A stretch of 64,000 nt of DNA from NCBI GenBank assembly GCA_021648525.1, contig JAKISP010000005.1, positions 1 to 64,000 on the forward strand, written 5' to 3'. The notes under the pieces are model-generated. The model saw only the letters and a program-made list of their open reading frames with translations. It was not told where the DNA came from and made no database searches. The stretch comes from Gammaproteobacteria bacterium (GTDB lineage: Bacteria; Pseudomonadota; Gammaproteobacteria; SZUA-140). The position numbers and the translations under genes are program-made. This document shows, one piece after another, positions 1 to 64,000 of the stretch; positions within the stretch are counted from its first letter, which is position 1, and every line of letters begins with the position of its first letter.

Positions 1-282
1 CCGATAGCCCACCGAGATAACCACATCCAGATTAAACTGTTGAATATCATATGTTTTTTCATCATCGGCAGTATGTGCAAATTTTGCACATACTGAATCG
101 CGCACTAACTCACCCTAGTTAAAGATGTTGTTAATATGCTTCGTAATTACCGAACGTTCACGACCGAACAGCTCAGACATCTGTGCCTGGGACAGCCACA
201 CAGTTTCGTGATCGAGAGATGCATCTAACTGCACCACACCATCGACAGATTGAAATATTTGGATTTGATTGTTTTTTAGCAT
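1..282 (-). pseudogene. RhuM-family protein, copy A, partial, with in-frame amber
   Basis: On the minus strand an ATG at 280-282 opens a frame reading MLKNNQIQIFQSVDG..., then a helix-turn-helix-like stretch (SQAQMSELFGRERSVITKHI). A TAG at 115-117 follows, and the same frame continues as GELVRDSVCAKFAHTADD until the window ends. This is the N-terminal half of the RhuM virulence/toxin-associated family, usually about 330 residues and often fused to a Fic domain. The TAG sits where the family normally has an acidic residue (E/D-GEL), so one substitution explains it. The role of RhuM proteins is not well established. The rest of this copy lies left of the window. Confidence 0.8.
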
Positions 283-391
283 CTCACCCACGCCTTGTGG
301 TTAATCATCGTAAGGTTCCTTTTTTCCTGTACTAATTTCACTATCTTCTTTGCCTTAACCAGAGCCTAAGGTAAGGGAAACCGGTTTTCTT
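1..391. repeat. Direct repeat copy A (RhuM 5' segment)
   Basis: This copy is cut by the window edge. It matches 4043-4434 in the same orientation. In the coding part (1-282) only two substitutions separate the copies. In the upstream part (283-391) about ten substitutions and one indel separate them. Similarity ends near 391, where the other copy runs into a nucleotidyltransferase fragment and this one runs into palindromic repeats. Confidence 0.9.
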
Positions 392-460
392 TTACTTAAC
401 GAGCGTCCAAGGTAAGGCAAATCCGTTTCCTTTACCTTAGCAGGGTGCGCATTGCGCACC
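367..460. repeat. Three tandem palindromes, REP-like
   Basis: 367-398 is an imperfect palindrome centred on ACCGGT with arms TAAGGTAAGGGAAA and TTTTCTTTTACTTA. 409-439 is a second, related palindrome (AAGGTAAGGCAAA and TTTCCTTTACCTTA). 444-460 reads GGTGCGCATTGCGCACC, palindromic apart from its central base. They fill the gap between the RhuM copy and the pentapeptide gene. They look like intergenic repetitive palindromes, not a protein operator, but that is inference. Confidence 0.6.
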
Positions 461-600
461 GATCATCGACAAGCTACAATCACCGGCAAGTGGATTGGGA
501 GTACCCGGTCGGTGTCTGGGCTCTGGTGGGATCACCGGGGCCTTTCGCTTTTTTAAGCCCTTAAAAATCTTCAAAACCCAGTGCTCCGCCCTTTACTCTC

Positions 601-682
601 GTTCCTCACGCTCCAGCGTGGGAATGCGTACGGTGGACTGAATATAGTGAGGTATGGATTCCCACGCTGGAGCGTGGGAACC
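601..682. repeat. Pair of inverted-repeat elements of the CCCACGCT/AGCGTGGG type
   Basis: 601-624 and 659-682 each carry the arms CCCACGCT (CTCACGCT in the first copy) and AGCGTGGGAA. The two copies are in opposite orientation around a spacer of about 34 bp, as in REP/BIME units. They lie just past the stop codon of the pentapeptide gene, so they could fold in its transcript and act as a 3' stabiliser or terminator. The rest of 461-600 holds nothing I recognise. Confidence 0.75.
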
Positions 683-691
683 AGAAATTAC

Positions 692-2173
692 CTAGCTCAA
701 CTTGAAATGACGGCGAACTGCTAACAAAAACAGAGTAATAATGGTGATGCTGAGCAATGACTGCACCGTGGCAATGCTTTGAAAAAGCAATATGTTACCA
801 TCGATCATTGTAGAAATTTTTTCGGCACCTTTTGTTGTCCAAATATTAAAAGGTCTTACCACTTGTTCGATAGTGAATTGAATAACGAAAGGATACTGCT
901 CGATTGGCTTTACATCTATTTTCAATAGCACGCTATAGAGCAGCATAAATCCAGATGTGATGCCTAACAACCACCCAAGTGGGCGCACAAAATTGCGCCC
1001 ATAATCGGAAAGCATTGAGTAGAGGGCAGAGGAAATCTTGACTGAAGGTGGTGTGTCGTTTTGATGCCGAAGGCTTTCCTGTTCATACGCAAAAAAATTT
1101 GCTTCCTCTTTTCGGGATTGAACCTTTCCCATGGCGAGTTTGAGCGTACGATATGCCGCAGGGGCATAGTAGCTAGTTTTATCCTCGAATTTGGCACCAC
1201 GAAAATCGGTATCTTGGTGTAGTTTTGCATTATGGAATTGTGGCGCGAATTTGAACCTACAATCTTGAAAGATGGTGGTTGAATCAAATGTTGTATTGAG
1301 AAACAGGGTTTCATGGTTGAAGGTTGCGGATGAAAATGTTGTGTAACCTATGAAGGTCGTTGATTTGAAAAAGGCACCATAGCTGAAGACCGTTGATGCG
1401 AAAATGGTATCACCGTTAAAGGACGCTGATTCAAAATCGACGATATTGGTGATGAGCGCGTATTCGAAAGTTGCCCTTCCTCTGAAGATTGCTGATTTAA
1501 AATCAATGGGGTCACTGAAAGTCGCTGAATCAAAATCGGCGTGACCACTAAAAATCGCTGAGTTAAAACAGGCAAACTTACCAAAGGTCGCATCGCCGAA
1601 TACAGCGTTATTGTTGAAGGTCACAGATTTGAACGAGACATCCTTGCTGAAGATTGCGGAGTCGAAACAGGCATCCCTGTCGAATGTCGAGGAATCGAAT
1701 CCAACGTTTCCCTTGAAGACCACTGATTTGAAAGAGGAATCTGCGTTGAATGTTGAGGAACTGAATGTAACATCACCGCTGAAAATCGCGAAGTCGAAGA
1801 TGATGCCTTCGCTGAAGTTATTGCCAGATAGATTAATAGCACCACAGTTCAATCCAGGAAGCACGAAAGCATTTCGAAAATAATTTCTCTCATAGCTTTT
1901 GTTATCTGCGGACCATTCATCCAGCAGAGCCCTTAATTTTTCAGACTGTTTGCTTTTTCGTGCTGCTATCCTCCAATCCGTGCGGTCAATAGGATCTTTG
2001 TCTTGGGGTGCGTGAAGCACGCAGCGATATTCTGGGGATTCTTTGGAGCCAAAATTTCCAACATCCGATATCCAGCACTGATTGGAAATATCATACTCAT
2101 TGGAAATATCATGTGGATATGCAGATAAAGAATATTTAAAAAACGTTTCGTGTGTGTATGAACAGCGAGGCAT
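692..2173 (-). CDS. Pentapeptide-repeat protein with C-terminal transmembrane region
   Basis: The 493-residue product has an N-terminal region of about 110 residues without repeats, with several Cys and charged residues. About 200 residues of pentapeptide-like repeats follow (roughly 115-330), in which Phe recurs every five positions (FDSATF, FKSVTF, FDSAIF), predicting a right-handed quadrilateral beta-helix. After a charged linker come two hydrophobic segments: near residues 395-415 (GWLLGITSGFMLLYSVLLK) and at the very end (LLSITIITLFLLAVRR). Pentapeptide helices with a membrane tail are widespread, and most have no known function. A regulatory or sensory role at the inner membrane is only a guess. 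The gene stands alone between repeat elements and an integrase relic, fitting horizontally acquired DNA. Confidence 0.8.
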   Translation of the reverse strand: MPRCSYTHETFFKYSLSAYPHDISNEYDISNQCWISDVGNFGSKESPEYRCVLHAPQDKDPIDRTDWRIAARKSKQSEKLRALLDEWSADNKSYERNYFRNAFVLPGLNCGAINLSGNNFSEGIIFDFAIFSGDVTFSSSTFNADSSFKSVVFKGNVGFDSSTFDRDACFDSAIFSKDVSFKSVTFNNNAVFGDATFGKFACFNSAIFSGHADFDSATFSDPIDFKSAIFRGRATFEYALITNIVDFESASFNGDTIFASTVFSYGAFFKSTTFIGYTTFSSATFNHETLFLNTTFDSTTIFQDCRFKFAPQFHNAKLHQDTDFRGAKFEDKTSYYAPAAYRTLKLAMGKVQSRKEEANFFAYEQESLRHQNDTPPSVKISSALYSMLSDYGRNFVRPLGWLLGITSGFMLLYSVLLKIDVKPIEQYPFVIQFTIEQVVRPFNIWTTKGAEKISTMIDGNILLFQSIATVQSLLSITIITLFLLAVRRHFKLS

Positions 2174-2526
2174 AAATAGGTTTCTTTATTCTTTAAACAT
2201 CATTAAGGCCAGATCAGAATGGTTACTTACTTAGGCCCCATCAAATAACCATTAGTCAATTGGCTCATTATTCCGGTATTTTATGTATTTCGGCCAAAAG
2301 AGCAGCGGAATGGCGGAAACCCTGCCTACCCCTCACTTACGCTTTGGATTGAAATTAGCCACCAACATCTAAGCGTCTAAACCTAGCAGTTTTAGAAATG
2401 ATTAACCAGTGAGTTATTAACTATAGATTAAAGGATGAAGCTCCATTGTCTATAGGATAATATTTACAAACAAATCAAGCAAGTATGGAAGCTCCAAAAC
2501 AGTAAGGTACTCCCACTAAATGACAC
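2174..2526. other. Intergenic stretch without a recognisable gene
   Basis: This stretch is AT-rich and carries stops in all frames. It must contain the promoter of the pentapeptide gene, but no clear -35/-10 pair stands out. I see no RNA gene or complete repeat. Confidence 0.5.
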
Positions 2527-2655
2527 TTAAGCTTCAGTTTCCTCGGCCATTTCCAATGCATCATCAACTTCAACACCCAAATATCGAACCGTGCTCTCTA
2601 ATTTTGTGTGCCCAAGCAACAATTGGATAGCTCTAAAGATTCTTAGTCCTGCGAT
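2527..2655 (-). pseudogene. Tyrosine recombinase (integrase), C-terminal relic
   Basis: The minus strand translates as RAIQLLLGHTKLESTVRYLG and then VEVDDALEMAEETEA before a TAA at 2527-2529. This is the C-terminal end of a phage-type integrase: LLGHTKLESTVRY contains the conserved His of the R-H-R-Y tetrad region and the nucleophilic Tyr. Upstream the frame changes to unrelated sequence (GLRIF) and meets a stop near 2665, so only about 40 residues survive. It marks the scar of an integrated element in this accessory region. Confidence 0.85.
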
Positions 2656-2769
2656 ATATCAGTGACACCTTGGGAGGGGTTCATCACGCTTGTTTAATCT
2701 AATCTCCTAAAATAAATACAATTCACTCTCTAACTTGATGTAAAATCAGCGCTGCGGGCCGCATGGCTC

Positions 2770-2925
2770 GCCGGGGCTTTACAACTCTGTACAAGGACGG
2801 TTGGTATGACCGTTTAAAACATACCGTCTTTTCGACCTGTTATGGCCGGGAGACGGTAGCGTATGTCCAAGGCTTCGGCCCAAAAGTTGCCGTGGTCGTC
2901 CTTGTACGACTTGTAAACTCCCGGC
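2770..2925 (+). ncRNA. Candidate structured RNA leader (nested inverted repeats)
   Basis: The arms 2770-2799 and 2897-2925 are complementary over about 28 positions with few mismatches (GCCGGG..TTTACAA..GTACAAGGACG against its reverse complement). Inside lie GGTATG/CATACC, ACCGTCT/AGACGGT and GGC-TTCG-GCC; the last is a classic UUCG tetraloop hairpin. Such nesting suggests a folded transcript ahead of the ORF at 2976. I cannot match it to a named RNA family. A transposon-derived hairpin is the main alternative. Confidence 0.4.
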
Positions 2926-2975
2926 CGCCATTAATTTGGTGGCTTTGTTTTCATCTGAACAGGGAGAAACAGGCC

Positions 2976-3224
2976 ATGGCCGACCAATCTACTACTGGCG
3001 CTCAAGAGAGAGAAGCACCTGATCAGGATTTGCTTTATACAAACCCCCTGCTTAGCAATAACACTCAGACAGATGAGGTACGTGCTGTTTTAGCGCTACT
3101 GACACACCTTGATTTAAACGATTCCACATTAGGGAATGAAGGCAGCTATGGTCTCATCCTGATTCATGAGTGGTTACGTCGCTCCATGGCATACGCTGAC
3201 CATAAAAACAGGCTGCCCCGTTAA
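2976..3224 (+). CDS. Small hypothetical protein (82 residues)
   Basis: The frame is open from 2763, but I place the start at the ATG at 2976 because AGGGAGAAAC lies just upstream and because the DNA before it is strongly self-complementary and unlikely to code. The product begins MADQSTTGAQEREAPDQ, is acidic at the N-terminus, and ends with a helical stretch (SYGLILIHEWLRRSMAYA). There is no signal peptide and no motif I recognise. It is the only plus-strand ORF in this accessory block. Function unknown; a small regulator or antitoxin-like protein is possible but unsupported. Confidence 0.45.
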   Translation: MADQSTTGAQEREAPDQDLLYTNPLLSNNTQTDEVRAVLALLTHLDLNDSTLGNEGSYGLILIHEWLRRSMAYADHKNRLPR

Positions 3225-3267
3225 CAGGCTTTTCTGGTCTTTAAATTTGTAAGTAAAGCAGTGACTT

Positions 3268-3372
3268 TTATTTTTGGTAGTAGTTGAGTTGGCGCACCAC
3301 ACGTAGAATGTTCGCTTCATACCTGGCCACCTCTTTGGCATTGCGGCCATGCGTTGCCCCTTTTATGCTTTC
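3268..3372 (-). pseudogene. Unidentified coding relic downstream of fic
   Basis: Past the Fic stop codon, another minus-strand frame reads VESIKGATHGRNAKEVARY and continues EANILRVVRQLNYYQK to a TAA at 3268-3270. It looks like protein-coding sequence (helical, charged) and overlaps the Fic 3' end in a different frame. It may be the end of a longer gene fused here by deletion, or the natural Fic C-terminus displaced by a frameshift. I do not recognise the family. Confidence 0.3.
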
Positions 3373-3854
3373 AACAAGATAAAGTGTTCGACCAGCCGAA
3401 TCATCAGCGCTTTTTCTTCCGCCTGACTTCCTGCCACCAGTAGCGCCAATGCCACCAGGGTATTGTCTTTAATCAACGCTTCAACGGGTTTAGCCAACAG
3501 GTGTTGATTGATGCGCAAGTACCACAAAAACAGCAACGAACCACTGCGTTTATTACCATCTGTCAGCGGGTGATTTTTAATCACAAAATAGCGCAGATGC
3601 GCCGCCCGGCTGGCCACGTTAGGGTAAAACAGCTCATCGCCAAACCCTTGTTCAATCGTAGCAATGGCCGAAGCTAAACCATCGCCCCGTAGTTGGCCAA
3701 ACAACGCGCTTGCCTCACCTTTTTGAATCAGCTCCTGCTTAAGCTGAGCAATCGCGGTGAGGGCATCGGGTAAATTCAGCGCCGGCATGTCGCCTTGTCT
3801 CGCCGTCAGTTCACTCAGGTTCTGCTCATCATAACCCTGAACGGGCGTAATCAC
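3363..3854 (-). CDS. Fic/Doc-family protein (domain split from RhuM)
   Basis: The 163-residue product carries the Fic signature HPLTDGNKRSG at residues 95-105. Classical AMP-transferring Fic enzymes have HxFx(D/E)GNGRxxR. Here Lys replaces the second Gly, as in Doc, a Fic-fold kinase of EF-Tu, so phosphotransfer is a possible activity (inference). The GTG start overlaps the RhuM stop by GTGA. In many bacteria RhuM and Fic form one polypeptide, so these are probably two halves of a former fusion separated by a frameshift and small deletion, although coupled translation could still make both. No antitoxin gene is evident beside it. Confidence 0.75.
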   Translation of the reverse strand: MITPVQGYDEQNLSELTARQGDMPALNLPDALTAIAQLKQELIQKGEASALFGQLRGDGLASAIATIEQGFGDELFYPNVASRAAHLRYFVIKNHPLTDGNKRSGSLLFLWYLRINQHLLAKPVEALIKDNTLVALALLVAGSQAEEKALMIRLVEHFILLKA

Positions 3855-4324
3855 TGATTACCGCCAGCACCGCTCACTAATTGCTGATTTGCCAGCGTAC
3901 TCGACAGCAAGGCAATGGCCTGCTCAAATTCAATGCCGCGCTCTTGCAAACGCTGCTGGTTAAGGGTGTAGCTTTCGATTAGGTGTTGTTTCAGTATATT
4001 GCTTGCCCACTGACGAAACTGCACCCCCCGCTGGGATTTCACCCGATAGCCCACCGAGATAACCACATCCAGATTAAACTGTTGAATATCATATGTTTTT
4101 TCATCATCGGCAGTATGTGCAAATTTTGCACATACTGAATCGCGCACTAACTCACCCTAGTTAAAGATGCTGTTAATATGCTTCGTAATTACCGAACGTT
4201 CACGACCGAACAGCTCAGACATCTGTGCCTGGGACAGCCACACAGTTTCGTGATCGAGAGATGCATCTAACCGCACCACACCATCGACAGATTGAAATAT
4301 TTGGATTTGATTGTTTTTTAGCAT
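3851..4324 (-). pseudogene. RhuM-family protein, copy B, amber-interrupted
   Basis: From the ATG at 4322-4324 the frame reads MLKNNQIQIFQSVDG and a helix-turn-helix-like segment, meets TAG at 4157-4159, then continues in frame as GELVRDSVCAKFAHTADD through ISVGYRVKSQRGVQFRQWAS to a TGA at 3851-3853. The order matches RhuM proteins exactly. Without the amber codon the product would be about 157 residues. The distal part could alternatively start at a GTG at 4147, giving 98 residues. The same TAG is present in copy A. The stop overlaps the start of the Fic ORF. Confidence 0.8.
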
Positions 4325-4434
4325 GTCACTCACGCCCTGTGGTTAACCATCGTAATGTTCCTTTTTCTCTTGCACTAATTTCACTATCTTTTTTACCTTA
4401 ACCAGAGCCTAAGGCAAGGGAAACCGGTTTTCTT
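4043..4434. repeat. Direct repeat copy B
   Basis: This is the partner of 1-391. It includes the RhuM N-terminal half and about 110 bp upstream. The match ends at about 4434, exactly where the truncated nucleotidyltransferase frame stops, so this is a recombination junction. Confidence 0.9.
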
Positions 4435-4744
4435 CAGGCTGGGGTGAGCTTACGAACCCCAGCGGTGCCAATGCCGTTGGGCTTCTCAAGCTCACCACCA
4501 ACCAACAATAGATCTACATCGCTGCCACTTCTCTCCTGACCACTGGCCATAGAACCAAACACATAAGCCAGCTCAATGGATTCATTCAATGGAGCCAGTG
4601 AATCTGCCAATACCGCCACCCCGATGTTTTTCGCACAATGGCAATGAGTTCATTGTAAATCGGGCATACTGCATTTGCTTGATAGTGGCTCTGGTTGCCA
4701 ATGCGAGTCATTGTTACAAGACCAGCCAGGTGCATTTTCTGCAC
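4434..4744 (-). pseudogene. HTH-nucleotidyltransferase protein, frameshifted and truncated
   Basis: Two minus-strand frames together give a known architecture. 4742 down to about 4618 reads HLAGLVTMTRIGNQSHYQAN and then NELIAIVRKT, the end of a winged-helix domain. After a one-base slip the next frame reads GVAVLADSLAPLNESIELAY then VFGSMASGQERSGSDVDLLL, the GSxxxGxxxxxSDxDL motif of minimal nucleotidyltransferases (DNA polymerase beta fold). The frame ends in unrelated residues at the repeat junction. The N-terminal HTH and the C-terminus are both missing. Intact relatives are transcription-regulator-like NTases, some within toxin-antitoxin loci. Confidence 0.75.
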
Positions 4745-4874
4745 GAGAACTAGTTTTCATTCCAGCAAGGCATAAATGACCGATAAAATAGATAAGTTAA
4801 AACAATGACTTATTGGGTTTTTATTGCCTACAGCATCTTATCGAGTCCCGTAGAGGCCCCTTTTTACAACAAAG

Positions 4875-5156
4875 TTAGTCGAGCCGCTCCATGTCATCGC
4901 TCTGCTGCTCTGACTTTTTATGCAACATATCTGCTGATGGCACGGCACCCTGAGACTCATTTTCCGTAGCACTATCCTCAAGCAATAGGGATTCTTTAGC
5001 GCGCTCTTCAGGCTCACTACTACCGCTACTCTGTAAGGAGGGTTCGGGTACTGACAGACGCCCATCAACATCACCCTCAGGTGCATTAGCGCAACCCCCA
5101 ACCAGCAATAGCAACGTAATTGTCGATAATAGAATAAATGATCTAGTTTTTCTCAT
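4875..5156 (-). CDS. Small putative lipoprotein
   Basis: The 93-residue product has an N-terminal signal (MRKTRSFILLSTITLLLLVGGC) with lipobox VGGC, so mature lipidation is expected at Cys22. The remainder is hydrophilic, acidic and Ser/Glu-rich with no Cys, probably disordered. The start overlaps the stop of the upstream gene (ATGA at 5153-5156), so the two are co-translated. No family recognised. Residue Asp2 of the mature form is absent, so outer-membrane sorting is expected. Confidence 0.65.
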   Translation of the reverse strand: MRKTRSFILLSTITLLLLVGGCANAPEGDVDGRLSVPEPSLQSSGSSEPEERAKESLLLEDSATENESQGAVPSADMLHKKSEQQSDDMERLD

Positions 5157-6085
5157 GACCGTTTGCCTTTATTGTTTTTCTTCATATCCATTTCAATGGA
5201 TGCAAGATAGTCGCTTGTTAACACATTTTCGATTGCCCAGTGAAAGTCTTCGCCTTCATTAATGGCACCATGGTTGAGTGGTTCATAATCAAGATTCAAA
5301 AATCGCCTGCTAATATTAGCCAGTGCAGTGATGAAATAGATCACATCTGCGTCATTCTCTAGCAACGAACTAAATCGTAGCCCATTACGCGCAATCGTCC
5401 ATTGAAATGGCTCAGCCTCCAGCGCCCGCTTGCTGTTAGCAATATAGCTCGACGCTTTAAGGTAACGAATAATGTTTTCATCTTTACCTCGTTTAGCCTG
5501 AGGTACGGCATTCAGATAACAGGCAAGAATATTATGCCTCGCCTTATATAGATGACTCGTCCCCACCATCGCTTGAGGGTACTTCTCATTATGAAACTCA
5601 ATTGCCGATACACTTTTTTGATAGTGGCTAATCGCGGACTGTTTGCACGATTCTAATTGTTCTCGCATACCATTATCTCGGTAAAGCGGAATCCGATCAA
5701 ACGCGATATTCCCTAGCAACCAGTTTAAACGTGAAATTCTTAACCACTCAACTTCACGCTCACATTGCTGCTGTAAAAAAAATTCCAGATCCTGAATGTC
5801 CTTCTCTTTAGCGATATGTTTTTTACAATTAAACAGGTGATTATAGAGTCGCATTAAACGATTCAGTGCTTCAGGGAATGGATCAGGGAAATAGCCATCA
5901 TGAAGCTGGTTAATTAACTTCTCAAGTTGGCTATTAGGCTTTTTATGTGGCTCACGAAAATGGCTATAGAGCGTTTTTTCATCAACGCCCATCGATGAGC
6001 ATTTATCGATCTCGGTAAGAAAATGGCCCCAGGTCCAGCCTGGGCGCTGTTTCAGGCGATGAATTTTATTGAATACAGTGGTCAC
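5153..6085 (-). CDS. Hypothetical protein, 310 residues
   Basis: A soluble, charged, mostly helical protein with no signal peptide or membrane segment. The N-terminal segment around residues 33-60 (GVDEKTLYSHFREPHKKPNS) has the look of a helix-turn-helix recognition region, followed by helical repeats rich in Trp, Tyr and Leu. I do not recognise the family. It starts with GTG, is the first gene of a two-gene operon with the lipoprotein, and is divergent from the VWA lipoprotein gene across 124 bp. That arrangement suggests shared regulation or a joint envelope function. Confidence 0.65.
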   Translation of the reverse strand: MTTVFNKIHRLKQRPGWTWGHFLTEIDKCSSMGVDEKTLYSHFREPHKKPNSQLEKLINQLHDGYFPDPFPEALNRLMRLYNHLFNCKKHIAKEKDIQDLEFFLQQQCEREVEWLRISRLNWLLGNIAFDRIPLYRDNGMREQLESCKQSAISHYQKSVSAIEFHNEKYPQAMVGTSHLYKARHNILACYLNAVPQAKRGKDENIIRYLKASSYIANSKRALEAEPFQWTIARNGLRFSSLLENDADVIYFITALANISRRFLNLDYEPLNHGAINEGEDFHWAIENVLTSDYLASIEMDMKKNNKGKRS

Positions 6086-6209
6086 ACCACAAAACCCTTA
6101 TCACATTAAAAAACCGAATGGAAGCCCATTTTAAGCCACATGTTGCCTAACGGCTACCCCTTTCAGGGGCATAAAATCATCTCATCAACATTAAACCAGG
6201 AGGTGAACA

Positions 6210-7838
6210 ATGAATCCAGTAGCCAGAAAAAATGGTGCGCTAACCACCGTATTCGCAACATTGCTGCTAACGGCCTGTACGACATCCAGTCCAACGCAAA
6301 ACAAGCTTGAGGCGGAAGCGCCTGCACCCTCAACATCATCACTCCTCATGCTTGAGAAAAGCGATGGGATGCAGGATATGGCAGCCGTTAGCCATCTCTA
6401 TCATCGCGAGCTAAGAAAAAAAGAACTCGACCTCTCCATTATCACACCAGGGGAACAATACAGCACGATCACTGAAAATCGTCGAATTCAGGTGAGCGAT
6501 GAACCAGTCAGTACCTTTAGCATCGATGTCGATACTGCTGCGTATGCCAATGTTCGGCGTTTTATCAATGGCGGAAACCTGCCACCAAAGAATGCTGTAC
6601 GGGTTGAGGAGATGGTTAACTACTTTGATTACGACTATCCAGTACCAGAGAGTGAATCGACACCGTTTAATATCACTACTGAAATTGGCCCTACCCCATG
6701 GAATAACGGTAGTTATCTGTTGCATATTGGGATTCAGGGGTATGAACCGACCATCACCGAATCGCAGCCACGCAATCTTGTCTTTCTACTCGATGTTTCT
6801 GGCTCGATGAACGCTGCCAATAAATTAGGCTTATTGAAAAAGTCACTGCGCCTGTTAGTCAATCAATTAACATCTCAGGATCGAGTCGCTATTGTCGTTT
6901 ATGCGGGTGCATCCGGGGTGGTCCTTGAATCAACACCGGGCAACAGGCGTAGCGAAATCATCGATGCGATGGAACGCCTGCGTGCAGGAGGCTCAACCAA
7001 TGGCGGCGCAGGTATTGAACTCGCTTATTCGATTGCGCAACAGCACTTTAATAAAGATGGCATTAATCGCGTTATTCTCGCGACCGATGGCGACTTTAAC
7101 GTCGGCCCATCAAACACCGATGCACTAAAGGCTTTAATTAAAGAGAAAAAACGTTCCGGTGTCGGCCTGACGATTTTAGGTTTCGGCATGGGAAACTACA
7201 ACGACCAGCTATTAGAGAGCATCTCCAATGCAGGTGATGGCAATGCCGCCTATATCGACACCCTGCAGGAGGCTCAAAAGGTGCTGGTTGAGGAGATTGG
7301 CAGCACGCTGAGTACCATTGCGCGAGACACAAAGATTCAGATTGAATTTAACCCTGAAATAGTGAGCAGTTATCGCCTCGTCGGCTATGAGAACCGTCTG
7401 TTGAATAACGAAGACTTTAAAAATGACCACATCGATGCTGGTGATGTCGGCGCGGGTCACAGTGTTACCGCGCTCTATGAAATCATATTAACGGAGCCAC
7501 TTCGTTACAATTCCGCACCAACCAGAGCGCTGCCGTTTAATGGTGAACTCGCCTTTCTCAAGCTACGTTATAAACGCCCAGATGAAAGCAGTAGCATTGA
7601 GATGCAACATGCAATTGTCATGAGTGACCGCTATCAGCGATTAGCGGGTACCTCAAATAACTTTCGATTCACGGCAGCCGTCGCAGGCTTCGGGCAACGT
7701 CTCCGTAACAGCGATTCACTCGGCAGCTATTCGTACCCTGAGATATTAACATTAGCACAGCAGAGCAGAGGTGAAGATCTATTTGGGTATCGAGCAGAAT
7801 TTATTCAGCTGGTGAGCCTGGCGGATGCATTACAGTAA
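6210..7838 (+). CDS. YfbK-like von Willebrand factor A domain lipoprotein
   Basis: The 542-residue product has an N-terminal lipoprotein signal with lipobox LTAC (Cys23), a YfbK-type N-terminal region (SDEPVSTFSIDVDTAAYANV, residues 96-115), a VWA domain from about 188 with the metal-binding motif DVSGS (Asp195, Ser197, Ser199), and a C-terminal DUF3520-like region ending in LFGYRAEFIQLV. A strong ribosome site (AGGAGGTGA) precedes the ATG. Family members are envelope proteins of unclear function, sometimes linked to sigma factors or stress. It is divergent from the 310-residue gene. Confidence 0.9.
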   Translation: MNPVARKNGALTTVFATLLLTACTTSSPTQNKLEAEAPAPSTSSLLMLEKSDGMQDMAAVSHLYHRELRKKELDLSIITPGEQYSTITENRRIQVSDEPVSTFSIDVDTAAYANVRRFINGGNLPPKNAVRVEEMVNYFDYDYPVPESESTPFNITTEIGPTPWNNGSYLLHIGIQGYEPTITESQPRNLVFLLDVSGSMNAANKLGLLKKSLRLLVNQLTSQDRVAIVVYAGASGVVLESTPGNRRSEIIDAMERLRAGGSTNGGAGIELAYSIAQQHFNKDGINRVILATDGDFNVGPSNTDALKALIKEKKRSGVGLTILGFGMGNYNDQLLESISNAGDGNAAYIDTLQEAQKVLVEEIGSTLSTIARDTKIQIEFNPEIVSSYRLVGYENRLLNNEDFKNDHIDAGDVGAGHSVTALYEIILTEPLRYNSAPTRALPFNGELAFLKLRYKRPDESSSIEMQHAIVMSDRYQRLAGTSNNFRFTAAVAGFGQRLRNSDSLGSYSYPEILTLAQQSRGEDLFGYRAEFIQLVSLADALQ

Positions 7839-7839
7839 A

Positions 7840-8030
7840 CAATTCGTGGAAATGGGGTTTGAATCGACTGTCCAGCTTATATCCATGTCACTTAAAGCGC
7901 CAAGGTATTCATCCTTTGTAATAATCAACCAGTGCAGCCGTTACACAAGGCACAGAACTCGTTCCACTAACGACCAGCACATTTTTCTCCTTTGCCTGCT
8001 TAAAATGGTGGATAAAAGTGGACACGATGA
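7840..8030 (-). pseudogene. Probable saccharopine dehydrogenase-like relic
   Basis: The minus strand reads KEKNVLVVSGTSSVPCVTAA and LVDYYK at about 7920-8000. A stop and frame change follow, and the next frame reads DEYLGALSDMDISWTVDS. The phrase VLVVSGTSSVPxxxAAxVD is typical of the NADP-binding part of saccharopine-dehydrogenase-family proteins. The surrounding frame is short and broken, so this is a remnant about 60 residues long of a gene normally over 350 residues. The call rests on a short motif. Confidence 0.4.
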
Positions 8031-8061
8031 GAATGAAAAACAGATAACTCATTGATTTTAC

Positions 8062-8138
8062 TGGCGCCCCGAAGAGGATTCGAACCTCTGGCCTTCCCCT
8101 TAGGAGGGGGACGCTCTATCCAGCTGAGCTATCGGGGC
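8062..8138 (-). tRNA. tRNA-Arg(CCT)
   Basis: The reverse complement folds as a cloverleaf. The acceptor stem is GCCCCGA/TCGGGGC, the D-arm GCTC..GAGC, the anticodon stem TCCCC/GGGGA with loop CTCCTAA (anticodon CCT), and the T-arm AGAGG-TTCGAAT-CCTCT. An encoded CCA end is present. It reads AGG codons. Confidence 0.97.
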
Positions 8139-8164
8139 ATTTTTCTGCTATCAGATCAAAGATA

Positions 8165-8248
8165 TGAGACCTTTGCACGATTGTTCTTCTGCTCTCTGGC
8201 GGTATTACCTTGCTAGAGAAAAAAATTCATGCTTGTGCAAAGGGTTCA
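8165..8248. repeat. Small element with imperfect terminal inverted repeats
   Basis: GAGACCTTTGCAC near 8167 and GTGCAAAGGGTTC near 8235 are inverted copies (CCTTTGCAC shared exactly) about 85 bp apart, with further weak similarity inward. The ends resemble those of IS5-type elements as I remember them. It sits directly upstream of tRNA-Arg. A MITE or solo IS remnant is likely, but no target duplication is clear. Confidence 0.4.
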
Positions 8249-8318
8249 TTATAACGAATTTTAATCATGCCATGTAGTCATTATGCATTAACCTGCCGTA
8301 TTCAAAATTAATAGCGGT

Positions 8319-11300
8319 TCATGACCAGCCTTCAATTACCTTTCTAACTACTTCAAGATTAATCGGCTTTGTGATGTAGTCATCCATGCCAGCATCCAGG
8401 CACTTTTCACGATCCCCAGGCAGGGCATGCGCTGTCATCGCAACAATCGGTATACGCTTAATATCAGGATTATCTTTTTCCAGGCGGCGCTGTTGCCGCG
8501 CTGCGGCATAACCATCGACCCCAGGCATCTGGCAGTCCATTAGCACCAGTCGATAGTTGTGTTCTGGGTTTGATAAGGCCAATAACGCTTCACGACCATT
8601 ATTGGCAATATCTGCACTGACACCTAGCTTTTTCAATATTGAAATAACCACTTTTTGATTGACAAGATTATCTTCTGCAACCAACACTGATGCACTCTCT
8701 TTTTCATGCTCAACGACGATATCATTCTTAGTATCAACTATTATTTTATCGCGTTGATAAGTCTTCTCTCCCTCCCCCTTCAATAGCCATTTAATACTGG
8801 ATTGCAGCTTATCAGGAAGAACCGGGCGGGATATAAAACCAATATCTCTGTCAAGTGAACGATCAATAAAAGGGCTAAAACAAAAATCATCGATCTCAAC
8901 AAAAAGGCATTTAAGCTTTACTTTAACCACTGTCTTTATGATGCCCTGCACGTATCGTTCAAAATCATCGTACTGCTGTCGGTCGAGGTCAACGATAAGG
9001 ATTGATTTTTCCGCTGTCAGCTCGCCAGAAAAACCAGCAATAATCTCATCTGCCGTTATTTGTTTTACGGGTAATTGCCAATCATCAAGCTGTATCAGCA
9101 AGGCTTTGTTAGTTGTATTATGCTCGGATAGAACAAATACCCGTTCCAGCTCAATGGGTGAAGATTCAATATCACATCCACCTCGGGTTACATCCACCGT
9201 GAAGGAAAAGCAGCTCCCTTTTCCTGGCTCAGATGTAACTGAAATCTCTCCTCCCATTAACTCAACAAAACGCTTAGAGATAGAAAGACCCAGACCCGTA
9301 CCGCCATAGTTTCTTCTTTCTGAGTTATCAGCCTGTATAAATTCATCAAAAATCATCTCACTATCAATCGCTTCAATACCGATACCCGTATCAGCCACAT
9401 CAAAATTCAGAATAAAATGATCTGATGCCATTGAATCAAGTGATACCGTCACTAAAATTCCACCACGCTCAGTAAACTTAACTGCATTGCTGAGTAAATT
9501 TGAGAGCACCTGCCTTAAACGACCACCATCACCATAAACATATTTCGGTATTTTACCTGAGATAGCACAGGCAACTTCAATATCAGGGTTATGCAGTGTC
9601 TTTGATGTAATGCTGACAGCCGCCTCAACTAATTGATAAAGATCGAAGTCATTGCAATCAAGCGTCATACAACCAGCTTCCATCTTAGATAGATCCAGCA
9701 CATCATTTAATAGCGCCAGAAGAATTTCACCGGAAGAATACGCGGATTCAATATAGTCTTGCTGCTCACTATTGAGTTCAGTATCACGTACAAGATTCAG
9801 CATCCCCAATACGCCATTAATAGGTGTTCTAATTTCATGGCTCATCATCGCTAAAAACTCGGCCTTACTGCGCGCAGCAACAAGCGCCTCATCTCTCGCC
9901 CGAACAAGTTCTTTATTCACTTTTGTGAGGTCATCGGTATGAGAGTCAACGACCGACTCGAGCTCTGAATATGACAGGTGCATGTTTTTTTCTATCATTT
10001 TTCTTTCAGTAACATCACGAAAAATAGCGATAAAAACACGGTTTTTATCGCTAAACATCTCACTAGTGGCGAGTTCCATGTGAAATGAATCACCATTTTT
10101 TTTAATCCCAATCACATCTCTTGGCCCGACACCCAGAATTCTTCGATTACGAGATTGAATGTATTTATTTAAATAACCATCATGGGCCTCTTTATCCTGA
10201 ATGTTCATCAAAGTTGAAATATTTTCACCCAGCATTTCACTCGCCTTCCAACCAAAAATATTTTCAGCGGCTGGGTTAAATGTCAGAATATTACCTCTTT
10301 CGTCGGATGTGATAATGCCTTCAGCTATATTGTTAATCACCGCACGAAGATTTTCCTGAACATCACGTATTTTATTTTGCTTTTTTACTCGATCTGAAAT
10401 ATCACGAACGATGATCGTATAAACATCATTATCTGAAATTTTAACGCAAGTCACGTAAAGCTCTACTTCCAGAAACACATTGTTTTTTGATATTGCATTA
10501 GTCTCCAGGAATTTAGATGGCGTGCTGTCAGTAGAAAATTCAGAATATGAGTCACTATGTGAGTCCTTTGGTGAGTAATCTGGGAATAAGAAACCAATCC
10601 CCTTTTCTAGTACATCATCTTCAGAATATCCAAAGAGTTCTTTTATTGCCTGATTAATATCAGTAATAACAGCATGGCTATCACAAATAACCACGCCATC
10701 TGTAGAAGCATTAATGATGCTATGCATCTTAAGCTCGCTCTTCTTTAAATCTTCATTAATAGCTTGATTACACTCTTTTGACTCGCTTAAATCCGATTCT
10801 TTCTGCGCGATTTTTTCCATTAGTTTTTGATTAGAAACATTCCTTAATTTATTTGATCTATTCAAAAGCTCAAACATCATAATCAAAGCCGCAATAAAAA
10901 TAATAAGCAATAATACATTTACCTTATAATTTTTATCCATAATGGCGAATGCCATTTTATTCGCACCACGCCACTCATCATCAGTTCCAACTACCCATCG
11001 TCCCCAGAGCTTTCGACTGCCAATCACATCGTTAAACTCGTAAATTTCACCCACATTCCTGGCCGAAGAGAAATTAAGGTATTGAATAATATTGCCAGAG
11101 ATATACTTAACTTCATCAAACTGTAAATAGTACCCCTTCAACAGCGTACCCTGTAACTGGTCAATATCAATGATAAATGTTGCCATTATTGGCGCAACAT
11201 CTGCCATCTGATTGTCAATAAAGGTAGAGTAATAGAGATGATTAAGACGTTGATCAGATGTCGTGCTAATGATTTCAGATTGATCTTTAACATCAAGGCC

Positions 11301-11741
11301 CGCACCATACTGAGATAGCCATTCATAGTGTTTTTGAATATGAACATTATCGAATGTATATGGTTTTACAGAAAGCATTGCTCTGCTTATAAAGCGACCT
11401 TCATATTGCGTGACAATAATATCACTTAACAGAATGTCCACTTGCAGGCGAGCGATTTCCTCGCGCAATGCCTTATCATGCTCCACTGTGGTAGCAATTG
11501 TGTTCACATCAATATCACTAGTCGTGTGCTGTCTGGCGATACGGTGAAGCACTCCAGCAACCTCTAACTCAATCAATTCAATTTCCCGTTCCACTGACGT
11601 CATTATGTGCTCAACATGAATACCCTCTTCTTGCTTGAAGCTAACAGTGAGTTCAGATAATTGCTGATTATGGAGCAATGTCATGATAATAATGGCAATA
11701 AAGCCAAAAATAACCACGACTCCCTGTCCAGTTCTGTTCAT
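8319..11741 (-). CDS. Hybrid sensor histidine kinase with two PAS and two receiver domains
   Basis: The 1140-residue membrane kinase has TM1 at about 8-25, a periplasmic sensor of about 240 residues, and TM2 at about 272-292 (LLLIIFIAALIMMFELL). A helical linker, PAS at about 340-460 and PAS at about 465-590 follow. HisKA carries MMSHEIRTPINGVLGM (His about 635), and HATPase lies at about 735-850 (DTGIGI, GTGLGLSISKR). A degenerate receiver-like region (870-985) lacks the usual acidic pair. The C-terminal receiver (1015-1138) has EDN, LMDCQMPGVDG (phospho-Asp) and the conserved Thr and Lys (MTAH, ITKP). There is no Hpt domain, so a separate phosphotransfer protein is expected. It is transcribed away from the aldolase gene; no cognate regulator is adjacent. 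Confidence 0.95.
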   Translation of the reverse strand: MNRTGQGVVVIFGFIAIIIMTLLHNQQLSELTVSFKQEEGIHVEHIMTSVEREIELIELEVAGVLHRIARQHTTSDIDVNTIATTVEHDKALREEIARLQVDILLSDIIVTQYEGRFISRAMLSVKPYTFDNVHIQKHYEWLSQYGAGLDVKDQSEIISTTSDQRLNHLYYSTFIDNQMADVAPIMATFIIDIDQLQGTLLKGYYLQFDEVKYISGNIIQYLNFSSARNVGEIYEFNDVIGSRKLWGRWVVGTDDEWRGANKMAFAIMDKNYKVNVLLLIIFIAALIMMFELLNRSNKLRNVSNQKLMEKIAQKESDLSESKECNQAINEDLKKSELKMHSIINASTDGVVICDSHAVITDINQAIKELFGYSEDDVLEKGIGFLFPDYSPKDSHSDSYSEFSTDSTPSKFLETNAISKNNVFLEVELYVTCVKISDNDVYTIIVRDISDRVKKQNKIRDVQENLRAVINNIAEGIITSDERGNILTFNPAAENIFGWKASEMLGENISTLMNIQDKEAHDGYLNKYIQSRNRRILGVGPRDVIGIKKNGDSFHMELATSEMFSDKNRVFIAIFRDVTERKMIEKNMHLSYSELESVVDSHTDDLTKVNKELVRARDEALVAARSKAEFLAMMSHEIRTPINGVLGMLNLVRDTELNSEQQDYIESAYSSGEILLALLNDVLDLSKMEAGCMTLDCNDFDLYQLVEAAVSITSKTLHNPDIEVACAISGKIPKYVYGDGGRLRQVLSNLLSNAVKFTERGGILVTVSLDSMASDHFILNFDVADTGIGIEAIDSEMIFDEFIQADNSERRNYGGTGLGLSISKRFVELMGGEISVTSEPGKGSCFSFTVDVTRGGCDIESSPIELERVFVLSEHNTTNKALLIQLDDWQLPVKQITADEIIAGFSGELTAEKSILIVDLDRQQYDDFERYVQGIIKTVVKVKLKCLFVEIDDFCFSPFIDRSLDRDIGFISRPVLPDKLQSSIKWLLKGEGEKTYQRDKIIVDTKNDIVVEHEKESASVLVAEDNLVNQKVVISILKKLGVSADIANNGREALLALSNPEHNYRLVLMDCQMPGVDGYAAARQQRRLEKDNPDIKRIPIVAMTAHALPGDREKCLDAGMDDYITKPINLEVVRKVIEGWS

Positions 11742-12030
11742 TTTGATGATCTAACCTGGCTTAAAATACTTTCATATATCATTTTTATTCTATTACTCAG
11801 CAAGACAACCTCCCTGTACACCGTTCCACGTTTCCACCATCACACAGTGATTCGAGTCATTTTTCAGCTAAATACCCGTGCTTTTCATATCGGCATTTAA
11901 TTAGCTGGCATTAGAGATAACATTATGATTTTGCGATATAATTCATAAAAAATTCATTACAGCCATTTTATAATATAACGAATATACCGGGTATTTCCTT
12001 TTCAATTAGCTATCAGGACCTCTACTGACA

Positions 12031-14022
12031 ATGGATTCAAGCAAAATTAGTAATCGCTGGAATGACGATGACGCCGCAAAATTAACGGATGACCTGGCAC
12101 TACGTGTCTATACATCTCGCCTGTTAGGTCAGGATAAAACACTGGTACTGCATGGCGGCGGCAATACATCCGTCAAGATTGAAGAGACCAGCATTACGGG
12201 TGAACGGGAAGAGATTCTTTATGTGAAAGGTAGTGGCTGGGACCTTGAGACAATTGAGGCACCTGGTTTTTCACCGGTCAGATTGCAACATCTTATTAAA
12301 CTCGCAAATCTTGAGCAGCTGTCAGATATCGATATGGTTAATGAGCTTCGTACACATATGACTCGAGCATCTGCACCAACCCCTTCTGTTGAAGCAATAC
12401 TGCATGCAACTATTCCACATAAATTTGTTGATCATACCCACGCCAATGACGTGGTCTCGATCACAAATACCAAAGATGGTGAGGCACGTATCCGTGAAAT
12501 ATATGGCGATGATGTGGTGGTTATCCCGTATGTGATGCCCGGCTTTGATCTCGCTCGCTTATGCGCCGAGCGCTTCAGTGAAGAGGCGACAGATAAAACC
12601 ATTGGGATGATTTTATTGAATCACGGTGTGTTTTCATTTGGTGAAACGGCTAAATTATCATACGACCGCATGATCGACCTCGTTTCGCGTGCCAAAGAAT
12701 ATTTACATCAATATAACGCCTGGCAAGTGATTGATAACGAGCAAGTGTCTATACAACCCAATACTAATATCAACGCCCTTTCCAGGCTACGCCACGAGGC
12801 GTCTACTGCAGCTGGCGCGTCAATGCTACTCAGCAGCCACACTGAAAGCGCATCCATCGCATTTTCACAACATAATGACCTTAAAACGATCAGCCAATCG
12901 GGGCCAGCAACACCAGACCACGTCATTCGAACAAAACGTGTGCCGCAACTTGGACGAGATATTAGCCAATACAGCACCGCTTATACCGCCTACTTTAATC
13001 AACAAGCTGCCCTGGCCAGTGAACCAAAATCGATCCTTGATACCTGCCCTCGCGTGATTATCGATCCAGAGTTAGGACTATGCACGCTAGGAAAAAGTGG
13101 CAAAGAGAGCGATATTATTGCGGATATTTACCGTCACACCATCAATATTATCCTGCGTGCTGAGAAGCTTGGCGGTTACCAGGCACTGCCCGCAAATGAT
13201 ATTTTTGATGTTGAATACTGGAGTCTTGAACAGGCAAAATTACAGAAGCCGGGTTCAGCGCCTGCCTTTGCTGGTGAAGTGGTACTCATTACCGGCGCGG
13301 CTTCAGGTATTGGTAAAGCCTGTGTCGAGAAATTCATTAAAAAAGGTGCTGCGGTGATTGGTCTTGATATTAATGAAGCCATTACCGAGCTTCACACCAG
13401 TGCCAGTTATATCGGCATTATATGTGACATCACCTCAGCAGAACAACTGACTGCCGCCCTTGAAAAAGGTGTTAGCCGTTTTGGCGGCATCGACATGTTA
13501 GTGCTTAATGCGGGTATATTCCCGGCTAGTCATCGCATAGATGCGCTGAGTGATGATCTATGGTCGACAGTCATGTCAATCAATCTGGATGCAAATCTAC
13601 GCATCATGCGTCAGTGTCATCCACTGCTAAAACGCGCTTACAAGGGTGGACGTGTCGTGGTGATCGGTTCTAAAAATATTGCCGCACCGGGTCCTGGTGC
13701 TGCAGCCTATTCGGCATCCAAAGCGGCACTTGGCCAGCTGGCACGCGTGGCGGCACTTGAATGGAGTGCAGATAATATTCGTATTAACAGTATCCATCCT
13801 GATGCTGTTTTTGATACCGCTATCTGGAGTGATGAAGTACTTGAATCCAGAGCGAGTCATTACAATATGAGTATTGAGGATTACAAAAAGAAAAACTTAC
13901 TCAAAGTGGAAATCAGTTCTGATAACGTCGCTGCACTAGCAGCCGAGATGTGTGATGCGCTATTTTCAAAAACCACCGGCGCAAACATTCCGCTTGACGG
14001 CGGTAATGAGCGAGTCATTTAA
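12031..14022 (+). CDS. Bifunctional class II aldolase / short-chain dehydrogenase
   Basis: The 663-residue fusion has an N-terminal class II aldolase domain (about 25-230, with metal-site pattern VDHTHAND near residue 135) and a C-terminal SDR domain (about 420-663, with VLITGAASGIGKA and the catalytic YSASK). This is the family annotated as bifunctional rhamnulose-1-phosphate aldolase/dehydrogenase (YuxG-like, about 690 residues). The expected role is sugar-phosphate cleavage plus oxidation of the aldehyde product, but the real substrate cannot be read from sequence. No rhamnose isomerase or kinase gene lies nearby, so the gene may serve another deoxy-sugar or be moonlighting. The 289 bp upstream are AT-rich and shared with the kinase promoter. 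Confidence 0.9.
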   Translation: MDSSKISNRWNDDDAAKLTDDLALRVYTSRLLGQDKTLVLHGGGNTSVKIEETSITGEREEILYVKGSGWDLETIEAPGFSPVRLQHLIKLANLEQLSDIDMVNELRTHMTRASAPTPSVEAILHATIPHKFVDHTHANDVVSITNTKDGEARIREIYGDDVVVIPYVMPGFDLARLCAERFSEEATDKTIGMILLNHGVFSFGETAKLSYDRMIDLVSRAKEYLHQYNAWQVIDNEQVSIQPNTNINALSRLRHEASTAAGASMLLSSHTESASIAFSQHNDLKTISQSGPATPDHVIRTKRVPQLGRDISQYSTAYTAYFNQQAALASEPKSILDTCPRVIIDPELGLCTLGKSGKESDIIADIYRHTINIILRAEKLGGYQALPANDIFDVEYWSLEQAKLQKPGSAPAFAGEVVLITGAASGIGKACVEKFIKKGAAVIGLDINEAITELHTSASYIGIICDITSAEQLTAALEKGVSRFGGIDMLVLNAGIFPASHRIDALSDDLWSTVMSINLDANLRIMRQCHPLLKRAYKGGRVVVIGSKNIAAPGPGAAAYSASKAALGQLARVAALEWSADNIRINSIHPDAVFDTAIWSDEVLESRASHYNMSIEDYKKKNLLKVEISSDNVAALAAEMCDALFSKTTGANIPLDGGNERVI

Positions 14023-14040
14023 TCCATCACTAATAAACTG

Positions 14041-14069
14041 CGCCGTATTATCATCCAGACAATACGGCG
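14041..14069. terminator. Hairpin between convergent genes
   Basis: CGCCGTATT at 14041-14049 pairs perfectly with AATACGGCG at 14061-14069 across an 11-nt loop, between the convergent aldolase and TonB-receptor genes. The U-tract is weak (TTCT), so termination efficiency is uncertain. Confidence 0.5.
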
Positions 14070-14139
14070 TTCTAAAGTTATTCAGACGGCCAGAGGAAAT
14101 CAGCGATAGTGGTACTCTCAATCTACAATGGGCATTCCG

Positions 14140-16203
14140 CTAGTAGTTAAAATTCACCTCGGCATAAGCGCTTCGTCCTGGCATAGGGTAGTCATTGACG
14201 ATAGCTGCTCCCTGAGAATTATTGGCATCATAAACGGAAGGGCCTCTAATATCCTCATCAAACAGATTCCTTACCGAGAATGAAAAATCCATATTGAGCA
14301 GTAAATTACGCCGCCTTAGCGTGGTATCAACAACCGTATAATCTGAAATTTCAGCTCTTGGGTCTCCCTCAGCTCGTTTACGATCTGCAATCCATTTTAG
14401 CTGTGTACCTAACGACCACTGAGGTTGAAAATTCCAGTGAAAGCTTGAATAAATTTGCTGCTGAGGCGCATTGGGTACATCAACTCCCGTCACACTATCT
14501 TTTGCATTTTGAAATGCATAAAAGCTTCTCAACTGCAGTTTCGAATTCACATGCCAGGTGGCTTCAAGCTCAAAACCACTACCGTCCTGTTTGCCAGTAT
14601 TTTGAGCAGCCACGCCAAATGTTCTATCAATCAAATCTTCAATACGGTAATCAAAAACACTCAATACCAGATTAAATGTTCTCACAGGGCGATAATCGAT
14701 CACCGCTTCATAAGTTTCAATCTGTTCTGCATTTACATTAGTATTACCCACCGTAGGCAGGTTGTTGATAAAATAGAGTTCACTAAATGAAGGCGCCCGA
14801 AAAGCACGTCCATAAAGTATTTTAGTGGTGAGCTTCTGATGAGCCCGCCATATAACGGCTAAACGTGGATTAGTGGTATTGCCAAAATCAGAGTAGTCAT
14901 CATAGCGAACCCCTGCGGTCACAGCCCATGCTTCATTGACATCCCACTCATCCTGAAGCAGGATATGATTCACCGCTCTGGTTTGCCTTAACATAAAAAC
15001 ATTTGCAGGATCACCGCTAACATCAACCATTGATCCAAATGGTGTTAAACTTGGGGAAAAATTTTTGACCTCACGTGGATTCACCTCAAGCCACTCTGAG
15101 CCAGCACCGACCAGCAATCGATGTCCCGGGAAGTTTGTATAGTCAGCGCGAATCGAAAAATTCCCCTTATTTTGCGTCGCTCCGGGTGTACCCTTTACTC
15201 CATCCGGAAAAGGCCCAAATGCCGGAAATATTAGGAACTGAGAATCTATCTCCTGCACTTCGTAACTTAAACGTGTATCAATTCCAAGACCAGGCAGTAT
15301 ATTTTCTTTCCTGTTCTGAATATCGAGCAGGTTCAGCTCTGCTTTATCAAAATCAGTTGGGCTCGGTATAAAAGCGGCTCCTTGTCCGGTTCCCGCTTCA
15401 CCAAGATTCCAGTTCCAGATTTTGAACACCCACTCACTATTACTCAATGATACCTGAGTATTCGTATATGAATATTTAGTCTCAAGTGATGCGCGGCCTG
15501 TAAAGCCAATATTTTCATCATTGTAGGCAACAATCCGCGCTTCATCCCCATCACTACTATTGCTTTCAAGACTAAAACTAAGGTCCCATTCATTATCTAA
15601 ACGTACTGCATTTTGCAACCAGACTTCCTGTGTATTGAATGACCCCCGACGCCAGCCAAATTCTGTACCACTCAGCTCAGAAGCATTTTTTGTGATCACA
15701 TTAATCACCCCTGCAAATGCATCCGCCCCATAAAGGGCAGACCCCGGGCTACGCATAACCTCAACTCGGGCAATATTAGCAACAGACATACGAAATGCAG
15801 AAGGAGAAGAACCTGTTACGGCGTAAGTAATATCATGCCCATCTACGAGCACTAACACCTGGGAATTATCTGCGGTATGAATACCCCTGATTGAAAAATG
15901 GGGATCGAGACGCCCTAGCGGATCCGGGTATTGACTGACACCGGGTATCATCTCTAATATCTGTCGAAACTCAGTCACTCCCATTGCTTTAATATCAGCA
16001 GCCGTAATCACATTTACAACAGCGGGTGCTCGCGATAGTTTTTGAAGCTTGCCGGTTGCTATCTCAACTTCTATATCAAGCAGCTCATCCATAGAGAGTT
16101 CAAACATATCATCGCTTGATATGTCACTCCACGTTGCCGATGACATCGTTAAAGTAGCAATTAATCCGCAAGTTAAAATAAATGGTTTTGATTTTTTACT
16201 CAT
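14140..16203 (-). CDS. TonB-dependent outer-membrane receptor
   Basis: The 687-residue product has a signal peptide (to about residue 26), then a plug domain with SRAPAVVNVITAADIKAMGV, IPGVSQYPDP, FSIRGIHTADNSQVLVLVDG and the MRSPGSALYGADAFAGVINV signature. A 22-strand-type barrel follows, ending ...PMPGRSAYAEVNFNY with a terminal aromatic residue. It belongs to the group with N-terminal MDELLDIEVEIATGKLQK, common in marine and sulfur-oxidising Gammaproteobacteria and often found with YfiR-type proteins. The ligand is unknown: no siderophore or cobalamin genes are adjacent. Confidence 0.93.
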   Translation of the reverse strand: MSKKSKPFILTCGLIATLTMSSATWSDISSDDMFELSMDELLDIEVEIATGKLQKLSRAPAVVNVITAADIKAMGVTEFRQILEMIPGVSQYPDPLGRLDPHFSIRGIHTADNSQVLVLVDGHDITYAVTGSSPSAFRMSVANIARVEVMRSPGSALYGADAFAGVINVITKNASELSGTEFGWRRGSFNTQEVWLQNAVRLDNEWDLSFSLESNSSDGDEARIVAYNDENIGFTGRASLETKYSYTNTQVSLSNSEWVFKIWNWNLGEAGTGQGAAFIPSPTDFDKAELNLLDIQNRKENILPGLGIDTRLSYEVQEIDSQFLIFPAFGPFPDGVKGTPGATQNKGNFSIRADYTNFPGHRLLVGAGSEWLEVNPREVKNFSPSLTPFGSMVDVSGDPANVFMLRQTRAVNHILLQDEWDVNEAWAVTAGVRYDDYSDFGNTTNPRLAVIWRAHQKLTTKILYGRAFRAPSFSELYFINNLPTVGNTNVNAEQIETYEAVIDYRPVRTFNLVLSVFDYRIEDLIDRTFGVAAQNTGKQDGSGFELEATWHVNSKLQLRSFYAFQNAKDSVTGVDVPNAPQQQIYSSFHWNFQPQWSLGTQLKWIADRKRAEGDPRAEISDYTVVDTTLRRRNLLLNMDFSFSVRNLFDEDIRGPSVYDANNSQGAAIVNDYPMPGRSAYAEVNFNY

Positions 16204-16421
16204 TTACGCCGCTATCCCTCTATCTATATTTCAGATACATCACCGGTACTGGTTTTCGACGACGACATCCTTCGTATAACTAGCCAACGCTACCACGCTT
16301 AAATGCAGCTGCTTTACAGTCTTAATAAAGCGATAATGCCAAACGACCACATCAAACTGTAGCGATATTCCTACATATTTGTATTTTTTACAACAGTCTT
16401 TCCACTGAAAACGATCATTTA

Positions 16422-17144
16422 TTATTGCGCATCCACGCCACCATCAACCGACCAGACGGAGCCGGTTACATAGGAAGCCTCTAACTGGGATAAAATCACA
16501 TGCGCAACTTCGTCTGCTAACCCATAACGCCGCAACGGGATGCTCGCCTCATGATGCGCTTTAATCTCGCCAATCTGTTCAGGGCTCAACCCTAATTTAG
16601 TGATAATCGGCGTATCAATAGCGCCGGGTGAAATACAGTTAACACGAATACCATCAGCCGCTAACTCGACTGCAAGGCTTCTACTAAAGCTATCAACGGC
16701 CCCTTTTGATGCCGCATAGAGAGAGGCATTGGGTAGGCCATTATTAGTAATCGCAGATGAAATATTTGAAATACTGCCCTTACGTTTGGCAAGTGCAGGG
16801 ATAAGCGCCTGAATTAATAAAAGAGGCCCACGTACATTAACATTGAAAAAGTCATCAAAATCATCCAGCGTGTGATCCTTGATCGACATAAACTTCGCCA
16901 TTGCGGCGTTGTTAACCAACCCATCCAGACCATCATTATTAAAATAAGCGGCCAATGCCTTAATCTGTCCGGGGTCTGACATATCAGCGACAACACTCCT
17001 CACACCCAGTTTTTCTGCGGCACTTGCCACACGCTCAGTATCTCGCCCACAAATCGTCACATCGTAATTTCGCGACTTAGCCAGGACTGCAGTTGCATAA
17101 CCTATTCCGGAGTTACCACCCGTTATTAATATATTCTTCGCCAT
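16422..17144 (-). CDS. Short-chain dehydrogenase/reductase
   Basis: The frame is open from 17168, but the ATG at 17144 is preceded by AAGGGG at good spacing and begins MAKNILITGGNSGIGYA, the NAD(P)-binding TGxxxGxG motif right at the N-terminus. The catalytic Tyr-Lys pair is in SLYAASKGAVDSFSRSLA, with NNAA and the C-terminal WSVDGG, all classical SDR features over about 240 residues. It is the last gene of a likely operon with two citrate-synthase-like genes (27 bp gap). Its substrate is unknown; the context suggests a product of the citrate-synthase-like pair. Confidence 0.9.
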   Translation of the reverse strand: MAKNILITGGNSGIGYATAVLAKSRNYDVTICGRDTERVASAAEKLGVRSVVADMSDPGQIKALAAYFNNDGLDGLVNNAAMAKFMSIKDHTLDDFDDFFNVNVRGPLLLIQALIPALAKRKGSISNISSAITNNGLPNASLYAASKGAVDSFSRSLAVELAADGIRVNCISPGAIDTPIITKLGLSPEQIGEIKAHHEASIPLRRYGLADEVAHVILSQLEASYVTGSVWSVDGGVDAQ

Positions 17145-17171
17145 AGAAACAAACCCCTTAAATTTCAAAAT

Positions 17172-17996
17172 TTAGAGCGTACGATGAGGCTTTCCCTGAA
17201 AATCAATATCATCGCACTTCAATGGTAAAAATGTCTCTGCAGGACGATCACGCATGTCAACATAACAAGCGCTAACCCCACTTGCCACTAACGTCGCACA
17301 AATACGATAGACCTCTTCTGAGGTAAAATGCAGATCAGATAAAAAAGCTGACATGTAGCCATTAATATTCATTCCTTCATTAAATTGCGCCAACAATATC
17401 CGATCTATCTCATAAGCCAATTTCAAATGTTCGCCAACTGAGAACCCCAGGTTTTTGGCAACTAGCTCCATCGCCGGTACACGCTCATCCCCTTTAGCAA
17501 TCGGTCTTGCATACCCCATGATATATGGCTTGCCACCATGTTTTTCACATTCATTCACCACAATTTCGTCTACAGACAATTCTCCTTTCAGTGCCACCAT
17601 CGCCGCTTGAATAAAGGCAACCCCTTCCTTTAATGGCTTTATCCCATATGAACGTGAATCGGTCGCCAACACACCCGCTACCGTTGATGCAACCGCCGAA
17701 GCGCGCATAGTGCCGCCCAACGCACCAATATGATTACACCAAATACGAGAATCAGGCCAGCTCAGGCAAATATGCACCGCTTCAAACCAGTCAGCAACAG
17801 GCCTTTTCGGTAATCGCCCAGTCGCATTGAGCATGACCACTTGCATATAGGAGACCTTTCCCACGAGTTCATCCATCATGTTATAACCATGACAATAGAC
17901 ACCATCACCAACAAACCAGCCGCCCTTCTTGCTGATGATTTTATTGCGCTGCTTATCCCACAACGAGGTATCGGGCTTATTCATAATCAATGACAT
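17172..17996 (-). CDS. Citrate-synthase-like protein, half-length, subunit 2
   Basis: The 274-residue product is related to its upstream neighbour (CHGYNMMDELVGKVSYMQVV against CHGYDLIELMQQKSYVDMFY) and to citryl-CoA-lyase/citrate-synthase proteins. These are normally about 260-290 residues (lyase type) or about 430 (full synthase). By eye the catalytic loop GFGHRxxxxxDPR is replaced by GYARPIAKGDER, without the His. The start overlaps the end of the upstream gene by 20 nt; an alternative ATG lies at 17984. The two products probably form a heteromer. Function unknown. Confidence 0.7.
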   Translation of the reverse strand: MSLIMNKPDTSLWDKQRNKIISKKGGWFVGDGVYCHGYNMMDELVGKVSYMQVVMLNATGRLPKRPVADWFEAVHICLSWPDSRIWCNHIGALGGTMRASAVASTVAGVLATDSRSYGIKPLKEGVAFIQAAMVALKGELSVDEIVVNECEKHGGKPYIMGYARPIAKGDERVPAMELVAKNLGFSVGEHLKLAYEIDRILLAQFNEGMNINGYMSAFLSDLHFTSEEVYRICATLVASGVSACYVDMRDRPAETFLPLKCDDIDFQGKPHRTL

Positions 17997-18804
17997 ACGC
18001 TTTATCGCTTACAAAAGGCATCGCGGTAATGGGCTTGTTAGCCTGCTCCATGCCATGTGCTAGCAACCCAGGTGCGCAGAGCAACTGAAACAGTCCAGCA
18101 CCATAGCGCGGATGAAATCCAAGGTCGGCAAACACCGCAGCCGCCACCCCTACCGTTAACCACCCGATCTCTTTTTTATTCAAGGCTGATGAAAATCCCA
18201 TGCCCCAATCAAGCATCGAACCACTAGCCGGTAGTCTGGCAAGCACGGCGGCTAACTTAGATGGCATAAGGTCTACCCCACCAAAGTGGCTGCCGAACCC
18301 TGGCGCGATATGCCAATCGCCTTCTTTCGGGCGCTGCTCTGCCAGTTCAGTCAACATCGCATCGGCTGTCTCAACAGGGTTTTCTCTGCGATGTTTTCGC
18401 ATGAAACGCATCGCACCTTCAACTGCGCCTGCACCCAGGTACTCACCACCCATTATCGTCAGGCTAATCGGTAAAATATTTTGCGGGTCACTCTTACCCA
18501 CACCGGCATTCATCGCTGCTCTTGTGGCAGGATGGCGCGGCCCCGGGTTAATCAGGCCAACCATCAACTGCTCTAAAAGTTGGCGTTCATCTAGTGAAGG
18601 CAGATTGCCTCGAAAAAGCAGATAGAACATATCTACATAGCTCTTCTGCTGCATTAGCTCAATTAGATCATAACCGTGACAACGGTTATTCGAAGCAATA
18701 TAGGGATTGTTCTCAGATGGCACCTCTTCCCAGATTCGCGTTGTAATTTTGTCGGCAAACACATCATTACGAGACGTCACTTTCTGGTGCTTTCGCACTT
18801 CCAC
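17977..18804 (-). CDS. Citrate-synthase-like / citryl-CoA-lyase-like protein, subunit 1
   Basis: I choose the GTG at 18804 because GAGGAG (18811-18816) lies 6 nt upstream; an in-frame TTG at 18834 would add 10 residues. The product carries ITTRIWEEVPSENNPYIAS, CHGYD, NPGPRHPATRAAMNAGVG and a C-terminal LLCAPGLLAHGMEQANKPIT, typical of the small citrate-synthase superfamily (citryl-CoA lyase type). By eye, the usual HGG and GFGH histidines are not conserved (GAGAVEGAM, PGFGSHFGG), so normal citrate chemistry is doubtful. It is the first full gene of a three-gene operon with a paralogue and an SDR. Confidence 0.7.
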   Translation of the reverse strand: MEVRKHQKVTSRNDVFADKITTRIWEEVPSENNPYIASNNRCHGYDLIELMQQKSYVDMFYLLFRGNLPSLDERQLLEQLMVGLINPGPRHPATRAAMNAGVGKSDPQNILPISLTIMGGEYLGAGAVEGAMRFMRKHRRENPVETADAMLTELAEQRPKEGDWHIAPGFGSHFGGVDLMPSKLAAVLARLPASGSMLDWGMGFSSALNKKEIGWLTVGVAAAVFADLGFHPRYGAGLFQLLCAPGLLAHGMEQANKPITAMPFVSDKAYVIDYE

Positions 18805-18830
18805 AGTGTCCTCCTCGATATCCTTATCGC

Positions 18831-18941
18831 TCAAGCGTCTTCATCCTCGCCCCCATTTGGAGGCATCTCATCACCATCAGTATGAATGTCTGGTAAACCA
18901 GGCTCATCATTATAATAAAGCTGTTCGTAGTCAAATTCCAA
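18831..18941 (-). CDS. Possible 36-residue acidic leader ORF
   Basis: A short frame from TTG (18939-18941) encodes an acidic peptide (EQLYYNDEPGLPDIHTDGDE then MPPNGGEDEDA). Its TGA overlaps the alternative TTG start of the citrate-synthase-like gene. No ribosome site is visible and no homologue is recognised. It could be a coupled leader peptide or chance. Confidence 0.2.
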   Translation of the reverse strand: MEFDYEQLYYNDEPGLPDIHTDGDEMPPNGGEDEDA

Positions 18942-18944
18942 TCA

Positions 18945-19502
18945 TTCGATGTTTCTATTGACCACATAACCTTCCGCGCCAACTGAATTTACCATGACTG
19001 CAAAATAAACTCACGGTAGTTTCAAACCATCAGGCTCACCCCACCCAGCACCCGACCATGCCTCAATAACCATCATTCAGCACTCTTAAATAGTGTGAAG
19101 TGATAATTTTAACAACACATTCCATTCCACATTACTAGCTCATGTGTGTAATGTAGCATTCTTTTTTCATACATCTTTAACCGATCCTGATAAAAGATTT
19201 TTACTCCAGTTCCCGAAAGGCACCCCAGATTCGCATGTCAGCAGCCAGCCTCCAATCAAAAATATTTTATATATTCACAATCTCTGTTTTATATAAGCGG
19301 TCGTAATTTATCTCAGAAAAACAATTTAAATCCATAAAATTTAACAATATAGATTGTCTGCTTTCAAGCTGACCTGTAATATGCAGGATTAAAGAAAATT
19401 ACCGTAGGAATGACAGCCCCTACAATATAAACGGCTAGTCAGTTAATAATACTTACGCTCCTGTTCTCTATAATTAGTTTACTAGCAAAACATTAAAAAT
19501 TA
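18945..19502. other. Intergenic region between divergent operons
   Basis: About 560 bp of AT-rich DNA lies between the citrate-synthase-like operon (minus) and the yfiR-type operon (plus). It should hold both promoters; I see no clear consensus pair, repeat or RNA gene. Confidence 0.5.
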
Positions 19503-20123
19503 ATGCACCCCTTGAAGCTTATAGATTACGCTGGAAGCGACAGCACCTCGCCATCAAATCCCACTCCAGATGCGAGATGGCCATACCTCAAGCTGACCTT
19601 ACTCATAATCACCCTGTTATTTAGCAGTCCAGGTTTCACAACTGGCTTTGATACTCGAGAGTACACGTTGAAAGCCGTATTTCTTGAGCGTTTCACCCGC
19701 TTTATTGATTGGCCTAATGATAAATCAGCAGATGAAAAAGCCACTTCGTTCGTCATCGGTATCATAGGAAACCCCGATTTTTCAGCGTTACTCAGAGAAA
19801 TCTATCAAAACCAGAAGATCCAGGGCAAAAATGTCATTGTTAAAGACCTCGATAATTTAGAGTCGCTACAGAATACTCACTTGCTATTCATTGCAGATAT
19901 TTCAGATAGCCTACTTGAAAATGTCCTCAAGCAGGCACAGCACACGTCAATTCTCACCGTTTCAGATAGTGAAGGCTTTGCAGAAAGAGGCGTCATGATT
20001 AACTTCTTTATGTCTAGAAAGAAAAAAATTCGCTTTGAAATAAACGAGCAGGCCATCAAACATTCTGACCTGTACATTAGCTACAAACTACTCTCCATCG
20101 CCAAAATAGTTGGGGGCGAATAG
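19503..20123 (+). CDS. YfiR-family periplasmic protein (DUF4154)
   Basis: The 206-residue product has a hydrophobic export segment at about 29-45 (YLKLTLLIITLLFSSPGF), then the YfiR fold: EYTLKAVFLERFTRFIDWP near the N-terminus, FVIGIIGNPDF, and a C-terminal VMINFFMSRKKKIRFEIN and LYISYKLLSIAKI. In Pseudomonas, YfiR is a periplasmic repressor of the diguanylate cyclase YfiN. Here it is followed after 3 bp by a membrane GGDEF/EAL gene, which supports the same regulatory pairing. The start has no obvious ribosome site; the first 28 residues before the hydrophobic core are unusually long. Confidence 0.85.
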   Translation: MHPLKLIDYAGSDSTSPSNPTPDARWPYLKLTLLIITLLFSSPGFTTGFDTREYTLKAVFLERFTRFIDWPNDKSADEKATSFVIGIIGNPDFSALLREIYQNQKIQGKNVIVKDLDNLESLQNTHLLFIADISDSLLENVLKQAQHTSILTVSDSEGFAERGVMINFFMSRKKKIRFEINEQAIKHSDLYISYKLLSIAKIVGGE

Positions 20124-20126
20124 CAA

Positions 20127-22526
20127 ATGCAGATGTTACAAAACCTCTCGATCAGAAGAAAATTAATTGCGATTATCCTCATCACAACCAGTACGGTGAT
20201 GACAATCGGTTTTAGTGTCATCATCTACAATGATATCAATGATTTTAAGCTTGATGTCAGCAATAACAGCATCATCAACGCCCGCCTGGTCGGTGATGAA
20301 AGTGTCAGTCCGCTAGCCTTCTCTGACCCAGAGGGCGCTCAGGAAATTTTGCAGCGATTCAATTCAATCCCCGCTGTGATTAATGCCATCATTTATGACC
20401 ATAATGATGTACTTTTCGCTACCTATGACAAAAATGGCTCAGCAATCACATCTCCGGGCCCATTGATAAAAACAGCTACAGTCGAATATAAGGGAAAATG
20501 GCTACATGTGCACCAACCGATTACTTATAGAGATGAACTTTACGGCTATATTTATCTTCGCGTATCAACCCTGGCGCTTGATAAAAAAATAAACACCTAT
20601 CTGCTAACGATTTTCTACATCATGCTCGGTTTAATTGCGATCTCTTATTACCTTGCTAGCCGTTTACAGGGCATCATCTCAGAGCCCATCATCAAGCTAA
20701 CCGAAGCAACGCATAAAATCGCACAGGATGATAATTATACCTTTCGGGTTGAAAAACAGAGCAATGATGAAATCGGTACCCTGTATGATGATTTTAACAA
20801 AATGATTGATACGATCTCGCAACGTAAGCTGGAACGAGATAAAGCATTAAAAGAACTCTTTGAAGAAAAAGAACGCGCCCAGGTCACCCTTGAGTCAATC
20901 GGTGATGCGGTGATTACGACCGATATTTATGGTAAAATTGACTATGTCAATGCCGTTGCTGAGAGCCTGACAGGCTGGAGTCATGATGAGGCTGAAGGCC
21001 ACCCTGTCGAACATGTATTTAGAATCATCAATGAAATTACACGCGAAAAATCCGTTAATCCGGTAGAGCGGTGCATAATTGAAGGGCGTATTGTGGAACT
21101 TGCCAATCACACCGTACTGATCTGTAAAGATGGCAGTGAAGTCGCGATTGAAGATTCAGCCGCCCCCATTAGAAACCAGGCAGGTGAGCTTATCGGCGTT
21201 GTGATGGTATTCCATGATGTCACCGAATCACGAAAACTTTCGCAGCAGTTAATCTACCAGGCACGCCACGATGCATTGACCGGCCTGATTAACCGTCGTG
21301 AATTCGAAGAACGATTAGAACACTCTATTGAACAGGCACGTACCAACCAGTATGACCATGCGCTGCTTTACATGGATCTTGATCAGTTCAAGGTAGTCAA
21401 TGACACCTGTGGGCATGCGGCAGGAGATGAACTACTTCGCCAGATAACTTCACTACTTCAATCACAGATGCGTAAACATGACACGCTCGCAAGACTAGGC
21501 GGAGATGAATTTGCAGTGCTGCTTGAATATTGTGCCCCCAGTGAAGCCCGCACTGTTGCTCAGGGACTATGTGATGCCGTCGAATCCTATCGTTTTACCT
21601 GGGAAGGTAACAGCTTCGTCGTGGGCGTGAGTATTGGGCTTGTTCCCATCAACAAGAGCAGCGGCAGTCTGGGTGTGGTAATGAGCATCGCCGACAGCGC
21701 ATGCTACGCGGCGAAAGAAGCGGGACGAAATCGTATCCATAGCTACGTCGAAGATGATACCACCGTTGCACAACGGCATGGTGAAATGCGCTGGGTGTCT
21801 CGAATCACACAGGGACTGGAAGATAATAACTTCACCCTTTATCGCCAGGACATCACCCCCATTGGAAAAAACCAGGCCACAGGCGAGCACTATGAAGTAC
21901 TGATTCGCATGAAAGATGAAGAAGGTGCCTTAGCGATGCCCAATTCATTTCTGCCTGCTGCTGAACGTTATAATTTAATGCCTAAACTTGACCGCTGGGT
22001 GATTAACACCATCTTTGAGTGGTTAAGTGACTCTAACGCAGCGCTTTCTGACCTTGAGATGTGCTCCATTAACCTGTCGGGGCACTCAGTTGGCGATGAA
22101 AAGTTTTTACAGTACACCATTGGCCTGTTTGAAAAATACAATATCCCACCCAGTAAAATCTGCTTTGAAATCACAGAGACTGCAACAATCGTAAACCTGA
22201 CAAGTGCAACCCGGTTTATCAGGGCCCTGAAGAAAAAAGGGTGCCGCTTTGCCCTTGATGACTTTGGCTCTGGGATGTCATCGTTTTTATACCTTAAAAA
22301 CCTGCCCGTCGACTTTCTTAAGATTGACGGCGGCTTTGTGAAAGATATCACTCACGATCCAATGGATCTCGCGCTGGTACGCTCGATCAATGACATTGGG
22401 CACGTTGTTGGCATGCAAACCATTGCTGAATTCGTTGAGAACGAAGAGGTTCTCAAAAAGCTCAAAATATTGGGTGTAGATTATGCACAGGGCTATTACT
22501 TCGGGCAGCCCAAAGTGCTTATTTAG
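20127..22526 (+). CDS. Membrane GGDEF/EAL protein (YfiN-like sensor, HAMP, PAS)
   Basis: The 799-residue product has TM1 at about 13-32, a periplasmic region like that of YfiN (CHASE8 type), TM2 at about 152-178, HAMP at about 178-232, and PAS at about 250-370. The GGDEF domain at about 380-540 (RLGGDEF, with RKHD five residues upstream as a c-di-GMP inhibitory site) is followed by EAL at about 570-795. The EAL motif reads EVL, and the catalytic set includes FEITET, ALDDFGSG, LKIDGGFV and AEFVE, so phosphodiesterase activity is plausible. It is translated with the yfiR-type gene, consistent with periplasmic control of c-di-GMP. No YfiB lipoprotein gene follows. Confidence 0.93.
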   Translation: MQMLQNLSIRRKLIAIILITTSTVMTIGFSVIIYNDINDFKLDVSNNSIINARLVGDESVSPLAFSDPEGAQEILQRFNSIPAVINAIIYDHNDVLFATYDKNGSAITSPGPLIKTATVEYKGKWLHVHQPITYRDELYGYIYLRVSTLALDKKINTYLLTIFYIMLGLIAISYYLASRLQGIISEPIIKLTEATHKIAQDDNYTFRVEKQSNDEIGTLYDDFNKMIDTISQRKLERDKALKELFEEKERAQVTLESIGDAVITTDIYGKIDYVNAVAESLTGWSHDEAEGHPVEHVFRIINEITREKSVNPVERCIIEGRIVELANHTVLICKDGSEVAIEDSAAPIRNQAGELIGVVMVFHDVTESRKLSQQLIYQARHDALTGLINRREFEERLEHSIEQARTNQYDHALLYMDLDQFKVVNDTCGHAAGDELLRQITSLLQSQMRKHDTLARLGGDEFAVLLEYCAPSEARTVAQGLCDAVESYRFTWEGNSFVVGVSIGLVPINKSSGSLGVVMSIADSACYAAKEAGRNRIHSYVEDDTTVAQRHGEMRWVSRITQGLEDNNFTLYRQDITPIGKNQATGEHYEVLIRMKDEEGALAMPNSFLPAAERYNLMPKLDRWVINTIFEWLSDSNAALSDLEMCSINLSGHSVGDEKFLQYTIGLFEKYNIPPSKICFEITETATIVNLTSATRFIRALKKKGCRFALDDFGSGMSSFLYLKNLPVDFLKIDGGFVKDITHDPMDLALVRSINDIGHVVGMQTIAEFVENEEVLKKLKILGVDYAQGYYFGQPKVLI

Positions 22527-22534
22527 TTAGTAGA

Positions 22535-22882
22535 CTACTCACCGGCCACACTTGCCGCAAGGCCCTCGATATCCTGACTAGTCGACTCAACATCTGCGAC
22601 AACGGCTTTACCATCTGCTTTAATTGCATCGATTTTTTTTCGCTCTTCGGCTAATTTAGCTTCAGTATTATCCACCTGCTTACTGCTTTCATTTAGCTTT
22701 AGCTGCGCCTTACTTAATAAGCCATCTTTAGCTTGCTCTACTTCTGTTGAAACCGATCTTAGCGAGTCGTTTAAAGCATCAAAAAAATTCGCATTTGCTT
22801 TACCCGCAGAGAAAACCATACCGCCCGCTAACATAACGGATACGAAACCTGATTTGACCGACCATATATTCCACCTTTTCAT
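22535..22882 (-). CDS. Small exported coiled-coil protein
   Basis: I place the start at the ATG at 22882 (MKRWNIWSVKSGF) because AGAGGGGAAAAGGGA lies directly before it; the frame is open from 22900. A signal peptide ends at about AGKANA. The mature part is about 85 residues, alpha-helical, with heptad-like Leu/Ala/Val spacing (KAQLKLNESSKQVDNTEAKL). No family recognised. It is convergent with the GGDEF/EAL gene (8 bp gap) and divergent from arsR. Confidence 0.6.
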   Translation of the reverse strand: MKRWNIWSVKSGFVSVMLAGGMVFSAGKANANFFDALNDSLRSVSTEVEQAKDGLLSKAQLKLNESSKQVDNTEAKLAEERKKIDAIKADGKAVVADVESTSQDIEGLAASVAGE

Positions 22883-22998
22883 TCCCTTTTCCCCTCTCAT
22901 ATTCTCAAAAGTAACTATAAATTCATCATTATCTAATTAACCCCACTCAATAGATATAAGTATAACTTAATATATAGCATATATTATCCAGTATGGGC

Positions 22999-23026
22999 TT
23001 GACTTTCGCATCATCCAGCCTATAAT
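22999..23026 (+). promoter_or_regulatory. Sigma-70 promoter of arsR-arsM
   Basis: TTGACT (22999-23004), a 16-bp spacer and TATAAT (23021-23026) form a near-perfect promoter. Transcription should begin about 7 nt later, at about 23033, one base before the arsR ATG. Confidence 0.8.
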
Positions 23027-23042
23027 TCGAAACATGTCGAAT
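23025..23042. promoter_or_regulatory. Candidate ArsR operator dyad
   Basis: ATTCGA (23025-23030) and TCGAAT (23037-23042) are perfect inverted arms around a 6-bp spacer that contains the start codon. Position over the -10 and start suits autorepression by ArsR. This is inference; ArsR operators vary. Confidence 0.5.
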
Positions 23043-23360
23043 AATAAAATAGATAGCGTACTGTTGTGTGAAGCATTCAAAGCACTCAGTAATCCACACA
23101 GGCTAGCGCTCTTTAATCGCCTGATGAATTGCTGCGCCCCAGGTACAAAATGCAGTCCTGTTGCGGCAGTACGCTATTGTGTGGGTGAACTTGGTGAAGG
23201 ACTCGATATTGCACCTTCAACACTCTCACACCACCTGAAGGAATTAAACCGAGCGGGGTTAGTTGAAATGGAACGAAAAGGAAAAAATGTCGAATGCTGG
23301 GTGGAACCAGCCAGGCTAGAGAAATTAACTACATTTTTTAAACCAGTCCAGAATGATTAG
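23034..23360 (+). CDS. arsR: ArsR-family metalloregulator
   Basis: The 108-residue winged-helix repressor has FKALSNPHRLALFNRLM at residues 15-31, a Cys cluster CCAPGTKC (33-40) and YCVGELGEG with Cys at about 49. A recognition region IAPSTLSHHLKELNRAGLV follows. The Cys residues fit an As(III) sensor of the type that accompanies arsM. The ATG at 23034 has no ribosome site, and the promoter predicts a transcript starting at about 23033. It is followed by the arsenite methyltransferase gene after 50 bp, probably one operon repressed in the absence of arsenite. Confidence 0.9.
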   Translation: MSNNKIDSVLLCEAFKALSNPHRLALFNRLMNCCAPGTKCSPVAAVRYCVGELGEGLDIAPSTLSHHLKELNRAGLVEMERKGKNVECWVEPARLEKLTTFFKPVQND

Positions 23361-23410
23361 ACTGACCAACTAACAAGACACCACTATTGTTCACACCAGA
23401 GGAAATTATC

Positions 23411-24268
23411 ATGGCAAAATCGAGCTGTTGTAGCCCTAAAACTGACACCACACAGGCCTCACAAGATGCACATCGTCAAAGTGTGCGCGATGCATATGGG
23501 CAGGTGGCACGCGCCGAAAATAACAATGAATCGATCGGCATTGAGAGTAGTTGCTGCGGTGTCTCTGATGACAGTGCAATCAACACCCTTATTTCGACCC
23601 GAATCGGTTATAGCGAAGAAGACCTGGCCAGCGCACCAGATGGTGCAGATATGGGGTTAGGCTGTGGCAATCCACGTGCAATTGCATCACTAAAAAGCGG
23701 GGAAACAGTGGTTGATCTTGGTGCGGGCGGTGGTTTTGACTGTTTTCTTGCGGCGCATGAAGTGGGTGAAACAGGCCATGTCATCGGCATCGACATGACG
23801 CCAGATATGCTCAGCAAGGCACGTAATAATGCGGAGAAAGGACAATTCAAAAACGTAGAATTTCGCCTTGGCGAGATCGAGCATTTACCGATTCAGGATG
23901 CGACCATTGATGTCATCATCTCAAACTGCGTGATCAATCTCTCACCCGACAAAGCCCAGGTGTTTAGCGATGCCTTTCGCGTACTTAAGCCAGGTGGTCG
24001 CCTTGCGATCTCTGATGTTGTAGCTACCGTTGAGCTACCTGAAGCGATGCGCAACGACCCTGCATTGATTGCGGGCTGCATGGGCAATGCGTCACTAATA
24101 AGCGACCTTGAAGAGATAATTAAAACTGCTGGCTTCTGCAACGTGCGAATTGAACCAAAAGATGAATCTAAAGCGTTCATTCGCGATTGGGCGCCAGACC
24201 ATAATGTGACTGACTACGTTGTGTCAGCCAGTATCGAAGGGGTTAAACCGGGTGGTAGCTGCTGCTAA
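23411..24268 (+). CDS. arsM: Arsenite S-adenosylmethionine methyltransferase
   Basis: The start is the ATG at 23411 after AGAGGAAAT; the frame is open from a TTG at 23387. The product (285 residues) has CC pairs at residues 6-7 and 48-49, Cys85 (GLGCGNPRA), SAM motif VVDLGAGGGFDCFLAA, DMTPDM, SNCVINL with a further Cys, and a C-terminal SCC. Cys48/49-type and the two central cysteines match the As(III)-binding set of ArsM enzymes, which methylate arsenite to mono-, di- and trimethylated forms. No arsenite pump gene is in the window. Confidence 0.95.
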   Translation: MAKSSCCSPKTDTTQASQDAHRQSVRDAYGQVARAENNNESIGIESSCCGVSDDSAINTLISTRIGYSEEDLASAPDGADMGLGCGNPRAIASLKSGETVVDLGAGGGFDCFLAAHEVGETGHVIGIDMTPDMLSKARNNAEKGQFKNVEFRLGEIEHLPIQDATIDVIISNCVINLSPDKAQVFSDAFRVLKPGGRLAISDVVATVELPEAMRNDPALIAGCMGNASLISDLEEIIKTAGFCNVRIEPKDESKAFIRDWAPDHNVTDYVVSASIEGVKPGGSCC

Positions 24269-24297
24269 TCGCAAGCAACCTCATAACGGCTCGACCT

Positions 24298-24320
24298 GGG
24301 GCGATTTTCGCCCCTTTTTA
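24298..24320 (+). terminator. Rho-independent terminator of arsR-arsM
   Basis: GGGGCGA-TTTT-CGCCCC hairpin followed by TTTTTA, 30 bp after the arsM stop codon. Confidence 0.9.
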
Positions 24321-24395
24321 TTGCCACACTGAAACACCCACAGACAAAACTGCTACACTTTACAGACACATATTCTTTACTACAGGGAAGCCACT

Positions 24396-24692
24396 ATGTA
24401 TGTAACGCTGGTTCATGTTCATGTCAAACAATCTCATGTTAGTGACTTTATTACGGCTACCGAGATTAATCATCACGCGTCGATTCAGGAAACAGGTAAC
24501 CGACGCTTTGACATACTCCAGTCGCCACAGGATAGCAGCCGCTTTACCCTCTACGAGGCATATATTGATGAAGCGGCGGCAAAACAACATAAAGAGACCG
24601 CGCACTACCTTACCTGGCGCAATACTGTTGCCGAGTGGATGGCATCACCACGGCAGGGTGAACCGCTGATCGGGCTTTTTCCCAAAGGATAA
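24396..24692 (+). CDS. Antibiotic biosynthesis monooxygenase (ABM) family protein
   Basis: The 98-residue product with the ABM dimeric ferredoxin-like pattern: MYVTLVHVHVKQSHVSDFI..., then RFDILQSPQDSSRFTLYEAY and HKETAHYLTWRNTVAEWMA. Relatives include quinol monooxygenase YgiN and the AI-2 enzyme LsrG; the substrate cannot be told. ACAGGGAAG precedes the ATG. It follows the arsM terminator and is separated from the next gene by a MITE-like insertion, so original co-transcription with the alcohol dehydrogenase may have been altered. Confidence 0.85.
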   Translation: MYVTLVHVHVKQSHVSDFITATEINHHASIQETGNRRFDILQSPQDSSRFTLYEAYIDEAAAKQHKETAHYLTWRNTVAEWMASPRQGEPLIGLFPKG

Positions 24693-24694
24693 CA

Positions 24695-24865
24695 ATTAAG
24701 GACATCTCTATTAATTCATGAACACGTACCTTGAACCCCAAATCTGCCACAGCGGCGTTACAAATCTTGCCAACAGGCAGCCCTGTTACCTGCGATTCGT
24801 GCCTTGCTGTGGCAAATCTGGATATCCAGTCTGCTGTGCTCAGAATTAATAGAGATGTCCTTAAT
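24695..24865. mobile_element. MITE-like element with 23-bp perfect terminal inverted repeats
   Basis: 24695-24717 and 24843-24865 are exact inverted copies (outer part AAGGACATCTCTATTAATTC). Inner segments CCAAATCTGCCACAGC and GCTGTGGCAAATCTGG are near-complementary, so the whole 171-bp element folds on itself. If the element proper begins AGGACATC and ends GATGTCCT, it is flanked by TA on both sides, the target duplication of IS630/Tc1-mariner elements. It encodes no transposase. The right end reaches the start codon of the alcohol dehydrogenase. Confidence 0.8.
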
Positions 24866-26045
24866 GCAATTCACCATCGCCCGCCTTCCCCACATTGAAT
24901 TTGGTACAGGAAGCCTTGATAAACTTCCCGCCATCATTAAAACATTTGGTAACCGCGTCCTTTTTGTTACCGGTAAACAATCAATACATCAGTCACCATT
25001 ATGGAAGGGACTGCTCGAACAATTAAATGTTGAAAGTATCGAATGTTTATTTGCCGACATTCATCATGAACCCACCCCTCAGCTAATTGATGAGATCTGC
25101 GTAAAACACAGAGATGACAAAATTGAGTGTGTCGTTGGCCTTGGTGGTGGCAGTGCACTTGATGCTGCAAAAGCGATTGCCGGACTATTAAAAGTCAATC
25201 ATTCCGTGATGGATTTTCTGGAAGGCGTTGGCCCCGAGCTTCCTTACCTGGGGCCTGCAGTACCCTTTATCGCTATCCCAACCACGGCGGGAACGGGTAG
25301 TGAGGCAACAAAAAATGCGGTGCTAAGCCAGCATGGTCAGCATAGTTTTAAGAAGTCATTTCGTGATGATAAGCTGGTCGCAAAGCAGGTCATATTAGAC
25401 CCTCGCCTGCTCGCGAGCTGTCCAAAGGTATTGATCGCCGCCAACGGCATGGATGCGATCACGCAATTGATGGAGTCTTACACCTCCACCAATGCTAACC
25501 CCTTCACCGATTCACTCGCACGTAGTGGTTTATTACTCGCCAAAGATGCGCTGTTTGAATGGTATGAAAATGGCTCATCAGCCACCAGGGCTCACGGCGA
25601 AATGGCCTATGCCGCATGGCTTTCGGGGATCACTCTCGCTCAGGCTGGACTCGGTTCAGTTCATGGGCTTGCCTCACCACTCGGCGCTTTCTTTCCCATC
25701 CCTCACGGCGTGGTATGCGGTACCCTGCTCGCCGAAGCAACGGCAATCAACATACAGGCGATGCAACAACGGGAACCCAATAATCCTGCATTAAAAAAAT
25801 ATGCCAACCTCGCAGAATGGTTAACGGGTAAGCAATTCGCAGAATTACATGATGCGCATACGGCACTCATCACACGTCTACGAGAATGGGTCGAGCAACT
25901 CAGGCTACCACACCTCTCTTCATACCAGATCTGTGAAGCCGACTTTACGCGCATCATCGATAATGCACGCGGCAGTAGCATGAAAACCAATCCAGTTGTG
26001 TTAACAGACGATGAGATCAGGGCAATATTAAGCGCCAGACTATAG
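24864..26045 (+). CDS. Iron-containing alcohol dehydrogenase
   Basis: The frame is open from 24804, but the first 20 residues are encoded by the MITE-like repeat. The family N-terminus (MQFTIARLPHIEFGTGSLDK) begins at the ATG at 24864; an in-repeat ATG at 24855 is an alternative. The product of about 393 residues has the NAD site GLGGGSALDAAKAIA, PTTAGTGSEATKNAV, and the metal-binding His set in the GSVHGLASPLGAFFPIPHGV region. It reduces or oxidises short alcohols or aldehydes with Fe2+; substrate unknown. Its ribosome site may have been supplied or destroyed by the insertion. Confidence 0.9.
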   Translation: MQFTIARLPHIEFGTGSLDKLPAIIKTFGNRVLFVTGKQSIHQSPLWKGLLEQLNVESIECLFADIHHEPTPQLIDEICVKHRDDKIECVVGLGGGSALDAAKAIAGLLKVNHSVMDFLEGVGPELPYLGPAVPFIAIPTTAGTGSEATKNAVLSQHGQHSFKKSFRDDKLVAKQVILDPRLLASCPKVLIAANGMDAITQLMESYTSTNANPFTDSLARSGLLLAKDALFEWYENGSSATRAHGEMAYAAWLSGITLAQAGLGSVHGLASPLGAFFPIPHGVVCGTLLAEATAINIQAMQQREPNNPALKKYANLAEWLTGKQFAELHDAHTALITRLREWVEQLRLPHLSSYQICEADFTRIIDNARGSSMKTNPVVLTDDEIRAILSARL

Positions 26046-26062
26046 CATTGAAAAACAGAAAA

Positions 26063-26542
26063 TTAGTGCTGATGCCCGCCTGTACCATGTGCGTGACCAT
26101 GCACAACCTCTTCACCCGTAGCATCACGAATATCAACCACTTCAAGATCGAAGGTGAGCGTTTTGCCTGCAAAAGGATGATTGCTATCCACAGTCACCAT
26201 AAATTTACCCATTTTAATCACCGTAACCTGGCGTGTGCCCTGCTCAGTTTCAACCGTGGCAATCATGCCTGGTTTCCATTTTTTAGCACCCTGCAGATGC
26301 TTAACCGGTACGCGCTGCACAGCCCCCTCGACACGCTCGCCATAAGCATCTTCAGGCGCTAATTCAGCACTAAACTTATCACCAACCGCCTTACCAGACA
26401 GTGCATTTTCAAGCCCAGCCATCATATTATTGTAACCATGTAGATAGGCCACTGGCTCACCATCTGTCGACTCAAGCACTTGCTGCTGCTCATCTTTCAA
26501 CACATAGATAAACTGGACTACCTTTTTGTCTTCGACCTTCAT
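26063..26542 (-). CDS. slyD: SlyD-like FKBP-type peptidyl-prolyl isomerase
   Basis: The 159-residue product begins MKVEDKKVVQFIYVLKDEQQ, then GEPVAYLHGYNNMMAGLENAL and the insert-in-flap domain (AELAPEDAYGERVEGAVQRV). It returns to NHPFAGKTLTFDLEVVDIRD, a complete SlyD core. The C-terminal tail HGHAHGTGGHQH is short, with five His and no Cys, compared with the long metal-binding tail of E. coli SlyD, so nickel storage is probably weaker. It acts as a cytosolic chaperone and prolyl isomerase. It is convergent with the alcohol dehydrogenase gene. Confidence 0.93.
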   Translation of the reverse strand: MKVEDKKVVQFIYVLKDEQQQVLESTDGEPVAYLHGYNNMMAGLENALSGKAVGDKFSAELAPEDAYGERVEGAVQRVPVKHLQGAKKWKPGMIATVETEQGTRQVTVIKMGKFMVTVDSNHPFAGKTLTFDLEVVDIRDATGEEVVHGHAHGTGGHQH

Positions 26543-26664
26543 TGCCTGACCTCGGATAAAAACGCGCTATTTTACACCCCAACTGCACTTCTCGCATAGG
26601 TGAAACATCAATATTGCCATCTTAACCGGGAAACCAGCTGGAATTAAGGCGAAGAGAAACGTTC

Positions 26665-27849
26665 CTAGGCGTAATAATCGACTATTCGAGATGAAAGCAT
26701 CATCTCATCCTGCTCGCTATCGGTTACATCATCAATTCCACTGCCATCATCACGTTTATTAGCAGTGTGTTCATCACCTGGCCCCCTTTGCTCCTGCTCT
26801 GAGGCCCGCTGTTGTTGAGCAAACGATTGATCCGAAACATCAACATCAGACAGGTTCACCCCACTATCCGCCAGCATCTCACGTAATTTTGGCATTGCCG
26901 TATCTAGCGCATCGCGCACAGCACCATTTTGAGCTGTAAAATGAATCGTTGTTTGATCGTTTTGCACACTGATTTTCACTTCAATCGGCCCAAGGCTCGC
27001 TGGGTTCATCTTTAACTCGGCAGACTGTACCTGACTGCTGACCATCCATTTCACTCGGCTACCAACTTCTCCTGCCCAGTTAGCCTGTTGTGAGAAAGGG
27101 GTATTGATCGATCCCTGCATCGGTGTCTTTGCCTCAGCGCTTCCTTTTGCCTCAGCTGAGAGTGTCGTCAAATTACCTAACGCACTGCTAAACGAGTCAC
27201 TAATCCTGTTTTCACTGCTGCTCGCAGCGGCTGACTGCTTCAGCAACATATTAGAAAGCTGAGCGCTATTACCCATCATTGCCGCACTCTCAAGTTGAGG
27301 TAGCAGACGACTGCCTGGCAGCTCACCTTCAAGCGGTTCAATTGGCGCAGAGGCTAACGACTGCCTCAGGATTAAATCTTGCTGTAATTTATACAGCCCC
27401 TGTCCTGCAATTTGTGCAGCGGCGGCACTACTCGAGGTGGCTAGCTGACCAGCTAAATCATGCGCTCGATTTGCCACATCAGTGACTATGAGCGAAGAAA
27501 CCGCAGGTTGCAGTCCAACATTAACCGGTAACACAGTACCCTCATCAAGCAATGCTATTTCAGCCTGATTTTCCTGCATTGTCTTCTTTAACTCGCCATT
27601 GGCACCAGTGAGCGGCAATAATTGCCGCTCAAGCGGTAACGCCTGCGTATCAAAGGCATCTAATACCTGAGATTTGAATTGCACCTGCTCAGAATAAGCG
27701 CCTGAAGTCATCATGTTCACGAAGAGCGGCGAGAATGCCTGTGCACCGGCTGAAGCACCATTCACATTGCCATTCAAGCCTGTAGAGGCTTGAGAGGCGG
27801 CATTTGTCACATTAGACCCGGATGCTATGTTGGTCACTAAGCCTTGCAT
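26665..27849 (-). CDS. fliK: Flagellar hook-length control protein
   Basis: The 394-residue product has a long, low-complexity Ala/Ser/Gln/Leu-rich N-terminal ruler part and a conserved C-terminal domain from about 255 (SQVQSAELKMNPASLGPIEV, KISVQNDQTTIHFTAQNGAV, REMLADSGVNLSDVDV). This is the FliK switch domain that interacts with FlhB to end hook growth. It is the last gene of the fli run; fliL-fliR, which often follow, are not here. SlyD follows instead, so the flagellar regulon is split across the genome. Confidence 0.9.
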   Translation of the reverse strand: MQGLVTNIASGSNVTNAASQASTGLNGNVNGASAGAQAFSPLFVNMMTSGAYSEQVQFKSQVLDAFDTQALPLERQLLPLTGANGELKKTMQENQAEIALLDEGTVLPVNVGLQPAVSSLIVTDVANRAHDLAGQLATSSSAAAAQIAGQGLYKLQQDLILRQSLASAPIEPLEGELPGSRLLPQLESAAMMGNSAQLSNMLLKQSAAASSSENRISDSFSSALGNLTTLSAEAKGSAEAKTPMQGSINTPFSQQANWAGEVGSRVKWMVSSQVQSAELKMNPASLGPIEVKISVQNDQTTIHFTAQNGAVRDALDTAMPKLREMLADSGVNLSDVDVSDQSFAQQQRASEQEQRGPGDEHTANKRDDGSGIDDVTDSEQDEMMLSSRIVDYYA

Positions 27850-27948
27850 AAAAGTATTCCATCGTCTCCGTATCGACCAGGTGAATCGTGCTTACATAAG
27901 ACACAAAGCAAGGAGCATGCCAGCGAATCATCAAGGCAAGTCATCTTT

Positions 27949-28395
27949 CTATTCAGGGCGTTTATTCCTCCCCATGTGCTGTGATCGTTCATCACTCTCA
28001 AACTGCTCACGTTTCTCACTTGCCTGATGTTCCTGTTGCTGATAGCGATCTACCACTTTATCCAGCGCCTGGTGACGCACACGAGTCAGCATCCAGGCAT
28101 CATGTTTCTCTTTCAGTTGCGCTTCGCACGATGCTAGCTGCTCCTCCTGCTGCTTAACGGCCACCGCCAGGCGTGCAATAAAGTGCCGATAATCATTTAT
28201 CTGTGCAATGTTCAGTCCATTACGCCCACTATCGTTTAAACGCTGGGTGTACTCAGTATGGTACTGACGTAATTCAATCATCCTGGCCTCTTGTTGATCA
28301 ATTACTTTTCGATATTCATTTAATGCCAACGCCGCATCATCTTCTCGGTTCTGGGCGATTTTAATCACGGGTTTTAAACGCGTCGACTTCAGCAT
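27949..28395 (-). CDS. fliJ: Flagellar export chaperone FliJ
   Basis: The 148-residue, highly charged coiled coil (RLKPVIKIAQNREDDAALAL, LRQYHTEYTQRLNDSGRNGL) typical of FliJ, which sits in the FliI ring as the central stalk of the flagellar export ATPase. It is 18 bp past fliI and in the normal order fliH-fliI-fliJ-fliK. Confidence 0.9.
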   Translation of the reverse strand: MLKSTRLKPVIKIAQNREDDAALALNEYRKVIDQQEARMIELRQYHTEYTQRLNDSGRNGLNIAQINDYRHFIARLAVAVKQQEEQLASCEAQLKEKHDAWMLTRVRHQALDKVVDRYQQQEHQASEKREQFESDERSQHMGRNKRPE

Positions 28396-28413
28396 TTCAC
28401 TTCATCCCAATAG

Positions 28414-29784
28414 CTACTGCGGTGGTAACACAGTATTAACGACTGGCACCGGACGGTTAAGTAGCGCTGAAAGCTGCTGCATACCACTTTGTAGATTCAC
28501 CGATTCTGAAACATGTTGCTGCAAAAAATCCCTTAAATAAGGATAAAACTCAATCGCTGCATCAATTTCAGGATCACTTCCGCGGGTATAGGCTCCGACG
28601 CTGATCAAATCTTTATTCTGTTGATAACAGGAATAAAGCTGTTTAAAGCGCATCACTTCCTGTTGATGAGAATCGGTGATGATCTCAGTCATCACACGAC
28701 TAATGGATTGCTCAATATCAATTGCGGGATAGTGCCCCGCATCCGCGAGCTTACGTGACAACACAAAATGGCCATCCAGAATCGCACGCGCGGAGTCAGC
28801 AATCGGATCCTGCTGGTCATCGCCCTCGGTTAACACGGTGTAAAAAGCGGTGATTGAACCGCCATTCTCAGCGGTACCCGCACGTTCAACCAATTGCGGT
28901 AACTTGGCAAACACAGAGGGGGGATAACCCTTGGTTGCCGGCGGCTCACCGATCGCGAGCGCTATTTCACGTTGCGCCTGCGCATAGCGGGTTAATGAAT
29001 CCATCAATAGTAAGACCCGTTTACCCTGGTCTCGGAAATACTCTGCAATGCTTGTCGCCAACATCGCACCATGCATTCGCATCAATGGTGGGTTATCAGC
29101 CGGTGTTGCGACTACAACAGCCTTTGCCATCCCCTGTGGGCCAAGAATATTATCAGTGAACTCCTTTACTTCCCGCCCACGTTCGCCAATCAAACCCACC
29201 ACTACCACATCAGCATTGGTGTAACGTGTCATCATACCCAGTAAGACACTTTTACCCACACCACTGCCTGCAAATAGACCCAGTCGTTGTCCTCGGCCGA
29301 CCGTTAACATGGTATTAATCGCTCTCACACCGACATCAAGCGGCTCTCTGATTGGCGGACGACGCAACGGATTCATTGGCCGCGCATTCAATGGCACACT
29401 CGTATCAGCAAGTAATAAGCCTTTATCATCAAGTGGCCGACCAGCCCCATCAAGCACACGCCCCAGCATATTTTTACCCACCAGTGCTTCATAGGCTTGC
29501 GCGGAAGGGACTACCTTTGCATTCGGCACAATTCCCTGCACTTCACCACAGGGCATCAAATAGGTTTTATCACCCGAGAAGCCAACCACTTCCGCTTCAA
29601 TCGGAGGCGAACTAATGCTACTAATTAAACAGCGCCCACCAACCGCAACCTGACAGCCCACCGCTTCTAGTGTTAGACCGATCATGCGTGTTAACTTTCC
29701 TTCAACCACTAGTTTTGGTGGATCACCTAATTTATCGCGATAAGTCTCAATTCGCTGCTTCCAGATATGACTACGAGGATGCAT
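28414..29784 (-). CDS. fliI: Flagellum-specific ATPase FliI
   Basis: The frame is open from 29808; the ATG at 29784 ([12 protein letters not shown]) is the likelier start, inside the end of fliH. About 456 residues, F1-beta-like: Walker [29 protein letters not shown], Walker B region [13 protein letters not shown], and [20 protein letters not shown]. It powers loading and unfolding of flagellar export substrates, as a hexamer below the export gate. Confidence 0.95.
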
Positions 29785-30418
29785 TAGTGCCGTCCCCTTC
29801 TCGTTCACCGCCCATTAATTCAGCAACAACAGCCGCGAGGCGTGTTTCAATTGAGGCATCCAGCTGTGCATTTTCAGTAGCCAAACGACAACCACCCCGT
29901 GTTAATACAGGATCATCGACCAATTCCCAACTGCCTTGTTCAGTGATTGAGAGTGATTCTTTTAATAATGCCGCATCTTCTGGATGCAGGAATATTTTAA
30001 TCGTACGAGAAGTTGATGGTAATAAGGCGGCCGCTTCTCGTACCACCGCAACAATTTCACCTGGATTCGTTTTAATTTCACGTCGCACCATGTGCCTGGC
30101 AATGGTCATCGCTAATATGACCAGTTCATTAACCACCTCTTCATCAAGTTCAGCCAATGGTTTTGTGAGTTGCCCAGCTATCTGAGCAAAACTCTGCGCC
30201 TGCTGGTTCAAGCTGGCCTGTCCTGCCGTCATACCTTCCTGTTTACCTTTTGCGAATCCCTCTTCATAACCTTGCTGACGACGTGCTTCAATCTCTTTTT
30301 GCGTCGGCTCCAGTGCCGCCGTCCTTGATGAACCGGCAGCGGAAACACCACCGACATCAGGCATTTTCCAGCGAGCACAATCCTTCGAATCTTCTGAAAG
30401 AATAATACGATTAGACAT
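29771..30418 (-). CDS. fliH: Flagellar assembly protein FliH
   Basis: The start is the ATG at 30418 ([20 protein letters not shown]); the frame is open from 30439. About 215 residues with the helical segment [20 protein letters not shown] (GxxxG-like repeats) and a C-terminal [20 protein letters not shown], as in FliH, the regulator and anchor of FliI. It overlaps fliG by about 8 nt and fliI by about 14 nt, indicating translational coupling. Confidence 0.9.
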
Positions 30419-31421
30419 ATTCTTCCGAGCTCTTACCACCTAGCTGGATATCACCAGACTCAGCCATACGTCTTGCAATCGCAAGAACCTCTTTCTGTGC
30501 TGTTTCAACTTCACTCAGTTTGACAGGGCCACGTGCTTCTAAATCATCTTTCAACATTTCACTCGCTCGTTTAGACATGTTGTCAAATATTTTCGACTGC
30601 ATTTCAGGTTCAGAACCTTTCAGTGCGAGTATCAATGTCTCAGAAGAGACCTCTCTCAATAACGCCTGGATACCACGATCATCAATCTCAGAGAGATCCG
30701 CAAAAACAAACATAAGGTCCTGAATACTTTCACTCAGTTCATTATCAAACTCAGTGATCTGATCCATAATCAGCCCTTCTTCAGCACTATCCATGAAGTT
30801 AAGGATGTTTGCCGCCGTTTTAATCCCGCCAACAGTCGCAGATTTAACCGCCGTGTTACCCACAAACTGCTTTTCAATAACATTATTCAACTCTTCAAGA
30901 GCTGCCGGTTGAAGTCGATCAAGCGTCGCCACTCGAAGCAGTACATCTAATCTTACTTTCTCGGGTAAAAGACTAATCACCTCTGCAGCCTGTTCGGCAT
31001 CAAGGTATGACAGCACTACTGATATGATTTGAGGATGCTCAAGTCTGATCACCTCAACTACTGCACGTGGGTCCATCCATTTCAGCTGTTCCAGGCCCGA
31101 TGAACTGGTTCCCATCAAAACGCGGTCAATCACACTGCCCGCTTTATCTTCACCTAATGCCTTAATCAGAACACTTTTCAGATATTCATCAGAACCTACG
31201 CCAAATGTTGTTTCATTATCAGCGGTTTCGCAAAAGTCGCCTAACACCCCATCCGCCTGTTCCTGAGAAATATTTTTTAATGCTGCCATCGCCGTACTCA
31301 CACGATGAACCTCTTTAGGGCCAATATATTTTAGTACTTCAGCCGCTTCTTGCTCGCCAATACTCATTAATAAAATTGCCGCTCTATCAACCCCGGTTAA
31401 CGCATCTTTTTTATCCACCAT
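30411..31421 (-). CDS. fliG: Flagellar motor switch protein FliG
   Basis: I choose the ATG at 31421 (MVDKKDALTGVDRAAILLMS), which gives 336 residues, the normal family length. Features: GEQEAAEVLKYIGPKEVHRV, EHPQIISVVLSYLDAEQAAE, the middle domain EHPQ motif, and the charged C-terminal domain with LMFVFADLSEIDDRGIQALL that contacts the stator. The C-terminal EEYV resembles the usual EEFV. It is the rotor part that transmits torque and direction. Confidence 0.95.
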   Translation of the reverse strand: MVDKKDALTGVDRAAILLMSIGEQEAAEVLKYIGPKEVHRVSTAMAALKNISQEQADGVLGDFCETADNETTFGVGSDEYLKSVLIKALGEDKAGSVIDRVLMGTSSSGLEQLKWMDPRAVVEVIRLEHPQIISVVLSYLDAEQAAEVISLLPEKVRLDVLLRVATLDRLQPAALEELNNVIEKQFVGNTAVKSATVGGIKTAANILNFMDSAEEGLIMDQITEFDNELSESIQDLMFVFADLSEIDDRGIQALLREVSSETLILALKGSEPEMQSKIFDNMSKRASEMLKDDLEARGPVKLSEVETAQKEVLAIARRMAESGDIQLGGKSSEEYV

Positions 31422-33024
31422 CAGTAGCGACCCAGTTATTAACGACCTGTGCCACACGTTTTGGATCCTGCGTTGCTATCGATCGAGCAGTATTCAAGTT
31501 GTTTTCATAATCAGGCTTCGGTGCGCCACCGCCAGCAGACAACGTTAGTTGATCATTCTGCATGCCTGACGTGGCACCCTGTCCCTGAATCATTACCTGG
31601 GCAGGCATTACTTCACCTTTAGCCGCTAGCTCTCTTAGCACTGGCCGCAACACACCAAACAATAAAAAGAAGATCACTGCACCGGCTAACACCTGCTTAC
31701 CAGTATCCCATAAGCCAGGGTTATCCATGAATGCAGGCTCTGGCAGCGGCTCAACTTCCTCAGGCAATTTAAATCTCGAATTAATCACATTAACACTATC
31801 ACCACGCTGTCCATTAAATCCAACGGCCTCTTTTACCAGAGTAGTGATACGTATTATTTCATCATCGGTAAGTGGCACGCGAATCGCTTCTCCATTTTCA
31901 TCAACAGATTCTTTATCATCTAGTACGACGGCAATCGAAAGGCGTTTAATATCTCCACCACCGCTACGAATATGGCTAATGGTTCTATCAAGCTCATAGT
32001 TGCGTGTTGCACGAATAGTCGAGCTAACTGGAGCGCTTTCACCACCAGTCAAGGCCGCTGCATTCTCTGGTGGCTGATTAGACAGGCTACCCGGTACACC
32101 ACTTAACGTCTGTGACCCTGTTGTGCGTCTCTCTTCAAACGTTTGTTCACTTCGAATGGCTGGCAGGTCTGGGTTAAAACTTTCCTGTGTCTGCTCTGTC
32201 ACCGTAAAATCAATATCAGCGGAGACCTGTGCACGCACACCAGCCTCGCCAACAATCGGGCTTAAAATCCCTTCAATTCTTTTAATATAGTACTCTTCAA
32301 GACGTTTACGATGGTTAAATTGCGTAGAGCTAACACGCATATCAGATGATGAATCAGACGATGTGAGAAGTCGTCCTTTTTGATCAATCACAGTCACATC
32401 ACTCACTTCAAGACCTGTAATACTCGCTGCAACCATATGGCTGATAGCGGTAATCTGTCCTTCATCTAAAGTACGCCCTGCAAACAGATCAACAGTAATT
32501 GATGCCTTTGGCTTTTTACGTGCGCGTGCAAATGCGGTTTGTTTCGGGATGGCCAGATGAACGCGTGCGCCACGCACTCTATTCAAGGAGCCGATTGTAC
32601 GTGCTAGCTCACCTTCTAATGCACGCTGGTAACGCGCCCCTTCCATAAACTGACTAACACCAAATCCCTGGTCCTTATCAAGCATCTCAAAACCAACACC
32701 ACCACCACGAGGTAACCCCTGTGATGCTAGTTTAAGGCGTGCTTCGTGCAAACTTTTGCCAGCCACCAGGAGCGCACCTGTGTTTGTATCCACTTTATAT
32801 GGGATCGCAGCCGACTGAAGTGAGTTAGCAATATCAGCAGAGTCCTGCTCCGACAAATTACTATAAAGCATGCGGTAACCTGGGTCCTGTGACCACTGAA
32901 CGATGGCAAATCCTATCGCCACACTAGCAGCCAGGCCAACCATCAGGCCTAACTGTCGCAATAGTGATAAACCATTAAACCCTCTTGAGGGGAGTACCAC
33001 ATCATCAGTCTTTACTAGTGCCAT
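31411..33024 (-). CDS. fliF: Flagellar MS-ring protein FliF
   Basis: The start is the ATG at 33024 (MALVKTDDVVLPSRGFNGLS), after AAAGAGAA; the frame is open to 33042. TM1 at about 25-45 (LGLMVGLAASVAIGFAIVQW), ring-building motifs (LYSNLSEQDSADIANSLQSA, EGARYQRALEGELARTI), a Pro/Ser-rich extension, and TM2 at about 440-460 (VLAGAVIFFLLFGVLRPVL), ending with the FliG-binding tail VNNWVATDGG. It forms the inner-membrane MS ring. Confidence 0.95.
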   Translation of the reverse strand: MALVKTDDVVLPSRGFNGLSLLRQLGLMVGLAASVAIGFAIVQWSQDPGYRMLYSNLSEQDSADIANSLQSAAIPYKVDTNTGALLVAGKSLHEARLKLASQGLPRGGGVGFEMLDKDQGFGVSQFMEGARYQRALEGELARTIGSLNRVRGARVHLAIPKQTAFARARKKPKASITVDLFAGRTLDEGQITAISHMVAASITGLEVSDVTVIDQKGRLLTSSDSSSDMRVSSTQFNHRKRLEEYYIKRIEGILSPIVGEAGVRAQVSADIDFTVTEQTQESFNPDLPAIRSEQTFEERRTTGSQTLSGVPGSLSNQPPENAAALTGGESAPVSSTIRATRNYELDRTISHIRSGGGDIKRLSIAVVLDDKESVDENGEAIRVPLTDDEIIRITTLVKEAVGFNGQRGDSVNVINSRFKLPEEVEPLPEPAFMDNPGLWDTGKQVLAGAVIFFLLFGVLRPVLRELAAKGEVMPAQVMIQGQGATSGMQNDQLTLSAGGGAPKPDYENNLNTARSIATQDPKRVAQVVNNWVATDGG

Positions 33025-33078
33025 AATGTTCTCTTTTTTCAATGCATCAAAGCGTTAATACTATTCTATCTGGAACAG

Positions 33079-33405
33079 TTAGATCGGCATGCTCATTACA
33101 TCCTGATAAGCTGAAATAAGCTTATTGCGTACCTGCAGCATCGCCTGAAAGGAAACACTCGCTTTTTGAGAAGCCACCATTACGTCGACCAGATCGACAT
33201 TTTTATCCCCCATGGTAAAATCATTTTTTAATCTTCCAGATTCTTTTTGTACAGCGTTAACCTGATTGATGGCATCTTTTAACTGCTCAGAAAAATTTAG
33301 CCCTGTCGGATTGGCCCCAGCACTAGTCGTTTTATCTACACCTGTTGCCTCAAGCGCACTGGTACGCAACTGTGATAATAAGTAATTTACATCAATGTCA
33401 CTCAT
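33079..33405 (-). CDS. fliE: Flagellar hook-basal body complex protein FliE
   Basis: The ATG at 33405 has GGAGG at proper distance; a GTG one codon upstream is less likely. 108 residues with the conserved C-terminal half FTMGDKNVDLVDVMVASQKA and SVSFQAMLQVRNKLISAYQD. FliE joins the MS ring to the rod and is an early type III export substrate. It begins the fliEFGHIJK run just after flrC. Confidence 0.95.
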   Translation of the reverse strand: MSDIDVNYLLSQLRTSALEATGVDKTTSAGANPTGLNFSEQLKDAINQVNAVQKESGRLKNDFTMGDKNVDLVDVMVASQKASVSFQAMLQVRNKLISAYQDVMSMPI

Positions 33406-33428
33406 CACTCATCCTCCTGTTTGTAACC

Positions 33429-34823
33429 TTAAAACCCTTCTAGTCCACTTTGACCAACACTCTGAATTAGAATTCCAGCATCGCGCATTTTTGCCAGTTT
33501 ATAACGTAATGTTCGCTGACTAATCCCCAACTTCTGCGCCGTTGATTTTCGATTTCCACTCATCAATCGCAGCGTCTCTAAAATCATATTTTGCTCATGA
33601 GATTTGAGACTTTCTTTCGATGTCACTCCAGTGGGCGGTGCTGGTTGAGTAACTGGAACCTGGCCATTGCTCACAATGGCACTGCTAGTTGATGAATTAT
33701 CTGTTTCAAACTGAAGATCATCTACATTAATTGTCTGGCCAGATTTTAAAATCAGTGCACGCTGCATAATATTATCTAATTCACGTACATTCCCCGGCCA
33801 CGAATGAGATAGCAGCTTATTTTTTGCTGCAGTAGAAAGCTCAGGGGGAATTGCGCCATTAAGGTCTTTGTTATTTCCAATCAAACGTTGAACCAGCGGT
33901 AAAATATCGGCAGGCCGGTCACGTAATGGAGCCATATAAAGAGGAAAAACATTTAAGCGATAAAATAGATCTTCACGAAAACGCTGTGCAGAGACCTCTT
34001 CCATCATTTTTCTATTTGACGTTGCCAGCACTCTCACATCTAGTGAAATCGTCTTACGTCCACCAAGGCGTTCAACTTCTCGTTCCTGCAATACACGAAG
34101 TAGTTTGGCCTGCAAACCAAGATCCATTTCAGAAATTTCGTCTAATAAAAGTGTTCCGCCCTGAGCCTGTTCAAACTTTCCTGGCGATGCCTGGTACGCA
34201 CCGGTAAAAGCGCCTTTTTCGTAACCAAACAGTGTTGCTTCTAGCATGTTCTCTGGAATAGCTGCACAGTTAATTGCGATGAATGGTTTTTCTGCACGAT
34301 TTGAATGTTGATGAATGTATCGAGCCAGTACCTCTTTTCCAACACCACTATCACCGCTGATCATTACAGTCGCATCACTTTTAGCAACTCGGCTTGCCAT
34401 CTGTATCAAAGCCAGACTCTTTTCATCCCGTGCTATAAAGTTTTCAGTATCTACATGCTCTTTCGTGAAGTAACGCGCCACCATTTTAATCAGTGCGTTT
34501 GCATCAAATGGTTTTAGTAAATAATCGGAAGCACCCTCTCTCATCGCTTCAACTGCATTTTGAACACTGCCATGGGCAGTCATCAACAGCACAGGTAACG
34601 CTGGATTATTCGATTTGATTTTCTTAAGCAGGGCATTTCCATCCATCGGTTTCATCTGCACATCACTGATAACAAGGCCCACCTCATGAGAGGAAAGGAC
34701 ATCAAGTGCGGCACTACCATCCTCAGCAATGGCTACATCATAACCTGCTAAGTCCAGGGTATCGCACAGTGCTTCACGCAATGAAACATCGTCTTCAACG
34801 ACTAGTATAGTAGAACAATTCAT
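33429..34823 (-). CDS. flrC: Sigma-54 response regulator of flagellar class III genes (FlrC/FleR)
   Basis: The 464-residue product has a receiver domain 1-120 with phospho-Asp54 (VISDVQMKPMDG) and Lys (LLKPFDA). The AAA+ domain at about 135-370 has GDSGVGKEVLARYIHQHS and GYEKGAFTGAY, the sigma-54-contacting loop. A FIS-type helix-turn-helix follows at the end (SGNRKSTAQKLGISQRTLRY). In Vibrio and Pseudomonas this regulator switches on basal-body, hook and switch genes. The kinase gene is upstream (60 bp gap), as is usual. Confidence 0.93.
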   Translation of the reverse strand: MNCSTILVVEDDVSLREALCDTLDLAGYDVAIAEDGSAALDVLSSHEVGLVISDVQMKPMDGNALLKKIKSNNPALPVLLMTAHGSVQNAVEAMREGASDYLLKPFDANALIKMVARYFTKEHVDTENFIARDEKSLALIQMASRVAKSDATVMISGDSGVGKEVLARYIHQHSNRAEKPFIAINCAAIPENMLEATLFGYEKGAFTGAYQASPGKFEQAQGGTLLLDEISEMDLGLQAKLLRVLQEREVERLGGRKTISLDVRVLATSNRKMMEEVSAQRFREDLFYRLNVFPLYMAPLRDRPADILPLVQRLIGNNKDLNGAIPPELSTAAKNKLLSHSWPGNVRELDNIMQRALILKSGQTINVDDLQFETDNSSTSSAIVSNGQVPVTQPAPPTGVTSKESLKSHEQNMILETLRLMSGNRKSTAQKLGISQRTLRYKLAKMRDAGILIQSVGQSGLEGF

Positions 34824-34883
34824 ATATACTCCTTCCAGTCAAACATTAATAGTGATGAGTAACATGTCGCTACATCACTTGAA

Positions 34884-36086
34884 TTATTTATCAGCGTCAT
34901 CTTTAAGCAGTGGCAGGCGTATCGCAAAGGTAGTACCTCCATGCTGTTTATCTGATGATGATTCAATCCAGATAGCGCCATCATGTGCATGTATAATGGC
35001 CTGAACAACAGCCAGGCCCAGCCCTGTTCCCTGAGGCTTGGTTGTGAAAAATGGTTCAAAAATTCTTTCTTGCATGCTGACTGAAATACCGTGACCGTTA
35101 TCAGTAATAAAAATATCAATCGTCTCGGCTGTCACATTACGACATTCAACAATTACATGTCCGCTAACCTGCTCTTCAACACTAGTGTCATCACCTTTAT
35201 CACAGGCCTGAATAGCATTTAGAACAAGATTTTGCAGTACCGCTGAAAGTGCTTCGTGATGACCTGTAACTTTAACGTCTTCACTATTAATGATTTCGAA
35301 TTCACATGCTCTACCCTCCAACTGAGGCGCCATCATCTGCTGAAGTTCACTCAACAAAGTGGTGAGCTTGATTTGGTCGGCACTATAATTGCCTCCTCGT
35401 GCAAATACCAGCATGTCATTCACTAAATGCTCTAAATGCTTTAGACGGGAGACAATCTGATCTGCATAACGGCTACGACGACCTTGATCCAGGTCATCAC
35501 GTTTCAGATGAGAGGCGTAAAGTAGACCGGAAGCTAAAGGAGTGCGTATTTGATGTGCAATTGACGCCACCATCTCACCCATCGCGGATAGTCGCTGGTG
35601 TCGACTCAAAAGCGCCTGCATCGCACGCGCTTCTGTCACGTCTGTTAATAAGATAATTTGCCCTGGCGCATTGCAGGCTGGGCGTGTTGCAATATTGACG
35701 ATGCGGCCATCGATTAAAGGAACATCATCACCACATGCTGTTGGTTGAAAAGCGCGGGCGACCACATCACGCCACAGGACACTTAAGAGGGGTTCACCAA
35801 TCAGTTCCGTTGCCGCGCGATTACACTGCTGAACGTAACCGTCACCATCCAGCACAATCACTGCCGCAGGCAACGCATCTAGTAAACCTTCGAAGCGGCG
35901 AATGACCTGTTCATTATCACTATCACGCACATAACGGCGGCTACGCTCGATCGCCAGTTCATCCGTTAACTGATGAACACGATCTTCCAGAATACGATAA
36001 CTGCCAGCTAATTGATCTGAGGCCTGGTTAAAAAGACTAAACGCATCTTTTAACTCACTGCTGTCTGTTGCTTGCTGCTGACCCAT
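34884..36086 (-). CDS. flrB: Flagellar sensor histidine kinase (FlrB/FleS)
   Basis: The 400-residue soluble kinase has an N-terminal coiled coil (LTDELAIERSRRYVRDSDNE), PAS at about 60-150 (LLDALPAAVIVLDGDGYVQQ), HisKA with MGEMVASIAHQIRTPLASGL (His in AHQIRTP) and HATPase with DNGHGI and GTGLGLAVVQAI. No membrane segments, matching FlrB. It phosphorylates FlrC. The gene is just upstream of flrC and downstream of flrA. Confidence 0.93.
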   Translation of the reverse strand: MGQQQATDSSELKDAFSLFNQASDQLAGSYRILEDRVHQLTDELAIERSRRYVRDSDNEQVIRRFEGLLDALPAAVIVLDGDGYVQQCNRAATELIGEPLLSVLWRDVVARAFQPTACGDDVPLIDGRIVNIATRPACNAPGQIILLTDVTEARAMQALLSRHQRLSAMGEMVASIAHQIRTPLASGLLYASHLKRDDLDQGRRSRYADQIVSRLKHLEHLVNDMLVFARGGNYSADQIKLTTLLSELQQMMAPQLEGRACEFEIINSEDVKVTGHHEALSAVLQNLVLNAIQACDKGDDTSVEEQVSGHVIVECRNVTAETIDIFITDNGHGISVSMQERIFEPFFTTKPQGTGLGLAVVQAIIHAHDGAIWIESSSDKQHGGTTFAIRLPLLKDDADK

Positions 36087-36217
36087 ACAAATACTACCCT
36101 CTTTAAATACCGCGAAGAATTAAATTCCTCACATTATCAAAAGCAATATTTGTGCCTAAATTATTAACTAATTAAAATTCAATTAGTTACAGAAATATCA
36201 TTAGAGAAAAGTCAAAT

Positions 36218-37666
36218 TTATGTCGCTTCATCTGAGCGCTGTAACCCATATTTCCGCAATTTCTCGACCAGTGTTGTTCTGCGCAGTCTTAAACGGTTTG
36301 CAGCATGAGCCACAACCCCATCAGCATCGTCTAATGCCTGTTTGATCAGGTTGCATTCCAGGTTACTCAAGTGTTCTTTCAGGTCTATGCCATCCTGCGG
36401 TAACCGAGGTGTATCAAGCAGATCTATCGATGCCGTCACCACACCTGGCGTATTATCGTAAATAGCATTTTTCTGAATCGCAGCGGTTAGTGCTGTCGTA
36501 TCAGCTCCGTTATCTACCTGGAATTTTTGCGGCAAATCATGTGCGTCCACCACGCCGTACGGGTGCATAATCACTAAACGTTCAATCATGTTTGCAAGCT
36601 CACGTACATTGCCCGGCCAATGATACTGACATAGCGCCAATACTGCCGCCTGCGTCAGGCGCACTGAACCACGCTTCTCATGCTCAAGTCGCTTGACCAA
36701 TTCATTAACCAACAGTGGAATATCTTCGACACGCTCTCGCAACGGCGGCATATCAATGGGGAATACATTCAGGCGATAGAAAAGATCTTCTCTGAACTTG
36801 TTTTCAACAATCGCCTCTTCAAGGTTCCGATGAGTTGCTGCCACAATTCGTACATTTGATTGAATTGTCTTGTTACTACCCACACGCTCAAACGTGCGTT
36901 CCTGCAGTACTCGCAATAATTTAACCTGCATCTGAACACTCATATCACCAATTTCATCCAGAAACAGTGTACCGCCATCCGCTAGTTCAAAACGCCCCTG
37001 ACGTGCACTGATCGCACCAGTAAAAGCACCCTTTTCATGGCCGAAAAGCTCACTTTCTAACAATTCAGATGGGATCGCACCGCAGTTAATTGGCACAAAA
37101 GGTTTACCACGGCGTTCTGAGTGATAATGAACATTACGCGCAACAACCTCTTTACCCGTACCCGACTCACCTAAAATTAATACGGTCGCATCAGAACCCG
37201 CGACCTGTTCAATCTGCACTCTAACCTCGCGAACACCACGACTATTTCCAACCAGACTGCGAAATAGCTCTGGGGAGTGTGCACCCTGACGCTTAGAATG
37301 GCTTTCACGAAAAACCTCGGCCTGCTGGATGGCTACGGTTAAGTCTCGATACTTAACCGGATATTTTATTTTACCAAGAATACCAGCAGCAAGGTCAGTC
37401 GATAATTTAAGATTGTGATTGCTATCGGTTAAAAGAAAAACAGGAACTTGCTTACCCCATGCCTTTATTGCCTGCAGTAACTGAGGAAGCCTTTCACCTA
37501 TGGATGTCGCCACAATAACAACACCGACATCATCTGCTTTGCACGTCGTCGGGGTCCACGCGTCTCCCGTGGTTAGCGTTACATTAGCGCAATCAATAAA
37601 CCCCAGGATCGCCTTTAAATCCTGATGAGTCCCCTCATTAAGATCTATCACCAGGACTGACTCCAT
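36218..37666 (-). CDS. flrA: Flagellar master regulator FlrA/FleQ (sigma-54 activator)
   Basis: The 482-residue product has an N-terminal FleQ-type domain (1-115) without the usual phospho-acceptor pattern, an AAA+ core with GESGTGKEVVARNVHYHS and GHEKGAFTGAIS, and a FIS-like HTH (VVAHAANRLRLRRTTLVEKL). In Pseudomonas FleQ this protein also binds c-di-GMP and controls exopolysaccharide genes. The many GGDEF/PilZ genes in this window fit that model. It heads the flrABC set; 206 bp upstream is free of genes. Confidence 0.93.
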   Translation of the reverse strand: MESVLVIDLNEGTHQDLKAILGFIDCANVTLTTGDAWTPTTCKADDVGVVIVATSIGERLPQLLQAIKAWGKQVPVFLLTDSNHNLKLSTDLAAGILGKIKYPVKYRDLTVAIQQAEVFRESHSKRQGAHSPELFRSLVGNSRGVREVRVQIEQVAGSDATVLILGESGTGKEVVARNVHYHSERRGKPFVPINCGAIPSELLESELFGHEKGAFTGAISARQGRFELADGGTLFLDEIGDMSVQMQVKLLRVLQERTFERVGSNKTIQSNVRIVAATHRNLEEAIVENKFREDLFYRLNVFPIDMPPLRERVEDIPLLVNELVKRLEHEKRGSVRLTQAAVLALCQYHWPGNVRELANMIERLVIMHPYGVVDAHDLPQKFQVDNGADTTALTAAIQKNAIYDNTPGVVTASIDLLDTPRLPQDGIDLKEHLSNLECNLIKQALDDADGVVAHAANRLRLRRTTLVEKLRKYGLQRSDEAT

Positions 37667-37872
37667 TCTACGCTCCCCTTAAATCATATCGTTCAATTGT
37701 ATGGTGCCTACAAACCCCTCGCACCCTTGGGACGTCAAAAAACTGTCACAAGAAACATAACACAGTGATTGCGACTGGTCAATAAACTACAACTGACTGA
37801 TATAAAAAGGCTTTCATTATTGAAGTATTATTTATCCACAAAAAAGCCTAAAATGGACTAAAAAGCGCAACG

Positions 37873-38463
37873 CTATAATTTCGAGGCCCGACGCGACTGT
37901 GCAATGCAACGACGGTGCTGGCGAAAAATAAGTTTTTCAAGCCCCGATTGTACTGGCGCGCTCATTGTCTTGTAACTCAGGCGAATTCTGTATTTACTAG
38001 TAATTTCAGCGCGCCCCTCAACTGGGTCTACACTCAGCACTTTACCGATAACCACAAAAGGACGCGGGTACTTATGATGTAAGTAGAGCGACAATTTCAG
38101 CAGCGCATCTGGACGCGGCGCAATAACCGACAACCATTCAACACCGCCAGAACCGAGCGTAATTGGAACCGCTTCAGGCAGCGCCGTTTCACGCTCGACT
38201 AGCTGCGTGACCATATCAAGCAAGAGGTTTAATTTGAATTCGATTCGACTCAGATCTGAGCCATTACTGCTACCAGGCTCCTCCTGATTATCAACATGAA
38301 ATTCATCTAAAGTGGTAATAAAGCGCAACACTTCTTCGTTCGCATCTTGCAAGCTCAGATATGAGAACTCCAACTCGTCACGCTCAATATCACGCCACCT
38401 CAATGGCACGATATCTTTATAAATAACGCCCTCACCTAACTGCTCTCGATTATTGTCACTCAT
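37873..38463 (-). CDS. Atypical PilZ-domain protein (tPilZ-like)
   Basis: The frame is open from 38508, but MSDNNREQLGEGVIYKDIVP at 38463 is the likely start. About 196 residues: an N-terminal part with PLRWR, a central charged helix (IEFKLNLLLDMVTQLVERET) and a C-terminal PilZ-like beta barrel (GVEWLSVIAPRPDALLKLSL, PFVVIGKVLSVD, FRQHRR). The layout resembles atypical PilZ proteins that oligomerise through the long helix. The canonical RxxxR/DxSxxG pair is not obvious, so c-di-GMP binding is uncertain. It lies between flrA and fliT, suggesting a role in motility. Confidence 0.7.
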   Translation of the reverse strand: MSDNNREQLGEGVIYKDIVPLRWRDIERDELEFSYLSLQDANEEVLRFITTLDEFHVDNQEEPGSSNGSDLSRIEFKLNLLLDMVTQLVERETALPEAVPITLGSGGVEWLSVIAPRPDALLKLSLYLHHKYPRPFVVIGKVLSVDPVEGRAEITSKYRIRLSYKTMSAPVQSGLEKLIFRQHRRCIAQSRRASKL

Positions 38464-38539
38464 AGTCATAAACGGACAATACAGGAACTTTAATTCACTG
38501 AACAACAAATTCTTTATATGCTAGCACGCCAAGTAACAT

Positions 38540-38911
38540 TTATTTTTCAAACATCGCATATGCTTTTGATGCTTGCTTGCCACGATTAATCTTTTGAGCG
38601 CTTCCCAGAATGTCATGTTGTTCAGATAAACTTAACGCTATGATCGTCTTATCAGCAGCTAACACCTCAAGAATGATGTTTGCTACATGTTCAGCTTCAG
38701 CTACTGAAGGCTTCGTTTCAAAAAAGGAATAAATCAGATGACTTCGTTCAGCCTCCAGCTTATTAACATTGTCCCATGCCTGTTGTTGCGCCATCTGCAG
38801 CATTTTTTGGGTAATGGCCTGAATCAAATCAAGCTGTGCATTACGATCACTCAATGCTGCCAGGAACACACTATCATCAGTAGCAGGGATTGTAGAATAC
38901 GTCGCCGACAT
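38540..38911 (-). CDS. fliT: FliT-like flagellar chaperone
   Basis: The 123-residue helical protein follows fliS with an 11-bp gap. It has the size and composition of FliT-type chaperones (LIQAITQKMLQMAQQQAWDN, VNKLEAERSHLIYSFFETKP). In enteric bacteria FliT holds FliD before export. Sequence similarity within the family is low, so the call leans on position after fliD-fliS. Confidence 0.7.
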   Translation of the reverse strand: MSATYSTIPATDDSVFLAALSDRNAQLDLIQAITQKMLQMAQQQAWDNVNKLEAERSHLIYSFFETKPSVAEAEHVANIILEVLAADKTIIALSLSEQHDILGSAQKINRGKQASKAYAMFEK

Positions 38912-38922
38912 TACGTAAAAAC

Positions 38923-39378
38923 CTAACTGACATTAGACACAGTTTTATCATGCTCACCCTTCACTTTACTTGCATGATCCATCACAATATCGTTAGGAAT
39001 CGCATCCCACGCTCCTTTTATTTTATTCAGCAATTTTGAAACTTCATCTAGCAAATTAACATCATTTTTTAAATTAGCCTGCAATAGATTATGTCCCATA
39101 TATTCATAAAGGTCATCCAGGTTTTGAGCAATTTCACCGCCCGTTGGCTTATCAAGGCTGACACGTAAACCATCAATGATCGAAATCGCAACGCTAATAT
39201 TTTCACCCTTTTTAGCAATCTCATTCTGTTCCATATTGAATTTTGCAGCCGCAATCTTATCTAATGCCCCTTCCATCAACATCTGTATCAATCGATGCGG
39301 TGTCGCACTTTCAACCCCCCCTTGAACACTCTGCCTGATATACTGATCCACGCCAGATTTCCTGCCTGAAAAGCTCAT
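38923..39378 (-). CDS. fliS: Flagellin-specific chaperone FliS
   Basis: The 151-residue product with the FliS hallmark TPHRLIQMLMEGALDKIAAA, the helix KGENISVAISIIDGLRVSLD and LDDLYEYMGHNLLQANLKND. It binds the flagellin C-terminus in the cytoplasm and prevents early polymerisation. Located between fliD and fliT in the usual order. Confidence 0.95.
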   Translation of the reverse strand: MSFSGRKSGVDQYIRQSVQGGVESATPHRLIQMLMEGALDKIAAAKFNMEQNEIAKKGENISVAISIIDGLRVSLDKPTGGEIAQNLDDLYEYMGHNLLQANLKNDVNLLDEVSKLLNKIKGAWDAIPNDIVMDHASKVKGEHDKTVSNVS

Positions 39379-39429
39379 CGTCTGATCTCCATCACGTTAA
39401 TCCCTGTTATGATTATCCTGTACATTTTC

Positions 39430-41439
39430 CTATGATCTCCTACCACCAATCGTTGGTAGCGACTCAAGCTGCTGACTCAAAAAACTACTTGTTCCTCGTA
39501 ACTGGCTCACTAGCAGATCCATCGCCAGAAACTGCGACAAGAGTCGACTTTCAAGTGCCGCCATCCGTCCTCCTAAGACCACTCTGTCCTCATTAATACC
39601 TTCAATCCTGCTTTCAACCCCATCAATTCGAATATTAAGCGCCCCATCAGAATTAAGCATTCCATCAATCAATGAGCTTAACTTGTCAGCAAGTCCACGT
39701 GCAAACGCTATCGTACCGAGATCACCCTCGGCATCACCAAGGATCTCTACCGTCAAGCCTCCTGCATTTACAGTCCCCGTCAGCAGTCGTCCAGAACCTG
39801 AGGCGAGTTGCCCACCAATAGTACCAGCCACATCCAGCCCAACCACACCGGCACCCACACTCAAGCCAAGACCACTACCCTCGATTGCGTTAATATTAAC
39901 CTTCGATTCACTGCCATAACGGGTAGATGATATTATAAAACGCTCGTTGCTCACCGTCGCATCAAAAGCCACATTTGCTGAAACACCTGCATCTTTTAAC
40001 GCAGTGACGCCATTGATGCGCGCTTGCAGCTCAGAGGCAAAAGCTGCCCCACTATAAGTGCCAGGCGTCAGAGTAATAGTGCCTGTTTGCTGATCATCAA
40101 TGGTAAATGAAAACGTATCATTACTACCATCAATCACAATCGAACCTGAATACCCGAAGGCAGTACCAGTCGCGCTACCCTGAGTGGCGGCCTGTGTGAT
40201 ATCAATCGCGTATTCACCCGGTTGAGTGTTATTTGTTGAAGTCACAAAGTTGACCTGGCTACTGCTTAATTGCCCCGCCACAGCAAAGAGGTAACCCACT
40301 GCTTCAGGACTACTAGACACTGCCGCTTCCAGTGTACTGTTATCAACCACCAACGTGCCATCACGCTCCGTTGTAATGCCAATCTCTGCCAGCGATTGAA
40401 AACGACTAGAAAGCCCTTCAATAGTATTGTTTACTTCACGTCTTAATCGTCCTTCAACACTGCGCAGCACACTATCTCCCAGCAAAATCCCCCCTTGTTG
40501 GGTATCGGCATTATAGCTATTGAGCTCATTCATAATCCCCAGCAAAGCGTTATATTCAGCCACAAAGTTCTGTACCGCATTAGAAACGGTATTATTATTG
40601 CGTGAAACATCAATATTAACCACACCGTCCTCGGCTAATTGTGCCTGTTTAAGGTTAAAGGTAACTCCACTAACCGCCTCTTTCACTACATTGGTAGCAC
40701 TTGTCACGGCAAGGCCATTGATCGTCATGGCTGCATCCTGTCCTGCCAACGTCTGCTCAAGATTAGTCGTGGTGCTATTAAACTCCAGCGCTGATAGAGT
40801 TGGGTCATCAACCGTAACCTCCATACTGTTGGCGGCACCCGTATCTGTTGAGGCATAGGTTAAGCGGTAATTAGTACCATCATAAATGATACTCGCCGAT
40901 ACACCGACATTAGCATTATTCACGGCATCGCGAATCCCTTCCAGGGTGTTGTTAGTGGCATCAATGGTGACAGATGCCGTCGGTTTATCTGCATTCTGGC
41001 TAAATGAATTATAGGCCTCAGGGGATTCAACATAATCCGTGGTACCAAACTTAAAGGTCACGGTGCCAGTGCCCACCACCTCGGTTACATTACTAAACCC
41101 GGTGGTCACCAGCGTGTGGGGCTGCGCCAAAGCACTCACTTTGATGCGATAACTTGAATTTGCTGCCTGATCTGTCGCATCAGCTGAGACAACATCAGCA
41201 TCCGAAGAGCTAGTAGAAACGGCACTGAATGCGTTAATTGAGGAGATGGAATTGAGCGCGCTGTTAAATGATGAAAGTGCCCCTTTGAGTGAGCCATACG
41301 CAGTCAACTGGGCCTGATATGTCACTTCTTTTAATGCAAGGCGATTAGTAGCCGGCGTACGTTCGGCTTCAATAACCGAAGCTATCAATCCATTGATGTC
41401 CAGGCCGGAGCCGATACCTGGTGATGAAATGGAAGCCAT
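39430..41439 (-). CDS. fliD: Flagellar filament cap protein FliD
   Basis: The 669-residue product starts ASISSPGIGSGLDINGLIAS, the FliD N-terminus, and ends with the coiled region GINEDRVVLGGRMAALESRL and LLSQFLAMDLLVSQLRGTSS. The middle part carries flagellin-IN-type repeats and is longer than the roughly 470 residues of enteric FliD, which fits a large hypervariable domain. It caps the growing filament. Confidence 0.95.
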   Translation of the reverse strand: MASISSPGIGSGLDINGLIASVIEAERTPATNRLALKEVTYQAQLTAYGSLKGALSSFNSALNSISSINAFSAVSTSSSDADVVSADATDQAANSSYRIKVSALAQPHTLVTTGFSNVTEVVGTGTVTFKFGTTDYVESPEAYNSFSQNADKPTASVTIDATNNTLEGIRDAVNNANVGVSASIIYDGTNYRLTYASTDTGAANSMEVTVDDPTLSALEFNSTTTNLEQTLAGQDAAMTINGLAVTSATNVVKEAVSGVTFNLKQAQLAEDGVVNIDVSRNNNTVSNAVQNFVAEYNALLGIMNELNSYNADTQQGGILLGDSVLRSVEGRLRREVNNTIEGLSSRFQSLAEIGITTERDGTLVVDNSTLEAAVSSSPEAVGYLFAVAGQLSSSQVNFVTSTNNTQPGEYAIDITQAATQGSATGTAFGYSGSIVIDGSNDTFSFTIDDQQTGTITLTPGTYSGAAFASELQARINGVTALKDAGVSANVAFDATVSNERFIISSTRYGSESKVNINAIEGSGLGLSVGAGVVGLDVAGTIGGQLASGSGRLLTGTVNAGGLTVEILGDAEGDLGTIAFARGLADKLSSLIDGMLNSDGALNIRIDGVESRIEGINEDRVVLGGRMAALESRLLSQFLAMDLLVSQLRGTSSFLSQQLESLPTIGGRRS

Positions 41440-41562
41440 ATAGCCCTCTTGTTACTACTTACTAGAATCACTCCTCCTCTCTATGCTTTCATGAGAAGGG
41501 CTTTTTACAAAAATATAAAGCAATTTTGAGGCCATCCATTGTTAACACCTCAATTCATGACC

Positions 41563-41991
41563 TTACGCTTTCTCATTGATCAGGGAACCGCCTGTTTCCA
41601 TGTGGTCATCCATTCGACGCACCAGATTCAAAAATTCTTCAGAAGGAATTTGACGAATAACTTCTTCGGATTCAGCATCATAGACCGTAATAACAATACG
41701 GTCTGTACCTTCATCAACAGAAAATTCCAGACCACGACGAATACTTTGTACATGGTCGCTCATACGACTCACCGCGGCCTGAAGCTTACTGGTTTCAGAC
41801 ACCGCAGTGGCTTCTTCATTCGCCACACCTGGCAATGTTTGGTTGCTGCTGGCGGATTCCGCTTGCCGCCCACTACCGATTAATTTTATCGTTGGTCCTT
41901 CAGTACCAGGTGGTGCCACAACAGGTCTAGATTGATTAGAGGAATGCACCACATCCGTTGTGACCCTTGTAGCACTTAGGTCTATAGACAT
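41563..41991 (-). CDS. flaG: FlaG family protein
   Basis: The 142-residue product has a disordered N-terminal half and the conserved C-terminal block LEFSVDEGTDRIVITVYDAE then EEVIRQIPSEEFLNLVRRMD. A strong ribosome site (AGGAGGTAA) precedes the ATG. FlaG influences filament length in Pseudomonas and Vibrio; it lies between flagellin and fliD, the common arrangement. Confidence 0.93.
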   Translation of the reverse strand: MSIDLSATRVTTDVVHSSNQSRPVVAPPGTEGPTIKLIGSGRQAESASSNQTLPGVANEEATAVSETSKLQAAVSRMSDHVQSIRRGLEFSVDEGTDRIVITVYDAESEEVIRQIPSEEFLNLVRRMDDHMETGGSLINEKA

Positions 41992-42033
41992 GACAGTTAC
42001 CTCCTATGATTGATATAAAACTTTTCAGGAAAG

Positions 42034-42059
42034 GGTTCGGGGCTGCTGCCCCCCGAACC
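42034..42059 (-). terminator. Hairpin after the flagellin gene
   Basis: GGTTCGGGG (42034-42042) and CCCCGAACC (42051-42059) form a 9-bp GC-rich stem. It lies 20 bp past the fliC stop and before flaG. The U-tract is weak, so it may attenuate transcription and not stop it, giving excess flagellin over FlaG. Confidence 0.65.
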
Positions 42060-42079
42060 GGCTCCTTTTACTTTTACAC

Positions 42080-44206
42080 TTACTGCAGTAGTGACAACAC
42101 TAGCTGAGGCAGTGAGTTTGCCTGAGAGAGCATCGCAACACCCGCCTGTTGCAGAATTTGCGCACGGGTCAGCGCCGCTGTTTCTGAAGCATAATCGGTA
42201 TCACGGATTCGTGAACGCGCAGCGCTTAGATTTTCAGAGGTTGCAGAGAGGTTAGCGATGGTTGATTCAAAGCGATTTTGAACCGCACCCAGATCACCTC
42301 GCAGCGTATTAATCTGATCCAGCGCACCATCCATCAAGGCGATTGCCGCATTGGCACCCTCTACCGTCGAGATATTCACTCCATCAATACTAGAGAGCGT
42401 AGCACTGGCAGATGCCAGACCCGCCTTGGTGGTATTGTTACCCGCGATACTGAACTGTGTCGATGAATCCAGCGCCAGTATACCCTGCACATCGAAGGCT
42501 ACTGCCGCACCGGCCGTACCTGCAGTTGCAGCCGCAGTCGCAACACCTGCGACACCAGCACCACTTTCAGCCACTGCCAGGTTGGCCACACCTGTACCGA
42601 GGAGATCGGAGGTCAGGGTAATCGCAGCCGCAGCACCGCTGGCCTGAATATTAGTTCTGGCGGCAGCATACTCTGCATTCACCGCCGTCCGAAAATTCTG
42701 TGCAATCGCAGCATCAGTAGCAGCCAGGCTGACACCGACATTACCCGTTGCAGCGCCGGTGCCATCCACTGTGAACTCATACACTCGACCACCTACTGTC
42801 AACGTGTCACCAAAACCGATACCTGCGGCAGCTGTTGAAGCATTATCGATCGTGTAACCCGCAGTGCCATCAGTGATGTCGGTCTGATTGGTTGTTGTGC
42901 TGGTCATCACATCTGAGGTTAAAGACAAGACTCCAGCAACATTAGTTGCTGTAACATTGCTGGTATTGGCATTAATAGCAATTACCGCTGCATCCGCAAT
43001 CACCGTTGCGGTAACACCCGTACTAGCATAGCTAATCGCGACATTACCCGCGGCCACAGCACCAGTACCAGCGGCATCCAGTTCAAAAGTAGTCCCTTGA
43101 ATCGAAAAGGTAGCACCATCTTCAACAACACCAGCATCCGCAATAAAGGTGATATCAGCAACACCCAGAGCACCAGCCGAAAAGGTAGTAATACCAGTCG
43201 ATGCAGTCGCTGCAGCACTTCGCACCTCTAATGCGGTTGCATTTTCAACCCGATCCAGACCATCAACACCATTACTTGAGGTAATCTCAATATTTTTACC
43301 TGTTGATGAGGTCAAGGTCAAAGCACCCGTTGCAAGATCTGCAACAGCGGCTACCCCGGTCTGGGCAGAGATATTATTGATTGCGGAGGCGATACTGGCA
43401 CCCTGCGTCGCCACATTATTTGAACCTGTTACCGCACCGATGTTGACCCCATTAAGCAATAGATCACCAGACTGCAGGGTCTGATTACGCAACAAGGTGT
43501 TAGAAAGCGATGAGCTAATGGTCGTTGAGGCAGACGCTTTGACACCCGTCGTAGGCGTTACACTATTAATGGCAGCAGCGAGACTCTCGGCAGAACCAGA
43601 GACAGAAACACCAACATCGGTGCCATTGATCGTCAAATCGCCTCCCAGCAGTGCAGTGCCACTCACGGCGGCTGCAGTATTGCCTACCTGAAAAGAACCT
43701 AGCGCCGATGTCTGTGCATTCCCCACCGTCACTATAATCGTCTGGTTAGCATTTGCACCCACCTGGAATTGCGCGCCAGTGAAGGAGCCATCAATGATGT
43801 TCTGCCCATTAAACTGGGTAGTGGTTGCCACACGTTGTAACTCAGAAATCAGCTGACCGGCCTCACCCTGAAGTGCAGCACGATCAGATGCTGAATTTGT
43901 GGAGTTTGCAGACTGAAGCGCCAGCTCACGCACACGTTGCAGAATGTTACCGTATTCGCCCAATGCACCTTCAGCAGTCTGGGCTAGTGAGATAGCATCA
44001 TTGGCGTTACGTGCAGCCTGATCCAGGCCTCGGATCTGAGTGGTGAATCGTTCTGAAATCGCTAGACCCGCCGCATCATCCTTTGCACTGTTAATGCGTA
44101 GCCCAGAAGAGAGACGTTGCAGTGCAACTCCTAATTCCCCTTGTGAGTTTGCGAGATTTCGTTGAGAGTTCAACGAAGCGATATTGGTGTTAATGACTTG
44201 ACCCAT
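42080..44206 (-). CDS. fliC: Flagellin, large form
   Basis: The 708-residue product has conserved D0/D1 ends: N-terminal [20 protein letters not shown] to [20 protein letters not shown], and C-terminal [20 protein letters not shown] to the end. Between about 180 and 600 lies a long Ala/Thr/Val/Gly/Ser-rich region with flagellin-IN-like repeats, roughly doubling enteric D2/D3 size. The many Ser/Thr residues offer O-glycosylation sites, relevant to the adjacent GT41 gene. The D1 sequence [16 protein letters not shown] contains the TLR5 recognition type of beta/gamma flagellins. Ribosome site AAGGAG; a sigma-28 promoter lies upstream. Confidence 0.97.
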
Positions 44207-44360
44207 TGTACTTCTCCTTAATTATCCCGACGCACTATCTGGTAGTACAACCTGGCCTGCTTCAGTCAGGATGTGCCGCTCATCAGCCAGGCACCGGAAT
44301 TTAAGGTTTATCTTTAGCGGATATACTTATCAAAAAAAGTATTTACCGCTCCCAGTAGTA

Positions 44361-44387
44361 TTATCGGAAAATGAGAGATAATCTTTA
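44361..44387 (-). promoter_or_regulatory. Sigma-28 (FliA) promoter of flagellin
   Basis: On the minus strand TAAA (44387-44384), a 15-nt spacer and TCCGATAA (44368-44361) match the FliA consensus TAAA-N15-GCCGATAA with one mismatch. It predicts an untranslated leader of about 150 nt before fliC. Confidence 0.85.
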
Positions 44388-44768
44388 ACATAAATCCCCT
44401 CTCAACAGGCTTAAGTCGCTTATTCTATATAAAGTATTAAATACTGGACAACATTAGGTGTAAGTTATTAATTTACATAAAGATACAGAACTAACTGAGT
44501 CTCTGGTAAAAATTCACAAACAAAAATTAGCCGCTCGTAACGCCAATCAAAGATGAATGTTCTGACATGTGATTTTCGATGATTTTAAGGAAAAAATTAA
44601 TCGCCAATCGTACTGTACAACCACTTTTTGATAGTCAGGCGTTCTGTACGAATTCCGAAAAACCCTCACCAAAATATGGCGTCACTGGCGTGATACACTT
44701 AACAACTAAAAATAAATAGCCCTGATTAAGCACAAAATAACAAAATACGCCAGAGCCTGAAAATTCAA
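44388..44768. other. Intergenic region between flagellin and the GT41 gene
   Basis: AT-rich, no ORF or repeat recognised. It should carry the plus-strand promoter of the glycosyltransferase gene, but no clear sigma-28, sigma-54 or sigma-70 match was found. Confidence 0.4.
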
Positions 44769-52142
<7,374 letters not shown>

Positions 52143-52258
52143 GGCTTACTCTTCTGCTCAGGTAATATGAGCCGTTATTCTAACTCAACATGTCTAATAA
52201 TCATATGACAAGCAACAGGGTAACCAGGCGCTACAGATAACAACGGCAAAACCACCTC

Positions 52259-54874
52259 CTAATACTGTTTCTGTAATAATAACTTAAGCTCACTCGCACA
52301 AACCCCTTCACTAAAATAAAAACCCTGAGCCACATCACAATGCTGACTTTTCAGAAATTCCAGTTGCGCCTCGGTTTCGACCCCTTCAGCAATCGTGCTT
52401 AATTTAAGGCTGCGCGCCATTGCAATGATCGCGGTTACAAGCGCGCGGTCATCCGGGTCATCACTGATATCACGTACAAAAGAGCGATCAATCTTCAAGG
52501 TATCAATTGGAAATCGCTTTAAGTAACTCAATGATGAATACCCCGTACCAAAGTCATCCAGCGAAAGCCTCAGTCCCATTTCACTAAGACGGTTCAACAT
52601 ATCATGTACCAGTTGGTGGTTGTCCATCAGTAGCGTCTCTGTAATTTCCAGCTCAAAATCAGTCGGAGCTAACCCTCGTCCAACAATCATCTGCTCAATT
52701 TTATATCCTAACTGTGCATCCCTGAACTGACGGGTCGATAGATTAACCGACATTCTTAAAGGCGATGCTGACAACTGCTGCATGGACTTAAGCTGATCAC
52801 ATGCGGTGTCTAACACCCAGTCACCTACATCTAAAATCAGTCCCGTCTCTTCAAGTACCGGCACAAATTGCTCAGGAGACATTTCGGTAACAGCATCACC
52901 CTCGGACTGAGGAAACCAGCGCAACAAGGCTTCAACACCCACTAGTTCACCACTCGCGATATCTAACTGCGGTTGGTAATAAAGCTCAAATGCCTCATGC
53001 TTAACTGCATTGCGAACTTTTGTTTCAAAGGTGAGACGCTTGTATGCACGCTCTCCCATTTCAGAAGAGTAGAATTCATAACGGTTACGCCCACGCTCTT
53101 TAGCTCGATACATGGCAATATCAGCATTTTTTAACAGCGTATTCACATCATCGCCATCATCAGGACATAACACCACCCCAATGCTGGCAGACATGAACAG
53201 CTCCTGCCCCTCTATGTGTATCGGTGCCGTCAGCGCGGCCTGCACCTTACTTACTATTTGAGTCACTTTATCGTGTGAATGAATTTCAGGTAGCAATACA
53301 ACAAACTCATCACCACCAAAGCGCACAACGGTATCCGATGCGCGTAAGGTTGCCAGCAATATACGCGCAACCTCTTTTATCGCATGGTCACCAACATCAT
53401 GCCCCAGAGTGTCATTGATCATCTTAAATCGATCAAGATCAATAAAAAGAATGGCAACTTGCGAGCCATCTCGCTTGGCACTAGCAATCGCCTGACTCAA
53501 ACGATCCATCATCATCGAACGATTAGGTAACTGGGTTAATGTATCATGATGCGCCATATAACGCAGGCGCTCCTGCGCCTCAATACGGTCAGTAATGTCA
53601 CGACCGGTTGAAATAAAATGAGTAATTTCGCCGCTCAAACTGGTTAACGGCGTGATTCTTTTTTCCTCATAAAATAGAACACCGTCCTTACGTCGATTGA
53701 TCAACACATCATTAAATAGTTTGCCCGACTTAATCGTCGCCCATAGATCTTCATAAAAAGGGCTATCATGCTCTCCTGAATCAATAAAATCAGAACGACG
53801 GCCAATCACCTCTTCGCCCGTGTAACCAGTCAATGCCTCATACGCTGAATTAACGTATTCAACAATCCCGTTACTATCGGTGATCACTACTGAATCCGCT
53901 GTCTGCTGCAGTGCAGTCGAAAGCTTATGCATCCTGGATTCACTTAATTTTCGCTCATTAATATCGGAAATACTGGCACGTAATAACACACCCTCATCAG
54001 AGGGCAGGCGTACCAGGCGAACTTCGCAAACGATACTATTTCCGGCGGCGTCATCAAACAACCACTCAAAAAGGCAAATTTCTCCATCGACTGCACGCAC
54101 TATCTGTTGCTCCATCATATCAGTCGCAGACAAACAGCCATCCAATACCGTGCTAAGTGCTGAGAAGTTCTTATCCATTAAATTGACGCGAGGAGAACCA
54201 AACAGCGATTCAGCATTCAAATTAGCATCAACAAACCGTCCTGACGCCACATCAAAAACCAGAATTGCCTCTGGTGCATGCTCAACCAGGATACGGTATC
54301 GTTCCTCACTTCGACGTGCTGTTTGCAATGCCAACATACCATTGAGTGATTCAGCTAAGCGATTTGCCAGTTCATTAAAGATCATCACCTCATCATCACT
54401 AAAATCATGATGATCTTCACAGTGGTGCAGACCAAGTAACCAGGGCTTACCCATACGGGTCTTTATCACGATAGACAACTGTGTTTTGGTCGAGTAAACC
54501 TCAAGCGCTTCACGTGCAAAAATATCTCGACGCGTATCAATGATAGTCGGCCCAGTCGTGACCAGGAATTGCTCAAAGAGCTGTTGATACACGGGCGTGA
54601 TTGCTGTAGAGGTATTTTCGGCACAGGATCCGGGCCATTGCGGCCGAGTCTTTTCCATTTTAACATCAAAACAAACCGCGTTCGGATCACAGGGATGTAG
54701 CAACCAGGCACGATCACATTCAAAGATACTTAACAATTCATCCAGAGAATTGTTCATCACCTCTTCAATATTTGAAGAGCTATTGCTAGCCTCACTAAAG
54801 CGTTGCAATGAATCGATCAAATCGATATTGATCAGGTTATGATGTTTAAGGGTTTTGTTATTATTTCCGCTCAC
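52259..54874 (-). CDS. GAF-PAS-PAS-GGDEF-EAL protein
   Basis: The 871-residue soluble protein has GAF at about 35-185, PAS at about 195-315 and PAS at about 318-435. GGDEF follows at about 445-605 (RFGGDEFVVLLPE, with RASD five residues upstream as I-site), then EAL at about 620-865 with EALLRW, LEITETLLM, SLDDFGTGYSSLSYL, IDRSFVRD and AEGVE. Both catalytic sites look intact, so it may make and degrade c-di-GMP. Start codon GTG. No membrane segment; the GAF and PAS domains suggest a cytosolic ligand or redox cue. Confidence 0.95.
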   Translation of the reverse strand: MSGNNNKTLKHHNLINIDLIDSLQRFSEASNSSSNIEEVMNNSLDELLSIFECDRAWLLHPCDPNAVCFDVKMEKTRPQWPGSCAENTSTAITPVYQQLFEQFLVTTGPTIIDTRRDIFAREALEVYSTKTQLSIVIKTRMGKPWLLGLHHCEDHHDFSDDEVMIFNELANRLAESLNGMLALQTARRSEERYRILVEHAPEAILVFDVASGRFVDANLNAESLFGSPRVNLMDKNFSALSTVLDGCLSATDMMEQQIVRAVDGEICLFEWLFDDAAGNSIVCEVRLVRLPSDEGVLLRASISDINERKLSESRMHKLSTALQQTADSVVITDSNGIVEYVNSAYEALTGYTGEEVIGRRSDFIDSGEHDSPFYEDLWATIKSGKLFNDVLINRRKDGVLFYEEKRITPLTSLSGEITHFISTGRDITDRIEAQERLRYMAHHDTLTQLPNRSMMMDRLSQAIASAKRDGSQVAILFIDLDRFKMINDTLGHDVGDHAIKEVARILLATLRASDTVVRFGGDEFVVLLPEIHSHDKVTQIVSKVQAALTAPIHIEGQELFMSASIGVVLCPDDGDDVNTLLKNADIAMYRAKERGRNRYEFYSSEMGERAYKRLTFETKVRNAVKHEAFELYYQPQLDIASGELVGVEALLRWFPQSEGDAVTEMSPEQFVPVLEETGLILDVGDWVLDTACDQLKSMQQLSASPLRMSVNLSTRQFRDAQLGYKIEQMIVGRGLAPTDFELEITETLLMDNHQLVHDMLNRLSEMGLRLSLDDFGTGYSSLSYLKRFPIDTLKIDRSFVRDISDDPDDRALVTAIIAMARSLKLSTIAEGVETEAQLEFLKSQHCDVAQGFYFSEGVCASELKLLLQKQY

Positions 54875-54961
54875 CTAATACCTATACCAGCAACGATGTA
54901 CAGCTAACAAAGTTACCATAAAAAGGGATTCAAGCGCCAACAATAAGACGCATGAAAAATA

Positions 54962-55732
54962 TTATTTTTTTCGTGCAAATACCCAATCACGCTCACTCGA
55001 CAGTGCTGCATTAAAACGATAACCATCTTCACAAAACTGTTTAATGGCTTCAGGCTCAACAATACGATTTTTAATGATATAGCGGCTTAACATACCTCGC
55101 GCCTTCTTAGCATAAACCCCCAGCACTTTATAATCGCCATTTTTGTACTCTTTAAAGTGCGGTGTAATTATCTCTGCCTGCAGTAGCTTTGGCTTAATCA
55201 CTTTAAAGTACTCATTCGATGCAAGGTTGATCAAGTATTGTTTTCCTTTTCCTTGAAACTGATCGTTTAAATTTTCGGTAACACGATTGCCCCAGAATTC
55301 ATACAGATTTTTACCGCGTTCAGTATCAATCTTGCGCCCCATCTCAAGGCGATATGGCAACATCAAATCAAGCGGTCGCAACACACCATAAAGACCCGAC
55401 AGTATTCTCAGGTGCTGCTGTGCAAATGCCAGATCATCCTCGCTCATGGTAAAAGCATCCAGCCCAACATAGACATCACCTTTAAACGCCAGCATCGCCT
55501 GGCGCGCATGCTTTGGTGTGAAGGGCCGACGCCATTTTTTAAAGCGCTCAACATTAAGCATGGCAATTTTTTCACTAACGGCCATCAATGTTTTCACATC
55601 ATCAACCGAATACTTTCGTGCACGCTTCACCAGCTGTGCCGCATCATCCAGATAATCTGGCATGGTATGCACACGAGTAGGTAAGGAAGTCTCGTAATCG
55701 AGGGTCTTGGCGGGGGAAATCACTAACAACAT
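54962..55732 (-). CDS. yaaA: Peroxide stress protein YaaA
   Basis: The 256-residue product matches YaaA (DUF328/UPF0246): MLLVISPAKTLDYETSLPTR, RPFTPKHARQAMLAFKGDVY, LRILSGLYGVLRPLDLMLPY, RLEMG and EYFKVIKP. In E. coli it lowers free intracellular iron during hydrogen peroxide stress and binds DNA. It is a stand-alone gene ended by a hairpin terminator. Confidence 0.95.
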   Translation of the reverse strand: MLLVISPAKTLDYETSLPTRVHTMPDYLDDAAQLVKRARKYSVDDVKTLMAVSEKIAMLNVERFKKWRRPFTPKHARQAMLAFKGDVYVGLDAFTMSEDDLAFAQQHLRILSGLYGVLRPLDLMLPYRLEMGRKIDTERGKNLYEFWGNRVTENLNDQFQGKGKQYLINLASNEYFKVIKPKLLQAEIITPHFKEYKNGDYKVLGVYAKKARGMLSRYIIKNRIVEPEAIKQFCEDGYRFNAALSSERDWVFARKK

Positions 55733-55783
55733 AACAATTCACTCATGAGTAACCAATGGTATTATGAGGCCTTAAGGCTAAAC

Positions 55784-55813
55784 TAAAAAAGCCAGCGATT
55801 AAGCTGGCTTTTC
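55784..55813. terminator. Bidirectional-type hairpin
   Basis: GCCAGC (55791-55796) pairs with GCTGGC (55803-55808) and is flanked by A6 on one side and T4 on the other. It lies between the yaaA promoter region and the end of the DUF3817 gene, so its main job should be to end the minus-strand DUF3817 transcript. Confidence 0.8.
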
Positions 55814-55837
55814 AGTGAGCCTGTAAACAATTCTATG

Positions 55838-56140
55838 TTACGCCATTTCAGGCGAAGGCTTTGTCGGTATTTCACGCAGTTTCTTCTCAAGATAAAAACA
55901 GACAAAAGGTGTTATTCCCGCCAGTAAAATTAAACCCGAGGTACTATCCGGCAATTTATGGCGCTGCATCAACATCGTTGCAGAGCCCACATAAAGCATA
56001 AAAAGCATACCGTGCGCCCAGCCCATTACCGTGACCGCCTCTGGCACACCCAAATAGTACTTGGCTGGCATTGCTACAAACAACAGCAACAGAAACGAAA
56101 TCCCCTCGACCATACTGATAATTCTAAATGTTCTAAGCAT
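55838..56140 (-). CDS. DUF3817 small membrane protein
   Basis: The 100-residue inner-membrane protein has three predicted helices: ISMVEGISFLLLLFVAMPAK, TVMGWAHGMLFMLYVGSATM and GLILLAGITPFVCFYLEKKL. The pattern (R..ExxSFLLLLxxAMPxKY, GWAHGxLFxLY) is typical of DUF3817/YdzA-like proteins, of unknown function. A terminator follows. Confidence 0.88.
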   Translation of the reverse strand: MLRTFRIISMVEGISFLLLLFVAMPAKYYLGVPEAVTVMGWAHGMLFMLYVGSATMLMQRHKLPDSTSGLILLAGITPFVCFYLEKKLREIPTKPSPEMA

Positions 56141-56365
56141 AATAATTGTCGTCTTACTGATAATTCTCGATTAACGCATGACGCTGACTTCCCCGCTAAA
56201 TCCAGTTCAACCACGCCGCCCCTCACCCTCCAGTGAAGTTCCATCCTAAAGGTTGCCAGCAGTAATATCAAATCAATACCTACAGCCATATTAATCGATT
56301 GATTTAACTGTGATTTAAGCTAATTTTACCGATGAAATAGTGATCCTTTGAGCATTTTTATACAA

Positions 56366-56388
56366 CAAAAAACCCGCCGCAGCGGGTT
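56366..56388 (-). terminator. Rho-independent terminator of the aminotransferase gene
   Basis: AACCCGC (56371-56377) pairs with GCGGGTT (56382-56388) over a 4-nt loop. Read on the minus strand it is followed by a run of T, about 30 bp past the stop codon. Confidence 0.9.
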
Positions 56389-56417
56389 CTTCAGGATAGA
56401 GTAAAACAACAACAGCG

Positions 56418-57602
56418 TTATGCAGCCGCCAACACTCGCTCTGCAGCCCCAACTGCCACACCACGCTCATAGTTAGCGCCCACACGCCCCAGCACATCTT
56501 CCAGCGCCGCCAGACAAAGTAGAACATTACGTGAATTACAGGCGTGCCCCATCAAACCAATCCGCCACACCTTACCGGCCATCACGCCAAGACCCGCACC
56601 AATTTCAAGACTATAGTCTCGTAGTAATGCAGCCCGTACTGCGGCATCATCCACTCCGTCTGGAATGGTAACCGCATTTAATTGAGGCAAACGGTGTGCC
56701 TCGTCAACCACAAAACTCAGCCCCATTGATTCCAGTCCTGCGCACAGCGCAAGGTGATGCTTTTGATGACGCGCCCACGAATTCTCAATCCCTTCATCCT
56801 GCAAAATCACTAACGCCTCATGCAGACCATAAAGTGCGTTAACAGGTGCAGTATGGTGATATGCACGCTTGCCACCGCTCCCCCAGTAACCCATTACCAG
56901 GTTAAGATCGAGGAACCAGCTCTGAACCCTGGTTTGACGATTTCGAATTTTCTCCAGCGCCGCCTCACTAAAGCTCACTGGCGACAGGCCCGGCGTGCAT
57001 GAAAGACACTTCTGAGTACCAGAGTAGATCGCATCGATCTTCCACTCATCCACCTTCACCTCCGTACCACCGAGCGAAGTGACCGCATCCACGATCGTTA
57101 GACAACCGTATTGGTGGGCTATCTTAACCAGCGTCTTCGCATCGGACTGAGCGCCTGTAGAGGTCTCAGCATGTACAAAAGCAACTATCTTTGTATCGGA
57201 ATTCGCTTTCAGCGCATCCTCCAGCTTTTGCGGGTCAACCGCATCACCCCACTTATCTTCGACCATCACAGCCACCCCACCGCAGCGCTCAACATTCTCT
57301 TTCATGCGACCACCGAAGACACCATTTTGACAGACAATCACTTTGTCACCAGGCTCTACCAGATTAGTAAAACAGGTCTCCATGCCAGCTGATCCCGGTG
57401 CCGATACTGGCATGGTCAATTCATTTTCGGTCTGAAAAGCGTATTTCAGCAGCCCCTTCACTTCATCCATCATGCCAATAAAAGCGGGATCCAGGTGACC
57501 GATGGTTGGACGAGACATCGCCTCAAGAATGCGCGGGTTGACGTCAGAAGGGCCAGGGCCCATCAATGTGCGTTGCGGTGGATGAAACGAGCCTACTGTC
57601 AT
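56418..57602 (-). CDS. Class V aminotransferase (alanine/serine-glyoxylate type)
   Basis: The 394-residue PLP enzyme has LMGPGPSDVNPRILEAMSRP, the early SAPGSAGMETCFTNLVEPGD, the Asp of IVDAVTSLGG that binds the PLP ring nitrogen, and the Schiff-base Lys in SGTQKCLSCTPGLSP. C-terminal GKVWRIGLMGHACNSRNV is typical of alanine-glyoxylate/serine-glyoxylate aminotransferases. It transfers an amino group to glyoxylate to give glycine; whether the donor is Ala or Ser is uncertain. Single-gene unit. Confidence 0.92.
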   Translation of the reverse strand: MTVGSFHPPQRTLMGPGPSDVNPRILEAMSRPTIGHLDPAFIGMMDEVKGLLKYAFQTENELTMPVSAPGSAGMETCFTNLVEPGDKVIVCQNGVFGGRMKENVERCGGVAVMVEDKWGDAVDPQKLEDALKANSDTKIVAFVHAETSTGAQSDAKTLVKIAHQYGCLTIVDAVTSLGGTEVKVDEWKIDAIYSGTQKCLSCTPGLSPVSFSEAALEKIRNRQTRVQSWFLDLNLVMGYWGSGGKRAYHHTAPVNALYGLHEALVILQDEGIENSWARHQKHHLALCAGLESMGLSFVVDEAHRLPQLNAVTIPDGVDDAAVRAALLRDYSLEIGAGLGVMAGKVWRIGLMGHACNSRNVLLCLAALEDVLGRVGANYERGVAVGAAERVLAAA

Positions 57603-57756
57603 AACGGTTCCTTACAGTGAATAATATCGAGATTAACCAAGCTTAACGGTCAGGCTTTATAGCGTAAAGCTAAGCTAAGTACAAATGGTAATTTGAAAAC
57701 CAAACACTAAAATTCGATAATTAAAATTAAATAACCGTTATAAATTTTTGATTTTA

Positions 57757-58326
57757 TTAATTTTCTTTAATCAACTCATGCAGATAAGTATAGAGCTGGC
57801 GAGCGGCCCTCGGTGGCTTCTGCCGCTCACTCTCTTTATTGGCATTGCGTGCCAACTGACGCAGACGCTGTCGATCCACCTCAGGAAAACGCGTCACAAC
57901 GGCTTCCATAACCGCATTATCACTGGCGATCAAACCATCACGCCACTGCTCCACCTCATGGTGCCAGCGCACCTCATCGCGGTGCGGCTGGTAGAGGTTT
58001 TCCAGCCCCTTGCGGATTACCTCCTCGTCATCATATTCTGTAATCAACGCCGCAATACGGGTCAGTTGGCGCTGGAGTGCACGACGCGTAAAACGTTGCC
58101 CATCGCGCACCGCGTCGAGCGTCTCTTCACTCAAGGGCAGCCTGGCAAGCCGCGCCTCACTTAACGCAACCAATTCCTCACCAAGATCACGCCGCCCTTG
58201 CTGCTCACGCTTGAGCTGGGAACGACTTTTTTCCTCTCCCTCAAATTCATCATCAACAGCAAGCTGCTCTCCCTCTTCTTCATCGAGGAAAGCTTCAATA
58301 TCAAAACCACGCTTTTTTTTAGCCAT
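57757..58326 (-). CDS. darP: Ribosome biogenesis factor DarP/YjgA (DUF615)
   Basis: The 189-residue basic/acidic protein has an N-terminal KKRGFDIEAFLDEEEGEQ, central KREQQGRRDLGEELVALSEA, and QRQLTRIAALITEYDDEEVI, matching the YjgA family. In E. coli it binds the late 50S precursor and assists 23S rRNA maturation. The start is the ATG at 58326. The gene is alone. Confidence 0.92.
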   Translation of the reverse strand: MAKKKRGFDIEAFLDEEEGEQLAVDDEFEGEEKSRSQLKREQQGRRDLGEELVALSEARLARLPLSEETLDAVRDGQRFTRRALQRQLTRIAALITEYDDEEVIRKGLENLYQPHRDEVRWHHEVEQWRDGLIASDNAVMEAVVTRFPEVDRQRLRQLARNANKESERQKPPRAARQLYTYLHELIKEN

Positions 58327-58384
58327 AAATAACCAGAATACAAATTAAGTTAAAACCATAAATAATTGATATGTCAATTATAAA

Positions 58385-59305
58385 TCAAACACCAAGCAAC
58401 ATAAACCAGAAAGGCAGCGTCAACATACTTAACAACGTTGAAAGCGTTACCATAGCAGCAAACATCGCCGTGTCCAGGCCATAGCGATCACAAATCACCA
58501 TTCCCAACACCATACAGGGCATCGCCCCCTCCAGTACCAACGCAGTCAGGTGGTCACCTGAAAACCCCAGCAAACTGCCCATCCCCCACACCACCAACGG
58601 CATTACCATTAACTGAATCAACAGCACCGGCACCATCACTGGAACCCGCTTCAGGCGCAGTGTATCCCAACGCAGACTCATCCCGAGTGATATCAGCATC
58701 AATGTCACTACCCCATTGCCAAGGGTGTCGAGGAAATTTTCGACAGGCGAGACCATCGGCACACCTGCAACATTCAACACCACTGCCGCCATCGCCGCCC
58801 AGATAGGCGGTACTTTAAGTAACGCCATCAGCGGGTTTTCATCGCCACCCTGCTCGTCACTACGGTAATAACGTGCAATCAAAATACCCGCCGTCAGCAA
58901 CAATGGCGTACTCGCAAAAAGGTCATACTGGATCGCCGTACCGCGCGCCCACTCGCCAAATGTCGCCTCCAGCACCGGTAACCCCAGATAGGTAGCATTC
59001 GGAAAGCCCGCCGCAATAATCGCCGCACCAATAAATGCAGAATCGTTGAAACGTCGATAACAGAGCCACGCAAGTAACAGGCTAATCAGAATACCAACCA
59101 TTGCCGCCACTGAAATTTTCAGCGATTCCACCCCCAACGGCGCCTGCCACAAAACCAACAGCACCAACGCTGGTAGCAGCAGATAATAGACCAGTGAAGT
59201 GAGCGCAAGTCGCAAGGCATCAACACTGACACCACCCGGGGTGATAGCACGCCATAGCACACCACAGGCGATTAACGCTGCCATTTGAATCAGAACATCG
59301 AACAT
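58385..59305 (-). CDS. AEC-family transporter (auxin efflux carrier-like)
   Basis: The 306-residue inner-membrane protein with about ten hydrophobic helices in two halves: ALTSLVYYLLLPALVLLVLW, SVAAMVGILISLLLAWLCYR, AAGFPNATYLGLPVLEATFG with the crossover Gly/Pro, and a second half ending MFAAMVTLSTLLSMLTLPFW. Members export or take up small organic acids such as malate or malonate. Substrate unknown. It is a single gene downstream of panD. Confidence 0.9.
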   Translation of the reverse strand: MFDVLIQMAALIACGVLWRAITPGGVSVDALRLALTSLVYYLLLPALVLLVLWQAPLGVESLKISVAAMVGILISLLLAWLCYRRFNDSAFIGAAIIAAGFPNATYLGLPVLEATFGEWARGTAIQYDLFASTPLLLTAGILIARYYRSDEQGGDENPLMALLKVPPIWAAMAAVVLNVAGVPMVSPVENFLDTLGNGVVTLMLISLGMSLRWDTLRLKRVPVMVPVLLIQLMVMPLVVWGMGSLLGFSGDHLTALVLEGAMPCMVLGMVICDRYGLDTAMFAAMVTLSTLLSMLTLPFWFMLLGV

Positions 59306-59411
59306 AAGGTAGAAGTTTTCGAGTAAGCCAGCAGGTCTGCCTTACTCAACTAGCACGTTAATCCTGCACCATGAAGGGAAACAACACTAATTAGAAATGA
59401 GCAGCTTGCGC

Positions 59412-59792
59412 TCAGGCAACCTGTGGCGGAATACTGTTACGACAGTGAGTGACGTTATTCTCTTCATCACAATAAACCAGCGTTGGCTTAAAATTAACCA
59501 GTTCCTGCTGACTCAGCGAAACATAAGAACAGATAATCACACGGTGACCAGGGTCAGCTTTGTGTGCCGCGGCACCATTCACAGAGATGATTTTAGAACC
59601 GGCATCGGCACGAATCGCATAGGTGACAAAACGCTCACCGTTATCAATATTATAGATCTGAATCTGTTCGTATTCACGGATACCAGCACGATCTAACAGA
59701 TCACTGTCTATTGCACATGAACCTTCATACTCAAGCTCTGCGTGCGTGACACAGGCGCGATGAAGTTTTGCATTTAACATCGTTTGCTGCAT
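59412..59792 (-). CDS. panD: Aspartate 1-decarboxylase precursor
   Basis: The 126-residue product with EYEGSCAID: self-cleavage between Gly24 and Ser25 gives the pyruvoyl group. [20 protein letters not shown] and [14 protein letters not shown] are the conserved core. It makes beta-alanine for pantothenate. It follows panC by 110 bp in the pathway block panB-panC-panD. Confidence 0.97.
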
Positions 59793-59902
59793 TGCTCTAA
59801 CTTATCCTCACTAAAACAGACCTATCGTTGCTAAAGTCAGTCATCGAAAAAACAGACCGATAACGGAGTTGACGCACATTTTAACATATAAATCGGCGCT
59901 AA

Positions 59903-60757
59903 CTACCCCAAATTCAAGCGAATATTGTCAATCAAACGTGCTTTTCCTAACCACGCAGCGGCAACAATAACCAGATCTTGAGTACTAGCCTCTGCCAGGA
60001 CAAGGTCCTGAACACTGCGCACACTAAAATATTCCGGCCTGAAACCTGTCGCCTGTAACGTCTGCTGTGCCTGCGCCTCAATCTCAGCGATACTCTCGTC
60101 GCCATTTTCCAGTTGCAATTTCGCCTGTACCAACACCTTATATAGTAATGGAGCCTGCTGTCGCTCTTCAACACTCAAATAACCATTACGGGAACTCATC
60201 GCTAGCCCATCACTTTCTCGCTCCGTCGGCACACCAATTATTTCAACTGGAAAACAGAGCTCATTCACCATTCGGCGAATCACCATCAACTGCTGAAAGT
60301 CCTTCTCGCCAAACACCGCCACATCAGCCTGCACGATATTAAAAAACTTCGCAACTACGGTGGCAACACCCACAAAATGCCCTGGTCGACAGGCACCGCA
60401 CAATATATCCGAAAGCCCCGGCACAATCACTTCGCTATTTTGTTGATGCCCCCCTGGATAAACCATCTCAACCGATGGTAAAAACAGCATATCAATACCC
60501 ACCGCCTTCAACTTCGCTTCATCTTGCGCTAGCGTATTCGGGTAGGCAGCAAAATCATCCTTATCATTAAACTGCATTGGGTTAACAAAGATACTGACGA
60601 CCACACGGTCTCCGTGTTGACGCGCATGCTCAACCAGTCGCAGATGGCCCTGATGCAGATTCCCCATCGTCGCTACAAAAACAATCCGTTCACCTGCTAT
60701 GCGCCATGCATGCAACTGCTGACGGGTATCGTTGATTGTATTAAAACGTAGCATCAA
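59903..60757 (-). CDS. panC: Pantothenate synthetase (pantoate-beta-alanine ligase)
   Basis: The 284-residue product has ATMGNLHQGHLRLVEHA (HxGH ATP motif), VSIFVNPMQFNDKDDFAAYP, CGACRPGHFVGVATVVAKFF and VFGEKDFQQLMVIRRMV, and SRNGYLS, all PanC signatures. It joins pantoate and beta-alanine through pantoyl-adenylate. It lies between panB (24 bp upstream) and panD. Confidence 0.97.
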   Translation of the reverse strand: MMLRFNTINDTRQQLHAWRIAGERIVFVATMGNLHQGHLRLVEHARQHGDRVVVSIFVNPMQFNDKDDFAAYPNTLAQDEAKLKAVGIDMLFLPSVEMVYPGGHQQNSEVIVPGLSDILCGACRPGHFVGVATVVAKFFNIVQADVAVFGEKDFQQLMVIRRMVNELCFPVEIIGVPTERESDGLAMSSRNGYLSVEERQQAPLLYKVLVQAKLQLENGDESIAEIEAQAQQTLQATGFRPEYFSVRSVQDLVLAEASTQDLVIVAAAWLGKARLIDNIRLNLG

Positions 60758-60781
60758 ACCAATCCAGTATTAAATTAGGCA

Positions 60782-61579
60782 TTAAGCAATGATCTGCTCA
60801 GCAGCAGGAAATTCACCCGATTTCACCTGCCTTGAATACTCCGCAACCGCAGCCTCAACCGACTCAGCACCTGCTAAAAAATTTTTTGAAAAACTCGGGC
60901 GCTTACCCGGCGTGATCCCCAGCAAGTCATAAAGCACCAGCACCTGGCTATCACAATCAGCACCAGCACCAATGCCAATCACAGGAATCGTTAGCTGCTC
61001 ACTGATCTCTTTTGCGAGGGCCGCAGGGACACATTCCAGCACTAAAAGCTCAGCGCCTGCAGATTCCAGTAACAACGCATCCTCAACCAGGCGTTTCGCA
61101 GAGGCCTCATCACGCCCTTGCACGCGATAGCTACCCAACTTGTTAATCGACTGAGGCAGTAGACCCAAATGGCTACAAACAGGGATGCCACGTTCACTCA
61201 GTAAACGCACAATATCCGCAATCACCGCGCCGCCTTCGAGCTTCACCACTTGCGCACCGCCCTCTTTCATCAGACGCGCCGCATTGACAAGCGCGAGTTC
61301 AGGTGTCGCATCAGACATAAACGGCATATCAGCGATCAGCAGTGTATTACGACTCCCCTGTCGCACACAGCGGGTGTGATAAATCGTCTCATCAATGGTC
61401 ACCGGCACGGTAGTTGAGTTCCCCTGAACTACCATGCCGAGTGAATCACCGACCAGAATTGCTTCAACACCAGCGGACTCAAGAATCGATGAAAAACTTG
61501 CGTCGTAAGCCGTTAATGTCGCAAATTTTTCACCTCGTTTTTTCATCGCACGCAAAGTAGACAGGGTAATAGCTGACAT
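60782..61579 (-). CDS. panB: 3-methyl-2-oxobutanoate hydroxymethyltransferase
   Basis: The 265-residue TIM-barrel enzyme begins ITLSTLRAMKKRGEKFATLT, then LVGDSLGMVVQGNSTTVPVT, MPFMSDATPELALVNAARLM, AQVVKLEGG, VCSHLGLLPQS and VIGIGAGADCDSQVLVLYDL. It makes ketopantoate from 2-oxoisovalerate and methylene-tetrahydrofolate. First of the panBCD set; the kinase gene ends 38 bp upstream. Confidence 0.97.
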   Translation of the reverse strand: MSAITLSTLRAMKKRGEKFATLTAYDASFSSILESAGVEAILVGDSLGMVVQGNSTTVPVTIDETIYHTRCVRQGSRNTLLIADMPFMSDATPELALVNAARLMKEGGAQVVKLEGGAVIADIVRLLSERGIPVCSHLGLLPQSINKLGSYRVQGRDEASAKRLVEDALLLESAGAELLVLECVPAALAKEISEQLTIPVIGIGAGADCDSQVLVLYDLLGITPGKRPSFSKNFLAGAESVEAAVAEYSRQVKSGEFPAAEQIIA

Positions 61580-61616
61580 AATGAGATTCCTCGCTTAACC
61601 TTTAAATCAAGGCCTT

Positions 61617-62288
61617 TTAGAACTTCAAGGGTAACGGATTAAAATAGTGACGGCCACTACTCATGGTACAGATCCGCTCTAACAGAGACTCATAGTCCTG
61701 TTCATTAGCCGCTGGATCAAACTCAGCTGCGTTCACAATCAATAGTGGTGACGCACTGTAATAGTGAAACAGGCGCGCATAAGATTCCACCACTTTTTTC
61801 AGGTAGTCAGGCTGGATCAAGCGCTCTTGCCGCAGACCGCGTTTAAGAATACGTTCCATCAACACCTCAATCGGCGCTTGCAGATAGATCACCAGATCCG
61901 GACTCGGCGCATCCAGCACCATTTGACTATAGATCTGGTCATAGAGGCGCAGCTCGTCATCATCAAGGGTAATCTGCGCAAAAAGGCGATCTTTTTCAAT
62001 GAGAAAATCTGCCACGCGTACCTCACGAAAGATATCCCCCTGGCGTAGCGCTTCCATTTGCCGTACCCGCTGGAATAGAAAAAAGAGCTGGGTCTGTAGT
62101 GCGGCACTTTTCGGGTTTTGATAAAAGCGCTCAAGAAAAGGGTTTTGATCCGCACCTTCCAATAGCAACTCAGTATTAAAAGTAGAGGCTAGTTTTTTTG
62201 CCAGGCTGGTTTTACCGACGCCGATAGGCCCTTCAACAACAATATAATCAGGAGGCGTTCTCAACACTGCTCTCTCCACGATCATCAT
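61617..62288 (-). CDS. Deoxynucleoside kinase
   Basis: The 223-residue product has the P-loop VVEGPIGVGKTSLAKKLA at about 17-34, LEGADQNPFLERFYQNPKSA, DFLIEKDRLFAQITLDDDEL, PDLVIYLQAPIEVLMERILK and a C-terminal lid. It is the dGK/dAK-like deoxynucleoside kinase group that neighbours folK and pan genes in many Gammaproteobacteria. The nucleoside preference is unknown. It overlaps folK by 41 nt, so translation is probably coupled. Confidence 0.88.
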   Translation of the reverse strand: MMIVERAVLRTPPDYIVVEGPIGVGKTSLAKKLASTFNTELLLEGADQNPFLERFYQNPKSAALQTQLFFLFQRVRQMEALRQGDIFREVRVADFLIEKDRLFAQITLDDDELRLYDQIYSQMVLDAPSPDLVIYLQAPIEVLMERILKRGLRQERLIQPDYLKKVVESYARLFHYYSASPLLIVNAAEFDPAANEQDYESLLERICTMSSGRHYFNPLPLKF

Positions 62289-62808
62289 TCAGTAATCTCA
62301 TGCCACGCATTGGGCAGCGCTTGACCAGATGCGCCAATTCACCAAGCCGCGGAATCATTAACGTCGGAGAAAGCTCATACATTGGATAAAGCACAAACTC
62401 ACGCAAGCGAATACCGGGATGCGGCACTGTTAATGTGGGCGTATCAATCTGCTCATTCCCATAAAGCAAGATATCGAGATCAAGCGGGCGGGCTGACCAG
62501 CGCAGCGTCTTTTCATCACGCGCACGCCCCTGCAATGTCTCTATCGCCTGCAACTGCTGCAATAGATCATGCGGTGCAAGTATCGTGCGCATCCTCGCCA
62601 CTGCATTCACATAGTCAGGCTGCTTGCCATTCTCTTCAGTAGCACTATCTATCAGCAGCGCCTTACTAAGATAAAAAGAGGAGCACTGCAACGAGTCATC
62701 CAGCACCAACTGCTGTAATACCGCTAACGCCAGTTCAAGCTGGTGCTCAGGAACACCCAGGTTACTCCCGAGGCCTATCCACACCTCAACACCTTGTTCT
62801 GCCATCAA
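62248..62808 (-). CDS. folK: 2-amino-4-hydroxy-6-hydroxymethyldihydropteridine diphosphokinase
   Basis: The 186-residue product has VWIGLGSNLGVPEHQLELAL, YLSKALLIDS, YVNAVARMRTILAPHDLLQQ, the signature RWSARPLDLDILLYGNEQID and VPHPGIRLREFVLYPMYEL. It pyrophosphorylates the pterin in folate synthesis. It is preceded by pcnB (24 bp) and overlaps the deoxynucleoside kinase. The last 15 or so residues extend beyond the usual length and make up the overlap. Confidence 0.95.
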   Translation of the reverse strand: MMAEQGVEVWIGLGSNLGVPEHQLELALAVLQQLVLDDSLQCSSFYLSKALLIDSATEENGKQPDYVNAVARMRTILAPHDLLQQLQAIETLQGRARDEKTLRWSARPLDLDILLYGNEQIDTPTLTVPHPGIRLREFVLYPMYELSPTLMIPRLGELAHLVKRCPMRGMRLLNDDRGESSVENAS

Positions 62809-62832
62809 CTCAGCTCCGCCAATATGCCCGCT

Positions 62833-64000
62833 TTACGCAGACTCACCTGGACCACCAGCAGGTGGTTTTTTACGTGGACGACGGCGCGCACGTTTGGGGG
62901 GCATCGCGCGGCTTGCCGCCTGTGCGATTACATCCGGGTTTTCTACCTGAAATTCAGTCCACCAGTCACACAGCTCCTGATGCGGTTCACCCGCCTCAGC
63001 GCGCAGTAACAAAAAATCATACGACGCGCGAAAACGCGGATGCTCTAACAATCGCAACGGCCCTTTACCCGTGGTTCGCTTGAGGCGCGGCTGTAGTTGC
63101 CATATCTCTCGAGTCTGCAGACTAAAACGCTTTGGAAACACAACGTGACGACTCTGCTCTACCAGCACCTCACCACCTGCTTCACAGATCGATTGCACTT
63201 CCGTCATCCCTTCACGTCGCAGTTCTTTTGCTCGACGCTGCATCGGCATCCACATCAGCACTGCATATAAAAAGGCAGGGGTAACCGGTTTGCCCGCCGC
63301 GATACGAATATCGGTATTTTCCATCGCACGTAGAATCAGCGCATGAAAAAAACCATTTTGATCATTATCTAATGCTTCTGCCGTCTGCGGAAAAAGGTAT
63401 TGCAGCAAATCATAGTGACAAAGCAACTCATAGGTTTGCACTGCACTCCCCCCCATAAAGAGCTTCAAGACCTCTTCAAAAAGGCGCGCAGCAGCGATAT
63501 CTTCCAGTAGATGACCCAACTCAAAAATCGGCGCCTCAGCATCCGGGTGAATGCGAAAACCGAGCTTCGCCGCAAAGCGCACCGCACGTAACATCCGTAC
63601 CGCATCTTCGCGGTAACGAACATCAGGATCACCAATCAAACGCAACATGCCCGCCTCAAGGTCTTCAACACCGCCCGCGTAGTCAACCACCGAAAAATCT
63701 TTAATGTTGTAATAAAGTGCATTAACCGTAAAGTCACGGCGAACGGCATCATCCTCGACCGTGCCATAGACGTTATCGCGAATGATCCGGCCCTCCTCCG
63801 TCATCTCACCATCCTCCGCCTCGGTGTGCTGTGCACGAAAAGTGGCAACTTCGATAATTTCACGGCCAAAGTGAACATGGGCCAGACGAAAACGTCGTCC
63901 AATCAGGCGACAGTTACGGAACACCTCTTTGATCTGTTCCGGATGCGCATCTGTCGCCACATCAAAATCTTTCGGTTCACGGCCAAGCAGTAAATCGCGC
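62833..64000 (-). CDS. pcnB: Poly(A) polymerase, 5'-truncated by the window
   Basis: The frame runs off the right edge and continues upstream as RDLLLGREPKDFDVATDAHP, so the true start is outside. Visible parts are the nucleotidyltransferase catalytic segment (LLLGREPKDFDVATDAHPEQ), CRLIGRRFRLAHVHFGREII, RDFTVNALYYNIKDFSVVDY, RYREDAVRMLRAVRFAAKLG and a very basic tail PPKRARRRPRKKPPAG. These are hallmarks of PcnB, which adds A-tails that promote RNA decay. The pcnB-folK order is typical of Gammaproteobacteria. Confidence 0.95.
   Translation of the reverse strand, partial: RDLLLGREPKDFDVATDAHPEQIKEVFRNCRLIGRRFRLAHVHFGREIIEVATFRAQHTEAEDGEMTEEGRIIRDNVYGTVEDDAVRRDFTVNALYYNIKDFSVVDYAGGVEDLEAGMLRLIGDPDVRYREDAVRMLRAVRFAAKLGFRIHPDAEAPIFELGHLLEDIAAARLFEEVLKLFMGGSAVQTYELLCHYDLLQYLFPQTAEALDNDQNGFFHALILRAMENTDIRIAAGKPVTPAFLYAVLMWMPMQRRAKELRREGMTEVQSICEAGGEVLVEQSRHVVFPKRFSLQTREIWQLQPRLKRTTGKGPLRLLEHPRFRASYDFLLLRAEAGEPHQELCDWWTEFQVENPDVIAQAASRAMPPKRARRRPRKKPPAGGPGESA

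Follow-up and report, generated by a model that had tools for sequence, protein, structure and literature searches.

Introduction

The CI RNA of satellite phage P4 has seqA and seqC as its pairing partners and brings about termination (PMC4825925). RNase P cuts the C4 RNA of phages P1 and P7 before a GG, 5' of the first stem, and this RNA masks a ribosome site (PMC5320573); both RNAs act in trans (PMC4825925, PMC5320573). A further small RNA, sRNA-Xcc1 of Xanthomonas campestris (Rfam family RF02221), was seen on Northern blots as an 88-nt RNA in Xanthomonas (PMC2996969), and is described as an RNA that acts in trans and for which many targets have been predicted (PMC2996969, PMC12189769). Published accounts describe it either as trans-acting or as merely placed upstream of symE (PMC12444791, PMC12189769), and one of them treats it as virulence-linked, with hundreds of predicted targets and a proposed action in plant hosts (PMC12189769). 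In Xylella fastidiosa Temecula1, a single genomic island holds five sRNA-Xcc1 copies, spaced at ~381 bp (PMC12189769); that spacing would fit tandem units of a leader plus a small ORF. Our search for literature naming both sRNA-Xcc1 and C4 found only one paper, which lists them as separate annotations.

Here we analyze a folded segment, positions 2745-2980, in the first 64,000 nt of contig JAKISP010000005.1 of a gammaproteobacterial genome (assembly GCA_021648525.1; lineage SZUA-140). This whole 64,000-nt stretch is referred to below as the window.

Results

A conserved leader in front of a small protein gene

An earlier note on this DNA had described nested inverted repeats ahead of an 82-residue ORF and had held the density of complementary segments to exceed chance. 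Both observations hold: the arms lie at 2770-2787/2908-2925 (83% complementary) and at 2789-2799/2897-2907 (11/11), and the RNA fold of 2745-2980 has a predicted energy of -96.3 kcal/mol, as compared with -76.9 +/- 4.9 kcal/mol for shuffled controls (z -3.93; 0/200 shuffles as good). The complement strand of the same segment folds equally well (z -4.57), and the strand is therefore not given by folding alone. The 5' hairpin, P0, has base pairs that change from A-U to G-U in homologues, in keeping with a + strand RNA, and the small-RNA fold described below contains many G-U pairs on the + strand across 33 sequences. Because a + strand G-U pair is an A-C mismatch on the other strand, these pairs support a + strand RNA.

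Whether homologues always precede the same small ORF, a question raised by the note, is answered by the window-type loci, at 8/8 of which a related ORF (79-95 aa) follows the RNA. Three of these leader-plus-ORF copies are in the window genome, the further two at 78% and 73% identity over ~470 bp; three are in another genome of the same genus (G003); and two more are in a gammaproteobacterial MAG (L026) and in genome G095 (L058). The leader is absent from 8/9 other genomes of the genus, and its presence is thus patchy. The note had described the 82-aa ORF as having a good ribosome site; both ORF and Shine-Dalgarno site are real, and the dN/dS values (Table 1) indicate purifying selection on the small protein. 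When 369 genomes of the class were searched with a profile of the protein, only the window genome and G095 contained it, always behind the RNA; it has no match in Pfam, NCBIfam, PHROG or PADLOC, and a search of viral contigs found no relatives. AlphaFold2 predicts a helical protein with moderate confidence (mean pLDDT 68). A translated leader was rejected: in homologues, stops and shifts of frame interrupt the 153-aa ORF that runs from an ATG at 2763 through the leader (2763-2975). We conclude that the folded stretch is the conserved RNA leader of a small protein gene.

An inverted repeat of this kind could instead serve DNA mobility, as a transposon end, a MITE or a recombination site, and the note had likewise suggested the folded end of an unknown element. 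Several features of the locus would fit such an element. An integrase relic, as the note had proposed, is a plausible reading of the sequence upstream (minus strand, ...LLLGHTKLESTVRYLGVEVDDALEMAEETEA*; phrog_216 integrase, E 0.0056), direct repeats lie nearby, related RNAs occur in integron cassettes with attC-like flanks (L011, L016, L024), and two copies, C1 (the window copy) and C64, share 588 bp in unrelated flanks. However, the arms, at 2770 and 2925, are internal to the leader-plus-ORF unit, whose borders lie near 2696-2735 and 3193-3282 (most other copy pairs share ~440-480 bp, from just 5' of the leader to about the ORF end), and the base changes include G-U pairs specific to the + strand. 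For these reasons a transposon end, a MITE or attC was rejected. No match to a transposon end was seen, searches of phage and plasmid records gave no match, and the sole DNA-pattern match in viral contigs (L029) looks like a chance match. We accordingly give the DNA-element reading next to no credence: the pieces of the supposed element end correspond to an antisense RNA and its target.

As regards the surroundings, a direct repeat of a broken RhuM-type gene (1-391/4043-4434; 98% over 300 bp and 92% over a further 72 bp) flanks the leader region and suggests a duplication or an insertion. The - strand carries a broken Fic/RhuM gene in pieces (3363-4333), the Fic piece of which has a match in PADLOC, to the candidate defence family PDC-S23 (E 4e-76), and, at 692-2173, a gene for a 493-aa pentapeptide-repeat protein (nine copies; membrane-like C-terminal part).

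A divergent relative of sRNA-Xcc1 within the leader

The only Rfam match is to RF02221, sRNA-Xcc1, at 2844-2934, with a score of 35.5 bits, below the curated cutoff of 53; sister window-type copies score 38-43 bits, likewise below the cutoff. The match covers the full-length model (1-87), including its closing stem, inner hairpin, loop hairpin and single strand, and our own covariance model, R1, gives the window 55.2 bits (E 5.8e-8), a score obtained with the window inside the training set. The small-RNA fold covaries, with changes on both sides in 9/12 pairs across 33 sequences that include members of the eight-copy subfamily. We conclude from these sequence comparisons that the window RNA is a divergent, below-cutoff relative of RF02221.

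Table 1. Features of the leader and the ORF behind it (positions in the window).
Feature	Coordinates	Strand	Remarks
Possible extended -10 promoter element, TGATGTAAA	2736..2744	+	Weak; TGATGTAAA or TGAGGTAAA in 7/8 copies, alignments read by eye
5' hairpin P0, GCGGGCC-GCAT-GGCTCGC	2754..2771	+	Pairs kept in homologues
Target X: hairpin CGGGG/CTCTG with b1 (TTTACAA, 2778-2784) in the loop, then a1 (GTACAAGG, 2789-2796)	2772..2796	+	
Hairpin CGGT/ACCG	2798..2812	+	Pairs kept; without U run; relatives have an early terminator at this place
Putative antisense small RNA, sRNA-Xcc1-like	2844..2930 (3' end ~2930)	+	RF02221 match, pairs covary
Small RNA part A	2844-2852	+	
Small RNA hairpin stem, with a' (CCTTGTAC, 2900-2907)	2894-2899/2906-2911	+	
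Small RNA part b' (TTGTAAA)	2911-2917	+	
Small RNA part A'	2918-2926	+	
GCCA tail of small RNA	2927-2930	+	
Intrinsic-terminator-like hairpin and U-rich tract ahead of ORF	2923..2953	+	Kept in 8/8 copies
Shine-Dalgarno site GGGAG	2962..2966	+	Sequence
82-aa ORF, new helical protein family	2976..3224	+	dN/dS 0.07-0.30

RNAs of the RF02221 type occur in 25/369 sampled genomes of the class, in 25/272 genera, and we extracted 38 such loci with their flanks for comparison. At most of the 38, an ORF of ~45-150 aa with a ribosome site lies within ~30-65 nt downstream. The proteins behind the RNAs are diverse, comprising SymE in integron cassettes (PF08845) and others without a known family; at L030, the next gene belongs to the SymE family (PF08845, E 1.8e-12). 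G003 carries, beside its three window-type copies, the three integron-cassette copies named above, each an RNA with a SymE-like gene. Loci of the sRNA-Xcc1 type may also be linked to Pseudomonas DUF3077 genes; the PF11275 profile gave 0 matches in the 369 genomes and 0 matches in the control genomes as well.

On comparison of the 38 loci, the long stem of the fold resolves into what reads as a small RNA and its target, X, upstream of it. The small RNA consists of A, an inner hairpin, Y and A' and is closed by A:A'; within Y, a' occupies a hairpin loop and b' is single-stranded, and Y is complementary to X. Many relatives carry b and a a second time, as X', over the Shine-Dalgarno site of the gene that follows (for example, in the SymE integron cassettes); X' was sought by sequence in the window branch and was not found there. 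The U run of an early terminator after X is present at 22/38 loci and at 0/6 window-type copies in that set. At L031, L033, L043 and similar loci, the loop of this early terminator (CACCCGACAG), between X and A, is complementary to A (GTCGGGTG in L031).

Two details of the earlier note stand in part. Its UUCG tetraloop is present in the window, as a GGC-TTCG-GCC hairpin at 2871-2880, but is lost in homologues. Its statement that a terminator does not explain the structure is wrong for the 3'-most stem (2923-2944, tail TTGTTTTCAT), an intrinsic-terminator-like hairpin that homologues keep, and right for the rest: only this last hairpin is terminator-like, and a simple terminator as the whole explanation was therefore rejected.

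Perfect covariation of antisense segments with the target in the same leader

The note had named covariance in homologues as a check, and it is observed both for the base pairs of the fold and, perfectly, for target and antisense segments. In the eight window-type copies, 64/64 a1:a' positions and 56/56 b1:b' positions are paired, across five a types and three b types, and exchange of types among the copies breaks pairs (leaving 6.0/8 paired for a and 5.5/7 for b). Because MAFFT misplaces a gap in a1 (alignments A6, A7), segments cut by hand and verified against the sequences were used for counting the pairs. Of the pairs that X forms with its partner, Y, 10 show changes on both of their sides across seven copies. 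The three copies of the window genome share some a and b types. The a and b types are differently combined among C1, C64, C53, C30 and C12 (C53 and C30, for example, have the same a and a different b), and the two segments look as if they change independently of each other.

The result extends beyond the window type. With duplex energies corrected for row and column effects, native X:Y energies at 24 unrelated loci are lower than all 20,000 random re-pairings, and native Y:X' energies are likewise below all 20,000 permutations. For the window, the X:Y duplex has an energy of -37.2 kcal/mol, versus -20.6 +/- 3.7 kcal/mol with swapped partners (0/32 swaps as good). Among the 24 loci, the window ranks first for X:Y and sixth for Y:X', the latter in line with its having no visible X'. 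An X:Y excess was not seen at the weak RF02221 relatives L013, L038, L046 and L047.

These findings bear on the published reading of sRNA-Xcc1, by which the RNA acts in trans on unrelated mRNAs and its position in a leader is incidental. The description of sRNA-Xcc1 as an RNA with many targets speaks for that reading, but the targets in question are computational predictions (PMC2996969, PMC12189769), and at every divergent locus the variable segments match the leader of the locus itself and, in relatives, also the ribosome site of the gene that follows. We consider this reading very improbable.

Predicted release and action of the small RNA

Predicted folds differ with the length of the RNA: the full-length RNA favours X:Y, and the RNA from 2844 favours A:A' (0.97). 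The closing stem begins at the start of the RF02221 model, which is based on mapped sRNA, and an RCC follows the stem at 27/38 loci, as in RNase P substrates. Given the fold preferences and the 88-nt RNA of Xanthomonas (PMC2996969), release of the small RNA is the simplest account. The leader thus appears, as judged from sequence, to release a short antisense RNA that matches its own upstream leader, in a layout like that of P4 immunity RNA. The earlier note had offered a structured leader RNA and a small RNA as alternatives; both are supported, and together they make a leader that is probably cut to yield a small RNA.

In our preferred reading, which we regard as probable, the 82-aa gene has this segment as its leader, and the segment contains a self-targeting, C4/CI-like antisense RNA that silences the gene. 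The transcript would start near 2750 and carry the target X first; a sigma-70 scan called no promoter at the candidate -10 element (2736..2744). The small RNA, from 2844 to ~2930, would close by A:A' and expose a' and b', which match X exactly; it would be released from the transcript, probably by an RNase P cut before the GG at 2844; and, once freed, it would pair with X of new transcripts and keep the gene silent. We infer, in this scheme, transcription, processing by RNase P, action in trans and the direction of the effect.

The output of pairing would differ between branches. In many relatives, a' and b' also match the second target, over the Shine-Dalgarno site, such that translation could be blocked. 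The window branch has neither X' nor the early U run, and a terminator-like hairpin stands before the gene; control there is therefore probably by termination, which pairing would most likely favour at the hairpin 2923-2953. A switch of this terminator by pairing at X is a proposal, against which it speaks that the hairpin is able to form alongside X:Y in the predicted fold, and thus in both states.

The same elements could be arranged as a purely cis-acting leader switch, resembling an attenuator or a riboswitch, in which X:Y versus A:A' decides termination or translation and no free antisense RNA is made. Such a switch would make use of the mutually exclusive or pseudoknotted X:Y and A:A' pairings, of the different folds of full-length and shortened RNA, of the competition of X' copies over the ribosome site with X for Y, and of the terminator ahead of the gene. 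However, the a and b segments vary freely on a constant scaffold, unlike a ligand-binding pocket; the homologous RNA is a separate 88-nt species in Xanthomonas (PMC2996969); and trans-action is described for the P4 and C4 RNAs, whose layout is the same (PMC4825925, PMC5320573). We therefore judge a switch confined to its own transcript to be unlikely, and retain the reading with a released antisense RNA.

Discussion

The covariation reported here indicates that the direct target of sRNA-Xcc1 is the leader that carries it, joined in many cases by the ribosome site of the small gene that follows. It thereby offers a testable explanation for a widespread family whose direct target has so far been unclear, and makes its function testable with one reporter. 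It also connects the SymE cassettes of integrons with an antitoxin-like RNA on the same strand, and carries RNA immunity of the P4/C4 kind over to chromosomal and integron genes in many genera. The parts are already known; their combination was not found in the available sRNA-Xcc1 literature, the main RNA Biol 2011 paper being outside that scope.

More tentatively, and as a possibility that we hold to be somewhat less than even, sRNA-Xcc1-type RNAs may be a widespread, portable self-immunity module of Gammaproteobacteria, in which one RNA scaffold serves small proteins of unrelated kinds, SymE toxins among them, and each locus has an a/b code to itself. A resident copy would silence any newcomer with the same code, so that only a naive recipient would express the protein; the window branch would have shifted its output from ribosome-site masking to transcription termination.

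The closest described system is sRNA-Xcc1 itself. The window locus shares with RF02221 the small-RNA fold, the place before a small ORF and an X upstream, and sister loci in G003 score above the cutoff. It differs in its score, 35.5 bits against the cutoff of 53; in having neither X' over the ribosome site nor the early-terminator U run; in having a terminator ahead of the ORF; and in its protein, which is not SymE. The Rfam model of RF02221 spans A to A' only and leaves the targets out.

Comparison with SymE/SymR, a type I toxin-antitoxin system of E. coli, is suggested by the several relatives of the window RNA that precede a SymE-family gene and can pair with its ribosome site. However, SymR is encoded on the strand opposite to symE, whereas the RNA here is on the same strand, in the leader, and the window protein is not SymE.

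For CI and C4, no homology was detected by sequence and structure, as neither covariance model finds the other: RF01695 gave no match to the window up to E 10 and none to 12 relatives up to E 0.5, and, in the reverse search, R1 misses P4 C4. The comparison is therefore one of working like P4 CI/C4 rather than of membership. The window type differs from CI/C4 in its host, a chromosome and not a prophage, and, in the window branch, in the missing second downstream target (ribosome site or terminator), which many relatives have. For release by RNase P, the window offers a compatible sequence, the GG at 2844. In common with CI/C4 (RF01695; c4-a1b1, RF03163; isrK, RF01394), the window type has a closing stem that begins with GG and ends with CC, and its a' and b' match an upstream target within the same transcript. 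The Rfam consensus structures of C4 and sRNA-Xcc1 have their elements in the same order. Phage P4, in which Rfam marks c4-a1b1, isrK and C4, served as positive control: its segments run b1 (GTGAGAA), a1 (TTCACAGG), a' (CCTGTGAA) and b' (TTCTCAC), with b again downstream, and, as in the window type, b1 lies in a hairpin loop, a1 follows, a' lies in a loop and b' is single-stranded.

Follow-up and report, generated by a model that had tools for sequence, protein, structure and literature searches.

A dyad conserved over the start codon of arsR as the putative operator of a predicted leaderless arsR–arsM operon

Comparison with related sequences makes it quite likely that arsR and arsM, two adjacent genes in the window (the whole 64,000-nucleotide stretch of DNA analysed here), form an operon that is transcribed as a leaderless mRNA and repressed by ArsR itself through a 24 bp operator, from which trivalent arsenic would release it. 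The putative operator is centred on the arsR start codon, and ∼24 bp apparently serve at once as core promoter, repressor site, transcription start, translation start and coding sequence. What the sequences show is the layout, its conservation in a family of 86 arsR genes, the lack of a Shine–Dalgarno sequence and constraint at the DNA level; the 5′ end of the mRNA, co-transcription of the two genes, binding by ArsR and its release by As(III) or MAs(III) are inferred.

Organization of the locus

The arsR gene (23034–23360, plus strand) encodes an ArsR/SmtB repressor of 108 residues and arsM (23411–24268, plus strand) encodes an arsenite methyltransferase (NF008823; 353.8 bits, cut-off 263), the pair making up an apparent two-gene arsenic operon. 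The arsM ATG is preceded at a distance of 7 nt by the Shine–Dalgarno sequence AGGA (23400–23403, plus strand). No in-frame ATG, GTG or TTG occurs upstream of 23034 in the arsR open reading frame in the window. A TTG at codon 11 was rejected as an alternative start, as no ribosome site is seen before it, and the use of another start codon throughout the family was likewise rejected, an in-frame ATG within 45 nt upstream being present in just five of the 86 members.

The −35 hexamer TTGACT (22999–23004, plus strand) and the −10 hexamer TATAAT (23021–23026, plus strand) are separated by a spacer of 16 nt. The perfect arms of the dyad, ATTCGA (23025–23030, plus strand) and TCGAAT (23037–23042, plus strand), enclose AACATG, which carries the start codon (23034–23036, plus strand), and the right arm constitutes codons 2 and 3. 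The initial annotation had reported this promoter and these arms around the ATG, and each base of both agrees with the sequence. Transcription from σ70 promoters begins about 7 nt past the −10 hexamer. Since the −10 hexamer ends 7 nt before the ATG, the predicted transcription start is at 23033 or 23034 (plus strand), i.e. at the A of the ATG or one base earlier.

A promoter scan of positions 22535–23400 gave a single site, with 11 of 12 matches, compared with 1.9 sites in shuffled sequences at the looser threshold of 9 of 12. The combination of TTGAC and TATAAT at the same spacing occurs once in 64 kb (0.15 expected) and at least once in 13 of 100 shuffles. The exact dyad is found at one site in the 3.36 Mb genome, versus two sites for a reversed control pattern, and with up to two mismatches at four sites in the window (3.1 expected). 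Considered singly, the promoter is slightly unusual for the window, and the dyad is no scarcer than expected by chance. What is improbable is that the dyad falls on the start codon, next to a near-consensus promoter.

The arsR family

A protein search of 94 genomes gave 17 loci of the arsR family, including that of the window, its weaker matches belonging to ArsR-type genes of other kinds; the best 80 of 551 relatives came from scanning species genomes. From 114 loci, 89 non-identical members were obtained. The 86 that were found without the DNA motif, including the window gene (L004), were used throughout; L119, L127 and L128, found solely via the DNA pattern, were excluded from this set. Members have an hmmsearch E-value below 1 × 10−38, with the addition of L022, which is cut by a contig end; this cut-off was chosen after the gap between L113 (8.2 × 10−41) and L023 (1.1 × 10−22) had been seen. 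In each member, the dyad was assigned to whichever in-frame codon ahead of the conserved core scored best. The family proteins are 40–99% identical in pairwise comparison (3570 pairs). Outside the family the closest protein is L023 (43% identical), which lacks the dyad.

A downstream open reading frame could be read in 82 of the 86 members examined, and in 74 of these the next gene is ArsM-like. Among the eight other next genes, one encodes an SBF-family protein (L108), one a LysE-type protein (L113) and two a CARDB-domain protein (L094 and L098), while four have no Pfam match. The SBF-family protein next to the L108 arsR is presumably of the Acr3 type. In L113 and L108 the same ArsR and operator thus precede a LysE-type protein and an SBF-family transporter, respectively, in place of ArsM.

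Conservation of the promoter and the dyad

The −10 hexamer, placed 7 nt before the ATG, matches at five or six of six positions in 69 of the 86 members, and the best −35 match is five or six of six in 61, compared with seven of 344 control stretches. In 14 members the −35 match is merely three of six, so that their spacers mean little; in 71 of the 72 members with at least four matches the spacer is 16–18 nt. Column conservation sets in sharply at about −36 and is lacking from −46 to −37 in the 86 members, which argues that there is no conserved promoter just upstream. A 4 nt Shine–Dalgarno match is found in none of the 86 arsR genes, in contrast to 55 of 74 ArsM-like genes at the first candidate start and 73 of 74 at the best candidate start. 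A gene was regarded as leaderless by sequence if it has no Shine–Dalgarno sequence and its −10 hexamer ends 5–8 nt before the start codon, as is found for arsR in the window. The absence of a Shine–Dalgarno sequence before the arsR ATG, pointed out in the initial annotation, thus holds for the window and extends to the family, and the leaderless transcript that it proposed is supported by the fixed distance between the −10 hexamer and the ATG, by this absence and by the unconserved columns from −46 to −37.

The dyad is present in frame at the gene start in all 86 members (a set that draws on the best 80 of 551 relatives) with at least eight of 12 arm bases, and in 81 of them with at least ten. 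The codon at its centre is ATG in 84 members, ATA in L088 and ATC in L090. L088 and L090 both retain the promoter and the dyad (nine of 12 arm bases in L088), and the next in-frame ATG of L088 is 12 nt further on. These two members indicate that the overlap of the operator with the start codon is not obligatory, and the comparison suggests that the operator is held more strictly than this overlap.

The coding half of the dyad shows an unequal use of synonymous codons. At codon 2, TCG is used for 83 of 85 serines, whereas elsewhere in the same genes it accounts for 99 of 589 serine codons. Codon 3 is AAN (Asn or Lys) in all 86 members. The third base of codon 4 (23043–23045 in the window, plus strand), which forms part of the putative operator, is T in all 86, and nine different residues are encoded there (Y, N, I, T, F, S, H, C and R); among twofold codons at this position T is used in 69 of 69, versus 1029 of 1977 for these residues elsewhere in the genes. 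As related sequences are not independent, these codon counts are given without a probability. Identity at the third base reaches 0.95 for codon 2 and 1.00 for codon 4, where residue identity is 0.35; in the protein core third-base identity has a mean of 0.36, with 0.25 at two invariant core serines. The constancy of the T at codon 4 despite the nine residues indicates that the first codons are conserved at the level of DNA.

The mirror positions upstream, TTCGA (−8 to −4) and A (−12), are about equally constant (80–86 of 86). The family operator can be written as A..TTCGA-N6-TCGAA...T, a putative site of 24 bp which in the window is ATAATTCGA-AACATG-TCGAATAAT (23022–23045, no strand assigned); it is based on the column profile of the 86 members, pair counts and the genome scan, and the −10 hexamer doubles as the outer part of its left half. 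Co-variation of the arms at variable positions is not clear (31 complementary pairs at position −9/8, 31.1 expected), so that the symmetry rests on the nearly invariant columns on either side. The dyad lies over the core promoter of the regulator's own gene and is under constraint at the DNA level. The operator over the start that the initial annotation had envisaged is borne out by symmetric arms conserved on both sides of the ATG and by DNA-level constraint on codons 2–4, but its extent has to be revised, as the putative site is longer than two six-base arms.

An operator scan of the window's own genome gave a single site without mismatches, and the other eight sites carry three mismatches. 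A wider regulon was considered and rejected: apart from the gene's own site none has fewer than three mismatches, and sites with up to three number nine compared with 13 in the control. A single close site is as expected for a self-regulated operon. A DNA search with the pattern TTCGAAAYATGTCGAA, made independently of the protein, gave matches in 15 of 369 genomes from the class, against none for the reversed control, and all 15 sites are the start dyad of members of the same arsR family.

Alternative explanations and proposed mechanism

That a consensus promoter and an AT-rich dyad merely happen to coincide with the start codon would agree with the chance frequency of the dyad alone, but retention of the dyad by 86 of 86 family members renders a coincidence extremely improbable. 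Binding of the dyad by a regulator other than ArsR is very unlikely given that all 15 motif sites in the 369 genomes are at the starts of genes of the same ArsR family, that the window's own genome has one close site and that the dyad stays with the gene across seven phylum labels.

The conservation could also reflect translation, with codons 2–4 helping 70S ribosomes to load onto a leaderless mRNA and the dyad arising as a by-product. The conserved codons do coincide with the predicted mRNA 5′ end, which is where initiation on a leaderless message is determined. However, the mirror arm (−12 to −4), which precedes the predicted mRNA, shows about the same degree of conservation, although its outer part is also the −10 hexamer, and L088 has lost the central ATG yet keeps nine of 12 dyad bases; such an origin appears very unlikely. 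Improbable to a similar degree is an upstream transcription start yielding a short leader, in which the dyad would fold, as RNA, into a hairpin that encloses the AUG and regulates translation. An mRNA starting before the dyad is indeed predicted to fold with the ATG in a hairpin loop (−4.6 kcal mol−1, z = −2.5, with five of 200 shuffles equally good), and in one starting at the ATG the start is predicted to be unpaired. Several features speak against the hairpin: columns −46 to −37 show no conservation, the −10 hexamer overlaps the left arm at a fixed distance, a 4 nt Shine–Dalgarno match is missing in all 86 members, and the arms are so nearly invariant that no compensatory changes back an RNA stem.

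In the preferred reading of an autorepressed leaderless operon, transcription from a σ70-type promoter would begin at the arsR ATG or no more than ∼2 nt away from it, arsR would be translated as a leaderless message and arsM via its ordinary Shine–Dalgarno sequence. An ArsR dimer on 23022–23045, spanning the −10 hexamer, the start point, the ATG and codons 2–4, would exclude RNA polymerase, and trivalent arsenic binding to the ArsR cysteines would free the operator. By analogy with acuR (see below), a single mRNA might then provide little ArsR, which has no ribosome site, and more ArsM. Since half of the operator is coding sequence, residues 1–4 (MSN and a variable residue encoded by NNT) would be set largely by DNA recognition rather than by protein function.

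The ArsR protein

The protein scores above the cut-offs of the ArsR/SmtB models PF01022 (38 bits, cut-off 22) and NF033788 (62.7 bits, cut-off 55). The predicted structure is a winged helix with four helices, two wing strands and a last helix (mean pLDDT 76). Its cysteines comprise a CC-x5-C motif at residues 33, 34 and 40, together with Cys49 and Cys88. In the 86 members Cys33 is conserved in 85, Cys34 in 86, Cys40 in 82 and Cys88 in 85, and Cys49 is found in 55. In the model the CC-x5-C motif is located in a poorly predicted loop between helices 2 and 3 and Cys88 in a wing strand. Given the conserved cysteines, release of ArsR from its operator DNA by a metal(loid) is plausible.

Assignment to type 1 or type 2 of the known arsenic sites was rejected. 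In type 1 ArsR proteins, described in the portion of PMC11868830 used here, the site is formed in R773 by Cys32, Cys34 and Cys37, where helix 3 begins; of these three, Cys32 alone is matched here, by Cys49, and this is followed by V and G where type 1 has cysteines (from the alignment with Lmo1102; R773 itself is not in the alignment). Type 2, represented by AfArsR with a C-terminal CC-x5-C motif (Cys95, Cys96 and Cys102), has the same spacing, but at a different place in the protein, the motif here being at residues 33, 34 and 40 in the loop between helices 2 and 3. Cys49 and the wing cysteine resemble Cys41, Cys80 and Cys82 of ArArsR, although the six cysteines of ArArsR, as given in that portion of PMC11868830, include no CC-x5-C before helix 3. 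The stretch CC-x-PG-xx-C is conserved between helices 2 and 3 (residues 33–49, positions 23130–23180) and is perhaps an undescribed arsenic site.

Other ArsR genes

The initial annotation had called leaderless first genes uncommon in Gammaproteobacteria, a statement that has to be toned down because other ArsR-type genes show similar promoter placement. In the window's own genome this applies, as read by eye, to three of four other ArsR-type genes (L001, L002 and L005), with TATACT, TACAAT and TATAGT, respectively, 6–7 nt before the ATG. In L002 the promoter is TTGACA-N17-TACAAT and a dyad lies inside its spacer, and L005 has a dyad ATACTTGCA-N6-TGCAAGTAT extending to the ATG. Comparison loci from relatives were taken as high-scoring domain matches, one of 30 ArsR-type loci lacking a start. 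A promoter with at least nine of 12 matches is placed 5–8 nt before a candidate start in ten of 29 ArsR-type genes versus three of 30 TetR-type genes, and a 4 nt Shine–Dalgarno match occurs at any candidate start in ten of 29 and 15 of 30, respectively. Within an AfArsR-like subfamily of 30 loci (L201–L230, 28 readable), 22 of 28 have a hexamer with four or five of six matches that ends 6 nt ahead of the start, a 4 nt Shine–Dalgarno match is present in one of 28, and 14 of 28 carry a perfect dyad of at least six bases that stops no more than 2 nt short of the start codon or extends past it. The dyad of this subfamily, approximately ATATTTCNA-N6-TNGAAATAT, has a −10-like hexamer in its middle, ends at the ATG and differs from the operator in the window. 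From these sequences, the ArsR family in the class seems prone to a leaderless layout. What sets the present case apart is a broadly conserved putative operator that has the start codon at its centre and extends into the coding sequence, an arrangement of which no description for ArsR was found in the open-licence literature searched, as far as it was consulted.

Comparison with known systems

Leaderless autorepressors are already known, and the arrangement proposed for the window arsR is a variant of such a design. One of the closest known systems, described in the sections of PMC3017554 drawn on here, is acuR–acuI–dddL from Rhodobacter sphaeroides, in which the regulator gene is likewise first and is autorepressed, as proposed here. 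The acuR mRNA starts exactly at the AUG by 5′ RACE, acuR likewise has no Shine–Dalgarno sequence while the next genes have one, and its operator is an inverted repeat with N6 over the promoter, as is the putative one here. The leaderless first gene is translated less than its downstream partners, and acuR-like operons of other diverse bacteria also lack a leader (operator logo from 14 sequences). AcuR differs in being a TetR-family protein that senses acrylate, and in those sections its operator is described as overlapping the promoter, with codons not mentioned. In the nickel operon nreAXY of Mesorhizobium (PMC12724321, in part) a metal-responsive autorepressor is again first and conserved across strains, and mapping in Agrobacterium fabrum placed the start of the leaderless nreA mRNA on the A of its AUG; NreA is, however, of the CsoR/RcnR family and its operator is within the −35/−10 spacer.

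Among arsenic regulators, the arsR of Cupriavidus metallidurans CH34 is listed as leaderless from mapped starts (5′ UTR shorter than 5 nt) in the material taken from PMC7563307, according to which 4.67% of primary starts in this strain are leaderless, with enrichment in transcription genes. In arsRMC of Arsenicibacter rosenii the ArArsR footprint extends from −46 to −19 of the start codon, over the −35 hexamer, and as described in the relevant part of PMC11868830 it does not overlap the start codon. Other leaderless mRNAs of DNA-binding regulators are those of λ cI and Tn1721 tetR (cited in the parts of PMC3017554 consulted) and of the C genes of restriction–modification systems (PMC4824078, in part); their protein families and operators, as presented there, are unrelated to those of ArsR.

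Distribution and implications

The titles of the best 80 of 551 relatives are mostly those of Gammaproteobacteria, with Chloroflexi, Planctomycetota, Kofleriaceae, Nitrospinales and Gemmatimonadetes also represented; Halobacillus sp. Marseille-P3879 is among these 80 and its record is not marked as a bin. Isolates with the arrangement include this Halobacillus strain (L113), Acidithiobacillus ferruginosus CF3 (L080) and Thiohalocapsa marina DSM 19078 (L062). On a tree with few columns, weak support and 21 of 85 rows unlabelled, the seven phylum labels need ten changes, the minimum being six. To judge from the sequences, this spread may be the result of ancient descent, transfer or mis-sorted bins. 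Plasmid relatives are all less than 60% identical, and 34–39% among the matches listed (20 of 516); five are known from annotation tables.

There is about an even chance that this ArsR subfamily has become locked into leaderless expression, with operator, promoter and start codon forming one piece of DNA in which the operator writes MSN-x, that this has persisted through movement or divergence of the gene across lineages with seven phylum labels, that the AfArsR-like subfamily is similar with a different operator, and that leaderless self-repression, giving little repressor and much ArsM, is perhaps a common ArsR design. With this arrangement one can examine whether leaderless translation is itself under selection or is kept in place by an operator. 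As a start without a ribosome site it bears on gene finding; the signature TTCGAAAYATGTCGAA found arsR of this family, usually followed by arsM, and gave no control match. The compact promoter is potentially useful for arsenic biosensors.

Genome context

The upstream neighbours of arsR are a GGDEF/EAL-domain gene and a small open reading frame on the minus strand. Downstream of arsM is a gene weakly matching the LsrG isomerase model (93 bits, below the cut-off of 135) and, farther on, an iron alcohol dehydrogenase gene. Between the LsrG-like and alcohol dehydrogenase genes a perfect 23 bp inverted repeat surrounds 125 bp (24695–24865). Its arms are found again on contig C5 (24776–24942) with one or two mismatches, and it is perhaps a small mobile or repeat element.
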